Below, piece after piece: positions 1 to 39,319 of a DNA stretch of 39,319 nt. Both the position numbers and the translations under genes were made by a program. The notes under the pieces were generated by a model. That model was given only the letters and a program-made list of their open reading frames with translations, ran no database searches and was not told the DNA's origin. Each line of letters opens with the position of its first letter. The stretch's first letter is position 1. The stretch is from a virus: the IMG/VR virus record IMGVR_UViG_3300032271_001160, positions 1-39,319 of that record. One strand, 5' to 3'.

Positions 1-123
1 GCACCATACCGGAGGCTCAGACTGTGAGAACTCCCAGTGCTTGCCTGCTGGCCAACTCGGTGACGGTTCGCGTGGCCAGCTACACCAACAACCGAGGCGT
101 CAGAACACCCAACTACACAGACA
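1..123. repeat. Direct terminal repeat, left copy
   Basis: The first 123 bases recur exactly as the last 123 bases. The repeat begins within the end of the connector gene and runs into the head-closure gene, so joining the ends restores two intact overlapping genes. This is what a circular molecule, or a circularly permuted phage genome, gives after assembly. A short genuine terminal redundancy is possible but less likely because the repeat lies inside genes rather than at terminase. Confidence 0.95.
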
Positions 124-347
124 AGACCTACCCGGCGAGTGTCCAGCCTGGTGCGGGTGGCGACGGTGACGCACACCTGCAAGAGCTTGGCGACACAGCG
201 TATCGCGTCTACCTGCTCAGCGATCCAGGGGCCAAAGCGGGCGACCTGGTGACGTGGGGCTCACGGACACTCAGCGTGCTCGCCGTTGCCAACGATCGGG
301 CGGGCCGGGGCGTCTGCTACCGGCTTGATTGTCAAGAGGTGCGGTGA
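24..347 (+). CDS. Head-closure / head-tail adaptor protein
   Basis: A 107-residue protein that probably docks under the connector and closes the filled head before tail attachment (SPP1 gp16-like stopper role). The GTG start at 24 overlaps the TGA of the connector gene (GTGA) when the circle is closed, with a GGAGG ribosome site at 11-15. The protein is beta-rich, with the typical pattern of a short N-terminus, an exposed loop rich in Gly and Asp (about residues 43-50) and a C-terminal segment around TWGSRTLSVLAV. The call rests on position between the connector and the gp10-like genes plus length; sequence similarity alone is weak. Confidence 0.65.
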   Translation: MRTPSACLLANSVTVRVASYTNNRGVRTPNYTDKTYPASVQPGAGGDGDAHLQELGDTAYRVYLLSDPGAKAGDLVTWGSRTLSVLAVANDRAGRGVCYRLDCQEVR

Positions 348-781
348 TGCCGGGCGGCGGGAACGGTGCGTTTGAGTGGCACGGCGACGAGGCCATGCGG
401 CTGATCCAGACCGAGCTAGGCAAACGGTTGGCAGCAGCAGCAATCACAGTACAGAACCACGCGAAACAGTTGCTGAGTGTGGAAGGCACCGGGGTTCACA
501 AGGCCGAACACGAGCACCATGTTGCCGCACCCAAGCGACGAGTGGCCGCCAAGCATGCCAAGCGTGCAAAGAAAATCTCACGCACGGCTAAACGGCTCAG
601 CAAAAAAGCGGCTCGCGTCAGCCAGCGACTCAGTAAGGTAACGGCCAAGATCCGCAAACCAACCGTCAAACGCATCAAACGCATCAACAAAAGCGTTGGC
701 AAGATTAGCAAACGAGCGACCCGCAACATCGCCAAAAAACTGAAACGACCACGTTCGCGCCGTCGCCGTCGATCGACCTAA
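347..781 (+). CDS. gp10-like N-terminal half fused to histone-like basic tail
   Basis: 144 residues from the ATG at 347, which overlaps the preceding TGA (TGATG) and follows an AGAGGTG ribosome site. Residues up to about 50 (FEWHGDEAMRL ... AKQLLSVEGTG) look like the N-terminal half of HK97 gp10-type tail-joining proteins. The remaining ~90 residues are extremely rich in Lys and Arg, resembling histone H1-like or nucleoid-associated tails, and end in an arginine run before TAA at 779-781. The C-terminal half of the gp10 family appears in the next ORF in the same reading frame, with no other stop between. It may be a split gene, a readthrough protein or a new DNA-binding protein built on a gp10 fragment. 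Confidence 0.7.
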   Translation: MPGGGNGAFEWHGDEAMRLIQTELGKRLAAAAITVQNHAKQLLSVEGTGVHKAEHEHHVAAPKRRVAAKHAKRAKKISRTAKRLSKKAARVSQRLSKVTAKIRKPTVKRIKRINKSVGKISKRATRNIAKKLKRPRSRRRRRST

Positions 782-823
782 CACGCAGCGATCAGCGACC
801 CGCAACCCACAGGACTACCAACG

Positions 824-1168
824 TTGGCAGAACTACACTGGACGCAGATCCGCGCGTTGGTAAAGGCGGGCAAGATCATCCGCACGCCGTCAGGCTCACG
901 AGCCAAGCGAGTCTACGGCGCGTTCCCGAGCAAGCCCGGCCAACCACCTCACAAACAAGTTGGCGTACTGCGTGGCTCCGTGACGTACGAGGTCGCCTAC
1001 TCTGCCAACGGAACATTGATTGCCAGAGTGGGAACTAACATCCTGTATGGCAAATTTTTGGAGTTGGGCACTCGCAAGATGAAAGCCCGGCCCTGGCTCA
1101 AGCGAGCACTCAACGAAAAACGCGGCGACATCCAAGCCATCATGAATCGACCGATGAAAATTAAGTGA
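824..1168 (+). CDS. HK97 gp10-like tail-joining protein, C-terminal half
   Basis: 114 residues. The motif FPSKPGQPPHKQVGVLRGSVTYEV, quoted only as PSKPGQPPHKQ and LRGSV here, followed by VGTNILYGKFLELGTRKMKARP in shortened form (YGKFLELGTRKM), is the C-terminal signature of HK97 gp10-type proteins, which act at the head-tail joint. The family's usual N-terminal helix region is absent here and sits in the preceding ORF. The likely start is TTG at 824 behind AGGA at 811-814. The frame is the same as the upstream ORF and is separated only by TAA at 779-781, so independent re-initiation or stop readthrough are both possible. Confidence 0.75.
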   Translation: MAELHWTQIRALVKAGKIIRTPSGSRAKRVYGAFPSKPGQPPHKQVGVLRGSVTYEVAYSANGTLIARVGTNILYGKFLELGTRKMKARPWLKRALNEKRGDIQAIMNRPMKIK

Positions 1169-1202
1169 CACAACCAGCAACACAAACTGGAGACGCACAC
1201 GC

Positions 1203-1601
1203 ATGGCCCTGCTCAGTAATGCCGCTGGTGAAGGCCAGCTCCTCACCGACATCCTGACCAACGCCAGCACCTGGAAGCTCAGGCTGTACAGCAACAACTA
1301 CACGCCGACCAACGCCGACACCGTCAGCAGCTACACCGAGGCCACCTTCACCGGGTACTCGGCCATCACGCTCACCAGGTCTGTAAGTGGCTCGACGTGG
1401 ACGATCACCAGCAGCAGCTCCCCTGCGTCGGCCAGCTACCCAGCTCAGACCTTCTCGGCCACCAGTGCCCAGACAATCTACGGCTACTACATCACCGACT
1501 CAGGCGGGACCAAGGTGATCTGGGCTGAGAAGTTTGCCAGTGCCATCAGCCTTACTAACCCCAGCAGCTTGAACGTGACACCCGTCGTCACCCTTACCTG
1601 A
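1203..1601 (+). CDS. Phage structural protein of unknown role
   Basis: 132 residues, Ser/Thr/Tyr-rich and beta-like, with the pattern LLTDILTNASTWKLRLYSNN near the start and YPAQTFSATSAQTIYGYYIT later. I recall small proteins with this LRLYSNN...GYYVTDS pattern beside phage tail and fibre genes, but no function is assigned to them. ATG at 1203 follows GGAG at 1190. It opens an accessory block lying between the gp10-like genes and the tail-terminator-like gene, so it could be a decoration or fibre-associated protein. Confidence 0.6.
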   Translation: MALLSNAAGEGQLLTDILTNASTWKLRLYSNNYTPTNADTVSSYTEATFTGYSAITLTRSVSGSTWTITSSSSPASASYPAQTFSATSAQTIYGYYITDSGGTKVIWAEKFASAISLTNPSSLNVTPVVTLT

Positions 1602-1612
1602 TAGGACCACCC

Positions 1613-1807
1613 ATGGAAAATTCATTGATGCGGTTTTTTGAATACAAGCACTTACCACACCACCTGCAACTCGTATCGCAACTGGTTTATGAATTGGCCG
1701 AACAGATGGACAACTTGCCAGAATCGGCAGAAAAAACAGCAGGAATGCGCAAGTTGTTGGAAGCAAAGGACTGTTTTGTTCGTGCCTCATTACCTTTGCC
1801 CGAATAA
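1613..1807 (+). CDS. Acb2/Tad1-like small helical protein (candidate anti-defence)
   Basis: 64 residues. The layout FEYKHLPHHLQ, helix with YELAEQ, then LP, then AEKTAGMRKLLEAKD and a final VRASL resembles the compact two-helix hairpin family of Acb2/Tad1-type phage proteins, where Acb2 sequesters cyclic nucleotides from CBASS and Tad1 sequesters the Thoeris signal. Conservation of the EKTAxxRKLLEAKDxxVRA block is the main evidence, recalled from memory. ATG at 1613 follows AGGACC at 1604; an internal ATG at 1631 is also possible. It sits among structural genes, as such small passengers often do. The ligand, if any, is unknown. Confidence 0.5.
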   Translation: MENSLMRFFEYKHLPHHLQLVSQLVYELAEQMDNLPESAEKTAGMRKLLEAKDCFVRASLPLPE

Positions 1808-1843
1808 TATTGTCACCCTCACATGATTCAAGGGACCAGAACC

Positions 1844-2185
1844 ATGGCAGACGCCGCAACGCCGCAACTTGTGAACTGGGCTAACAGCCGAGTTCGTACT
1901 CTGGCCGACAAGATCAAAGACGTGGAATTGTCGATCGCGTCTTACCAGGCCGACTACACCGCTCAGGGCCTGGCCGCTGTCATCACGGCAGCAGGGCCAA
2001 CCAATAACATCGCCGATGGCTACACCACCGATGGGCGCCAGCCGATTACCGGGAATCAAATTCTGGGTTTTAACGCTTGCCTTACTCAAATCCAGACTGC
2101 GATCACAACGACCGTGGTTCCAGGCGTGGGAAGTCCTCCGTCTCCACTGGTTTCGGCAATCCAGGTTAACGGCTCCAAGAGGTGA
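1844..2185 (+). CDS. Conserved phage structural-region protein, unknown
   Basis: 113 residues from ATG 1844, eight bases after AGGGA; an upstream in-frame ATG at 1823 lacks a ribosome site. An N-terminal amphipathic helix (NWANSRVRTLADKIKDVELSI) is followed by a loop rich in Gly, Thr and Asp containing ADGYTTDGRQPITG, then a second helix. I recall similar proteins with an RVRPLAD-type start near tail genes in other phages but know no function. It belongs to the accessory block just before the tail-spike-like gene. Confidence 0.55.
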   Translation: MADAATPQLVNWANSRVRTLADKIKDVELSIASYQADYTAQGLAAVITAAGPTNNIADGYTTDGRQPITGNQILGFNACLTQIQTAITTTVVPGVGSPPSPLVSAIQVNGSKR

Positions 2186-2188
2186 TTC

Positions 2189-3592
2189 GTGGCCTACGTT
2201 GACTTTTACATGGACGCATCAACTGGAAACGACCTTAACAGCGGATCGTCGTCCGGTTCGCCTGTTATAGTTTCAGGATGCAGCGCAAACAATGTGGCGG
2301 TTTCCGGACCCACATACGTTTGCAGAATAACGGCTGGTTCAGGCACACCCTTCAGCGGTGTTACAGCTGGCCAATGGGCAAGCGTATACCTGTCGTCTGG
2401 CGGGTATACCGTAACAAGTTATATCAGCCAGATTTATCAAGTGAATGGTGGAGGTTCGTCCATTGACCTGTACTACGAGAGTTCTACTCCTCCGAATTGT
2501 TTTGGAAGTGGAGATTTGAGCGGTGCTGGAAATCCCGGATTTACTGGGGTGGCTGGTGCTGTTACTGCGCGAATCGGCGGTCCATGGGCATCTTTGAATA
2601 TTACCAGACTATCAGCCGCAGGATCATACGCAGGCGGAGCAGTAGGTGGAACTTATTATACGTCAGCATTCCTATTTTTGAATGTGCGGGTTAATGTAAA
2701 ATCGGGAACATATTCAAACAGTTCTCAGCTGACTTTACCTAGCGGCAGCAACATAAGGGGAATTGCGGGTGCATCCGTTCGCCCTATATGCTGGCGAGGA
2801 TACGCGACATCGCCTGGAGATTTGGACAATGCCGCCAACCCTGGCACGCATCCCGTATTTTCATTTAGCAGTACGGCGAATCTGATCATCCCAAGCTACA
2901 CACGATTAGAAAATATCGATATCACGACAACGGGAACCGCGAATCCTCTAATACCTGTGACTGAGTTAGGCGTAATGATGACTCGTTGTCGGGTCACGGC
3001 GACCAACTCGGCGATTACGATCTCTGGAACTGCTCCAGGCTTTAATGCGTGGGCGTGCTATTTTACTACTACGTCAACAACAGTTGCCTTAGTCAACTGT
3101 AACACCAATAACAATCAGCCGACATTTAATCAGTGCGTGTTTCAAGGTGGTCTATATAACGTAAATATGGCTTACAACGGCAGTTTCAATGAATGCCTGT
3201 TTAGAAACTCGTCTTCGCATCTGGTGTATTGCACTCAAATTGGAATGATATCTCAGTTCTACAGATGTACGTTCTATAACAGCGGAGCATCGTCTGATGC
3301 CATCCATTTGAGCGGAATAAATGCTCAGTATCTTACAGTGGCTTATTGTATTTTTGCCAATATTTCACGTTACGCAATAAACGTAACGGACACGGCTTTT
3401 GTGGGATGTCGGATCATAGGTCCAGACTACTACAGTATCACAAGCGGCCAGCTCAACGGGGTGTATGAGAGCTACCAGCACGCCGCGATCACCGAAAGCG
3501 CAAGCCCGTTCACCAGTGCCAGCACCAACGACTTCACACTGGTCAGCACTTCCACGGCCGTGACGCAAACCTTTGTTTTCGAGATGCCGTAA
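2189..3592 (+). CDS. Beta-helix tail spike / adhesin-like protein
   Basis: 467 residues starting at GTG 2189, three bases after the previous stop, with AAGAGGTG upstream. The N-terminus YVDFYMDASTGNDLNSGSSSGSP resembles (in the DASTGND-NSG pattern) the opening of parallel beta-helix proteins of the pectate-lyase/right-handed beta-helix type. Later residues show regularly spaced short strands with Asn, Cys and aromatic ladders (for example CRVTATNSAITISG, YNVNMAYNGSFNECLF), the usual beta-helix pattern. It probably binds or processes the host surface. The middle, about 2,250-3,420, is visibly more A+T-rich with A/T-ending codons than neighbours, which suggests recent acquisition. No catalytic residues could be assigned. 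Confidence 0.65.
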   Translation: MAYVDFYMDASTGNDLNSGSSSGSPVIVSGCSANNVAVSGPTYVCRITAGSGTPFSGVTAGQWASVYLSSGGYTVTSYISQIYQVNGGGSSIDLYYESSTPPNCFGSGDLSGAGNPGFTGVAGAVTARIGGPWASLNITRLSAAGSYAGGAVGGTYYTSAFLFLNVRVNVKSGTYSNSSQLTLPSGSNIRGIAGASVRPICWRGYATSPGDLDNAANPGTHPVFSFSSTANLIIPSYTRLENIDITTTGTANPLIPVTELGVMMTRCRVTATNSAITISGTAPGFNAWACYFTTTSTTVALVNCNTNNNQPTFNQCVFQGGLYNVNMAYNGSFNECLFRNSSSHLVYCTQIGMISQFYRCTFYNSGASSDAIHLSGINAQYLTVAYCIFANISRYAINVTDTAFVGCRIIGPDYYSITSGQLNGVYESYQHAAITESASPFTSASTNDFTLVSTSTAVTQTFVFEMP

Positions 3593-5098
3593 GTGGCAAC
3601 GCTCACCAGCTACCTTACACCGGGGCCATTTCAGCCGGGCAGCAGTACCGACCGCCGCACCACGTATCGCGCACCTGGGCCGCTCCAGCCTCAGCTCGTC
3701 ACCAGCGTCACCTACAACGTCACCGGCTCGGGTGGGCTTACCCTGGGAGGTACGGCGACAGCTAGCCTGGCGTACTCAGTCACCGGCTCTGGTGGCCTGA
3801 CACTGGGAGGCACCGCGACCAGCTCGGCCGCGTACAGCATCACCGGGTCGGGTGGCCTGGTACTGGGCGGGACGGTCTCAACCGCTCCAGCCTTCAGCGT
3901 GGTCGGCTCGGGTGGACTCACGCTTTCCGGCTCTGGCAGCATCTCGAGCGCGTACACGATCACCGCCAACGGTGGCTTAACGTTGGCTGGCACCGCGACC
4001 AGCTCGGCCAGCTACACGATCACTGCCAACGGTGGCTTGACGCTCGGCGGCTCGGCAACATCAAGACTGGCATTCAACGTGACCGCCTCCGGCGGGCTCA
4101 CGTTAGGTGGTTCGGCAACGAGCGTGCTGGCGTTTAGCGTGGTGGCCAGTGGTGGCCTGACGTTGGCAGGCTCGGCAACCGTCGCACTGGTCACCCCGGA
4201 AGACCTTTATGAATCGTTGGTGCTGACGTGTTACGGATCACCAACGCTCACCAGCCTGTTTGGCCGTATTGGCTGGTTGTGGATTGAGGAAGCCCCAGAC
4301 GGTGAGCAGTTTCCCTACGCGGTGCTTTCGCAACCTGACAGCGATCTATCGTTTGAAACTTTCAGCAACGATGGCACAGAACCAGCGATCGAATCGGCCA
4401 CGTACCAGATCAGCATTTTCAGCCAGGACCGCCAGTTAAACCGCACGATCTCGGCCGCGATCAACACGTTGCTAGACTCGGCCGCACTCAACCACAACGA
4501 CGGGTACCTGATGGGCCTGCGTATTGAGTCGCAAACCGATTTGCTTGACCCCGATCGCGGGCCGCAAGGTGTGGACGTGTGGCAGCGAGTGGTCAGGCTC
4601 GACGTACGCGACGGACACAACCAGACGGTGGTTACCGCGATTTACACGCCAACGCCAGCCGCAACCGACCTTGCCGACGCATTGATTGCCATGCTCGCCA
4701 GTGACAGCACGTTGGCAGGTTCGGACTATTTCGGCCGGTCAGATTGGCTCTGGATTCAGGAAGCACCAGACGGGCAAGCCCTACCCTATGCGGTGTTGAT
4801 GCAAAAGGAAAGCAAACGACACCAGGAAAGCAACGCCAACGACGGCACGCGGCCTGTAATCGAAGACTCAACCTACGAGCTCCACGTCTTTGCATCCTCT
4901 CGTGCGATCTGCCGGACGTTGGGCGAACGAATCGGCTCGTTGGTAGACGGGGCAGCGATCACGTTTGGTGACGGCTACCCGATGTATTTGAGACGACAGA
5001 GCGACACGGACACCCTCGACGACGACCGTTCCCGGCTCGGTGCCGACGTATGGCGCAGAGTCGTTACCCTCACGGCCATCACCGGCCACACGGAGTGA
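3593..5098 (+). CDS. Repeat protein with duplicated tail-terminator-like domain
   Basis: 501 residues starting at GTG 3593 directly after the preceding TAA. Residues 39-198 are eight tandem 20-residue units of the form SxGGLTLGGTAT. Residues ~203-343 and ~359-501 are two copies of one domain: each has an SDYFGR/TSLFGR-type start, WLWIxEAPDG, PYAV, NDGT, an Rx2-helix, DGY, and VWxRVV. This domain resembles DUF3168-type tail-completion (tail terminator) proteins, which cap the tail tube at the head-proximal end, and the gene lies one gene before the tube protein, as expected. Fusion of two copies and a glycine-rich repeat leader is unusual. Confidence 0.6.
   Translation: MATLTSYLTPGPFQPGSSTDRRTTYRAPGPLQPQLVTSVTYNVTGSGGLTLGGTATASLAYSVTGSGGLTLGGTATSSAAYSITGSGGLVLGGTVSTAPAFSVVGSGGLTLSGSGSISSAYTITANGGLTLAGTATSSASYTITANGGLTLGGSATSRLAFNVTASGGLTLGGSATSVLAFSVVASGGLTLAGSATVALVTPEDLYESLVLTCYGSPTLTSLFGRIGWLWIEEAPDGEQFPYAVLSQPDSDLSFETFSNDGTEPAIESATYQISIFSQDRQLNRTISAAINTLLDSAALNHNDGYLMGLRIESQTDLLDPDRGPQGVDVWQRVVRLDVRDGHNQTVVTAIYTPTPAATDLADALIAMLASDSTLAGSDYFGRSDWLWIQEAPDGQALPYAVLMQKESKRHQESNANDGTRPVIEDSTYELHVFASSRAICRTLGERIGSLVDGAAITFGDGYPMYLRRQSDTDTLDDDRSRLGADVWRRVVTLTAITGHTE
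3707..4186 (+). repeat. Eight tandem 60-bp repeats inside a tail gene
   Basis: Eight in-frame units of 60 bp, each encoding about 20 residues with the core GGLTL. Copies differ at third positions and at several residues, so they are old or under selection rather than freshly expanded. They could change number by recombination and so change the length of a surface-exposed rod. Confidence 0.85.
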
Positions 5099-5104
5099 TT
5101 AGCT

Positions 5105-5635
5105 ATGGCGAATGTGACCGGCTCTGGTTCGATTCAATTGAATGACACGTTCACGTACTCGTCTGGTTTCAACACCGGGCAGAGCGTGAGCCAGACACGA
5201 ACCATCGCATCCAACAGCCTGACCAACGGTTCGGCAGCCGACCAAATCAACCTTGTTGGTGCGGTGCGTTTGACGTTTACGGCCTCGACCGCGCAAACCA
5301 TCGACCTCACCACGGCACTGCTCGATCCTTCGGGCTCGGCGGTTGCGTTCGCACGGATCAAGCGGCTGCTTTTTAAGGTGGTCAGCCCCACCACTGACGG
5401 TGCTTACGTGCAGGTCAAGCAGGGTGCCAGCAACGGATGCACCAACATCATCGACGCTGGTTCTGGTACTGGGCTCAAGGTGCTGACCCCCACGGCCAAC
5501 AATGACGCGGGCTTGGCCCTGGTCTGCATCAATACCACCGGGTACGCAATCACCAGCACCAACAAGACGCTTTTACTGACACCCTCCGCACACGCGATTG
5601 TGCTCGACATCATCGCGGATGGATGCGACGCCTAA
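5105..5635 (+). CDS. Tail-associated structural protein, unknown
   Basis: 176 residues, nearly all beta-like and Thr/Ser/Ala-rich with few charges, typical of a virion protein. ATG at 5105 lies seven bases after the previous stop. Features include LNDTFTYSSG at the start, a run of LTFTASTAQTIDLTTALLD and a Cys near the C-terminus. The position between the tail-terminator-like gene and the tail tube gene suggests a tail or decoration subunit; I do not recognise a named family. Confidence 0.6.
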   Translation: MANVTGSGSIQLNDTFTYSSGFNTGQSVSQTRTIASNSLTNGSAADQINLVGAVRLTFTASTAQTIDLTTALLDPSGSAVAFARIKRLLFKVVSPTTDGAYVQVKQGASNGCTNIIDAGSGTGLKVLTPTANNDAGLALVCINTTGYAITSTNKTLLLTPSAHAIVLDIIADGCDA

Positions 5636-5668
5636 TTCACACACAACACAGAAAGGGGACTCGCCTAA

Positions 5669-6100
5669 ATGGCCAAACAAAATTTGACAGGCAAGGCCGG
5701 ATATTTCAAGACGGGCGGCAGTGGCGGCGCGAAAATGAATATCACCAAGTGGTCTGCATCCACTGAGGTGAAGATGGCCGACACTACCGACAGTGCCGAC
5801 TTCGACGCAACAACCGGCCTGATCTGGAACACGCAACTACCCGCGTCTGCAAAATTAAGCATTGACGTTGAAGGCAACTACGACGTCAACGGTACGCAAG
5901 CACCGCTCATTTCCGCCTTACTCAATGGTGCGTCACCGTTGGTGGTTGCCGAGCTCGGGTTGACCGCCTCGCTGGTCTACGGCTACGGATCGTTCAACGT
6001 CACAAACTTCAAGCCCGACTCGCCCGTTGAAGACACGGTGACGTTTACCGCCACCCTGGTCAGCAACGGCAAGTGGAACCAGGGAGTTAGCGCCCCATAA
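5669..6100 (+). CDS. Major tail tube protein (putative)
   Basis: 143 residues. The pattern of a short N-terminal arm (GKAGYFKTGGSGG), a beta sandwich with EVKMADTTDSADFDATTG, and the closing VEDTVTFTATLVSNGKW is what tail tube proteins show, the last strand being the inner-tube strand. It is immediately followed by the two-frame tail chaperone genes and the tape measure, the conserved siphophage order. ATG at 5669 follows GAAAGGGG at 5651. It overlaps the next gene by one base. Confidence 0.7.
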   Translation: MAKQNLTGKAGYFKTGGSGGAKMNITKWSASTEVKMADTTDSADFDATTGLIWNTQLPASAKLSIDVEGNYDVNGTQAPLISALLNGASPLVVAELGLTASLVYGYGSFNVTNFKPDSPVEDTVTFTATLVSNGKWNQGVSAP

Positions 6101-6561
6101 TGTCAAACCTCACCACCCTCACTGGCTCGGCTCGCACCGTCGTTCTGGCGGGCGAGTCCTACCAGGTTTATCCGCTCACGTTGGCAGACCTTGGCGAACT
6201 GCAAGCGTGGCTCGACACGCAGCTACCCGACCCGTTGGCACTGGTACGCAAGCACATCGACGCTGCCAACGTGCCGATGGAACAAGCCAAATTCCTGTAC
6301 GCTGAGGCGCTCAAAGAAGCCAGCAAGACCCGAATACATCTATCGTCGCCCGAGGCGTTGCCGTACATCAACGGTGCCAACGGTGTGATCGAGCTGTTGT
6401 TCCTGGCCATCCGCAAGGGGCGGCCGAACTGGTCGCGCGATCAAGCACGCACAGTGTTTGAAAGCCTGACACCTGCCGACATTCAACGTCTCCAGTCGCT
6501 CACTGAACTTGACCAGGTGGTGCCCGAGGCAGACGCGGGGGAAGCCAAAGCGGCTGGGTGA
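6100..6561 (+). CDS. Tail assembly chaperone, gpG-like
   Basis: 153 residues, alpha-helical. It starts at ATG 6100 using the last A of the tube gene's TAA. It lies between the tail tube and tape measure genes, as gpG-type chaperones do; they coat the tape measure during tail assembly. The next ORF is in the -1 frame, overlaps by four bases (GTGA) and is open upstream of its GTG to at least base 6,516, so a gpG-gpGT type -1 frameshift is possible. The nearest homopolymeric candidate is GGGGGAA at 6,537-6,543. Confidence 0.7.
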   Translation: MSNLTTLTGSARTVVLAGESYQVYPLTLADLGELQAWLDTQLPDPLALVRKHIDAANVPMEQAKFLYAEALKEASKTRIHLSSPEALPYINGANGVIELLFLAIRKGRPNWSRDQARTVFESLTPADIQRLQSLTELDQVVPEADAGEAKAAG

Positions 6562-6809
6562 AACGGTTCACGCCTGGCCGCTCGTCCATAGATTGGTGGA
6601 CGCTGTACCACAACCTCTTGTCTGGCGAGTTCCGACCGTGGACCCCGGACCAGATTGGCAAACTCACGCCAACGCAACTCAACGCCATGGGCCACGCTAA
6701 ACCGCCCGCACCCAACGCGATTACCACGGCCGAACAATACGAGGCCATGTTGGCACGCCGAGAACGCGAACGTCAACATTGGGAGATGATGCGTGTTCAA
6801 ACTCGCTGA
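6558..6809 (+). CDS. Tail assembly chaperone, gpT-like second frame
   Basis: 83 residues if started at GTG 6558, which overlaps the TGA of the gpG-like gene. The motif WWTLYHNLLSGEFRPWTPDQIGKLT, recognisable from RPWTPDQIGKLTPTQL, is typical of the second-frame chaperone domain that binds the tape measure. It can be made alone from GTG or as an extension of the gpG-like product by -1 slippage. The C-terminal part is charged (RRERERQHWEMM). Its end overlaps the tape measure gene by 17 bases. Confidence 0.65.
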   Translation: MKRFTPGRSSIDWWTLYHNLLSGEFRPWTPDQIGKLTPTQLNAMGHAKPPAPNAITTAEQYEAMLARRERERQHWEMMRVQTR

Positions 6810-8289
6810 GTTGTTTGTACAGATCGGTGCCGATGACAGGCAATTGAAAAAGGGTCTAAGCGACGTTCACGCCATGCTGGGTGGCGCAGCTACCAAGCTC
6901 GCCGCGTTGGCGGGCGGCATCGGTGCGGGTGCGTTCTTTTACAAAGCGGTACAGGGTGCCAGCAACCTACAGGAAACGCTTTCCAAGGTTGGCGTGGTGT
7001 TTGGCCAGTCTGCCAGTGAAGTTGAAAAAATGGCCAGCCAGATGGCCAAAGATTTCGGCATGCCCAAAAACGAGATGCTAGACGCAGCATCCATCTTTGG
7101 CCTGATGGCGCAAGGTGCGGGCCTGGCTCAAGACGCCTCCGCAGGGTTTTCAAACCAGATGACCAAACTGGCAGCCGACGCAGCCAGCTTTTATAACGTG
7201 CCGATTACCGACGCACTCCAGAAGATCCGCTCTGGTTTGTCCGGTGAAGCCGAACCGCTACGCGCGTTTGGCGTGTTTCTCAGTGAAGCAGCAATGCAAG
7301 CCAAGGCTGCCGAAATGGGAATCGGTGGCCTGCATGGTAAATTGAACGAGGGAGAAAAGATCCTCGTTCGTCAGCAGCTTATCACCGAGGGGCTGGCCAA
7401 AGCTCAAGGTGACCTTGCACGCACATCGCAAGGCACAGCGAACCAGCAACGCAAACTCATGGGCGACCTTACCAACGGTATGGCCGAGTTTGGCGCAGCA
7501 GTCATGCCGATCTGGAATGGCGTGCTTGATGCGGCGGTGTCGGCGCTCAGTGGAATCAATGGCTGGTTGACCGAGAGCAAGGACGGCATCACAACGTGGG
7601 CCAGTACAATTGGCGGCTACCTGGCGGCGGCTGGCGTGCTGTTCAGGAACTGGGATATCGCAGTTCAGATCACAGCGATTTCGTTTGGCGAGAAGATGAT
7701 CAACATGGAGGAAATGGTTTCCTGGTTTGTGGACTCTGCCACCCAGTATGCCACCTGGTTTGCCAACAACTGGTACAACGTGATCTATGATGCATTGAAT
7801 GCAGTTTACACAGCATTCCAAAACATTTTCACTAACATCGTTAATCTTGCTCAGGCATCTTACAATTACATCACCAACCCGGCGGGCGGGTTTAATTTTC
7901 AGTTCACTGGCCTGCTCGATGGTTTCAAATCTACCATGGAGCAACTGCCAGAAATTGCCAAGCCACACCTCACCAGCTTGCAAAACCAGATCGACGAGCT
8001 CACAACCAAGATGGGCGATGCAGAAGTTGCCCGCGTCGAGGGTGCAACCGCGTTGGCAGCGAGTGCGGCGACCGGCGCAGTGGCCCGCGCCAGTGCAGTA
8101 GCCACACCAGGCGGCGGCAAGGAAACCAAGTCCACTACGATGGGCCTGGAAGAGTTTGCCAAGTCCCTGCAAGCTGGCGTCTTTGGTGACAAGACGGCTC
8201 AAGAATCGTTGGCAGCACAGAAAGCCATTGCAGCGAACACAGAAAAAATGGCCAAACAGAATCCACCTCCAGCCGTGGCGGTTGCATAA
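6793..8289 (+). CDS. Tape measure protein
   Basis: 498 residues, starting at GTG 6793 after GGGAGATGA. The protein begins with a FxQIGADDRQLKKGL pattern, continues with Gly/Ala-rich helices and contains the block LSKVGVVFGQSASEVEKMA and DALQKIRSGLSGEAEPLRAFG (in part: SGLSGEAEPLRAFGV), the hallmark of phage tape measure proteins. A hydrophobic stretch near residues 25-45 and another around 270-290 fit a protein ejected with DNA. The length implies a short siphovirus tail, roughly 70-80 nm by the usual 0.15 nm per residue rule. Confidence 0.92.
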   Translation: MFKLAELFVQIGADDRQLKKGLSDVHAMLGGAATKLAALAGGIGAGAFFYKAVQGASNLQETLSKVGVVFGQSASEVEKMASQMAKDFGMPKNEMLDAASIFGLMAQGAGLAQDASAGFSNQMTKLAADAASFYNVPITDALQKIRSGLSGEAEPLRAFGVFLSEAAMQAKAAEMGIGGLHGKLNEGEKILVRQQLITEGLAKAQGDLARTSQGTANQQRKLMGDLTNGMAEFGAAVMPIWNGVLDAAVSALSGINGWLTESKDGITTWASTIGGYLAAAGVLFRNWDIAVQITAISFGEKMINMEEMVSWFVDSATQYATWFANNWYNVIYDALNAVYTAFQNIFTNIVNLAQASYNYITNPAGGFNFQFTGLLDGFKSTMEQLPEIAKPHLTSLQNQIDELTTKMGDAEVARVEGATALAASAATGAVARASAVATPGGGKETKSTTMGLEEFAKSLQAGVFGDKTAQESLAAQKAIAANTEKMAKQNPPPAVAVA

Positions 8290-8292
8290 ACA

Positions 8293-9144
8293 ATGGCAAA
8301 TCCTTTGTTCACGATTGGCGGGTACGACGTTAAGTTTGCGTTCCCGGAGGGCAACCCCGGTGACGCAATCGAGGAGAGCGTCAGCCAGGGCCAACCGCCG
8401 GTCGCAACGGTGCAACTGCAATGCCCATGGAGTGGGCGGTACATTGTCTGGCGTGGCCTGCTCGGCACAGCAACGGGCGGGCCTGGCTCAATTCTCAGGC
8501 AACCACCGTTCCAGTATTGGGACTCGCCCAACCTGGTCTGTATCGGGATTTCAGGGGCCAAACCCATTCAGCACGTTGGCGGGTTCCAGTTCACCGAGTG
8601 CCGATTCACGGCCGCTTTTAGCTACCCAACATACAACTACCCTGGCCAGCAAAACGGCATCACCGACCCCAGCGGCGTGCCCTGGACAACGACCCGCGTG
8701 CGTGTGTCTGCACAGGTCACACAGGTTCCCGTCGGTACGTTTGTGTGGACGGGTGGCACGGATTCAGGTAAAGCCGTTCCCGAGGCTCAATTGGGAATCA
8801 GTGTGCCACACACAGAGATCAGTATCACGCGACACCTCATGCCCTACCTGCCGATTGCAGAGGCCGAGAGTTGCGTGGGCACGGTCAACACCAACCCGGT
8901 GACGATCGGCAACCGCACGTACTCGGGCGGTCAGCTCTTGTTTGCAGGCATGAGCGGTGACATCGAGTGTGACGTGAGCGGTAACCGTACGTTCAAGTGT
9001 GAATACACGTTGCTTGGTGCGTACGGGCACACCTGGAACCAAATACTAGATCGCGGGCTCACCTGGCAGACCGTGAACACGAACAGCAGCGGGACGGGTA
9101 ACGCACCGTTTGCCAGTACCGATTTCTGGAACATCCTCCCATGA
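8293..9144 (+). CDS. Distal tail / tail-tip protein (putative)
   Basis: 283 residues, beta-rich with many Trp, Tyr and Cys. It directly follows the tape measure (ATG 8293, three bases after its TAA), the usual place for distal tail or tip proteins. I do not recognise a specific family. The next gene overlaps it (ATGA at 9141). Confidence 0.5.
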   Translation: MANPLFTIGGYDVKFAFPEGNPGDAIEESVSQGQPPVATVQLQCPWSGRYIVWRGLLGTATGGPGSILRQPPFQYWDSPNLVCIGISGAKPIQHVGGFQFTECRFTAAFSYPTYNYPGQQNGITDPSGVPWTTTRVRVSAQVTQVPVGTFVWTGGTDSGKAVPEAQLGISVPHTEISITRHLMPYLPIAEAESCVGTVNTNPVTIGNRTYSGGQLLFAGMSGDIECDVSGNRTFKCEYTLLGAYGHTWNQILDRGLTWQTVNTNSSGTGNAPFASTDFWNILP

Positions 9145-9557
9145 GCAACCCATTTCGCGGCAAGGAGATTGGCCAGCAACTGGCAGGCAATCCGATCTCA
9201 GCGGGCTGGCTCAATAGCGTGGCCGACCTGGCTCAAGGCCAGGCTGTTGCTGGGCCGGGCATGACCGAGGAAACCGTTGACGGGCGAACCGTCTTGCGTG
9301 CGGTGCCACGTGACGGCAAGCTATTGCTGACTCCCAGCGGTGGTATTCCGGTTGCAACGTACAGCGGCGGCACACTCACGCCAGGCACAGCGACCTGTAC
9401 GATCCTTGACCCCACACAAAACGGCTGGGTGTTGGGTAGCCATACGTTGACGGTCTACAACTGCCAGACCGGCTCGACAGGTGCGGTGGCCGGTAACACG
9501 GTGGTTCAATGCAAACGGATCGACGGGCGATTGGTCGTTGACGTGGAGCCCTGCTAA
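9141..9557 (+). CDS. Tail-region protein, unknown
   Basis: 138 residues. The N-terminal PISAGWLNSVADLAQG and the following GMTEETVDGRTVLRA pattern resemble short structural proteins of tail tips; the rest is beta-like with two Cys (about residues 88 and 110) and a Cys at the end. ATG 9141 overlaps the previous stop. No family is recognised; the role is inferred only from position. Confidence 0.5.
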   Translation: MSNPFRGKEIGQQLAGNPISAGWLNSVADLAQGQAVAGPGMTEETVDGRTVLRAVPRDGKLLLTPSGGIPVATYSGGTLTPGTATCTILDPTQNGWVLGSHTLTVYNCQTGSTGAVAGNTVVQCKRIDGRLVVDVEPC

Positions 9558-9559
9558 CC

Positions 9560-10723
9560 ATGGGCGGATGGAAGAAACATCAACCCGGTTGTCCTTGTTG
9601 TTCGGGACCATGCACCACCTCGTTCTACGTCACGGCGTGTTGCTCGCCTGCTGTGGGTGCCAGCGTCACCGTCAAAACGGCGGGCGGTACGGTGATTGCT
9701 ACGGCGACGGTCAACAGCAGCGGTGATGCTACGGTCAATCTGTCGGGCTATATCGGCCAGACGTTGTATGCGTTTGTCAGCTACAGCACGACTAATTTCA
9801 ACACGTTCACCGGCGTGTTGATGGGCAACTTTTGCGGGCGAACGTACAACTATGACCTGACGCCGGTATCCGACACGATTGGCACAGCGTGCGGTCAAGT
9901 GATTGTCAAAACGTTCGGCTGTGACGGCGTGACACCGTACGGTGGAATCACTGTTTCGCTGTACCAAAGCGGCACGACGACACCCATAGCAACCGGCACT
10001 ACCAACGCAACGACCGGCGTTTACACGTTCACCGGATTGACTACGGGGCTTGTGTACTACGTCAAGGCTGGGCCAACGTCACGAGGACAGGCGGTTCAAA
10101 CCACGTCAACGTTCACGTTGGTATGTTCTGAGGAAGCCGACTTCGTTTTTAATCCGACGTATCCGTTCGTACCGACGGGAACGAGTTGCCCGGCATCGTA
10201 CACATTGACAGCGTTGACCAGCGGCGGGACGTACCAACGTGGGTGCTGTCAGCAATGTAACCCAACGACGCTACCAGGTCTGCTATACCTGACCGACACG
10301 TGCGCCTATTTTACTCAGGCTGACTGTACGTGCGGCTGTATATCAGACTCAATTCAAATCACGAGGACTAGTGCGGTCACCTGCAACAGTGTCTGGGCAG
10401 GGAGAAGTGCGTTGGGAGATAATCAACGTTGCAACGGCGGTAATTTTGGTTTGAATCCATTAGCTCGCTATTATTACTTCCAATGCAATGGCTCTAATGC
10501 AACATTAAGAATTATTGATACATCTTATTGTCAGGGCACAATATCAGGCGGCTACACTGCTTATTATGCAAACACAATCAACACCACCATCATCGTAGCA
10601 TCGAGCTCGTTCACCTGCTCACCGTTGGCAGCAACGTTCACCGTGCCATCTATCACGCTGTATAGTCAGTTCGTTGGCCGCACAGTCACCGTACCATCCA
10701 GTACCGTCACGGTTAATCAATGA
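9560..10723 (+). CDS. Cysteine-rich tail adhesin-like protein
   Basis: 387 residues with an unusually high Cys content for a phage tail protein: CPCCSGPC near the N-terminus, CC at about 27, paired Cys around 230 (RGCCQQC) and CTCGC near 253. Residues ~30-190 look like two carboxypeptidase-regulatory/SpaA-type beta domains (ASVTVKTAGGTVIATATV and GITVSLYQSGTTTPIATGTT, shown in part). The first of these carries the GxVxxxTxxxG pattern of such folds. It probably decorates the tail tip and binds the host surface. Bases ~10,400-10,575 are A+T-rich against the flanks, suggesting exchange of the C-terminal part. Confidence 0.6.
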   Translation: MGGWKKHQPGCPCCSGPCTTSFYVTACCSPAVGASVTVKTAGGTVIATATVNSSGDATVNLSGYIGQTLYAFVSYSTTNFNTFTGVLMGNFCGRTYNYDLTPVSDTIGTACGQVIVKTFGCDGVTPYGGITVSLYQSGTTTPIATGTTNATTGVYTFTGLTTGLVYYVKAGPTSRGQAVQTTSTFTLVCSEEADFVFNPTYPFVPTGTSCPASYTLTALTSGGTYQRGCCQQCNPTTLPGLLYLTDTCAYFTQADCTCGCISDSIQITRTSAVTCNSVWAGRSALGDNQRCNGGNFGLNPLARYYYFQCNGSNATLRIIDTSYCQGTISGGYTAYYANTINTTIIVASSSFTCSPLAATFTVPSITLYSQFVGRTVTVPSSTVTVNQ

Positions 10724-11079
10724 GTACCGACCCCCTCGCCCACATCCGTGCCCTCGCCGAACGTGACCCGGTCACCTGGGCACCAGCGTTGGCAGAACAC
10801 GAACGGCAACTCGCCAGCCAGTCAACCACCAAGCGAGCTAGCAAACCAATCGGCCTACCACCGCTCTGGCGACAGGTTGTGACGTTCCTGCGTGCTCTGG
10901 CTCTGCACATACGCGCCGGTCTACCCAAGACGCACCAGGCGAGCGTCAAGGCACGTTGGAGAGCTTGCCAGGCGTGCCCGAAGTATCAGGCCGAGAGCGA
11001 GCGTTGCGGAGCGTGTGGCTGTTTTTTGCGGTCGAAAATTGCCTGGGAGTTGTCTGAGTGCCCGGAGGGGCGTTGGTAG
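10720..11079 (+). CDS. Small zinc-binding phage protein
   Basis: 119 residues, ATG 10720 overlapping the previous TGA. The C-terminal third has CQACPKY ... RCGACGCFLRSKIAW ... CPEGRW, a pattern I recall at the ends of phage tail operons (CxxC, CxxCGC, then CPxGxW), likely a zinc ribbon. Function unknown. It is the last gene before the terminator at 11,235. Confidence 0.65.
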   Translation: MSTDPLAHIRALAERDPVTWAPALAEHERQLASQSTTKRASKPIGLPPLWRQVVTFLRALALHIRAGLPKTHQASVKARWRACQACPKYQAESERCGACGCFLRSKIAWELSECPEGRW

Positions 11080-11084
11080 GTCCG

Positions 11085-11118
11085 TAGGTAGGTACCAAGA
11101 TAGGTACCTAGCTACCTA
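11085..11118 (+). other. Stem-loop after the tail operon
   Basis: TAGGTA-GGTACC at 11,085-11,096 pairs with GGTACC (11,103-11,108) and TACCTA (11,113-11,118), with loop AAGATA and a four-base bulge. It starts six bases after the stop codon. It has no U-run, so it may protect the 3' end of the transcript rather than terminate it. Confidence 0.45.
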
Positions 11119-11234
11119 GTTGTTTCGCATCTCTGCCCACTCGTTGACGCACCAGGCCACGCACTGCATCACGCGAGCCAACCAACCAACAATGACGATC
11201 TGGGTAATCCACTCAACCACGACATGATACCTCG

Positions 11235-11256
11235 ACCCGCTCCAGCGGGTTTTTTT
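11235..11256 (+). terminator. Rho-independent terminator of the tail operon
   Basis: ACCCGC / GCGGGT stem (11,235-11,240 and 11,245-11,250), loop TCCA, followed by a run of seven T. This is a textbook intrinsic terminator about 155 bp after the last tail gene. Confidence 0.9.
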
Positions 11257-11345
11257 GTGCGCACGTATTGATCAGCTACCGCACTGAACACATACTGTAC
11301 AAACCAGTGAACAACTAGGCGGCTAGAGCATAGGATACGTGACGC

Positions 11346-11567
11346 ATGAAAGTCCAAACACCGCACCCCAATCACGTGAAAATGGCGTACGTTGGACCGC
11401 TCGACGATTCCTTTAGAGTCACGTTGAATACTCCAGACGGACCTATCCCAATCTTCTTTCGATTCTGCCCGGCATACTCCTGGTCCCGCAGGCCAGAGTC
11501 ACGTCTTGCGGGGTGGCGACTTCGGCGGATTGGTCCCTTTGTTCTGGCGTTTAGGCTTGGCGGGTGA
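11346..11567 (+). CDS. Small ORF of doubtful status
   Basis: 73 codons from ATG 11346 in a gap after the tail terminator. The first ~45 residues (MAYVGPLDDSFRVTLNTPDG) look protein-like, but the last ~23 codons overlap antisense coding of the putative regulator that ends at 11,499, and no good ribosome site is seen. It may be a gene remnant. Confidence 0.25.
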   Translation: MKVQTPHPNHVKMAYVGPLDDSFRVTLNTPDGPIPIFFRFCPAYSWSRRPESRLAGWRLRRIGPFVLAFRLGG

Positions 11568-11885
11568 GACCGGCGTAAGGTCCGCGATCTCGCTGAAGCT
11601 ATAGTCACCCACAGTATGTATACCCGGTGAATCAGCCTGCTCTTGGTCAAGTTCTGCCTCGATCACAGGGCAAAAACGAGACAGCAACTCAATGCGTTCT
11701 TGAGGCGTGAGTTCCAAGAACGCCTTGACCGCCACGTTGATCACGGCTTCAGCCCCGAGTTTACGACCTCGGAACGTCACACCACCGCGACGAGCCTCAA
11801 TCACCGCAAGCTCAAGCCGTTCGGCGGTGCTTTTTAACGTTCGAGAATTCAGAGAATAATCACGCGAAAAAGTTTTTTGGCTCAT
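11499..11885 (-). CDS. Small putative DNA-binding regulator, leftward
   Basis: 128 residues from the ATG at 11,885 (the codon three residues into a longer reading frame). The first 60 residues, with LNSRTLKSTAERLELAVIEARRGG and a following AEAVINVAVKAFLELT helix, have the length and helix pattern of CopG/ribbon-helix-helix or small HTH regulators, though no motif is diagnostic. The C-terminus is Pro/Lys-rich. It is transcribed away from another small putative DNA-binding gene at 12,049, around a region with repeated AGTTTGG sites, so autoregulation is likely. Confidence 0.55.
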   Translation of the reverse strand: MSQKTFSRDYSLNSRTLKSTAERLELAVIEARRGGVTFRGRKLGAEAVINVAVKAFLELTPQERIELLSRFCPVIEAELDQEQADSPGIHTVGDYSFSEIADLTPVSPAKPKRQNKGTNPPKSPPRKT

Positions 11886-11952
11886 AAAAAACATGGTCTA
11901 AATCCTTGCAGGGTCTTGTCTAGTGACAAAAGTTACAAGCTAACAAGAAACA

Positions 11953-12026
11953 AAAGTTTGGACTTTTGGAAGTTTGGTACTTGAAAACCTCTTGGCTAAA
12001 TCGTAGAGTTCAAACGTCCAAACTTT
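11953..12026. promoter_or_regulatory. Operator-like repeats between divergent regulators
   Basis: An 11-bp perfect inverted repeat: AAAGTTTGGAC at 11,953-11,963 and GTCCAAACTTT at 12,016-12,026, with a third AGTTTGG at 11,971. On the minus strand, three eight-base units CCAAACTT, CCAAAAGT, CCAAACTT stand in tandem at about 11,954-11,977. Tandem short sites like this suit ribbon-helix-helix proteins. Confidence 0.55.
11981..12009 (+). promoter_or_regulatory. Possible promoter for the rightward regulator
   Basis: TTGAAA at 11,981-11,986, 17-base spacer, TAGAGT at 12,004-12,009. The -10 is imperfect. It lies between the arms of the inverted repeat, so a bound regulator could block it. Confidence 0.35.
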
Positions 12027-12048
12027 GAACAGTTTCAAGAGGAGACCA

Positions 12049-12225
12049 ATGACCCAGAAAAAACGCCGAAAGCCTGTGAAATCCACACAAGGCAACGGCT
12101 GCTACCGACTGAGCAGCGAGGTTTTAACCGCTGTGAAATTGGAAGCCGCCAAACGTAACGTTTGGCCTAATCGAGTTGTCGAAGAGTGTTTGCGAAATCA
12201 TTTTCGCTTATCACAGCCCGCCTAA
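12049..12225 (+). CDS. Small ribbon-helix-helix-like protein
   Basis: 58 residues from ATG 12049, preceded by AAGAGGAG at 12,037-12,044. The basic N-terminus (KKRRKPVK) is followed by GCYRLSSEVLTAVKLEAAKRNVWPNRVVEECLRNHF, where a short strand (YRLSSEV) and two helices match the Arc/CopG ribbon-helix-helix layout. It probably binds DNA as a dimer. It is the first rightward gene of the early region and divergent from the regulator at 11,885, so the pair could act as a lysis-lysogeny switch. Confidence 0.6.
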   Translation: MTQKKRRKPVKSTQGNGCYRLSSEVLTAVKLEAAKRNVWPNRVVEECLRNHFRLSQPA

Positions 12226-12369
12226 TTTTAGGTCTGGGTATCACGTAACAACCGCAATGTCTGTTTATCGCAACACGTCCAGCGTGATCGTCGAAGGTAC
12301 GCGCTAGCCCAACCAATCAACCAACGCAACTTGTCCGAGCCACCCAACAAACCAACGGAGCGACTGACT

Positions 12370-12732
12370 ATGTCCGACCTCACCGCTAAAGACCTGATCG
12401 AGGAGTTTGAGCGTGCATCTTCTCGCCTGTCTCACCTCAGTGCCACTCTCGAAACCGCACGTCAAGCGTTTGACACAGTGCGACTGTCACACCTGAAAGC
12501 CGCTCAGGAAAAGGGTTCGTTGCAGAACGAGTTACGCCACGTGCTGGCCAGGCGCGATAAGCCAATCAAGTTCAACGGTCACATCTACACCGTAGGTGTC
12601 GCCGGGATTATCGCCAAACACCCTGTGTACGACCAGGCTGATTGTGCCTGTCACGTTGCATGGACAACCAGTGATTGTGCGGGAATCGAGCCCAGCGACT
12701 CGCAGTGTGAGTGTCACGCCTCGACAGCGTGA
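12370..12732 (+). CDS. Unknown early protein
   Basis: 120 residues from ATG 12370 with GGAG about ten bases upstream; an in-frame TTG at 12,331 is less likely. The first ~70 residues are a helical, probably coiled-coil segment (LIEEFERASSRLSHLSATLETA, quoted in part). The C-terminal part has a beta hairpin (KFNGHIYTVG) and then six Cys/His in a loosely spaced CxC pattern (CACH, CAG, CECH) that might bind a metal. The function is not recognised. Confidence 0.55.
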   Translation: MSDLTAKDLIEEFERASSRLSHLSATLETARQAFDTVRLSHLKAAQEKGSLQNELRHVLARRDKPIKFNGHIYTVGVAGIIAKHPVYDQADCACHVAWTTSDCAGIEPSDSQCECHASTA

Positions 12733-12752
12733 CAACGTGTTTTTACAGCTAG

Positions 12753-12778
12753 ATTGTAACACTACATTGTAACACTAC
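12753..12778 (+). repeat. Two 13-bp tandem repeats before a gene
   Basis: ATTGTAACACTAC occurs twice in direct succession at 12,753-12,765 and 12,766-12,778, ending 14 bases before a GTG start. It may be a regulatory protein site. Confidence 0.6.
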
Positions 12779-12791
12779 ATGAGGATCAACA

Positions 12792-13046
12792 GTGTCTTAT
12801 TTGAACCGCTATAAACCGGCACCCAATCGCCTCAAACCTGGCGTACCGACGCCGCAAGAGGATGACGTCACCGAAGCCGTCCATTTTATGACAGGTTTGT
12901 TGTCAGACATCGCCGCAAAGCTGCGCGACATTGAAGCCCGAGTAATCGCGTTGGAAACGTTTGTGACCACGAGCCCAACCAACGCGGACCACGCTACCAA
13001 CGTTGATCACAACGCACACATCCACCACAGCCAGGAGGTCAGTTAA
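12792..13046 (+). CDS. Unknown early protein
   Basis: 84 residues from GTG 12792 with GAGGA at 12,781-12,785. It has a central coiled-coil-like helix (DIAAKLRDIEARVIALETFV) and a His-rich C-terminus (HATNVDHNAHIHH). It overlaps the next gene by one base (TAATG), so the two are probably translated together. No family is recognised. Confidence 0.5.
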   Translation: MSYLNRYKPAPNRLKPGVPTPQEDDVTEAVHFMTGLLSDIAAKLRDIEARVIALETFVTTSPTNADHATNVDHNAHIHHSQEVS

Positions 13047-13330
13047 TGCGTTGCGATCAGTGCGGAGGCAGTGGCTACGAAGAGAGCGTTGAGCTCGACA
13101 AATCGTGTGTCGCTTGCAACGGCTGGGGCAAACTCAACGTGGTGCCTCTCAACGATGTTTCGATCAACCCTGCACTCGCCAGACGCAAGCTCGTAGGGTT
13201 CGTAGAAACCGATTTCCTCGACGGGTGTGTTATTACCTCGCCTGTGTACGAAGGTGAGATGATCCCGCCGAACCATGCAAACAGGCGTTTTTACCCAGTG
13301 TCAAACCTTGAAACCGTAGGGGAGCAATGA
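13046..13330 (+). CDS. DnaJ-type zinc-finger-like small protein
   Basis: 94 residues. The N-terminus MRCDQCGGSGYEESVELDKSC VACNGWG carries two CxxCxGxG-type units like the zinc-binding repeats of DnaJ (first CDQCGGSG, then CVACNGWG). There is no J domain. The rest is a small beta-like domain. It overlaps the Bet-type recombinase gene by four bases and probably belongs to the same operon. Role unknown; such free-standing zinc modules in phages are often nucleic-acid or protein adaptors. Confidence 0.55.
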   Translation: MRCDQCGGSGYEESVELDKSCVACNGWGKLNVVPLNDVSINPALARRKLVGFVETDFLDGCVITSPVYEGEMIPPNHANRRFYPVSNLETVGEQ

Positions 13331-14289
13331 ACGAGATCACCTTGAGATTGGCGGACATCAAAGAGGATACACCTGTCGCGTTGGTCACGGCAGATGGACG
13401 GATTGAATGTTCCGTCCGCGACGTGCAACGTTGGGTGGCACCTAAAGCACCGCCTCACGAAGCGTTGAAATTTCTCATGACCTGCAAGGCCGTTGGCGTG
13501 AACCCGCTAATCGGCGAGGCACACTTGATCGAACAAGGTGCGGGCAATTTTGTAACGATCGTCGACAAAAGCGGTTGGCTACGCAAGGCGCAGTCCCACC
13601 CAGCATACGACGGCCACGAGGCAGGGATCATAGCCCGCCCCTGGTCAGCAGCAACACGCACGTTCACCGGGCCACCTGTTGAAGTTGCTGGCACGTTTTT
13701 GCCCCCTGATCATCTGCTTGTTGGCGGGTGGGCAAAGATTTACCGCAAAGACCGACGTGTGCCAACGTACCAGGCTGTCAGTGCCAGCGAGTACAACAAG
13801 AACCAATCAAGCTGGAAAACCATACCATGCACAATGATCAGGAAAGTTGCCCTCGTTCAAGCCCTGCGTGAGTCTGGTCTAACCAGTGCTGCGTTCTACG
13901 TTGCTGGTGAGGTGCATGAGTATCACTCACCTGACGACCTACCAACGTCTTCGCCAACGTTGGCAGTCACAGCAACAGCAACCCCAACGCCAACGATGCC
14001 AGCCATCGAGGCACAGTACGTCGAGGTTGAGGACTCAGGGTGCCCGCCTGACCTGATCGACGAGATCGACCGGCTACGGCAGCAACTGCAAATCTCGGCC
14101 GATGACCCGTCGTGGTTAAACGTGCTGGTCAAACAGGGTGTTCGCTCGGTGGCCGAGATGACACCCCAAACCGCAAGTGCGTTTCGCTACAAGCTCGGCG
14201 CGCTCGTTGCGACGCAGGAGCCAATTATCAACACCTTTACGCGACCGGCCAAACAAGCTGGCGACGTGCCCGCGTTAACCAACCAGTGA
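13327..14289 (+). CDS. bet: Bet/RecT-type single-strand annealing recombinase
   Basis: 320 residues. The family pattern is clear: FLMTCKAVGVNPLIGEAHLI, then GWLRKAQSHPAYDGHEAGI, GGWAKIYRKDRRVP, and TMIRKVALVQALRES (quoted in parts), as in phage recombination protein Bet. It anneals complementary single strands during phage recombination. The C-terminal ~90 residues are Pro/Thr-rich then helical. No dedicated 5'-3' exonuclease partner (lambda exo or YqaJ type) is seen nearby; the RecD2-type helicase and ERCC4 nuclease downstream may take its place. Confidence 0.88.
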   Translation: MNEITLRLADIKEDTPVALVTADGRIECSVRDVQRWVAPKAPPHEALKFLMTCKAVGVNPLIGEAHLIEQGAGNFVTIVDKSGWLRKAQSHPAYDGHEAGIIARPWSAATRTFTGPPVEVAGTFLPPDHLLVGGWAKIYRKDRRVPTYQAVSASEYNKNQSSWKTIPCTMIRKVALVQALRESGLTSAAFYVAGEVHEYHSPDDLPTSSPTLAVTATATPTPTMPAIEAQYVEVEDSGCPPDLIDEIDRLRQQLQISADDPSWLNVLVKQGVRSVAEMTPQTASAFRYKLGALVATQEPIINTFTRPAKQAGDVPALTNQ

Positions 14290-14300
14290 GCAAGTGTTTT

Positions 14301-14314
14301 TGTGTGTGTGTGTG
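14301..14314 (+). repeat. Short TG microsatellite
   Basis: Seven TG units in the 63-base gap between the recombinase and the next gene. Likely prone to slippage, with no effect on coding. Confidence 0.7.
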
Positions 14315-14352
14315 TTTATTACCAGAGTCTGTGACTGATAGAGGAGTTAAGC

Positions 14353-15153
14353 ATGTCTTACGGTAACGATTGGCCGACAAGCGACAACACGAGCAATGCC
14401 GGCAGCGACGGTTTCGATCCTGAGAACTACAGCTTCGGCGCGATGGCACCGGCCAAATCTGCCGACGAAATCGAGAGTTCTCGTGAGTACAAACAGGTGC
14501 CACCTGGCGACCACGAGTTGGTTGTTGTCGGGTTCGGCAAGATGAAAGATTCAATCAAGAACGTTTGGTACCAGGGCCAGCAGTACAGCTACAAGGTGAT
14601 GAGCGTTGGCGTTCGCCTGGCACTCGCTAACGACCCCAAAGCTACAGTGATGGACTTTTTCGACCTGCCACCCGAAGGGAACAACGAGCAGATCCTGTAC
14701 CAGTACGGGACCAAAGCCAACGACAACAAGCCCGGCGGGTTCATGGCCGAAAAGCTCGGGCACTTTGTCGCCAGGTTAGGTTGGCCCTGTGCCAAGGGTT
14801 CGCCAATCCCTGCTGAGGCGTGCCGTCTCGGCAATTGGAAGGGTCGTCGCGTGATTGCCACCATCGAGCACGTGGTTAGCAAGGACGCCTTAACAGGCGG
14901 TCCCAAGCTAAACCAGATGACCGGCGAGCCGTACCCACCGCAGGCGTCGGTCAAGCTGTTTAGTTACCGCCCGGCAGCGGGCAACGTTGGCGGCACAGTG
15001 GCAGCGAACCCCCGCGCTCATGCCAACGTCGCTCACCAGCCAGCGGCGCAGCCCGCCCCACACCGGCCCAGCCTGACGCCACCGCTCACACCAGCAGCGG
15101 CACCGAGTCCAGCGGCACCCAGCCGCATGGACCAACTCGCAAACCTGCTCTGA
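14353..15153 (+). CDS. DUF669-like single-strand-DNA-associated protein (putative)
   Basis: 266 residues from ATG 14353 (GAGGAG at 14,341). The segment YKQVPPGDHELVVVGFG and following core, with GRRVIATIEH and a long Pro/Ala/Ser-rich, disordered C-terminus ending MDQLANLL, match the layout of DUF669-type phage proteins that sit beside recombinases and behave like SSBs. It lacks the acidic tip of bacterial SSB. A hairpin overlaps its stop codon (15,150-15,171). Confidence 0.6.
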   Translation: MSYGNDWPTSDNTSNAGSDGFDPENYSFGAMAPAKSADEIESSREYKQVPPGDHELVVVGFGKMKDSIKNVWYQGQQYSYKVMSVGVRLALANDPKATVMDFFDLPPEGNNEQILYQYGTKANDNKPGGFMAEKLGHFVARLGWPCAKGSPIPAEACRLGNWKGRRVIATIEHVVSKDALTGGPKLNQMTGEPYPPQASVKLFSYRPAAGNVGGTVAANPRAHANVAHQPAAQPAPHRPSLTPPLTPAAAPSPAAPSRMDQLANLL

Positions 15154-15171
15154 TCTGCTGCGACAGATCAG
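15150..15171 (+). other. Stem-loop at stop codon (possible terminator or processing site)
   Basis: CTGATCTG / CAGATCAG eight-base stem with loop CTGCGA, overlapping the TGA of the DUF669-like gene. No U-run follows; the tRNA-like element begins five bases later. It could be a transcript-end protector or a processing signal. Confidence 0.5.
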
Positions 15172-15176
15172 GGACA

Positions 15177-15244
15177 GGGGCGGACTCAGGTGAGACCTGA
15201 CGCGCCATCACGTCAGGTGCCGGGTTCGAGTCCCGGCCGCCCAA
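15177..15244 (+). tRNA. tRNA-like element, non-canonical
   Basis: 68 bases that fold like a tRNA: acceptor GGGGCGG (15,177-15,183) opposite CCGCCCA (15,237-15,243; the first pair is mismatched), a tiny D-arm-like CTC/GAG hairpin, a long arm CCTGACG/CGTCAGG with eight-base loop CGCCATCA, and a perfect T-arm CCGGG-TTCGAGT-CCCGG. The T-arm is canonical, but the anticodon loop has eight bases and no U33, and no CCA is encoded. It could be a degenerate tRNA, a tRNA mimic, or an att-like tRNA 3' end. Only the T-arm is certain. Confidence 0.4.
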
Positions 15245-15245
15245 T

Positions 15246-15268
15246 CACAGACACAGACACAGACACAG
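15246..15268 (+). repeat. CACAGA hexamer repeats
   Basis: About four tandem copies of CACAGA, followed by further CACCAGA-type units, fill the gap before the helicase gene (15,245-15,343). It is a purine-poor, unstructured leader. Confidence 0.6.
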
Positions 15269-15343
15269 TCACCAGACACCAGACACAAATCTTTAGTCAG
15301 ACACCTTGCACCACATAGCAACAGTAGAACGGGGATTAAGCCG

Positions 15344-17683
15344 ATGCACACGATTGACGGGGTTTTATCTCGCGTGGTGTTTCACGCACCCAACAAATGG
15401 AACCCGGCCGGTACGCCGTTCCTGATCGCCAAACTCGCCAACGGTACGACCGTGAAGGGCGAGATGAGACGGCCGGTAACAGGCGAACGATATCGTTTTC
15501 ATGGCGAAACCAAAATTCAGCGAGGATACGACGAGGCGTTTGTCTTCGTGGCGTACGAGCCGTTGGCAGACGAAACAGCATCAGGTGCGGAACAATACCT
15601 CGCCGCTCACATCGACGGTATCGGCCGAGGCAAAGCCAAATCGTTGGTCGAGCACCTGGGCGACGACACGCTCCATATCCTACGCACGACGCCCGAGCGA
15701 GCGTTGGAAGTGCGAGGTGTCACCGACGCGATTGTGGACGCCTTGCGCACACACTTTGAAGACGTTGCAGTGGACCCAATTGCGTTGGCAAAAGTGACGG
15801 ATCTGTTCCGTCGCAACGATCACCGGGTGCCGAAAATCGTAATCAAACAGATTGTCACAATCTGGAAAAGTGACGCACCTCAATACGTTCTCGAACACCC
15901 CTACAGACTTTTAGCGTTCGCTGGTATCGGCTGGAAAACTGCTGACAGTTTCGGCCAAACCACCGCCCAGTACCCGCCTGACGGTTTGGATCGTCAGATC
16001 GCCGCCATTGGCGAGGCAATGACACAGGTCTCATTGCAAGGGCACACGTACGCCAGTAAGGCCGAGATTAACAGTGCGGTGTTCTCACTGATCTCACACC
16101 TACCAACGGCCGAAGCGTGGGAACTGGCCACCGAGCAACAAGTGATCGTGCCCGTCGAGTCAGGGTACACAACGCCACGGCTCGCCAACGCCGAACAAAC
16201 CATCGCCACGCAGCTCAACATCCTGAGCGATGCGGCCGAACCGTTACCGTTCGCGTTGAATCGTGACGGCCTGGTGGGCGACCAGCTCGACGCGGTCTCG
16301 GTGATTGAACACCACGGGGTTTGCCTGCTGATCGGCCCGCCAGGCTGCGGCAAGTCTTGGACGGTGGCCAAGGTGATCAAGTGCCTGATGGCCCATGAGA
16401 TCACGTCCATCCAGGTGGTGGCCCCCACGGGCAAGGCCGCCAAACGTGCGGCCGAACTGCTGGCCAAACAAGGAATCAAACCCGGTGACGTACCATGTAT
16501 GACGATCCACCGAGCGTTGGCACCTGTGCCCAACTCGACCGACAGCGCAGGGGTACCCAGTCGAGACGCAAAACACGGACGCGGGCGCGATGAATTTTCG
16601 TTTGGTCGTGGGCCGAGCGATCCGCTTCAGTGTCAGTTTCTAGTGATTGACGAAGCGAGCATGGTAGACGTCAGGCTCGCCGCCAGTCTGCTGTCTGCTG
16701 TTGCACCAGGCACACGGTTACTAATCGTTGGCGATCAGAACCAGCTTCCCTCCGTTGGCCCTGGCTCGTTCCTGCGTGATCTGATTGCCGCCAACCTACC
16801 AACGGCCGAACTGTCACAGATCAAAAGGTCTGACGGCGGTGGCCGAGTGGTTCGTGCCTGTCACAGCATCAAAGATGGCCGCACACCCGAGCCCGCAACC
16901 GCACTCAGTTTACCAACGGAAAACTGGTTACATTTGGAGGTGTCCACGCCGGAGGAAATCGCACGCACAATCGTCGAGCTCCACGGCATGGCGAGCAACT
17001 ATGACCGGCTGTGGGATCTCCAGGTTGTCAGTCCACAACGTAGCAGATCGGCGATCGGTTGCGAGCACATCAACAACGCCCTGGCTTTCAAACTGAACGC
17101 CAACTGGCGAAGCGTGACCGGCGAACAACTGCCACCGTTCGTGATCGGCGACAAAGTGATCAGACGCAAAAACGGTGTCGTTGACGGTCTCCTCGAACTG
17201 GGCCCGGACTATGACCCAGACATTGACGAGATTGACGCCTACACCTGGCGGGACACCAACTACAAAATCGACCCGGTTGCTGTGGTCAACGGTGACCTAG
17301 GCACGATCCGCGATGTTGTGACGGTCAAAAACATCGGCTGTGTGATCGTCGAGTTCCGAGATCCCTACCGCCTGGTCCGTCTGCAATTTGCTGAGCATCA
17401 CCTACAACTGGCGTACGCGATCACCGTGCACTCGGCACAGGGTAGCGGGTTCCCGGTCACGATCGTACCTGTGCACTCGTCGATCTATTTTGACGACCGC
17501 ACTGGCCAGGGGCTGTGGTGCCGAGAGCTGATTTACACCGCGATCAGCCGGGCCGAGCAACTGCTGATCACCGTTGGCCAGGCAGAGGCAATCAAGACCG
17601 CGATTCGTCGGCAAACGGTGCACCGACGCCGAACACGCCTTGCCGGTCTGCTGGCGGCACAGTTTGAGGAGGTGGCAGTATGA
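15344..17683 (+). CDS. recD2: RecD2-type superfamily 1B DNA helicase
   Basis: 779 residues. The N-terminal part has helix-hairpin-helix segments (AAHIDGIGRGKAKSLVEHLG and FAGIGWKTADSFG). Then come the motor motifs: Walker A GPPGCGKS near residue 333, APTGKAAKRAAELL, Walker B LVIDEAS near 433, GDQNQLPSVGPG (motif III), and the C-terminal AYAITVHSAQGSGF (about 690) and YTAISRAEQLL (about 731). It is a 5'-3' helicase of the RecD2 type, length normal for the family. It ends by overlapping the nuclease gene (ATGA), so the two are probably coupled. Likely acts in phage DNA repair and recombination. Confidence 0.9.
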   Translation: MHTIDGVLSRVVFHAPNKWNPAGTPFLIAKLANGTTVKGEMRRPVTGERYRFHGETKIQRGYDEAFVFVAYEPLADETASGAEQYLAAHIDGIGRGKAKSLVEHLGDDTLHILRTTPERALEVRGVTDAIVDALRTHFEDVAVDPIALAKVTDLFRRNDHRVPKIVIKQIVTIWKSDAPQYVLEHPYRLLAFAGIGWKTADSFGQTTAQYPPDGLDRQIAAIGEAMTQVSLQGHTYASKAEINSAVFSLISHLPTAEAWELATEQQVIVPVESGYTTPRLANAEQTIATQLNILSDAAEPLPFALNRDGLVGDQLDAVSVIEHHGVCLLIGPPGCGKSWTVAKVIKCLMAHEITSIQVVAPTGKAAKRAAELLAKQGIKPGDVPCMTIHRALAPVPNSTDSAGVPSRDAKHGRGRDEFSFGRGPSDPLQCQFLVIDEASMVDVRLAASLLSAVAPGTRLLIVGDQNQLPSVGPGSFLRDLIAANLPTAELSQIKRSDGGGRVVRACHSIKDGRTPEPATALSLPTENWLHLEVSTPEEIARTIVELHGMASNYDRLWDLQVVSPQRSRSAIGCEHINNALAFKLNANWRSVTGEQLPPFVIGDKVIRRKNGVVDGLLELGPDYDPDIDEIDAYTWRDTNYKIDPVAVVNGDLGTIRDVVTVKNIGCVIVEFRDPYRLVRLQFAEHHLQLAYAITVHSAQGSGFPVTIVPVHSSIYFDDRTGQGLWCRELIYTAISRAEQLLITVGQAEAIKTAIRRQTVHRRRTRLAGLLAAQFEEVAV

Positions 17684-18372
17684 TTGCCAACGCGACTACT
17701 ACCAACGCGACTACTACCAACGCAGCTACCGCCACTACTGCCACCGCTACCGCCCCTGAAAAGACCGTCCCGTCCACCTGCGAAATCATCATCGACACCC
17801 GCGAGCAAAAGCCGTACGAATTCAAAACCCTGAGAGCCAACGCCGACCAGGGCCACGCACGAATCATCGTGCCAACGCTCCGGCTGGCTCTCACCGTTGG
17901 TGACTACTCGGTACGCGGCATGGCCGAGCTCGTAACCGTCGAACGCAAATCCAAGGAAGACCTGTATTCATCCATCGGCCAACGCCGCGATAACTTCGCT
18001 CAACGGATGAAAACGATGGGCGCAATGGCCATGTCTGCGGTGGTTGTCGAAGCCGACTGGGCCAGCCTGCTACTCGACCCACCTAAACACAGCAAATTAC
18101 ACCCGCGATCACTAAGTCGCACAATCCTATCGTGGATGATCCGCCACCCGCGCGTGCACTGGTTGATGCTGCCTGATCGGGCCACCGCTGAGGTGATGAC
18201 GTACCGATTTCTTGAACGGTTCCACACGTTTTGGCTTGAGGGCCGAACGTTCGACCAGGAGCTATTCAAAGAAAACCACGCCGCAACGCTTGAACCGAAC
18301 CGCTGGATCGCACCTTGGGAAAAACAGGCCACCGGCGAACCAATCACGGAGGCCAACAATGAGCAGTCATGA
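17680..18372 (+). CDS. ERCC4-type (XPF/Mus81-like) nuclease
   Basis: 230 residues. The active-site pattern is present: IIIDTREQ (D39, R41, E42), GDY at 74-76, and ERKS with ERK at 88-90. This GDxnERKxxxD-type fold cuts branched or flapped DNA. It has only the nuclease domain; there is no HhH2 tail. The first ~25 residues are low complexity (Asn/Ala/Thr) encoded by a 15-bp repeat. It overlaps both neighbours and sits between a helicase and a primase, so it may resolve recombination or replication intermediates with the Bet-type annealase. Confidence 0.85.
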   Translation: MIANATTTNATTTNAATATTATATAPEKTVPSTCEIIIDTREQKPYEFKTLRANADQGHARIIVPTLRLALTVGDYSVRGMAELVTVERKSKEDLYSSIGQRRDNFAQRMKTMGAMAMSAVVVEADWASLLLDPPKHSKLHPRSLSRTILSWMIRHPRVHWLMLPDRATAEVMTYRFLERFHTFWLEGRTFDQELFKENHAATLEPNRWIAPWEKQATGEPITEANNEQS

Positions 18373-20749
18373 TCCTGTGCAACTGGTACTCACGCGCCTC
18401 GAATCGTTAGGATGTGACCCTCGCTCTGTGGGTAACCACCAATGGGAATCGCGGTGCCCGTCGCACGGTGGAAGCCGTCACAACCTGGCGGTCAGCGTTG
18501 GTGATGCAGGCAACGCTCTGCTTCACTGTTTTCATGAGCCTAGTTGCTCGGTTGACGACGTTGCGAGTGCGCTCGATCTTACGCTCAAAGACCTTCGACC
18601 GGACGCAGGACACACGACCGGACACACCAACAGTCAGACTGTTAACGTGCCACTCACGCCAACGTTGGCACCCGGATTCACACCAACAGCAGCAGCAACG
18701 CCAGCCAAGCGAACCAAAGCCGATCGACCAGGTTTTCCTACGGTCTACGCTGCCGCTGCCTGGGCACTGAAAAAACATCAGGCCGTCAGTACGACCGGCT
18801 GGTTCTATCACAACCCCATTGGCGAGGAAGTGTACGCAGTCATCCGGCTCAACTTTGCCGATGGCTCAAAGTCTTACAAGCCGGTCCACCGTGGCACCAA
18901 CGGTGGCTGGCGGTTCGGTGACCCGCGCGGGTTGCTGCCGCTTTATCACCTGCCCGAGCTTACCCGGCCCGGTCAAATCATCGTATGCGAGGGCGAGAAG
19001 GCCGCCGACGTGGCTCGCACGTTGGCAGGGATCGGCACGACCTCGGCACACGGCAGCAAAAGCGCCGCCAAATCTGACTGGGGACCGTTGGCCGGTCGAG
19101 ACGTGGTGATCGTGCCAGACAACGACGCACCAGGTGCAGCGTACGCCAACGCCGTTGGTGCGATCCTGACCCGGTTGAACCCGCCCGCCAACGTGCGGAT
19201 CTTAGACCTTGCCACGATCTGGACCGCACCCGAACCCCTGGTAGACGGTGCCGATCTAGTTGACTGGGTCCAGCACCAGACCACCACACAGCACACCGAC
19301 GTGCAGTTTGTGAACGCAGTCATCAACGCACCGGCCTGGTCGCCGCCAGCAGGACACAACACCAGCGGGCCGAAAGCTGGCACCGGCCCAAGCGATGATA
19401 GCGGGTGGCCGCTCACCGAGCTGGGCAACGCCAATCGTTTCTTGTACCACCACGGCACCGACGTTCGACATTGTCACCTGTGGGGTAAGTGGTTGATCTG
19501 GGACGGTAAACGTTGGGATGTCGACGTGACCGGCAAAGCTCTTGACCTTGCCAGCGAGAACGCCAACACGATCCTGTTCGACCTTGACCACGCGACCGGC
19601 GACAAGGACGAACGCAAACGCATCATCGAGTGGTGGCGATCCTCGCAAGGCCGCCGCCGGTGCGAGTCCACCTTGGCGTTGGCAGCGACCAAGGGCGACA
19701 CACCAGTTCGGCCGGACCAATTTGACGCTGACCCCTGGTTGTTGAACGTTGCCAACGGCACGATCGACCTGCGAACAGGCACCCTCAGACCACACACCAG
19801 GGCGGACTTGCTCACCAAAATCTGTCCATGGGAATATCACCCGGACGCCGAGTGCCCATTGTGGGTGGCGGTAATGAACAAGTTTTTCGCCAGGCCAGAC
19901 GAAGCCGACCGCGACGACCTGATCTCATACTTCCAACGGTTGGCCGGATATGCCCTCACTGGTGTAATCCGTGAGCACGTGCTACCTGTGGCATTCGGCA
20001 CCGGCTCGAACGGCAAGAGCACGATCCTCGGCACCCTACAAGCGATGTTGGGCGACGATTACGCCTGCCCTGCTCCACGGTCACTGCTGCTCGCTAAAGC
20101 ACACGACAGCCACCCAACGGAGGTGGCCAAGCTACACCAGAAACGATTGGTGTTGGCGATCGAAACCGAACAGGGGCGGCGGTTTGACGAGGCGTTGGTC
20201 AAGGAGTTGACCGGCGGCGACAAGTTGAGCGCTCGCCGGATGCGTGAAGACTTTTGGGAGTTCAACCCGACACACAAAATCATCCTGTGCACCAACCACA
20301 AACCAGCCGTTCGCGGCACTGACCACGGTATCTGGCGACGGCTGCAACTGATCCCGTTTACGGTCACGATCAAAGACGGTGAAGCCGACCGCACGGTGCC
20401 CGACAAGCTCAAAGCTGAGATGCCGGGCATCCTGGCGTGGTGCGTTCGAGGATGCCTTCAGTGGCAGGAGATCGGCCTGGAGCCGCCGCCTGAGATCGCA
20501 GAAGCAACGCAAGAGTACCGAAGCGACCAGGACAAGCTCGGTGCGTTTATCGAGGAAAACACGTTGCAAGGTCCAGACTACCGCGTGCGAGCCGGGGAGT
20601 TGTACGACAGGTACAAACTGTGGTGCGAGGCGACCGGCGAGCATCAGATGAGCATGACCGCTTTCGGTAACTCTATAAATGAAAGGGGGTTTCAGCGACA
20701 AAAGACCATGACAGGCCGGTTTATTATTGGCCTGGCAGTACCGCAATAA
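18359..20749 (+). CDS. Primase-helicase (zinc ribbon, TOPRIM, D5/SF3 helicase)
   Basis: 796 residues from ATG 18359; the upstream in-frame extension to 18,212 lacks a ribosome site and overlaps the nuclease gene. A CHC2-like zinc ribbon uses C33, H36, C57 and C63. A TOPRIM segment (IIVCEGEKAADV ... VIVPDNDAPGAAYA) lies at about 207-260. The helicase half carries a D5 N-terminal domain and Walker A FGTGSNGKST near 547-556, followed by IETEQGRRFDE and a WRRLQLIPF segment of SF3 helicases. It should both unwind and prime phage DNA. The iteron array just downstream may be its origin. Confidence 0.9.
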   Translation: MSSHDPVQLVLTRLESLGCDPRSVGNHQWESRCPSHGGSRHNLAVSVGDAGNALLHCFHEPSCSVDDVASALDLTLKDLRPDAGHTTGHTNSQTVNVPLTPTLAPGFTPTAAATPAKRTKADRPGFPTVYAAAAWALKKHQAVSTTGWFYHNPIGEEVYAVIRLNFADGSKSYKPVHRGTNGGWRFGDPRGLLPLYHLPELTRPGQIIVCEGEKAADVARTLAGIGTTSAHGSKSAAKSDWGPLAGRDVVIVPDNDAPGAAYANAVGAILTRLNPPANVRILDLATIWTAPEPLVDGADLVDWVQHQTTTQHTDVQFVNAVINAPAWSPPAGHNTSGPKAGTGPSDDSGWPLTELGNANRFLYHHGTDVRHCHLWGKWLIWDGKRWDVDVTGKALDLASENANTILFDLDHATGDKDERKRIIEWWRSSQGRRRCESTLALAATKGDTPVRPDQFDADPWLLNVANGTIDLRTGTLRPHTRADLLTKICPWEYHPDAECPLWVAVMNKFFARPDEADRDDLISYFQRLAGYALTGVIREHVLPVAFGTGSNGKSTILGTLQAMLGDDYACPAPRSLLLAKAHDSHPTEVAKLHQKRLVLAIETEQGRRFDEALVKELTGGDKLSARRMREDFWEFNPTHKIILCTNHKPAVRGTDHGIWRRLQLIPFTVTIKDGEADRTVPDKLKAEMPGILAWCVRGCLQWQEIGLEPPPEIAEATQEYRSDQDKLGAFIEENTLQGPDYRVRAGELYDRYKLWCEATGEHQMSMTAFGNSINERGFQRQKTMTGRFIIGLAVPQ

Positions 20750-20761
20750 CCGCATAACAAC

Positions 20762-20901
20762 CATGACGGGTATGACGGGTTGCCGGGTTTTCTATTATCC
20801 GTCCCATAGCGCTGTCTTGTATGTACGCGTGGCACACGCACTCGCGCACACACACAGGGAAGGTATACGGAAAAGTGTTCAGACCCGTCATACCCGTCAT
20901 G
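20762..20901. other. Inverted iteron array, candidate replication origin
   Basis: A 19-base arm (20,762-20,780) is repeated as a perfect inverse at 20,883-20,901. Each arm is itself two direct nine-base units ATGACGGGT, so there are four iterons, two facing each way, around a 102-base spacer. The array starts 13 bases after the primase-helicase gene. This is what an origin or a regulatory loop looks like. The surrounding 227 bases hold no other gene. Confidence 0.55.
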
Positions 20902-20976
20902 CAAACGATCAACCAACCTCAACCACCAACCAACCTCAACCACTAACCACCTACCAACGACCAGGAGCACAACCAC

Positions 20977-21210
20977 ATGACAAAGGACGAAGCACTGACC
21001 GACGCCCAATGGCATATTGACCACGGCACACGGCCGAGCGTGGAAACCACGATAGCGTTGATGAATCAAATTGAGGCGCTCTGCCGCAAGTTAGTGAATG
21101 CCGAACTACAACAGCAAGTTACCGAGAACCGCGTGACCAGTGCGTTAGACAGCCTTACTTACTGGCGAGCGCGTGCCGAACGTGCGGAGGCCGAGAACCA
21201 CAAGCTATGA
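20977..21210 (+). CDS. Coiled-coil early protein, possibly frameshifted
   Basis: 77 residues from ATG 20977, after the leader CCAACGACCAGGAGCAC that recurs before the gene at 22,362. The C-terminal part (WRARAERAEAENHKL) carries the coiled-coil cassette shared with the two following genes. The stop TGA at 21,208-21,210 sits in CTATGAC. In the +1 frame a 28-codon open stretch continues to TGA at 21,290-21,292, which overlaps the next ATG in the same style as other junctions here. The gene may be truncated by a frameshift or use +1 recoding. Confidence 0.6.
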   Translation: MTKDEALTDAQWHIDHGTRPSVETTIALMNQIEALCRKLVNAELQQQVTENRVTSALDSLTYWRARAERAEAENHKL

Positions 21211-21291
21211 CCGTTGCGGATATTACGACACCCGCGACGAAGCGATTGACGCCGCCGCAGGTATTGGCACAAACACGAAAGAGGGGGAGTG

Positions 21292-21609
21292 ATGAATCAA
21301 CACGAGTACAACCGTAAATGTCACTGTCCGTCATGTCACGATACAGAAATCGGACAACTTGAAGCCGAAATCGAAGCACTTCGCCAACGTGCCGAGCGTG
21401 CGGAGGTCGCCCTACAGTGGAGGCCGATAGAGACGGCACCGAGGGACGGTACTTTTGTTTTGACACGCAGTCCGTATGGCCAAGTGTGTCAAGATTTTGC
21501 TGATTCGAATTCATCCGAAATGATTTGTCAATCATGGAGCGGCAATCCTACTCACTGGATGCCACTTCCACCACCACCAGACGCCGCCGGGACGGGAGAG
21601 GGGGAGTGA
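21292..21609 (+). CDS. DUF551-like early protein with coiled-coil cassette
   Basis: 105 residues from ATG 21292; a GTG one codon upstream is also possible. The C-terminal half matches the DUF551 pattern of phage Ea22-like proteins: RPIETAPRDGTFVLTR ... NPTHWMPLPPPPD. The middle has ALRQRAERAEVALQ, the cassette shared with its neighbours. Function is unknown; these proteins vary strongly between phages. It overlaps the next gene (TGATG). Confidence 0.65.
   Translation: MNQHEYNRKCHCPSCHDTEIGQLEAEIEALRQRAERAEVALQWRPIETAPRDGTFVLTRSPYGQVCQDFADSNSSEMICQSWSGNPTHWMPLPPPPDAAGTGEGE
21376..21407 (+). repeat. 32-bp coiled-coil cassette, copy 1
   Basis: Coding repeat (GCACTTCGCCAACGTGCCGA plus twelve bases) matching 21,780-21,811 with one mismatch. 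A shorter related copy is at about 21,172-21,190 in the preceding gene. All three copies encode an AERAE core. Confidence 0.85.
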
Positions 21610-21995
21610 TGAGCGACGACACCGAAGACGACACCGAATTATTGTGTGACTCGTGCGGCTGTGCAGAATGCGAGGTTGATGACAACGGCCTCATTGGGAC
21701 GCCATATGGAATACTGTGTGGCTCGTGTCATTGGACACACATTTTAATTGACCTACGCGATACTCAAGCCGACAACACCGCACTTCGCCAACGTGCCGAA
21801 CGTGCGGAGGTGGAAATAGATTTGTACGCTCGCAGCATTGGGTGGGACAATCATTGCGAATATTGGGTTCTGCCGGACGGTAAGGTCAAAGTCCATATTT
21901 GGCCAGGCGCATTTTACGTGTTAAAGTCAGGCATTGGTCAGGCCGTCATTGCAATTCGAGCCAGAGCCGCCGATGCGGCAGAGGGGAACCAATAG
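21609..21995 (+). CDS. Zinc-finger-like early protein with coiled-coil cassette
   Basis: 128 residues from ATG 21609, which overlaps the previous TGA. The N-terminus is acidic then has CDSCGCAEC ... CGSCHW, a zinc-ribbon-like arrangement. The middle (NTALRQRAERAEVEID) is the shared coiled-coil cassette; the C-terminus is beta-like with several aromatic residues. It looks like a composite of exchangeable modules. No function is recognised. Confidence 0.55.
   Translation: MSDDTEDDTELLCDSCGCAECEVDDNGLIGTPYGILCGSCHWTHILIDLRDTQADNTALRQRAERAEVEIDLYARSIGWDNHCEYWVLPDGKVKVHIWPGAFYVLKSGIGQAVIAIRARAADAAEGNQ
21780..21811 (+). repeat. 32-bp coiled-coil cassette, copy 2
   Basis: Same as 21,376-21,407 except one base. 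It is in frame in both genes. Confidence 0.85.
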
Positions 21996-22261
21996 TGTCA
22001 CCTACACCGTCGCCCACACCCACACCCACACCTCACAACCAGGCATCAGCCCTGCTCGACCTCCTCGAAACCACGTGCGGGTGTCACGTGTGCTCTTACG
22101 GTGGCGATGTGGTGGTGACATGGCCGGTAACCACGACGCCAAGCGACGAGCTTGAGTTGTCGCTCCGTCAACAAAAGTTTGAACTGATGCAGATACTGCA
22201 CGCACGCCGCAAGGTGGCCGAGTTTCAGCGACGACTAAAACGGCTCAAGGGGCAACAGTAA
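21995..22261 (+). CDS. TubC-docking-like small protein (tentative)
   Basis: 88 residues from GTG 21995, overlapping TAG of the gene before, with GAGGGG eight bases upstream. A Pro/Thr-rich leader is followed by a small domain: LLDLLETTCGCHVCSYGGDVVVTWP, then SLRQQKFELMQIL. The order long helix, strand pair, helix with an LRxxKxELxxxL end resembles the TubC N-terminal docking fold seen in several phage proteins. This is a weak similarity. The C-terminus is basic. Confidence 0.45.
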   Translation: MSPTPSPTPTPTPHNQASALLDLLETTCGCHVCSYGGDVVVTWPVTTTPSDELELSLRQQKFELMQILHARRKVAEFQRRLKRLKGQQ

Positions 22262-22361
22262 ACCAACCAACAGTAGACCAACCAACAGTCAACACTTACC
22301 AACGTACCAACGCACAACCAGCAACCAACGCACAACACCCAACCAACGACCAGGAGCACGC
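22262..22361 (+). other. ACCAAC-rich spacer
   Basis: About 100 bases built mostly of ACCAAC/CCAACG units with few G, ending in the ribosome-site leader CCAACGACCAGGAGCAC. The RNA would be nearly unstructured. Similar spacers precede 22,795, 27,217 and 27,956. Confidence 0.6.
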
Positions 22362-22721
22362 ATGGCCGTCACCATCACGATCCATGACGGATCGGCAATC
22401 TCAGTCAAAAACGGTGCGATTATTATTACACCGTCAGCAGTCATGCCAACGACAGCAGCAGCAACGACAGCATCAACAACAGCACCGGTGCCGACACCAA
22501 CGCAAACGCAACCGCAACCGAAACACGCTTACGCAGGATTAAAACTAGATCAAGCGTGCGATGTGATCCAAGAGGCATTTAGTGGTCACTCGATCGTACA
22601 CCGATCGGTTATTGCGTTGGCTGGAAAACGACACGGTATTTCGACCGGGAATCTGTTTCGTGCCCGTCAACGTATGGGCATCACGATCAAAGATTGCCAC
22701 TGGATCTGGCCAAACAACTAA
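22362..22721 (+). CDS. Putative winged-helix-like protein
   Basis: 119 residues from ATG 22362 behind CAGGAGCA. A Thr/Ala/Pro-rich linker (about 29-52) leads to a C-terminal domain HGISTGNLFRARQRMGITIKD, which has the layout of the winged helix found at the end of some phage DNA-binding proteins (helix, LxRARxxxGI, then a wing with a Trp). The N-terminal 28 residues (ITIHDGSAISVKNG) form short strands. It may be a small DNA-binding regulator, tentatively. Confidence 0.5.
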   Translation: MAVTITIHDGSAISVKNGAIIITPSAVMPTTAAATTASTTAPVPTPTQTQPQPKHAYAGLKLDQACDVIQEAFSGHSIVHRSVIALAGKRHGISTGNLFRARQRMGITIKDCHWIWPNN

Positions 22722-22794
22722 CACTTGACTAACACCCAACCACATTCCACCACACACAACCAACACTTACCACCACCAACGAGAGAACAACACG

Positions 22795-22995
22795 ATGTTA
22801 GTTCTAAGTCGAAAACTTGACGAAAAAATTGAGATTGCCAGCGGCGACGTAATCATCCAGATCGTAGGCATTAACCGCGACACCGTACGTCTCGGCATCA
22901 CAGCACCTAGCGATATTCTGATTTTACGAGGTGAACTTGCCGAACGTCAGCGCGACGACGAACAACTGCGCCGGATTGCTGGAGGGCCGAAGTAA
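22795..22995 (+). CDS. csrA: CsrA/RsmA-type carbon storage regulator
   Basis: 66 residues, normal family length. The fold pattern is intact: MLVLSRKL at the start (L4), VIIQIVGINRDTVRLGITAP in the centre (quoted in part: VRLGITAP), and LILRGEL, where R45 corresponds to the RNA-contacting Arg44 of E. coli CsrA. CsrA dimers bind GGA motifs in mRNA leaders and usually block translation. ATG 22795 follows GAGAG. It overlaps the next gene (TAATG). Phage-encoded CsrA would allow control of host or phage mRNAs; a candidate phage target is at 26,758-26,796. Confidence 0.9.
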   Translation: MLVLSRKLDEKIEIASGDVIIQIVGINRDTVRLGITAPSDILILRGELAERQRDDEQLRRIAGGPK

Positions 22996-23285
22996 TGTTT
23001 GCACCATCACAACAGATAACGCACACTCCAGCATACACACCAACGCAACAACCAACGCTCAAGGCGATCTGTCAGGGGTACTACCGAGAGCACCGCAAAA
23101 TCCTTCGCAATTGGGAGAAGCTGACGGTGACCGGAGCAATCAAGCTAGGTAACCCGCACGGTACAAAGTTCAAACGCAAGCCAAAGCCACGCAAGCCGCC
23201 AGCCTGGGGACAACCGCGTAGCCGTGGTGGTTACCACAAACTCAAAACACTCGCAACCGCCAACGCAGGAGCCACCGCACCATGA
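22995..23285 (+). CDS. Small basic protein, unknown
   Basis: 96 residues, with a basic centre (KFKRKPKPRKPPAWGQPRSRGG) that could bind nucleic acid and no visible signal or membrane segment. It starts at ATG 22995 overlapping the CsrA stop and ends overlapping the next gene (ATGA at 23,282), so it is cotranslated with csrA. A functional link to CsrA is possible but only by position. Confidence 0.5.
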   Translation: MFAPSQQITHTPAYTPTQQPTLKAICQGYYREHRKILRNWEKLTVTGAIKLGNPHGTKFKRKPKPRKPPAWGQPRSRGGYHKLKTLATANAGATAP

Positions 23286-23527
23286 ACATCCTTGACCCCA
23301 AACTCTACGACCCGCCGCCAGGGTATATCACCCTGGTGCGAGCCAGCAACCTACTGGACCTGAGCTACGCACAAGGCGCAGCCATTGCACGACGCATGAC
23401 ACGTGGCGTGTATATCGGGCTGGCCAAAGTGGTGTACGTTGACCCAACGGCGTTTAACAACGCAGCAAAATTACACATGGCCAATCGACGGCCCTGCAAC
23501 TCTAATTACCAACAACCAGAGGCATGA
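23282..23527 (+). CDS. Small putative DNA-binding protein
   Basis: 81 residues. PPPGYITLVRASNLLDLSYAQGAAIARRMTRGVYIGLAKVVYV (quoted in part: SYAQGAAIARRMTRG) has a helix-turn-helix-like centre followed by strands, a layout close to MerR-like or excisionase domains. No family is recognised. It is overlapped by its predecessor and ends just before the gene at 23,529. Confidence 0.45.
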   Translation: MNILDPKLYDPPPGYITLVRASNLLDLSYAQGAAIARRMTRGVYIGLAKVVYVDPTAFNNAAKLHMANRRPCNSNYQQPEA

Positions 23528-23528
23528 C

Positions 23529-23729
23529 ATGAGACTGCAAAACAAACCATTCATCGCGTACATCGCAACGTTTCAAGGCGAACCGATACAAGGCGTGTTT
23601 GCTGAAACTGATTTTGTCGCCTGGAAACAACTCCTAGCGTGTCTGGAGTGCGACCAGTACACAGCACGCAAGCGAGGATATCGCGTGCGAGTGATCCAAT
23701 ACGACCTGGCTGGGGTAACAATTCAGTGA
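23529..23729 (+). CDS. Unknown small protein
   Basis: 66 residues from ATG 23529; upstream in-frame codons to 23,403 overlap another gene and lack a ribosome site. One Cys pair (about 38 and 41) and a beta-rich end. It overlaps the excisionase-like gene (GTGA), suggesting co-transcription with it. No function is seen. Confidence 0.45.
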   Translation: MRLQNKPFIAYIATFQGEPIQGVFAETDFVAWKQLLACLECDQYTARKRGYRVRVIQYDLAGVTIQ

Positions 23730-24004
23730 GTTTCGCTCTACCCTCACTCCTGACTGTTGCTCAAGTCGCTCGGCGTTGTGGCGTGTCTGACGCTACAATT
23801 CGCAGAGAGATAAAGCGCGGTACGCTCACCGGGCGCAAAATTGCCGGGTGTGTCAGGGTGAGGGTAGAGGATCTGCTGGCCTACGAGGAGGCGGGGACGA
23901 TCTCGCCGCCTCGATCTGTGCCAACGCCGCGACCACGACCACAGACCGCAAGACCCACTACAGACTGGCGAGCCGAGTACGAGCAAATCAAGCGCAGTAT
24001 CTAA
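23726..24004 (+). CDS. Excisionase-like MerR/HTH_17 protein
   Basis: 92 residues from GTG 23726, overlapping the preceding TGA. LLTVAQVARRCGVSDATIRREIKRG and VRVRVEDLLAYE (quoted in parts) are the winged-helix pattern of excisionases and HTH_17 proteins: a helix-turn-helix, basic turn, then a wing with an RVRxEDLL-like motif. The Pro/Arg-rich C-terminus is a likely DNA-contact tail. It ends opposite the integrase stop with a four-base convergent overlap. It is probably the directionality factor that turns the integrase to excision. Confidence 0.7.
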   Translation: MSFALPSLLTVAQVARRCGVSDATIRREIKRGTLTGRKIAGCVRVRVEDLLAYEEAGTISPPRSVPTPRPRPQTARPTTDWRAEYEQIKRSI

Positions 24005-25050
24005 GTGCGTTTGCGTTTTGTGGGCTTGGCACGTGGTTGACCGGCCTGAGCCAGGGCCGCATGAAGGTCCGCATCGTGCCTGGTAAGGTGGCTATACACA
24101 CGCGAAATCATTGACGTGTCAACGTGACCAACGAGCGCCGCAACGTGGGCGATCGGCACGTGCGACCTGAGAGCCTCGGTAATAAATAGATGTCGCAACG
24201 CGTACGGTGTGGCCCATGGCCAGTCACGCCCGGCGCGGGCTGTGTGTATGTGCCTGAACACGTTGTTAGTCGTCCACACTCGCCCACGTGGCGACCGAAA
24301 CAGCGGGCCGATAGGGTGGATCTCAGCCAGTTGTTGCAATTTGTGCAACCACTCAGGCGGTAGGTAAATCACACGTTTGTGTCCGGTCTTCCTGGTCGTC
24401 TTGCCTGTCCGCACCGCCACGCCGCGCGACCAGTCAATCATCTCGGCCGTCAGCGTGTACGCCTCGCCGGGGCGACAACCTGTTGCCGCGATAAACCGCA
24501 ACAGGTCACGACACTCTGGACTTTCGAGCGCCGCCAGTAGCTCGGCAAACTGTTCCGGCGTTGGGATCTCCTCACGCCGTTCGGTGGCGATCGACGTAAC
24601 ACTCGGGAACCTCACTTGAGCCGCCGCCCATATTTGACGTAGACGTGACAGCGTGATCGACCTGGTCGTCTGGCTCCATGGTTGGCTGTATAACCAACCT
24701 GTGATCTCCTGGGCTGTGATCGTCGAGAGCACACGATCACCGTACTGATCCACAAACGCCTGGGTACACTCAACCACAGCCCGATAGTATTTACTGGTGA
24801 TCTCACCAGCCTCAGAACGAGCCGCGAGCCCACGCAGACACCGCACCGCCGCGAGCCCCAACGTCAGCAGCTCGGGCTGCTCAGCTTGACGAGCCGCGAC
24901 CAGATCGACCCTGAGCTGGTGATACGCGTCCTCAGCCGCCGCGTAATCCCCCGGGCCTGAATCACGAAGCAAACAGTGATCGACCCCGCCAACGATCACC
25001 CGCCACTCACGGCGACTAGACCTGTACCAAGGTTTAGGTGTACGGCCCAT
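24001..25050 (-). CDS. int: Tyrosine-type phage integrase
   Basis: 349 residues from the ATG at 25,050; an upstream in-frame ATG at 25,092 would read through the repeat region and lacks support. Catalytic residues are R193 (ATGCRPGEA), a Lys before 230 (KTGHKR), R286 (YALRHLF; the box II first His is Tyr), H309 (LVGHVDTS) and the nucleophile Y319 (SRVYSHL). The N-terminal region has an arm-DNA-binding pattern (WYRSSRREWRVIV). It integrates the phage into the host chromosome. It converges with the excisionase-like gene. Its promoter candidate overlaps the 25,118-25,138 palindrome. Confidence 0.92.
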   Translation of the reverse strand: MGRTPKPWYRSSRREWRVIVGGVDHCLLRDSGPGDYAAAEDAYHQLRVDLVAARQAEQPELLTLGLAAVRCLRGLAARSEAGEITSKYYRAVVECTQAFVDQYGDRVLSTITAQEITGWLYSQPWSQTTRSITLSRLRQIWAAAQVRFPSVTSIATERREEIPTPEQFAELLAALESPECRDLLRFIAATGCRPGEAYTLTAEMIDWSRGVAVRTGKTTRKTGHKRVIYLPPEWLHKLQQLAEIHPIGPLFRSPRGRVWTTNNVFRHIHTARAGRDWPWATPYALRHLFITEALRSHVPIAHVAALVGHVDTSMISRVYSHLTRHDADLHAALAQAGQPRAKPTKRKRT

Positions 25051-25062
25051 GGTTTTAATCCA

Positions 25063-25083
25063 TCCCTGCCCGATTCCCTGCCC
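25063..25083. repeat. 21-bp direct repeat, integrase arm site candidate
   Basis: Two CCCTGCCC units separated by GATT, with a leading T. An identical copy lies at 25,239-25,259, 155 bases away, with the palindrome 25,118-25,138 between them. That spacing suits arm-type sites of a phage integrase. Confidence 0.7.
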
Positions 25084-25111
25084 GACGTGCAAAATCTGCC
25101 TGAGAAATCAC

Positions 25112-25140
25112 ACTATAGACCCTTTCATTGTAAGGGTCGA
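25112..25140 (-). promoter_or_regulatory. Possible integrase promoter around a palindrome
   Basis: On the minus strand, TCGACC (complement of 25,135-25,140) and TATAGT (complement of 25,112-25,117) are 17 bases apart, about 60 bases before the int start. The spacer contains most of the palindrome at 25,118-25,138, so a bound protein could regulate it. Confidence 0.4.
25118..25138. other. Palindrome with seven-base centre, attP core or operator candidate
   Basis: GACCCTT - seven bases (TCATTGT) - AAGGGTC. Tyrosine recombinase core sites have just this form: inverted arms around a 6-8 bp overlap region. It is flanked on both sides by identical 21-bp repeats. It can also be an operator in the int promoter. 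Confidence 0.45.
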
Positions 25141-25238
25141 AAATGCAGGAGTCCCCAAGGAAAATAGGCATATACGCCTTATTTGCTGTGAGAATCCTAC
25201 ATGCGAATCCTGCACAAATCTACCAGTGCCGCCAATAT

Positions 25239-25259
25239 TCCCTGCCCGATTCCCTGCCC
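25239..25259. repeat. 21-bp direct repeat, second copy
   Basis: Identical to 25,063-25,083. The non-coding stretch 25,051-25,377 also has GAATCCT twice (25,192 and 25,205) and an A+T-rich run at 25,260-25,295 ahead of a promoter. Confidence 0.7.
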
Positions 25260-25294
25260 AAATTAAAAACCGTAAAAATAATTTAAGAATTATA

Positions 25295-25323
25295 TTGACG
25301 GGGATAAAATACGGGGCTATAGT
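25295..25323 (+). promoter_or_regulatory. Sigma-70-like promoter for the acidic-protein operon
   Basis: TTGACG (25,295-25,300), 17-base spacer, TATAGT (25,318-25,323), preceded by an A+T-rich stretch that could act as an UP element. This is the best promoter seen in the window. It lies 55 bases before the gene at 25,378. Confidence 0.65.
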
Positions 25324-25377
25324 TAGTTACATGAGCCGCGACAACCGCGACTCACACACGAACGCAGGAGCAAGACG

Positions 25378-25863
25378 ATGAACGCGACCGCACTTAAAAC
25401 CATTACCGTATACGCAGAGCATTGCGGAAGCCGGGCAGGACATCCGGTGAATCCGGCCCAGTTGGCCGAGACGCCCACGTCCGATGATTACGAGGTAATT
25501 CAATGCACGTACGCGGAACGCAATCACTACGCAATGCAGTCTGGTCAGTTTGCATTCTGGGTGGCTACCCAAATTTCCAACGAACTCAGACAGGGTTGGA
25601 CGGTGGAAATTCAGGACGATAACAACCTTGAGGGATTTCCCGAATCCAAACCCGGTTGGGAATCGCTAGGTGAGGCGGGTGGTGGTCGATGGAGTTGCAT
25701 GGACCATGAGGATACAGACGGATGGGAAGACAAGCTCGACAACGCGGGCATCAAATACGAATTGTGTGAGTTTGACAAACACGATGGAGAAAGCTGGTAC
25801 CGAGCGTTTTTTGTGCGTCATGCCGACTATGCACGGGCACGCGAAACGGTGGACGCAGAATGA
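25378..25863 (+). CDS. Acidic protein of unknown function, acr candidate
   Basis: 161 residues with about 30 Asp/Glu against 13 Lys/Arg, so strongly acidic, and 4 Cys. It has a WESLGEAGGGRWSCMDHEDTDGW centre (quoted in part: GGGRWSCMDHED) and many aromatic residues. ATG 25378 follows GGAGCAAG. It is the first gene behind the strongest promoter, next to the integrase, and is followed by an overlapping small AT-hook/RHH-type gene. That arrangement is like acr-aca operons, but no sequence family is recognised. Other choices are an antirestriction DNA mimic or an unrelated acidic protein. Confidence 0.6.
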   Translation: MNATALKTITVYAEHCGSRAGHPVNPAQLAETPTSDDYEVIQCTYAERNHYAMQSGQFAFWVATQISNELRQGWTVEIQDDNNLEGFPESKPGWESLGEAGGGRWSCMDHEDTDGWEDKLDNAGIKYELCEFDKHDGESWYRAFFVRHADYARARETVDAE

Positions 25864-26060
25864 GCGACACCCCATCAACCCGCAAGCGTGGCCGCCCCCC
25901 GAAACCCGAGGGGCGGACTACTGGCCATCAGATCGCACTACCGCCAGACCTACGCGACCGCCTTACAGCGATCGCCCAACGAGAGCAGATTTACCATGGA
26001 CCCTGGCCGAGTCTAACCGGAGCGATACGGTGGTTAGTGGCAAAGGATCAAGCACAATAA
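25860..26060 (+). CDS. AT-hook plus ribbon-helix-helix-like regulator
   Basis: 66 residues overlapping the previous stop (ATGA). The N-terminus KRGRPPKPEGR is an AT-hook pattern (GRPPK). IALPPDLRDRLTAIAQREQ and the following helix to residue 60 have the strand-helix-helix layout of a CopG-type DNA-binding domain. It probably regulates its own operon, as small Aca proteins do for their anti-CRISPR partners. Confidence 0.6.
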   Translation: MSDTPSTRKRGRPPKPEGRTTGHQIALPPDLRDRLTAIAQREQIYHGPWPSLTGAIRWLVAKDQAQ

Positions 26061-26089
26061 GTCAGAGTGATCAGCAAAAACCTGAACCG

Positions 26090-26215
26090 ATGATAGCCGA
26101 TCCAATCGCCGAGCAAATTGCCGAGAGGCAAGGGGCGAGCGTACCAGGGGCGTACGTGTGGTATTACGTGTCGGTTGATGGCACGGTGTACGTGTGGGGC
26201 AGCCCCAAACCTTAA
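26090..26215 (+). CDS. Very small ORF, doubtful
   Basis: 41 codons ending at TAA 26,213-26,215. The C-terminal residues GAYVWYYVSVDGTVYVWGSP look protein-like, but no convincing ribosome site precedes the ATG at 26,090, and the last few bases run into the opposite-strand gene. It may be a remnant of a longer gene. Confidence 0.3.
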   Translation: MIADPIAEQIAERQGASVPGAYVWYYVSVDGTVYVWGSPKP

Positions 26216-26688
26216 CCCGCCCGCGACCGCCTCTTCCCTCCCAGAAATTCTCTGATCTTTCCAAGCCCTCCGGCCAAACCGGGGGGCTTTTTTTGTTGGT
26301 CCGGGTCTGGATCTACCTCCTCGCCGCGCGGCTTGCGAGGGTCTGGCAGGTGATCCAAACTACCCAAGCTAGTCATCCAACGTGCCAACTTGGGCGATCG
26401 CTCCGGCCGCGACGCCTCGACCCAATACGGCTCGGCCTCGTCCTCGCCGCATTCGAGACGCACACCCAACGTCTCAGCCGCCAGCGGTGACAGCGTGAGG
26501 CTTTCAAGCTCGTCCCAGGTATCGAGCCACCCGGCGGCGACCAGGGCGGCAACGGTGGACTCTGAGCTTACCAACGTGAGACGCCGCCGAGGTGACCACG
26601 CAGGGCCGGGACGACCGGGTAAACCACCGGGACCGGCCAACAGTTCTGAGATTACCACCCACTCGGACTCGATCAAGGTGCGTAGCAT
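26212..26688 (-). CDS. Unknown protein, leftward
   Basis: 158 residues from the ATG at 26,688, eight bases after GGAG; a GTG three codons upstream is less likely. It has a small helical N-terminal domain, then ALVAAGWLDTWDELESLTLSPLAAETLGVRLEC (quoted in part: LTLSPLAAETLGV). I recall TLTPLAAERLG-like segments in hypothetical planctomycete phage proteins but no function. The C-terminal ~30 residues, rich in Pro, Lys and Gly, are read from the strand complementary to the terminator at 26,264. It is divergent from the HTH gene at 26,790 across a repeat-rich region. Confidence 0.55.
   Translation of the reverse strand: MLRTLIESEWVVISELLAGPGGLPGRPGPAWSPRRRLTLVSSESTVAALVAAGWLDTWDELESLTLSPLAAETLGVRLECGEDEAEPYWVEASRPERSPKLARWMTSLGSLDHLPDPRKPRGEEVDPDPDQQKKPPGLAGGLGKIREFLGGKRRSRAG
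26264..26294 (+). terminator. Rho-independent terminator within antisense coding
   Basis: Stem AGCCCTCCGG / CCGGGGGGCT (26,264-26,273 and 26,279-26,288, one G-U pair), loop CCAAA, then seven T. It ends the rightward acr-aca-like operon and lies inside the C-terminal codons of the opposite-strand gene. Confidence 0.85.
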
Positions 26689-26757
26689 GTTGCCCACTCC
26701 GTAATTATGTTACACATTCAGAAAAATTATTTTGTTGTGTCGTATAGGTTTATGATA

Positions 26758-26796
26758 TTATCATGTTACAGTAAAAGGAACATAGTAACATGATAA
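26758..26796 (+). promoter_or_regulatory. Stem-loop at the start of an HTH gene, candidate operator / CsrA site
   Basis: A perfect 12-base inverted repeat, TTATCATGTTAC (26,758-26,769) and GTAACATGATAA (26,785-26,796), with a 15-base loop. The loop holds the ribosome site, and the right arm contains the ATG start (26,790). In the loop GTAAAAGGA matches eight of nine bases of the published CsrA consensus RUACARGGA. A third ATGTTAC lies at 26,707. It can act in DNA as an operator or in RNA as a translation control. Confidence 0.6.
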
Positions 26797-26990
26797 AGCG
26801 TGGCCCCAAAGCGAAAATTGATCCAATCGAAGTGGCAAAAGATTATTTGATCCGTAACCACCCTGGACACATAGTAGCCAAGCTACACGGATGTAGCCGC
26901 ATGACTGTCCACCGTGCCGTGCGAGCAATCGAGACACTGGACACGCCCGAGGCCGCCACGATCCGGCGTTTAGCCTCGATGAAACACTGA
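26790..26990 (+). CDS. Small helix-turn-helix regulator
   Basis: 66 residues. MIKRGPKAKIDPIEVAKDYL is followed by NHPGHIVAKLHGCSRMTVHRAVRAIE, a helix-turn-helix (AKLHGCSRMTVHRA) of the resolvase/HTH type. ATG 26790 follows AAAGGA at 26,774, which is inside a stem-loop loop. It is divergent from the gene at 26,688, with repeated ATGTTAC sites in the shared region, so it is a good candidate for an autoregulated lysogeny or early regulator. Confidence 0.6.
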   Translation: MIKRGPKAKIDPIEVAKDYLIRNHPGHIVAKLHGCSRMTVHRAVRAIETLDTPEAATIRRLASMKH

Positions 26991-27034
26991 GCCACACTGA
27001 GCCACACTGGCCACTGGGCCACTGAGCCACTGAG
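26982..27034 (+). repeat. Imperfect GCCACT-GAG repeats
   Basis: Five units of the type GAGCCAC(A)CTG follow the HTH stop codon and drift into GGCCACTGG variants. The gap 26,991-27,216 otherwise holds only short ACCAACGATC units near the next start and no convincing gene. Confidence 0.5.
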
Positions 27035-27216
27035 CAAGCATCCTTGTTGCTCCCGCCCGATAGGTACGCCGTGAGAGCCGATTGACCGGGCACCTGTACG
27101 ACACCAGGCACCATCCACGGCATTTTTATTTGAGCGATCGCACGCAACCGTTCAACCGCGCAACCGCTCAACCACCCTACCAACGATCACCAACGATCAC
27201 GAACGAGACTCACTCC

Positions 27217-27594
27217 ATGAGCGCCGTACCACACGTGCCGTTCCCAACGCAGTTTCCAACGTCAGCGATTTTCGAGGCGTTCGCCGCCGTCAAGGACGGC
27301 GCCGCCAATACGCCAGCCGGACGACTCACACTGGCCCACACAGGGTACGACCTGCTGGGTTGGGCATTTCACGTCACCCTTGAGAACGAAAAAATCATCG
27401 TTGGCTCGGTGATTGACGCCAACGGCCTCACCGACGAACAAGGCTACGCACTCCTTGAACAATTGACGACACCCGAGGGTGACAGTGACGGTGCCAAGAT
27501 GGCGGTCCTGTGCCCGATCACACCGGCCATGGCGCTCAAGCTGGCGGGTTGGCTGCTCAAGGCGGCTGAAATCATCATCCCGATCCTGCTGTGA
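27217..27594 (+). CDS. Small protein with hydrophobic C-terminus, lysis region
   Basis: 125 residues from ATG 27217, in a leader of ACCAACGATC units. A mixed N-terminal domain (AGRLTLAHTGYDLLGWAFHV) ends in ALKLAGWLLKAAEIIIPILL, a probable membrane-inserting helix. Its stop overlaps the GTG of the next gene. The position at the head of the lysis block suggests an envelope role, but no family is recognised. Confidence 0.5.
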   Translation: MSAVPHVPFPTQFPTSAIFEAFAAVKDGAANTPAGRLTLAHTGYDLLGWAFHVTLENEKIIVGSVIDANGLTDEQGYALLEQLTTPEGDSDGAKMAVLCPITPAMALKLAGWLLKAAEIIIPILL

Positions 27595-27887
27595 GCCTTC
27601 ACACGTTGGCGGTGGTCGCGTTGTTCCTGTGCCTGGCCGCCCTGGTGGCGCTGGGCTATCTCACGTCACAGACACACGAGGATTCCATGTCTCCACAATT
27701 TCAGGCTCTACTTCAGGCTGTCACCCGCATCGAGGCCAAACAGGCCGCTGACAGCAAGGCGATTGCCGATCTCCAAGCACACGTGACTGAGCTACAGGCT
27801 CAGCTTGCCACGTCCCAGGAGGACGCCGCCGCACTTCAGCAGTCACTTGACCGGCTCAACGCAATCGCACCACCGGCCGCACAGTAA
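27591..27887 (+). CDS. Membrane-anchored coiled-coil protein, spanin- or holin-like
   Basis: 98 residues from GTG 27591. Residues 4-24 are one hydrophobic helix (TLAVVALFLCLAALVALGYL, given in twenty residues), followed by a long coiled coil (about 38-85) rich in Gln, Ala and Leu. This is the layout of an inner-membrane spanin or a small holin accessory. It overlaps the previous gene by four bases. No lipobox is seen. Confidence 0.55.
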   Translation: MSLHTLAVVALFLCLAALVALGYLTSQTHEDSMSPQFQALLQAVTRIEAKQAADSKAIADLQAHVTELQAQLATSQEDAAALQQSLDRLNAIAPPAAQ

Positions 27888-27955
27888 CGCAGCACGCGAC
27901 AAAACGTAGCCACAACTTACCACACTACCAACGCACTCACGACACCCAACGAACC

Positions 27956-28159
27956 ATGCTCAACGTACCACCGCCACCGGCCGTCACTGTTACGATCTCG
28001 GCAAGCCTGCATATTTACCGCATCGAGTTTCAGTGGCGAGATCAGACCTATCTGTTAACCGTGCCTGCCGCGACTCTCGATGATGTGTTTTCGGTTATTG
28101 AGACACAGTATCCAGGCTGCAAAATCCACTGGTGTCGAGTGGTAGGACTGAACGGATAA
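27956..28159 (+). CDS. Unknown small protein
   Basis: 67 residues from ATG 27956 after an ACCAACG-rich spacer with no strong ribosome site. Mainly beta-like (VTVTISASLHIYRIEFQW) with a short helix. It ends one base before the next gene. Function unknown. Confidence 0.45.
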   Translation: MLNVPPPPAVTVTISASLHIYRIEFQWRDQTYLLTVPAATLDDVFSVIETQYPGCKIHWCRVVGLNG

Positions 28160-28160
28160 C

Positions 28161-28670
28161 ATGCTCACCGCTTTTTGTTTGGGTTTTGTTTTGCAGACTC
28201 AGACGCCAACCACAACTGCCACACCGCCCGCCCCTATCGTGATCGCCTCCGGCCCTGCTCGGCCGGTTGTGGTCGTGCTAGATGGTCAGGCTGTGACGTT
28301 GCTCACGACCCCGTTGGCAGGGTTAAGCCCAACGCCCCCAACGCCCCCAGCGCCGCCCGCGCCTGATCCAGTACCAACGCCAGTACAGGGTAAGCTCTGG
28401 GTTTCGCTGATCGTCCAAGCCAACGACGCAACGCAAGCCAACCTCCGCACGCACGACCAGGTGCGAGGGCTGGCCAAGCCCGGTGAGATCGAGCTACGCA
28501 CGTACACGCATGACGACCCAGCGCTACTCGGTGTGAAACTCGATCCGTACATCAGCAAATACGGGCTGCCGTTGCTGATCATTCAGGATCAAGCTGGCAA
28601 GGTTCTCGAAGCTGGCAAGGTGGCTGACGTTGCCGCTGTTACGGTCGCTGTGCGGAGGTACAAGCCGTGA
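28161..28670 (+). CDS. Exported thioredoxin-fold-like protein (tentative)
   Basis: 169 residues. The start MLTAFCLGFVLQ could be a short signal or lipoprotein-like segment with Cys 6. A Pro/Thr-rich linker (about 50-75) leads to a C-terminal domain with LWVSLIVQ, an ALLGVKLDPYISKYGLPLLIIQDQ helix-strand pair (quoted in part: KYGLPLLIIQDQAGK), which looks like a thioredoxin fold without a CxxC motif. I recall similar proteins beside papain-like peptidases in planctomycete phages, so a shared lysis or envelope role is inferred only from position. Confidence 0.45.
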   Translation: MLTAFCLGFVLQTQTPTTTATPPAPIVIASGPARPVVVVLDGQAVTLLTTPLAGLSPTPPTPPAPPAPDPVPTPVQGKLWVSLIVQANDATQANLRTHDQVRGLAKPGEIELRTYTHDDPALLGVKLDPYISKYGLPLLIIQDQAGKVLEAGKVADVAAVTVAVRRYKP

Positions 28671-29476
28671 GCATTGGCACACTGGACCACCTCCCACAAA
28701 TCGAAATCAACGGCATCCCGCGAGTTCTCGGCTGGGTGCCACCGACCGACGCACAGCCAACGTTGATGAGCGCCCTGCCGCAACTACCCCAGGATGCGTG
28801 GCAGGAGTTCGAGTTCTCAGGCGTACCAACGGTGGTCAAAGACCAGGGCAGCTACGGTGCCTGCAACGGCCACGCAGCCGCGTCTACGTTGGAGCTCTGC
28901 CGCTGGATCGGGATTGGCACTGCAAGCGCAATCGAGCTGAGCGCCTGGTTTGTGTACGCGAAACTGTGCGGCGGTTGGGACCGTGGCTCCAACATTGGCG
29001 ACGCCCTGGTGCTCATGCAGGGCACTGGAACGTGCCTCGACACCTACGTGCCACACGGCACGATCAACCCCAATCGACTCAGCACGCAAGCCAAAGCCGA
29101 CGCCCAGAATCACAAGATCGCTCTCGGTGGCAAGCTCGAAAGCTGGGACGATATCTGTAACGCTGTGCAACTGCGCAGACCTTGCAATATCAGCGTAACG
29201 GCCGGTCGCAACTGGTCCGACGTGGACGCCAACGGGGTACCGCCGGTGAACCCTGGTCTGGGAAATCACGCTGTTGCTGTTGGCTGGGGCATGAGGCGAA
29301 CCGCCAACGGTGACTGGCAAATTAAAATGCAAAATTCATGGTCAACCAAGTGGGGTGTGGGCGGGTACTGCTGGCTCACGCGGGCTCACTGGGAAACGCA
29401 AAACGGCCGGGAAGCGTACTTTGTTGAGGCCAGCACAGTACAGCCAGGCACAGAGCCGCCGGTGGTATTGATATGA
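28667..29476 (+). CDS. Papain-like cysteine peptidase (C1 family), putative lysin
   Basis: 269 residues, GTG 28667 overlapping the previous stop. The catalytic set is clear: Q60 in KDQG, C66 in GACNGHA (papain QGxCGSCWAF), H201 in GNHAVAVGWG, and N223 in QNSWSTKWG. No signal peptide is evident. Papain-like peptidases cut proteins, not peptidoglycan, so as a lysis enzyme it would act on a proteinaceous envelope, consistent with a planctomycete-type host. It could also be a virion or entry peptidase. It is flanked by membrane proteins, which supports the lysis role. Confidence 0.85.
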   Translation: MSIGTLDHLPQIEINGIPRVLGWVPPTDAQPTLMSALPQLPQDAWQEFEFSGVPTVVKDQGSYGACNGHAAASTLELCRWIGIGTASAIELSAWFVYAKLCGGWDRGSNIGDALVLMQGTGTCLDTYVPHGTINPNRLSTQAKADAQNHKIALGGKLESWDDICNAVQLRRPCNISVTAGRNWSDVDANGVPPVNPGLGNHAVAVGWGMRRTANGDWQIKMQNSWSTKWGVGGYCWLTRAHWETQNGREAYFVEASTVQPGTEPPVVLI

Positions 29477-29907
29477 ATCATAGCATCTGCGAAAGCTGCG
29501 GAATAACGACTGAAGTGTGGCGACGAGATCGCAAAACCGTATGTGCCGATTGTGCCCAGCAAGTCGATAAAGGCTTGCTGACCTTTGAGTCCGCGCTGGC
29601 AGGATCTGCCGCGACGAGAGAGGAGGTGATCACGGCCGAGGCTGGCGAGCACTATCCGCCACACTACCAACTCAACAATGGGCGACAATCGCTTGAATTC
29701 ATCGAGGCCACATTGACCCCGGAACAGTTCGAGGGGTTCTTACGTGGCAACGCTCTCAAATACTTGATCCGCTACGACCGCAAAGGTCAATCTGCAAGCG
29801 ACCTCAACAAAGCCACCGACTACACGCAACGGCTGCGATCCTACGTTGCCGCCAGGTCAGCGACACACGCCAATGCCAACGCGCCAACGTCGAGAGGCAA
29901 ACCATGA
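29473..29907 (+). CDS. DUF3310-like protein with zinc ribbon
   Basis: 144 residues, ATG overlapping the previous stop. The C-terminal half shows HYQLNNGRQSLEFIEATLTPEQFEGFLRGNALKYLIRYDRKG (quoted in part: EGFLRGNALKYLIRY), the DUF3310 pattern of phage nucleotide kinase-like proteins, plus KATDYTQRL. The N-terminus has a CxxC / CxxC zinc ribbon (CESCG, CADC). The role is unknown in this family. It sits in the lysis-terminase interval. Confidence 0.75.
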   Translation: MNHSICESCGITTEVWRRDRKTVCADCAQQVDKGLLTFESALAGSAATREEVITAEAGEHYPPHYQLNNGRQSLEFIEATLTPEQFEGFLRGNALKYLIRYDRKGQSASDLNKATDYTQRLRSYVAARSATHANANAPTSRGKP

Positions 29908-30260
29908 ACGATCACAGTAACAACGTTCTCGCTGGTGCAGGTATCGCCCTGGCGTCTCTCGGTGGCCTGTTCGCTCAAGCGCCGCCCGGCACGTTGGGTG
30001 TTGCGGGCTCAGTGATCGTGCTCGCTACGCTGATCGTGCGGGCCGTGCAGGAGCTCGGCCGCCAGTGGATCGCACTGCAAACCGACAAGCTGCGACACGA
30101 CGACCTATCAGCACGTATAACGCAACTTGAACTTGAAGCCGAGAATCTGCGCAAGCTGGCCAGCATTGGGTACTGCCCACTCGATCCCAACGGTAACGGA
30201 CAACCCGCCTGTTTGCGTCCAGCGTCTAGCACCGAAGTTCAGCCGGTACCGAAAGCATGA
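29904..30260 (+). CDS. Holin-like membrane protein
   Basis: 118 residues, ATG overlapping the previous stop. Two hydrophobic segments (about 7-24, VLAGAGIALASLGGLF; and 32-46, VAGSVIVLATLIVRA) are joined by a short loop and followed by a coiled coil (about 65-85) and a C-terminal CPLDPNGNGQPAC. Two TM helices plus the neighbourhood of the peptidase suit a holin. Confidence 0.55.
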   Translation: MNDHSNNVLAGAGIALASLGGLFAQAPPGTLGVAGSVIVLATLIVRAVQELGRQWIALQTDKLRHDDLSARITQLELEAENLRKLASIGYCPLDPNGNGQPACLRPASSTEVQPVPKA

Positions 30261-30266
30261 ATCCAC

Positions 30267-30527
30267 ATGCCCACTGCCGCCGCTCCGCCGCCAACGCCTG
30301 AGCCCTCGTATGGCGTGTGCTGGTTGTGCGGCAAGCCTCTCAAGGGACCAACAAAAGCCTATTTTCGGTTACCTGGTTCTGGGTGTGATCGACTCAAACC
30401 GATGCACGCAACGTGTGCCATGATCCTGTACGAGATCAACAAATCACCATCCATTGAACACGATCGCAACGCACTGATCACAGGGCCAAGATACGCATAC
30501 GACTGGAAAACCAATGCCTGGTACTGA
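30267..30527 (+). CDS. Small zinc-binding protein
   Basis: 86 residues. CWLCGKPL ... CDRLKPMHATCAMIL gives four Cys plus His in a zinc-finger spacing. The N-terminus is Pro/Ala-rich. It overlaps the next gene by 14 bases. Possibly an HNH-like remnant or a terminase-associated zinc protein, but the second half of an HNH motif is not seen. Confidence 0.5.
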   Translation: MPTAAAPPPTPEPSYGVCWLCGKPLKGPTKAYFRLPGSGCDRLKPMHATCAMILYEINKSPSIEHDRNALITGPRYAYDWKTNAWY

Positions 30528-30930
30528 TGGCCCAACACCAAATCACCCGCCTGAGACTGGCCAGCTCAGGAAACGCCAAAGACCTGAGATTGCCGCCGAT
30601 TTTTACGCGTTGATCCTGGCAGACCTTGAGAAATACAAAGGTAACTTAGACCGCCTCGCTGACGGTGTGTTTGTTGAAGACGACCGAGGCCGGATCTACA
30701 CGACACCGCCAGATCGACAGGCCAACATCTATCTGATCGACCGTGTGCTCGGTCGCCCCACTGAACGCGTTGAGAGCAAAAACGAATTAACGCACAACAC
30801 CAACGTGAGCCCCGAAAGCCTCCAGCAGGGTGGCGAAATCCTGAAAAAACTGGGTCTCGCTCGTGCTGACAATCCCGTATTGCCCACACCAACCGACACC
30901 GCACCAGGTCGCGTTCTTACTGACGGATGA
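30514..30930 (+). CDS. terS: Terminase small subunit (putative)
   Basis: 138 residues directly before the large terminase gene. The helical RPEIAADFYALILADLEKYKGNLDRLAD and YTTPPDRQANIYLIDRVLGRPTERV (in part: RQANIYLIDRVLGRPTE) fit small terminase or terminase-associated proteins seen at this position. It binds the packaging site of phage DNA if the call is right. It overlaps the large subunit gene by 68 bases. Confidence 0.6.
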   Translation: MPGTDGPTPNHPPETGQLRKRQRPEIAADFYALILADLEKYKGNLDRLADGVFVEDDRGRIYTTPPDRQANIYLIDRVLGRPTERVESKNELTHNTNVSPESLQQGGEILKKLGLARADNPVLPTPTDTAPGRVLTDG

Positions 30931-32197
30931 GCTCGGATTGCTTGAAGTCCTGTACGGTGGGGCCGCCGGTGGTGGCAAGTCCGACGCACTGCTGATGGCC
31001 GCACTTAGGTACGTTGACGTGCCTGGCTACTCGGCCTTGCTACTGCGTAAGACATTTGCCGACCTCAGCAAGCCCGGTGCCTTGATGGATCGAGCCGCTC
31101 AGTGGCTCGGCAGTACCAACGCAACCTGGCACGAACGCACCAAAACATGGACGTTCCCCAGTGGTGCAAAACTAACGTTCGGGTACCTTGAGACTGCCAA
31201 CGACCACTACCAGTACCAAGGTGCAGAGTATCAGTTCGTGGGGTTTGACGAGCTCACGCAGTTCCCCGAGAACCAATACCGCTACTTGTTTTCGCGTACG
31301 CGTCGCCTTAAGGGCTCAACGATCCCGGTTCGCGTGCGGGCAGGTAGCAACCCTGGCGGCATGGGGCACCAGTGGGTCTACCAACGTTTCCTTCGCAAGC
31401 AATCACAACAACGCGCGTTTATACCTGCCAAGCTCGACGACAACCCGCACTTAGACCGCGCAGAGTACGAACGCTCGCTGTCCGAACTAGGTGCTGTTGA
31501 ACGCGAACAACTCCGTAACGGCAACTGGCTCGCACGTGCTGACGGTGTGTTTCGGCGATCGTGGTTCAGGTACTGGCAGCCAGAACAAGACCTCTGGCGG
31601 CTCGGTGAAAAGCTGGTCAAACCAACCACGACACGCCGGTTCGGCATTGTCGATCTCGCGTTTTCGCTCAAGAAGTCTGCCGACTTTACCACGTTGGGAG
31701 CGTACGCAGTCACGCAAGACAGTGATCTGGTGTTGCTCGATCTGCAGAAAGAGCGACTCGAAGCACCGGACTTGATCCCGGCGATGCGTCGCATCCTCCA
31801 ACGTTACAAACTTGATTACTTATGCGTCGAAGCCAACGGCCCACAGATGGCCATGGTGCAAATGGCACAACGGGCCGGGCTCACCGTGCGAGCTCTGAAG
31901 GCTGAAACCGACAAGCTGACACGATCAACGACCGCACAGATTCGACTTGAGGCTGGTCAAATCTGGTTCCCTGCCAACGCTCCCTGGCTTGATGATTTTG
32001 AACAAGAGCTATGCGGGTTTCCTGCCGTGGAACATGACGACCAGGTGGACAACCTGAGTTACGGTGCGTTGGAAGTGTTCAAGTTTGGCGCAGCACCTGA
32101 GACGCAAGAACAAGCGAAAGCACGACAGGCAGAAGAGGCCCGGCAGCGTGCCGCGGCTTATCACGATCTTGACAACGACCGTTGGTGGAGCAGTTGA
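30863..32197 (+). CDS. terL: Terminase large subunit
   Basis: 444 residues from GTG 30863. ATPase: Walker A GGAAGGGKS (K39) and Walker B QFVGFDELT (D129, E130). Nuclease: DLAFS with D264 and a later EHDDQVDNLSYG near the end. The start PYCPHQPTPHQVAFLL is typical for HK97/lambda-group terminases with a short N-terminus. It translocates phage DNA into the prohead and cuts it. The GTG start overlaps the small subunit gene by 68 bases, so translational coupling is likely. Confidence 0.92.
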   Translation: MLTIPYCPHQPTPHQVAFLLTDELGLLEVLYGGAAGGGKSDALLMAALRYVDVPGYSALLLRKTFADLSKPGALMDRAAQWLGSTNATWHERTKTWTFPSGAKLTFGYLETANDHYQYQGAEYQFVGFDELTQFPENQYRYLFSRTRRLKGSTIPVRVRAGSNPGGMGHQWVYQRFLRKQSQQRAFIPAKLDDNPHLDRAEYERSLSELGAVEREQLRNGNWLARADGVFRRSWFRYWQPEQDLWRLGEKLVKPTTTRRFGIVDLAFSLKKSADFTTLGAYAVTQDSDLVLLDLQKERLEAPDLIPAMRRILQRYKLDYLCVEANGPQMAMVQMAQRAGLTVRALKAETDKLTRSTTAQIRLEAGQIWFPANAPWLDDFEQELCGFPAVEHDDQVDNLSYGALEVFKFGAAPETQEQAKARQAEEARQRAAAYHDLDNDRWWSS

Positions 32198-32203
32198 CAT
32201 CCT

Positions 32204-32464
32204 ATGGCATTAACGCAAAACGACCCCCAGGTATGCGACGCATTACAGACGATCACAGGTGCGACCGTCGTTCGGTACCCGATTGGCAACGACACCAGCG
32301 GTAACACGATCTACCAGGCTGGATACTGTAAGGCCGGTTCAGCCGAGAACCCTGAATACTGTTTCGATAATCAGTTAGAGCAGCGTTGCAGCGTCCCTGT
32401 GCATCGCGTGGAAGAACTGCTGAAAACCACCGTACAAGCTCCGAAGCCTGTAGCCGGGAAGTAA
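32204..32464 (+). CDS. Unknown small protein near portal
   Basis: 86 residues from ATG 32204. Contains three to four Cys (CDAL, CKAG, CFDN, CSV) and a beta-rich centre. It ends nine bases before the portal gene. I recognise no family; packaging-related by position only. Confidence 0.45.
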   Translation: MALTQNDPQVCDALQTITGATVVRYPIGNDTSGNTIYQAGYCKAGSAENPEYCFDNQLEQRCSVPVHRVEELLKTTVQAPKPVAGK

Positions 32465-32473
32465 TAGCCACAC

Positions 32474-34183
32474 ATGGCCAAAGCCAAGACCACGACGACC
32501 GCACGCACGGCGACCACTCGCACGGCGACAGTACGCACAGCACCACCTACCAACGCAGTGGCTAACGCCTCCGTGGGTTGGGGTGCCGGTGGTCCGCTCT
32601 GGCTTGATGATTTCCGTAGCAAACGAGCACCGACACCCTCGGAGCTTGTCAATGCTTATAAGGCTGTAGCGTACGCATGCGTGAGCCTCAACGCTAAAGG
32701 CGTAGCTCGCGTTCCTCTGCGACTCTATGCCAGTACGCGGCCCGGTCAGGCTCGCCCTGGCCGTGGCCTGCGTGCAATATCTCGACCTGTTCGAACATCT
32801 CGCCAGCAATACCTCCGCTCGCTGTCCCACGTACAACAGGTGGTGCAGGGTGAAGCCGAGATCGAGGAACTCACCGAACACCCCTACTTACAGGCACTCG
32901 CACGGCCGAACCCGTATTTTGACGGCGCGTTGCTGATGACTTACTTAGCAACATCGTTGGATGTGGTGGGGTCTGCGTACCTGTTTCCTGTGCGACCGGC
33001 GATTGATTTTGCGGCGTCTGAGTTCTGGCCGTTGCACGCTCAGTACGTGTTCCCGATCAAGGCCAACGGTGCGGGCGGCATGATCTTGTCGCACTATACG
33101 TTTATGGGTTCTCGGCTGGAACCCGAGGACGTGATCCGCATTCGGCACGTCTCATTGCGTGATCCTTACCTGTCAGGGTACGCACCACTGCAAGCCTGTT
33201 TCGAGCAAGTGGGGCTCGGCAACTACTACACAGCCACCGTGGAAAACCTGCTCAAGAACGGTGCTCGTCCTTCGGGTGTTCTGACACCTACCGATCCCAA
33301 CATGCCGGGCGGCGACGTTGAAACACGACGCCTGCAAATCGAGGTGAACCGAGGCTTCCAGGGTGGCAACTCTGGGCAAGTCATGGTCACTCAGGGCGCG
33401 TATGAGTTTGTGCCGTTCGACTTCAAGCCAACCGACTTGGGCGGGCTGGAACTCACCAAGTTCCAACGGTTGACGGTGGCCAATTGTTTTGACGTACCAA
33501 TTGCGTTGCTCGACACCGAGAACAGCAACCGTGCGGTCGCCGAGGCGGCAGCGTATCAGCACCAACGCAACGCGATCGAACCACGCTGTGTGCAGATTGC
33601 CGGTGCAATGACGGCACATGCTCAAGAGGTGGATGCTCGCCTGTTTTTCGCGTTTGACAACCCCGTTGAGGAAGACGCCGAACGCCGGGCCAAGCTGGTT
33701 GATATGGGCATCAAGAATGGCACCGTCACGATCAACGAGGCTCGCCGCGAGTCTGGCGACCCTGACGTACTGGGCGGTGACGAGCCGTTGTTGGCTGGCA
33801 CGTTTGTGAGGTTGCAGGACGTGGCCAAAGACCCTGAGCCCCTACCGCTACCAACGTCAGACGACGACCCCGAAGAACTGACGGAGAACGCCGCACAGCA
33901 GGCGACCGAGACCGTCGAGAGCAAAACGCCGCCGCCAGAATCAACCGAAGCAGACAAGGCCGACAAGGCCGAGCGACTGTACCAGGCTGAACGTCTTGTC
34001 GCTCAGGAAACGTTGGCACTGCTGCGAGAGATGCGGGCGATGATCGCGCCGCCTGATGTGCGCAGTGCTCATGAGCACGACGCGTCTGCTCACGAGCAAA
34101 TTGACACTGCTCATGAGCAAATCACCAACAACGACGACGAACCACCAACCCCTGACCCCCTACCCGAGGACATCACCCCATGA
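32474..34183 (+). CDS. Portal protein (HK97 family)
   Basis: 569 residues. A low-complexity Thr/Ala/Arg leader (about 1-35) precedes the portal core: YKAVAYACVSLNAKGVARVPLRLY, the crown-side DYxxLE-like segment PDVVGSAYLFPV, and VANCFDVPIALLDTENSNRA (in parts). The C-terminal ~100 residues are acidic with AHEH/AHEQ repeats and are probably disordered. Portal rings form the DNA gateway of the head. It overlaps the next small gene (ATGA). Confidence 0.88.
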   Translation: MAKAKTTTTARTATTRTATVRTAPPTNAVANASVGWGAGGPLWLDDFRSKRAPTPSELVNAYKAVAYACVSLNAKGVARVPLRLYASTRPGQARPGRGLRAISRPVRTSRQQYLRSLSHVQQVVQGEAEIEELTEHPYLQALARPNPYFDGALLMTYLATSLDVVGSAYLFPVRPAIDFAASEFWPLHAQYVFPIKANGAGGMILSHYTFMGSRLEPEDVIRIRHVSLRDPYLSGYAPLQACFEQVGLGNYYTATVENLLKNGARPSGVLTPTDPNMPGGDVETRRLQIEVNRGFQGGNSGQVMVTQGAYEFVPFDFKPTDLGGLELTKFQRLTVANCFDVPIALLDTENSNRAVAEAAAYQHQRNAIEPRCVQIAGAMTAHAQEVDARLFFAFDNPVEEDAERRAKLVDMGIKNGTVTINEARRESGDPDVLGGDEPLLAGTFVRLQDVAKDPEPLPLPTSDDDPEELTENAAQQATETVESKTPPPESTEADKADKAERLYQAERLVAQETLALLREMRAMIAPPDVRSAHEHDASAHEQIDTAHEQITNNDDEPPTPDPLPEDITP

Positions 34184-34419
34184 TTTTCACCAGTTTCCTG
34201 ATTGCCACGTTGGCCATACCCGGCACCTGTCCCGGCGGATCGTGCCCACTGCCAACACAACCGCTCACAGTCAACGTAGCCAGCCCTCAGCAGATCCGGG
34301 TCGTTCACCCGCCAACGCACCAGGCTACCGCTGCACCTGTGCTCACGTTTGCCAGGCCAGCAGCGTATCGCACGCGCGGACGCAAGGCACCTTGCCGGGC
34401 TATTGGAATCTGTCGCTGA
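34180..34419 (+). CDS. Small exported Cys-rich protein, unknown
   Basis: 79 residues, ATG overlapping the portal stop. A signal-peptide-like N-terminus (MIFTSFLIATLAIPGTC) is followed by CPGGSCPLP and a Pro-rich middle. Its stop overlaps the next start. I recall similar small CPGGSCP proteins in planctomycete genomes. A membrane or exported role in a packaging operon is odd, so it may be a passenger. Confidence 0.5.
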   Translation: MIFTSFLIATLAIPGTCPGGSCPLPTQPLTVNVASPQQIRVVHPPTHQATAAPVLTFARPAAYRTRGRKAPCRAIGICR

Positions 34420-35381
34420 TGATGCGTCTGACCCGTTCGGCACTCCTGGCGCTCGCGTTATCGTTTCGCACGTTGCGAGGCCACGGCCAGAGCCAGGATA
34501 CCGAAGGGGCTCATGACACCTACGGACTCGGTGACGGCAAGCCGATCCGCGATGAGTTGATCCGCTGGTTTCGTCGGCAGGAATCGTACGTGCTGGACCG
34601 GCTGCGTGGCGAGCGAGGATTCCGCGATCTGCTACCCGGCGACCTGGGCGACGTGCCCGAGCTCATTCCCAACGTCAACGGGTTTACCCGCGACATGACG
34701 CAGGCGATCACGCCGATCCTGTCGGGTATCTGGGACAAGGCCGGACAAAACTTTTTCGCCACGATCGACTTCGACCCCAACGAATGGCGAGTATCAAACC
34801 CGCACACACGACAAAAGATTCATGATGCAGCGTTTGCGTTTTGTGACGAAACCAACGCGACGACCTCACGTTTTCTCGCCGTGGCGTTGGAACAGCTCAA
34901 GCAAGAGCTAATCGCTGGCATCGTCGAGAAAGGCGAGGGACCACGCGAACTCACCAAGCGAGTGCAAAAAATATTTGACCAGGCTGAAACCTGGCGAGCT
35001 CGACGAATTGCAGTGACCGAAAACAGCCGAGCGAGACACAGCGCCGAAGAGACAGCAGCACAACAAAGCGGTGTAGTGGCGGGGTGGGAATGGCTGGTCA
35101 GTTCAGGTGCTTGCCCGCTCTGCCACTACATTGCGAACGAGGTCAAGAGCGTACGACTCGGCCAAGACTTCGCTGTTGTCGGCAACAACCCAACGTACTC
35201 ACGCATTCGCACCCCGCCCGCACATCCACACTGCACATGCTCGATGACGGCTGTACTGCTGCCCGATTATGGCGGGCCTGAACACCACACATACGGCACC
35301 ACCGCCAACCAGCCCGATACCACCGACTACGAAGAGGGCGGCAAAGCCTACCAGCCCGACTATCAAGGGGCCAATAAATGA
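34419..35381 (+). CDS. Head morphogenesis protein (Mu gpF-like)
   Basis: 320 residues from ATG 34419; the reading frame extends to 34,056 but that part overlaps portal and has no ribosome site. The C-terminal RIAVTENSRARHSAEETAAQ and CPLCHYIAN ... TPPAHPHCTCSM (in parts) are the minor head protein pattern of Mu gpF/SPP1 gp7, with a Cys/His cluster. The middle is helical. It is expected inside or beneath the prohead and may aid ejection or assembly. It overlaps the protease gene. Confidence 0.82.
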   Translation: MMRLTRSALLALALSFRTLRGHGQSQDTEGAHDTYGLGDGKPIRDELIRWFRRQESYVLDRLRGERGFRDLLPGDLGDVPELIPNVNGFTRDMTQAITPILSGIWDKAGQNFFATIDFDPNEWRVSNPHTRQKIHDAAFAFCDETNATTSRFLAVALEQLKQELIAGIVEKGEGPRELTKRVQKIFDQAETWRARRIAVTENSRARHSAEETAAQQSGVVAGWEWLVSSGACPLCHYIANEVKSVRLGQDFAVVGNNPTYSRIRTPPAHPHCTCSMTAVLLPDYGGPEHHTYGTTANQPDTTDYEEGGKAYQPDYQGANK

Positions 35382-36112
35382 CGCAAGAACTGAGAGCTTA
35401 TCCCGCCGAATCCACGCAGGTAGACAGCCAAGCCCGCACCGTTGTCGCCACGATCAACACCGATGCCATCGACCGCTATCGCACGGTAGTTGATCCTGCC
35501 GGGGCGATGCTTGAAAACTACCGCAAGAACCCCGTGGTCCTGCTGAACCATGGATCTGGCGAAAGCATGGGCGATGGCTGTACCAGCTTGCCGATTGGCC
35601 GCAACCTGTGGATCAAAGCCCAGAAGGGCAAGCTGATTGCCAAGACGCAGTTCTTGCCCGAAGGGGTGGATGAATACGCCGACAAAGTTTTCAGGATGTA
35701 CGAGCTCGGGTATCTCAACGCTTGGAGCGTGCGATTCAACCCGATGGAGGCCAGCCCACCAACGCCAGCCGAGATCAAAAAACGGCCTGACCTTGCGACA
35801 TGCCTGGTGATGTATCGCAAGTGGGATTTGGTGGAATACTCCTGCGTCACTGTACCTGGCAATCCTGACGCCGTTGGTGATGCACGATCGGCGGGCCTGT
35901 CGTTGCCATGGTGGCCAGCCGAACCCGCCAACGTACGAGCCGAGATACCAACGCCAACCGCTACACCTACACCACAAATCACCCTCCCCCCGTTGGTTGG
36001 CCGGACGTTCGGCCAAGTTCAACAGGCTGTGTTTGCCGAGCTCACCCGCCAATTGGGCGAGCCCAAGCAAGTAGCAGCCGATTTGATTGACCTGGCGCGT
36101 GGCCGGGTCTGA
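35378..36112 (+). CDS. Prohead protease (HK97 S78 family)
   Basis: 244 residues, ATG overlapping the previous stop. The catalytic-region pattern PVVLLNHG, then a Gly loop, SxGxRFNP-like NAWSVRFNPMEA, and the start DRYRTVVDPAGAMLENYRKN fit HK97-type prohead proteases; the HG and the Ser in WSVRF are the likely catalytic pair. It trims the scaffold-like N-terminal arm of the major capsid protein during maturation. The C-terminal ~60 residues are Pro/Thr-rich. Confidence 0.85.
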   Translation: MTQELRAYPAESTQVDSQARTVVATINTDAIDRYRTVVDPAGAMLENYRKNPVVLLNHGSGESMGDGCTSLPIGRNLWIKAQKGKLIAKTQFLPEGVDEYADKVFRMYELGYLNAWSVRFNPMEASPPTPAEIKKRPDLATCLVMYRKWDLVEYSCVTVPGNPDAVGDARSAGLSLPWWPAEPANVRAEIPTPTATPTPQITLPPLVGRTFGQVQQAVFAELTRQLGEPKQVAADLIDLARGRV

Positions 36113-36121
36113 TTTCCGATC

Positions 36122-36138
36122 GTCGCCAACGTGGCGAC
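36122..36138 (+). other. Strong short hairpin before the capsid gene
   Basis: GTCGCCA / TGGCGAC stem with loop ACG, within a 140-base leader (36,113-36,252) that also has CCCT/AGGG pairing and repeated CTGGAGACCTGC-like parts. The leader looks structured and may regulate capsid translation. This is only read from the sequence. Confidence 0.4.
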
Positions 36139-36252
36139 AACGACCGAAGTAGTCAGGGCGATCACCTGGAGCACCCTTCGAGGGATGCAGGGACCGAGAG
36201 CCTGGAGACCTGCAACGTCGGCACTAATGGATTTATCCAGAGGTACCGATCT

Positions 36253-37614
36253 ATGCCGTGGATTGAATTAACTTCCCAGGTAGCAGACAAAAAGCCTGGA
36301 GAATTTATCGACGTTGCCGAGAACGTCGCCCGTTCGTACATCGACGCCGGACTGGCCAAAGACGCTGGCGACGGCCCTGACAAGATCATCTTGCAGCGCT
36401 CCGTCGAGCACCTGCGTAACACCCTCAGCGGCTTCACTCGTGACGTTGCCGAGAGTGTTCGCTCTGCTGCCGACGAAGTGGCCAAGGCCAAGCGCCCAAC
36501 GTTTGCCGAGTACGGCACGTTCGACCCTGACAACACCGACACCCGATCGGCTGGCGACTTCCTCCGCACGGTGGTTCGTGCGATTGGCGAACAGGAACCA
36601 GACGCGAAAGCCGCTTGTTTCAAGCGACTCCAGACCCCCTGGCGTGAAGGCGGATACGGCTCGACTCGTGCGCTCAACGAGGGCACCGGCTCGGCTGGCG
36701 GTTTTACCACCCCAGTGATTTACGAGCAGGAGTTTTTCCGGGTTGCCGCTGAACAAGGCGTGCTTGCTCCCGCAGCTCGCGTGGTGACTCTCGGTGCTCG
36801 CACCGTTGAGTGGACCGCGTTGGACCAGACAATTGCCGGTGTGTCTGGCCAAAGCACGTTTTTCGGTGGCGTAAAAGTCTACCGTAAACGCGAAGCTGAT
36901 CAGCGTACCTCTTCTCAGCCTGCGTTCTCGAAGATCCAGCTAAACGCAATCGACCTCACCGCGTACACGGAAATTAGCCGTGACCTGGTGATGGACACCA
37001 CGCAGAACATCGACGGCCTGGTCACCGATCTGATCGGTGGTGCCATCGGCTGGAAAGAGGATTACGAATGTTTGCAGGGTACCGGCTCTGGTGAATTCCA
37101 GGGCATCATCGGCGCTCCCTGCACCTTGAGCGTGACCCGCAACACGTCCAGCACGATCAAGTACCAGGACATCATGTCCATGTACAAGCGGCTGCTCCCG
37201 CAGTCTATGAAGTCCCCCAGCCTGCGGTGGATCATCCACCCGTACACGCTGGATACCCTGATGACCATTCAAGACCCCAGTGGTCGGTTCATCATGCTTC
37301 CATATCCAACGGCTGGTCCGGAAGGCACGTTGCAGGGTTCGCTGATCTATCGGTTGTTGGCCTATCCCGTGATGGTCACCGAAAAGGTGCCCACCGTTGG
37401 TACGGCTGGTGACCTGATCCTGGCCGATCCTAGCGCTTACCTGCTGGGTCGCCGCTCGGGTCTGGAAATCGGGCTTAGCGAACACTTCAAATTCGACACC
37501 GATGCACTTGCCATCCGTGCCAAGATCCGCAACGACGGCCAGCCATGGCTGAAAAAGTACGTGACGCTGCAAGACAACAGCTCGACGTTGTCGGCGTTCG
37601 TGGTGCTCAACTAA
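36253..37614 (+). CDS. Major capsid protein (HK97 fold)
   Basis: 453 residues. An N-terminal delta-like region (about 1-115) is helical and charged and would be cut by the prohead protease. The core carries GGFTTPVIYEQEFFRVAAEQGVL, DLTAYTEISRDLVMDTTQNI, ECLQGTGSGEFQGII and LLAYPVMVTEKVP (each in part), the pattern of HK97-type capsid proteins. ATG 36253 lies 15 bases after AGAGG. It forms the shell; its level is likely set by the structured leader and the hairpin downstream. Confidence 0.9.
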   Translation: MPWIELTSQVADKKPGEFIDVAENVARSYIDAGLAKDAGDGPDKIILQRSVEHLRNTLSGFTRDVAESVRSAADEVAKAKRPTFAEYGTFDPDNTDTRSAGDFLRTVVRAIGEQEPDAKAACFKRLQTPWREGGYGSTRALNEGTGSAGGFTTPVIYEQEFFRVAAEQGVLAPAARVVTLGARTVEWTALDQTIAGVSGQSTFFGGVKVYRKREADQRTSSQPAFSKIQLNAIDLTAYTEISRDLVMDTTQNIDGLVTDLIGGAIGWKEDYECLQGTGSGEFQGIIGAPCTLSVTRNTSSTIKYQDIMSMYKRLLPQSMKSPSLRWIIHPYTLDTLMTIQDPSGRFIMLPYPTAGPEGTLQGSLIYRLLAYPVMVTEKVPTVGTAGDLILADPSAYLLGRRSGLEIGLSEHFKFDTDALAIRAKIRNDGQPWLKKYVTLQDNSSTLSAFVVLN

Positions 37615-37633
37615 CCGTCACTGCCAACGATCG

Positions 37634-37662
37634 CCAGGGGCGGTGACCTGTGCCGCCTCTGG
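37634..37662 (+). other. Hairpin after the capsid gene
   Basis: Stem CCAGGGGCGG / CCGCCTCTGG (one G-U pair) with a nine-base loop, 20 bases after the capsid stop. No U-run follows, so it is more likely an mRNA stabiliser or attenuator than a terminator. It could help keep capsid mRNA abundant relative to downstream genes. Confidence 0.5.
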
Positions 37663-37711
37663 TTCGTTCGCGGAACGCATGCATACACCAACATATATCA
37701 GAAAGGTACGA

Positions 37712-38149
37712 ATGAATTACAATCAGAATTTGAGCGAGGTCTGTGCCGTTCTCGGCAAACTGGACCCGCAGTCCTTCACGGCTGGCACTACCACCGTAGG
37801 GCCAATCCAAACAAACATTTCCCGTCGTTTGTTGGCCATCATCAAGGTGGGCACCATTGGCACCAGCGTTGACGCCAAGTGGACAGCCGCGACAACCAGC
37901 GGCGGCACGTATACCGACGTGACCGGGGCGGCGATTACCCAGATCACCGCATCGAGCAAGATCGCCTTACTCGAACTCAAGAGCGAGTCTGTTGAATCGT
38001 TGCTGGGCAGCGGCTACCAGTACGTCAAGCTCAGCCTCACCGGCGTCGGCACCAACCTGGTTGACGTGGTTGTTCTGGGCGCGCCTGCTCGGTACCAGCC
38101 CAACAGCGCCAACAACATCGCGGCCGTGGCATCTACCACCGTCGTCTGA
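37712..38149 (+). CDS. Capsid-adjacent structural protein
   Basis: 145 residues from ATG 37712 after GAAAGG. It lies after the capsid gene and before the connector. Beta-rich pattern with IISRRLLAIIKVGTIGTSVDAKW (in part) and KIALLELKSESVESLLGSGYQYVKLSL suggests a decoration or head-associated protein. No named family is recognised. Confidence 0.55.
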   Translation: MNYNQNLSEVCAVLGKLDPQSFTAGTTTVGPIQTNISRRLLAIIKVGTIGTSVDAKWTAATTSGGTYTDVTGAAITQITASSKIALLELKSESVESLLGSGYQYVKLSLTGVGTNLVDVVVLGAPARYQPNSANNIAAVASTTVV

Positions 38150-38164
38150 TCGGTTGCGATCGTC

Positions 38165-38226
38165 TACCCCTGGCAATCCAGGGTGAGCGTGACGGGGTGG
38201 CATGCTCGCTACGGTTGCCAGGGGTA
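38165..38226 (+). other. Large stem-loop before the connector gene
   Basis: TACCCCTGGCAA (38,165-38,176) and TTGCCAGGGGTA (38,215-38,226) are a perfect 12-bp inverted repeat. Bases 38,221-38,233 alone can form GGGGT-AAC-ACCCC instead, which would break the long stem. Two competing structures are therefore possible between the structural protein gene and the connector. Confidence 0.55.
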
Positions 38227-38269
38227 ACACCCCACCAATACACCTACCAACGTAAACGGGGCTTGGCGC

Positions 38270-39223
38270 ATGGCCGATCTGATTGACCAGACGACACTAG
38301 CAAACCTGCTCTCTGCCGGAGGTTTTACCCTCACGTCAGCACAGAGTACGGTGCTGCCGCTGGTCACGTCGGCAGCCTCGCGGGCGATCCGTCGTTGGTG
38401 TTCGCGGCAGTTTAGCTACGCAACGTATGACGAACTCTATACGGTCGAGCTTGACGGTCAAATTCTGCTGCGTGAATTCCCGGTAGACTCGATTTCACGA
38501 GTGGCATCGGCACCCGCTACGGTGCTGACGGTGCAGAACACAAACAGCACCACCAACCAACGGGCTCAAGTGGCACTCGCCACGACCGGCGATGTGGACC
38601 TTGGGTTGACGGTTACCGGCCTCAACCTTCAACGAGTCGCCAGCGGAACGACCACAACCAACACGCTGACGTTTTCAGCAGGCCAGACGGTGGCCGCACT
38701 GGCAACAGCGATCAACGCCGTTGGTAACGGCTGGTCAGCGTCGGCAGATGCAACGTACGCACTCTGGCCAGTGGCAGACCTGCGAGCGGTGCAAGGCTAT
38801 ATGCCAGCCCTCACCAGCAGCATGGCCGAACTCAAGATTCACACAACCGACCTTCCGTTTGAATTAGATGAGCGGGCGGGTGTTCTGACCCTCCAGCAAT
38901 ACAACGCACTCCAGACCAACCCCTGGCGGTCTACCCGGTGGGGACCACCGCTCACAAGCGACTACGGCGACCAGACGTTACGCGGCCAACTGCAAGGGGT
39001 GCGAGTGGTGTACCAGGCTGGATTGCAGACACTGCCCGAGGACATCCAGCAGGCGGCAGCGTTGACCGTGCAAGACATGCTCCGCCAACTGGCACTCGAC
39101 CCACGATTGAGCAGCGAGAGCATCGGTGACTATAGCTACGTGGTGAACACCGCGTTTCAGACGTTCGCGTTCTCCAAGGTAGTTATGGGTCTGCTGGCAC
39201 CATACCGGAGGCTCAGACTGTGA
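38270..39223 (+). CDS. Head-tail connector protein (HK97 gp6-like)
   Basis: 317 residues from ATG 38270. The N-terminal ADLIDQTTLANLLSAGGFTL and a helix with AASRAIRRWCSRQF (in parts) fit connector proteins that bind under the portal; a middle beta domain is an insertion, so it is long for this family. ITRVASAPATVLTV and QGVRVVYQAGLQTLPEDIQQAAALTVQDMLRQLA (in parts) match the later gp6-like segment. It continues across the circular junction into the head-closure gene. Confidence 0.72.
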   Translation: MADLIDQTTLANLLSAGGFTLTSAQSTVLPLVTSAASRAIRRWCSRQFSYATYDELYTVELDGQILLREFPVDSISRVASAPATVLTVQNTNSTTNQRAQVALATTGDVDLGLTVTGLNLQRVASGTTTTNTLTFSAGQTVAALATAINAVGNGWSASADATYALWPVADLRAVQGYMPALTSSMAELKIHTTDLPFELDERAGVLTLQQYNALQTNPWRSTRWGPPLTSDYGDQTLRGQLQGVRVVYQAGLQTLPEDIQQAAALTVQDMLRQLALDPRLSSESIGDYSYVVNTAFQTFAFSKVVMGLLAPYRRLRL

Positions 39224-39319
39224 GAACTCCCAGTGCTTGCCTGCTGGCCAACTCGGTGACGGTTCGCGTGGCCAGCTACACCAACAACCGAGGCGTCAGA
39301 ACACCCAACTACACAGACA
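39197..39319. repeat. Direct terminal repeat, right copy
   Basis: Exact copy of bases 1-123. It contains the last 27 bases of the connector gene and the first 100 bases of the head-closure gene. Collapsing it gives a circular genome of 39,196 bp. Confidence 0.95.
39220..39319 (+). CDS. Partial copy of the head-closure gene
   Basis: The first 100 bases of the gene at 24, present again because the window ends overlap. It is not a separate gene. Confidence 0.95.
   Translation, partial: MRTPSACLLANSVTVRVASYTNNRGVRTPNYTD

Follow-up and report, generated by a model that had tools for sequence, protein, structure and literature searches.

Neck gene locus of the window

The stretch of DNA analyzed here, referred to as the window, is 39,319 nucleotides long. 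Because its ends share an exact 123-bp repeat (positions 1 to 123 and 39197 to 39319), it represents a complete circular (or circularly permuted) phage genome of 39,196 bp. It encodes terminase, portal, and HK97-type capsid genes, as well as a phage integrase. The neck gene cluster spans the join of the circular genome, and the gene order across this join is capsid, adaptor, a head-completion-like ORF, ORF1, and ORF2 (Table 1). The stop codon of the head-completion-like ORF overlaps the ATG of ORF1 in a TGATG at positions 345 to 349. Together, ORF1 and ORF2 occupy the place between the head-completion gene, which was assigned by a weak match, and a tail-terminator gene, and the same order is found in L004 and L006. 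The nearest relatives of the window by major capsid protein, L007 and L008 (54%), both end before the gene considered here.

ORF1 and ORF2 lie in one frame, and the TAA between them is the sole stop between positions 347 and 1165, as an earlier note on this DNA had described. The TAA is followed by 42 nt and then by about 34 residues at the ORF2 N terminus that precede the conserved core. Only two common start codons, TTG at 824 and TTG at 857, are in frame with ORF2, and there is no ATG or GTG before the conserved core.

Table 1. Features of the neck gene region, with positions given in the window
Feature	Position	Strand	Basis
Head-completion-like protein, upstream neighbor	24..347	+	Weak PF05521 0.062 / phrog_939 0.061; order as in L004/L006
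ORF1: TCP N-terminal helix and 95-residue basic tail, 144 aa, ATG	347..781	+	Homology to L010; helix model; tail charge
TCP N-terminal helix segment (FEWHGDEAMRLIQ...AKQLLSVEGTG)	371..493	+	Homology; aligns to 9mu2_P helix within 106/109-residue match
Lys/Arg-rich amphipathic tail, predicted long helix	494..778	+	39 K/R, 2 D/E in 95 residues
TAA stop separating the halves, in frame with ORF2	779..781	+	
AGGA, 9 nt upstream of TTG 824, possible ribosome-binding site	811..814	+	Sequence only
ORF2: TCP C-terminal core, own TTG start, 114 aa	824..1168	+	phrog_5 2.5e-13; 54 to 58% identity to unsplit relatives
YGKFLELGTR motif in ORF2	1046..1075	+	HMM alignment to 9mu2_P and contacts in PMC11661146
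Tail-terminator-type protein, downstream neck gene	3593..5098	+	PF11367 3.1e-18, two stretches

Several other features of the surrounding genes were observed. Extra ORFs, one of which encodes a 467-aa protein that matches no Pfam family, lie at 1203 to 3592, between ORF2 and the tail-terminator gene, and there are no such ORFs at this place in the compared phages L003, L004, and L006. The tail-terminator-type protein has 501 aa and carries two tandem PF11367 stretches after an N-terminal repeat array of the GSGGLTLGGTATxSxAYxV type. The adaptor-like (gp6-type) protein (38270 to 39223, 317 aa) contains an apparent insertion matching the Flagellin_IN motif (PF07196, 1.4e-5), and its homolog in L008 has a stretch similar to this insertion. 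A papain-family cysteine peptidase (PF00112, 1.1e-7) is encoded at 28667 to 29476, just upstream of the packaging genes.

Homology of both ORFs to the tail completion protein

Tail completion proteins (TCPs), also termed Ne1, include HK97 gp10, lambda gpZ, and SPP1 gp16.1. Residues 9 to 47 of ORF1 share 54% identity with residues 5 to 43 of the single-gene relative L010 (E value of 5e-12 in a small database), and residues 37 to 114 of ORF2 share 54 to 58% identity with the C-terminal parts of L009, L010, and L013 (E values of 1e-24 to 2e-25). In addition, ORF2 matches phrog_5, annotated as "tail completion or Neck1 protein," and the cores of four other split loci, described below, match the same family at 2e-10 to 3e-15. 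In the Pfam profile search, window ORF2 gave no match to PF04883, whose cut-off is 21.4 bits; L009 (24.2) and L143 (24.9) score above this value, and L089 (21.3) and L018 (20.0) score slightly below it. The relatives in viral contigs include single ORFs of 135 to 147 residues. The earlier note had proposed the gp10-family match and had taken ORF1 as the N-terminal and ORF2 as the C-terminal part of the protein, and both claims are borne out by the homology to unsplit relatives and to phrog_5. The comparison with related phages, which that note had proposed, was run and revealed not two normal genes but one uninterrupted gene in L009, L010, L013, L084, and L092. The known TCP/Ne1 proteins are single polypeptides, each from one gene, whereas in the window, a stop and a new start divide the gene.

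Used as a query in searches of phages and viral contigs, ORF1 gave no match, probably because its tail dominates the query. A tandem duplication of gp10 was considered and rejected, as the first 36 residues of ORF2 do not match the N-terminal helix significantly and its N terminus differs in all five split loci. A family profile search of the window, L018, L140, and L143 records returned exactly two matches in each, corresponding to the two halves. Since the window genome is complete, it holds no recognizable intact TCP elsewhere, and the L018, L140, and L143 records may be fragments.

To obtain a fused model, the TAA was read as Q, and the product was aligned with 36 homologs and modeled with AlphaFold. 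The N-terminal helix and the core were predicted with pLDDT values of >90, with helix residues 13 to 42 at 93 to 98. In VIA-align, model residues 8 to 271 matched PDB 9mu2 chain P with a Z score of 9.7 and an rmsd of 3.4 over 106 of 109 residues, and the next structural match had a Z score of 5.5. A fused model of L089, treated in the same way, matched 9mu2 chain P with a Z score of 10.5, again over 106 of 109 residues. This chain is the TCP gp51 of SaPI1/80alpha (PMC11661146), and its sequence also matches the family profile (E value of 1.4e-5). In the fused models, where one chain stands in for a complex of two and packing is guided by the unsplit homologs of the alignment, both the ORF1 helix and the ORF2 core are needed to fill the known TCP fold, consisting of a long N-terminal helix, a beta-hairpin loop, and a C-terminal helix. 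Judged by its sequence and predicted fold, the window gene belongs to the TCP/Ne1 family despite the split.

In the 80alpha neck, a TCP monomer in the lumen caps the end of the packaged DNA; its Y78 and F81 stack against the final base pair, the terminal phosphates are held by R87 and N55, and its DNA-facing surface is positive (PMC11661146). It is the only TCP structure found with located DNA, and the N-terminal helix is an integral part of it (PMC11661146). In the HMM profile alignment, ORF2 residues Y75, F78, and R84 align with Y78, F81, and R87 of the 80alpha TCP, and the break in the window falls just before the position of TG-N55. L089 and L140 are without the F and R equivalents of this DNA-contact motif. 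The 80alpha TCP is a single 115-residue chain without a linker insert, whereas the window gene would yield two chains with a 95-residue basic tail at the break.

Recurrence of the split and of the basic tail

Among 203 distinct TCP cores, five (those of the window, L018, L089, L140, and L143) are split, and their upstream ORFs encode a recognizable N-terminal helix followed by a basic tail. In another 103, helix and core share one ORF; one core, that of L269, shows a plain frame slip, and the remainder are truncated by contig ends or too diverged to be classified. L269 (about 1935 to 2065) looked split but was rejected, since its N-terminal helix is encoded in a different frame and is not followed by a basic tail, which points to a plain frame slip or a sequencing error. 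L089 comes from a Planctomycetales metagenome-assembled genome and was the sole split prophage from searches of Planctomycetota genomes; it is also the only split locus whose record links it to Planctomycetota. Metagenome contigs do contain fragmented genes and frame errors, and L269 looks like such a case. However, the break is at the same place in all five split loci, and on these contigs, which come from different samples, it is accompanied each time by the same kind of basic tail and by a start codon immediately following the stop; in addition, an intact copy is absent from the four viral records searched, and conserved residues are retained in both halves. A decayed gene or an assembly error is therefore a very remote explanation.

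In the window, ORF2 follows in the same frame after 42 nt with a TTG start (net tail charge of +37), and in L089, where ORF1 ends in TGA, it follows in the same frame after 3 nt with a GTG start (+17). It lies in another frame in L018, where stop and start overlap in a TAATG (+28), in L140 (4 nt, GTG, +30), and in L143 (5 nt, TTG, +12). The earlier note had left two options at the stop, namely, release of the basic domain as part of a separate protein or readthrough into one fusion. Readthrough of the TAA in the window and the TGA in L089 would yield, in addition to the short product, a single fused TCP containing a long basic loop, and it is consistent with the shared frame of these two loci and with the frame-preserving difference of L089 from an unsplit relative (see below). 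However, readthrough is not a general mechanism because the ORF2 frame differs in three of the five loci; L143 is also without an overlap for frameshifting, in all five loci, ORF2 has a separate start codon no more than 42 nt from the ORF1 stop, and unsplit linkers do not exceed 55 aa. Release as two proteins is thus the favored option, and readthrough appears improbable.

The basic stretch of the window has a net charge of +37. It provides the most basic 90-residue stretch of any open frame in the window (+37); the next one, in frames overlapping other genes, reaches +24, and none of the 95-residue stretches in a pool of 17 other predicted phage proteins exceeds +13. The tail is strongly amphipathic, with a mean helical hydrophobic moment of 0.56, which is above that of all 500 shuffles, and AlphaFold predicts ORF1 residues 63 to 132 as one helix. 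Unsplit linkers at the same point have a median length of 13 residues, a maximum of 55, and a net charge of at most +7 (n = 71), and the five split tails (64 to 99 residues, +12 to +37) overlap with them in neither length nor charge. In relatives such as L009 and L010, a linker of about 13 residues is present where the window has the 95-residue tail, the stop, and the new start. The tail sequences diverge widely among the split loci, and that of L143 is the least basic and is not amphipathic.

The earlier note had called this added segment histone-like. The Lys/Arg-rich composition stands, and the Pfam and PHROG matches of ORF1 include no histone family. The tail has the Lys/Arg/Ala/Ser-rich composition of linker histone H1 and bacterial H1-like proteins, but, in contrast to them, it gives no family match and is attached to a neck-protein helix; shared Lys-rich composition does not show kinship with H1. 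A match to phrog_2990 (0.00018, unknown function) and weak Pfam matches to RdRP, apolipoprotein, and RmuC fall in the low-complexity helix and were dismissed as chance. The main claim of that note, namely, that a gp10-family gene has been divided and has gained a basic segment at the point of division, survived every test made.

Four unsplit TCPs, L045, L017, L019, and L031, have longer linkers. In these, the same site is enlarged and mildly basic within one ORF, but unlike in the window, the chain is unbroken, and no linker measured was longer than 55 residues or more charged than +7. L031 (2797 to 3402) and L045 (2719 to 3312), with long, partly basic linkers, are possible intermediates toward the split form. 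Two predicted viral proteins in BFVD, A0A6J7WFY8 (181 aa, named HK97 gp10 family) and A0A6J5SYI9 (202 aa), align over nearly the whole fused model, including the insert, and are possibly unsplit forms with a helical insert.

A comparison of L089 with the unsplit L009 at the DNA level, which rests on BLAST pieces, shows 82% identity on both flanks, with 321 nt in L089 and 48 nt in L009 between them, a net difference of 273 nt that preserves the frame. In L089 (0.96) and L140 (0.90), the tails have the same third-position GC content as the coding parts next to them, indicating that the inserts are coding sequence. An insertion of 270 to 400 nt at a single site of a conserved gene could also be a self-splicing intron or another element whose removal restores the gene. 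This explanation is scarcely credible, as no Rfam match was found in window positions 1 to 3000 (up to an E value of 1) or in L018 and L089 (up to 0.5), the inserts have the appearance of coding sequence and vary in both length and sequence, and their edges show no repeat of note.

In a tree built from the helix and core with the insert left out, many inner branches of which are weak, five changes of state between split and unsplit are needed, and a constraint of the five split loci to one clade was rejected (p-AU of 4e-5). Repeated fission and repeated refusion both fit this tree, and recombination could mimic either. Repeated fission outside one clade suggests selection rather than decay. 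No report of a split TCP was found in the open-access literature, and the repeated split of the TCP with a basic tail seems to be an undescribed arrangement.

A proposed two-chain plug and its relation to known TCPs

We consider it somewhat more likely than not that the window encodes a TCP of two separately translated chains, in which the opened loop forms a basic tail that is free and reaches the end of the DNA. ORF1 and ORF2 would be translated separately from one mRNA, with ORF1 supplying the long N-terminal helix and ORF2 supplying the core, and the two chains would come together again in the neck lumen to form the usual TCP fold. The chain would be open at the usual short linker, next to the DNA-capping residues, from which ORF1 would continue as a free basic amphipathic helix of about 95 residues. 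Within the narrow adaptor/portal channel, such a tail could lie along the DNA and keep its end held or positioned until the genome is ejected. A closed loop of 90 to 130 residues would hardly fit this channel, while a free tail could, which may explain the upper limit of 55 residues among the unsplit linkers measured. We infer the coassembly of the two chains and their position in the virion. Binding of the DNA end by the tail is likewise proposed; the insertion site lies next to the positions through which the 80alpha TCP contacts the end of the DNA (PMC11661146).

Alternatively, ORF2 alone may be the working TCP, and ORF1 may be a separate DNA-binding or ejected protein acting in DNA compaction or host takeover, with its helix as a docking signal. 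ORF1 consists mostly of the basic tail, the tails diverge as expected of an unconstrained DNA binder, and the DNA-contact motif is carried by ORF2. However, the N-terminal helix is recognizable in all five split loci (HMM E values of 1e-16 to 3e-21), and it is integral to the only solved TCP found (PMC11661146) and absent from ORF2, which makes this alternative unlikely. A two-chain TCP could also use its tail to bind protein instead of DNA, such as the lining of the neck and tail tube or the tape measure protein. In 80alpha, this lining is negative and the tape measure protein is positive (PMC11661146), and by analogy, the basic tail might bind protein. The location of the insertion point beside the DNA-contact residues argues against this, and we regard protein binding as quite unlikely. 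The location of TCP-family proteins may itself vary, given that T5 p143, which is assigned to the TCP family, lies at the tail tip (PMC11784142).

More broadly, tailed phages may have repeatedly opened the TCP at its DNA-facing apex, turning a loop into a free basic helix and the protein into a two-chain plug, with a tail that follows the end of the packaged genome or clamps it. Such an undescribed DNA-end-holding device of several origins is put forward tentatively, at slightly less than an even chance. TCPs are widespread in long-tailed phages and are needed for infectivity (PMC11099176), and their role was poorly understood before one was found to cap packaged DNA (PMC11661146). A natural break beside the DNA contact, joined to a large positive tail, gives a direct handle on this role, and repeated fission would show that the neck plug can work as two chains. 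There is also a warning for annotation: ORF2-type cores resemble short complete proteins, and ORF1-type proteins receive no annotation. A survey of phage necks reports Ne1 sizes of 56 to 231 residues (PMC4362835), and we would guess that some of its short members are unrecognized cores of split genes.

The known members of the HK97 gp10 (PF04883)/phrog_5 family are single genes, whereas the window has two ORFs. Among described TCPs, lambda gpZ carries an extra domain at the apex (PMC11661146), in the same region as the window insert. It is needed for the correct placement of DNA at the head-tail junction, and lambda particles without it look normal but are mostly noninfectious, which has been attributed to misplaced DNA (PMC11099176). 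In gpZ, the added part folds as a beta domain and the chain is continuous, whereas a basic helix is predicted at the break in the window.

Follow-up and report, generated by a model that had tools for sequence, protein, structure and literature searches.

The closest described counterparts of the small phage protein examined here are the Acb2 and Tad1 proteins, after which the Pfam family Acb2_Tad1_hairpin (PF24729; curated cut-off of 27 bits) is named. Acb2 forms a hexamer to which cyclic di- and trinucleotides bind. As described in PMC12043709, the Acb2 protomer comprises a short N-terminal helix and two long antiparallel helices, and in Tad1 an N-terminal four-stranded beta-sheet precedes the hairpin. 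For the Acb2 protein of phage T4, the substitution Y8A is described as causing a loss of cyclic-dinucleotide binding (PMC12657218; PMC12657230) and T68M as lowering affinity (PMC12657230), while Phe82 is described as stacking on the ligand (PMC12657218). Members of PF24729 are split over two protein groups, phrog_717 (T4, PaP2, B8b) and phrog_1454 (Halcyone, Bernal13, SpeedDemon). T4 Vs.4 scores 71 bits with the Pfam model, and the actinophage/Paenibacillus-type class also consists of members (Halcyone, 86 bits; SpeedDemon, 77 bits; Bernal13, 75 bits); the latter class is referred to here as Acb2-type and the proteins of PaP2 and T4 as classical Acb2.

The window, i.e., the whole stretch of DNA that was analyzed, is a 39,319-base virus record from a tailed phage that encodes a terminase, a portal protein, an HK97-type capsid protein, RecT, and a D5-type primase/helicase. 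On its plus strand, an ORF running from ATG to TAA encodes 64 residues, MENSLMRFFEYKHLPHHLQLVSQLVYELAEQMDNLPESAEKTAGMRKLLEAKDCFVRASLPLPE, just as an earlier sequence-only reading of this DNA had stated, and the C-terminal end that was quoted there as EKTAxxRKLLEAKDxxVRA fits the actual end, ...AEKTAGMRKLLEAKDCFVRASLPLPE. A gap of 11 bases separates the gene from the end of the preceding ORF, and its GC content is 44%, compared to 57% for the window and 53-64% for most neighbors. The protein matches phrog_1761 (3.6e-25) and phrog_5120 (7.1e-21), both of which are annotated as "unknown function", and given these matches and hundreds of relatives the ORF is a real, widely conserved gene and not a chance reading frame. 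Searches of Pfam, NCBIfam, and, with the single sequence, the PDB returned nothing significant. The coordinates of the gene, of its predicted helices and aligned pocket codons, and of nearby structural genes are collected in Table 1.

Table 1. Features of the hairpin gene and its surroundings, in window coordinates.
Feature	Positions	Strand	Basis
Neck1-like	824-1168		phrog_5, 2.5e-13
AGGA, likely ribosome-binding site	1603..1606	+	Direct sequence reading; six bases 5' of ATG
64-residue hairpin protein gene	1613..1807	+	ORF, PHROG matches, AlphaFold2 model
Predicted short N-terminal helix, codons of residues 6-9	1628..1639	+	AlphaFold2
Codon of Tyr11, aligned with T4 Acb2 Tyr8	1643..1645	+	Joint alignment
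Predicted helix, codons of residues 16-33	1658..1711	+	AlphaFold2
Codon of Ser22, aligned with T4 Lys23	1676..1678	+	Joint alignment
Predicted helix, codons of residues 39-58, containing conserved RKLLEAKDCFVRA	1727..1786	+	AlphaFold2, conservation
Codon of Arg46, aligned with T4 Thr68	1748..1750	+	Joint alignment
Tail completion/terminator	3593-5098		Pfam/PHROG matches
Tail tube	5669-6100		Pfam/PHROG matches
Tape measure	6793-8289		Pfam/PHROG matches

Several genes around the hairpin gene have unusual features of their own. Positions 329-1168 form a single reading frame in which an in-frame TAA at 779-781 parts an N-terminal segment (329-781), with a long Lys/Arg-rich stretch, from the Neck1-like segment; this may represent a connector gene that has been split or interrupted. 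In the 501-residue product of 3593-5098, a GSGGLTLGG-type repeat of 60 nt (20 residues) occurs at least seven times at the N-terminus and is followed by two Tail_completion_gp17 stretches (3.1e-18); judging from its sequence, the protein joins a repeat domain to a tail-completion domain present in duplicate. Near the hairpin gene, positions 2189-3592 encode a 467-residue protein of lower GC content (48%), in which DUF5123 is matched below threshold toward the C-terminus; it is possibly a tail fiber module that was separately acquired.

Relatives of the protein, which together constitute the phrog_1761/phrog_5120 family, were found in 431 of 460 pattern stretches from IMG/VR, in at least 584 of 600 by an alignment-based pattern, and in 195 of 251 stretches from GTDB genomes. 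A total of 369 of 50,697 phage records contained a relative at E<=1, and 318 of these matches cover at least 80% of the query; hosts of these phages include Vibrio, Mycobacterium, Erwinia, Acinetobacter, Brevibacterium, and Gordonia, among others. Judging from their titles, the 80 GTDB matches listed include Proteobacteria, Actinobacteria, Firmicutes, Chloroflexi, Cyanobacteria, Planctomycetes, Verrucomicrobia, Acidobacteria, Myxobacteria, Bdellovibrionaceae, and Peregrinibacteria. The family consensus reads KYFxYxHLPxHLQxVSKPxxELAxxMxxxLPDGxEKSAGLRKLLEAKDCFVRAxL, in which conservation at positions 44-58 is inflated because RKLLEAKD, AKDCFVRA, and similar peptides served as search bait. The family alignment and HMM used below (A1) has 76 rows, including 10 phage rows obtained by tblastn without peptide bait; the further alignments A5 and A6 were reduced for redundancy, A5 from a possible 81 rows to 66 and A6 from a possible 80 to 40. 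A literature search returned, within the library covered, no paper on the phrog_1761/phrog_5120 family, and a preprint by Hadary on the functional diversity of sponge proteins (doi 10.1101/2025.08.24.671296) may already cover this branch.

The sequence-only reading had proposed an Acb2/Tad1-like sponge for cyclic nucleotides, and sequence profiles bear on this identity from two sides. PF24729 matched neither the protein (hmmscan) nor any place in its whole record, and the protein is therefore not a listed member of the Pfam family. Only 10 of the 76 family members matched the model, all weakly (best 0.0086), and the unrelated model Occludin_ELL was matched by 20 of the 76 at E<=1 (best 0.0016). 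Over 12 further records, PF24729 identified T4 Vs.4 and two weak places, neither of which is at the hairpin gene. On the other side, phrog_1454 was matched by 47 of the 76 family members at E<=0.01 (best 3.7e-5), and Bernal13 gp1 matched phrog_1761 at 8.1e-5. Enrichment was examined in 27,980 ORFs from 288 loci (191 family, 85 Acb2-type, and 27,704 others), with classes assigned by regular expressions and overlapping loci (e.g., L046 and L108) included. At E<=10, the family HMM (A1) recovered each of the 191 family ORFs and 81 of the 85 ORFs of the Acb2-type class, 15 of the latter at E<=0.01. It also matched 13 unrelated ORFs, a count that stands at 13 because one match classed as "other" (L094) is a family member. 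With the Acb2-type HMM (A6), all 85 of its own members were recovered from the same ORFs, as were 136 of the 191 ORFs of the family, eight of them at E<=0.01; among the 27,704 others there were 13 matches. The classical Acb2 HMM (A2) reached 78 of the 85 ORFs of the Acb2-type class and not a single one of the 191 in the family, indicating that the Acb2-type class is the only bridge between the family and classical Acb2. A direct profile comparison of the family with classical Acb2 (PaP2, T4; A2) yielded a probability of 0.3 and no similarity.

Direct comparison of the family (A1) with the Acb2-type class (A3) by hhalign gave a probability of 82 and a score of 32, as compared to 10.1 for the reversed profile and at most 16.8 when the columns were shuffled 200 times. 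Against a larger Acb2-type profile the values were 88.6 and 35, with the best of five real decoy families scoring 14.1; the two accepted branches of PF24729 (A2 and A3) gave 91. When compared to the PDB, the Acb2-type profile (A3) reaches Tad1 at approximately 5e-4 and 9ptq at 1.2e-6; for the family profile (A1), Tad1 was not among the matches at E<=10 and 9ptq was matched with an E-value of 1.3. Profile homology to the wider Acb2/Tad1 hairpin superfamily was found in both directions and above controls, and the best reading of these comparisons is that the family forms a divergent branch, sister to the Acb2/Tad1 hairpin proteins and linked to them by remote, reciprocal homology. The profile search suggested along with the original proposal supports it in part: the Pfam model went unmatched, and the family HMM and hhalign provided the link to Acb2-type hairpins. 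A chance similarity among helical Glu/Lys-rich sequences that are unrelated to Acb2/Tad1 might be suspected given that unrelated helical Pfam models (Occludin_ELL, L27) match comparably weakly, but such an explanation is very improbable and, on these profile data, strongly disfavored by the enrichment for one family, against 27,704 other ORFs, in HMM searches run both ways, by the hhalign shuffle and decoy controls, and by the gapless agreement of LPxGxEKSxxxxKLxEA with both PF24729 members and 9ptq. Two family members in Acinetobacter phages (H148 in Ab1656-2 and H149 in Acba_4) are annotated as "occludin homology domain protein", a name probably derived from a weak match to helical sequence.

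Structure prediction with AlphaFold2 (66 sequences) bore out the helical character noted in the sequence-only reading and yielded a confident model (mean pLDDT 93.5, pTM 0.78) with three helices (Table 1) and no strand. In this model, the protein is predicted to share the layout of the Acb2 protomer, in which a short first helix is followed by two long ones that run antiparallel. The same layout was obtained for a control, the true Acb2-type protein L129, whose model has helices at residues 3-8, 18-39, and 44-67. Foldseek searches of the PDB gave nothing better than an E-value of 0.8 for the model and, likewise, a best E-value of 0.85 for the true PF24729 control, for which T4 Vs.4 was the top match and also headed the structural comparison (Z 6.8). 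The structural comparison of the model itself was headed by two designed proteins (Z 6.9 and 6.8); 9ptq ranked eighth (Z 5.0, 2.0 A over 50 residues) with a Z tied with those of unrelated rows, and its 24% identity was the highest in the listed rows. The Acb2 structures 8h2j, 8ixz, and 7uq2 were absent from the VIA list for the model, an absence of little weight because the Foldseek search with the control was also without a significant match. Among predicted viral proteins (BFVD), ranks 1-6 were relatives (37-50% identity), rank 7 was an "Acb2/Tad1 hairpin domain-containing" protein (E 0.01; 65 columns at 38% identity), and another five proteins so named occupied places among ranks 9-29 (E 0.5-3.7). 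For so small a hairpin, fold scores of this kind are supportive and not decisive. The best BFVD match, A0A6G6XYP8, comes from an Ochrobactrum phage, has 122 residues, shares 42% identity with the model protein, and carries the annotation "anti-TRAP domain-containing"; it is a possible further fusion of this type of hairpin.

In its own genome, the gene does lie among structural genes, as had been observed, in company with the Neck1-like, tail completion, tail tube, and tape measure genes; however, many relatives elsewhere have no such neighborhood. This setting raises the question of whether the family comprises small virion or assembly proteins, e.g., connector or tail accessory helices, which share the hairpin shape with Acb2 by chance. 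The position of the window gene between connector and tail genes would agree with such a role, as would members located between head-tail connector genes (Gordonia phage DumpsterDude) and between terminase genes (Vibrio phage martha). Moreover, the best PDB match of the A1 profile is Gp22 of phage P1 (8jaj; E 0.0036), a tail protein that is taken here to be the tail sheath, and a match to an unrelated structural protein family had been named in advance as evidence against the Acb2/Tad1 assignment. However, the match spans approximately 46 of 529 residues (residues 426-471) and falls outside the RKLLEAKDCFVRA signature, and similarity along the protein was not found. Among other relatives, one in an Acinetobacter phage lies between portal/head genes and the capsid gene, one in a podovirus (Autographiviridae) lies in the early region well upstream of the RNA polymerase gene, and others are found by thymidylate synthase and tRNAs, near a DNA methyltransferase, near topoisomerase in a T4-like phage, in a jumbo phage, and by a Tet-like J-binding protein. 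A random, uncurated sample of 145 of 272 neighboring ORFs, chosen by length and distance, matched 154 PHROGs, none of which occurred in more than five; these included endolysins, spanins, terminase, adaptors, and primosomal and replication proteins. The position of the hairpin gene is thus not conserved but scattered and moron-like, and such free variation between phages is the behavior of an accessory gene. Known Acb2 genes have the same mixed setting and also adjoin structural genes, with PaP2 p26 next to the capsid gene and that of RcapMu44 upstream of a head-tail adaptor. A virion or assembly role was weighed and kept as an alternative, and is considered quite unlikely.

A second small domain, crAss001_48 (PF21825), which defines a small phage family of unknown function, was encountered in some of the same records. 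It forms a C-terminal domain in members L058, L035, L064, and L065; a crAss001_48-like domain was scored with PF21825 in these four and in L089 (L089:5750-6189) and was recognized by eye in L059, and T4 carries one at 167755-167931. As a regular partner of the hairpin it was rejected: of 71 records, six contained PF21825, and in four of these (L035, L064, L065, and L089) it was fused or adjacent to the hairpin.

The putative ligand pocket was compared in a joint alignment of the 76 family rows (A1) with 51 Acb2-type and classical rows, of which 44 came from A6 and A3 (the first A3 row being omitted as a duplicate) and 7 from A2. The position of T4 Tyr8 is aromatic (Y/F/W) in 75 of the 76 family members (Tyr in 59, Phe in 14, Trp in 2, and His in 1). 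At the position of T4 Lys23, a residue that presumably has a role in ligand binding, a basic residue is conserved in A2, A6, and A3 (Lys/Arg in 51 of 51 rows), whereas Ser is found in all 76 family rows; this register is based on a nearly gapless match to the Acb2-type class from helix 1 to helix 2, and the protein in the window is one residue shorter before the turn than that alignment. The position of T4 Thr68 is Thr in 48 of the 51 rows and Arg in 76 of 76 family members. T4 Phe82 aligns with Leu60, a position at which most Acb2-type rows also differ from T4, in having Ala. The 10 phage rows obtained without bait likewise have Ser22 and Arg46. A broader set of 156 sequences, biased in part by the bait, has Arg at position 46 throughout and Ser at position 22 in 154. 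In these alignments the aromatic residue is kept, and the basic and hydroxyl residues appear to have changed places between the two helices of the hairpin in this family (Lys/Thr to Ser/Arg).

The same substitutions could be read as the mark of an Acb2 hairpin homolog that no longer binds a ligand and has taken on a new role, for example as a binder of host or phage proteins (an early regulator or an anti-defense adaptor). Invariant Ser and Arg at two pocket positions would fit such a protein, some members are fused to or adjoin a crAss001_48 domain, and the RKLLEAKDCFVRA helix is conserved far above what a hairpin core needs, with the qualification that several such peptides were search bait. 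Nonetheless, the aromatic residue on which Acb2 binding depends is retained in all but one of the 76 members, and the conserved residues include several that are polar or charged and would fit a ligand site equally well, and a loss of binding is considered rather unlikely.

The best single hypothesis, for which confidence is somewhat better than even, is instead that the family is a sister branch of Acb2/Tad1 acting as a candidate immune-signal sponge. Like Acb2, the minimal helical-hairpin protein would most likely form a small oligomer, which would bind and hold an immune signal of nucleotide type (cyclic ADP-ribose or a cyclic oligonucleotide), such that a host defense like CBASS or Thoeris stays untriggered; its ligand preference would most likely differ from that of classical Acb2. 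In short, the gene product is probably a candidate sponge that would act as an oligomer and have an altered specificity for immune nucleotide signals. A bolder proposal, put forward tentatively and with confidence somewhat short of even, is that this is an unrecognized branch that ranks among the most widespread of the Acb2/Tad1 sponges, spanning some ten or more phyla, and that, with the aromatic residue kept and Lys/Thr replaced by Ser/Arg, it captures a signal that classical Acb2 does not. If a sponge function is true, hundreds of phages and prophages carry an overlooked anti-signaling gene under the label "hypothetical protein", as do the two Acinetobacter phage records labeled "occludin homology domain protein", and the changed pocket gives a clear prediction on signal specificity.

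With respect to the named systems, the Acb2/Tad1-like identity first proposed stands in its reciprocal remote homology to PF24729 members and in the Acb2 layout predicted by AlphaFold2; it does not extend to the PF24729 cut-off, which was missed, to the beta-sheet of Tad1, or to two pocket positions that are invariantly replaced. Tad1 (7uav, 8kbe) ends in a C-terminal pair of helices that Pfam, going by the name, places in the same family, but its N-terminal domain has no counterpart in a protein of 64 residues modeled without a strand. Classical Acb2, represented by PaP2 p26 (8h2j) and T4 Vs.4 (7uq2), has the same described helix layout as the model and has in common with the family T4 Tyr8 and an RA near the end of helix 2, while the family has neither the long loop that joins the helices in PaP2 and T4 nor the basic and Thr pocket residues. 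The Acb2 homolog 43 bound to 3'cADPR (9ptq) is likewise a short hairpin with the core LPEGREKSxxxxKLEEA, and has Lys and Thr where the family has Ser22 and Arg46. Closest are the Acb2-type proteins (phrog_1454; PF24729), such as gp54 of Paenibacillus phage Halcyone and gp1 of Mycobacterium phage Bernal13. These differ from the family in an N-terminal YH-P-GQPEKY in place of the shorter YxHLPxHLQxVSKP, in R26 and T51 in place of S22 and R46, and in MWANAxIAR in place of DCFVRAxL; they share with it reciprocal profile matches, the same predicted helix layout, an aligned Tyr11, and a gapless core that reads LPxSREKSxAxTxLEEA in the Acb2-type class and LPDGxEKSAGLRKLLEA in the family.
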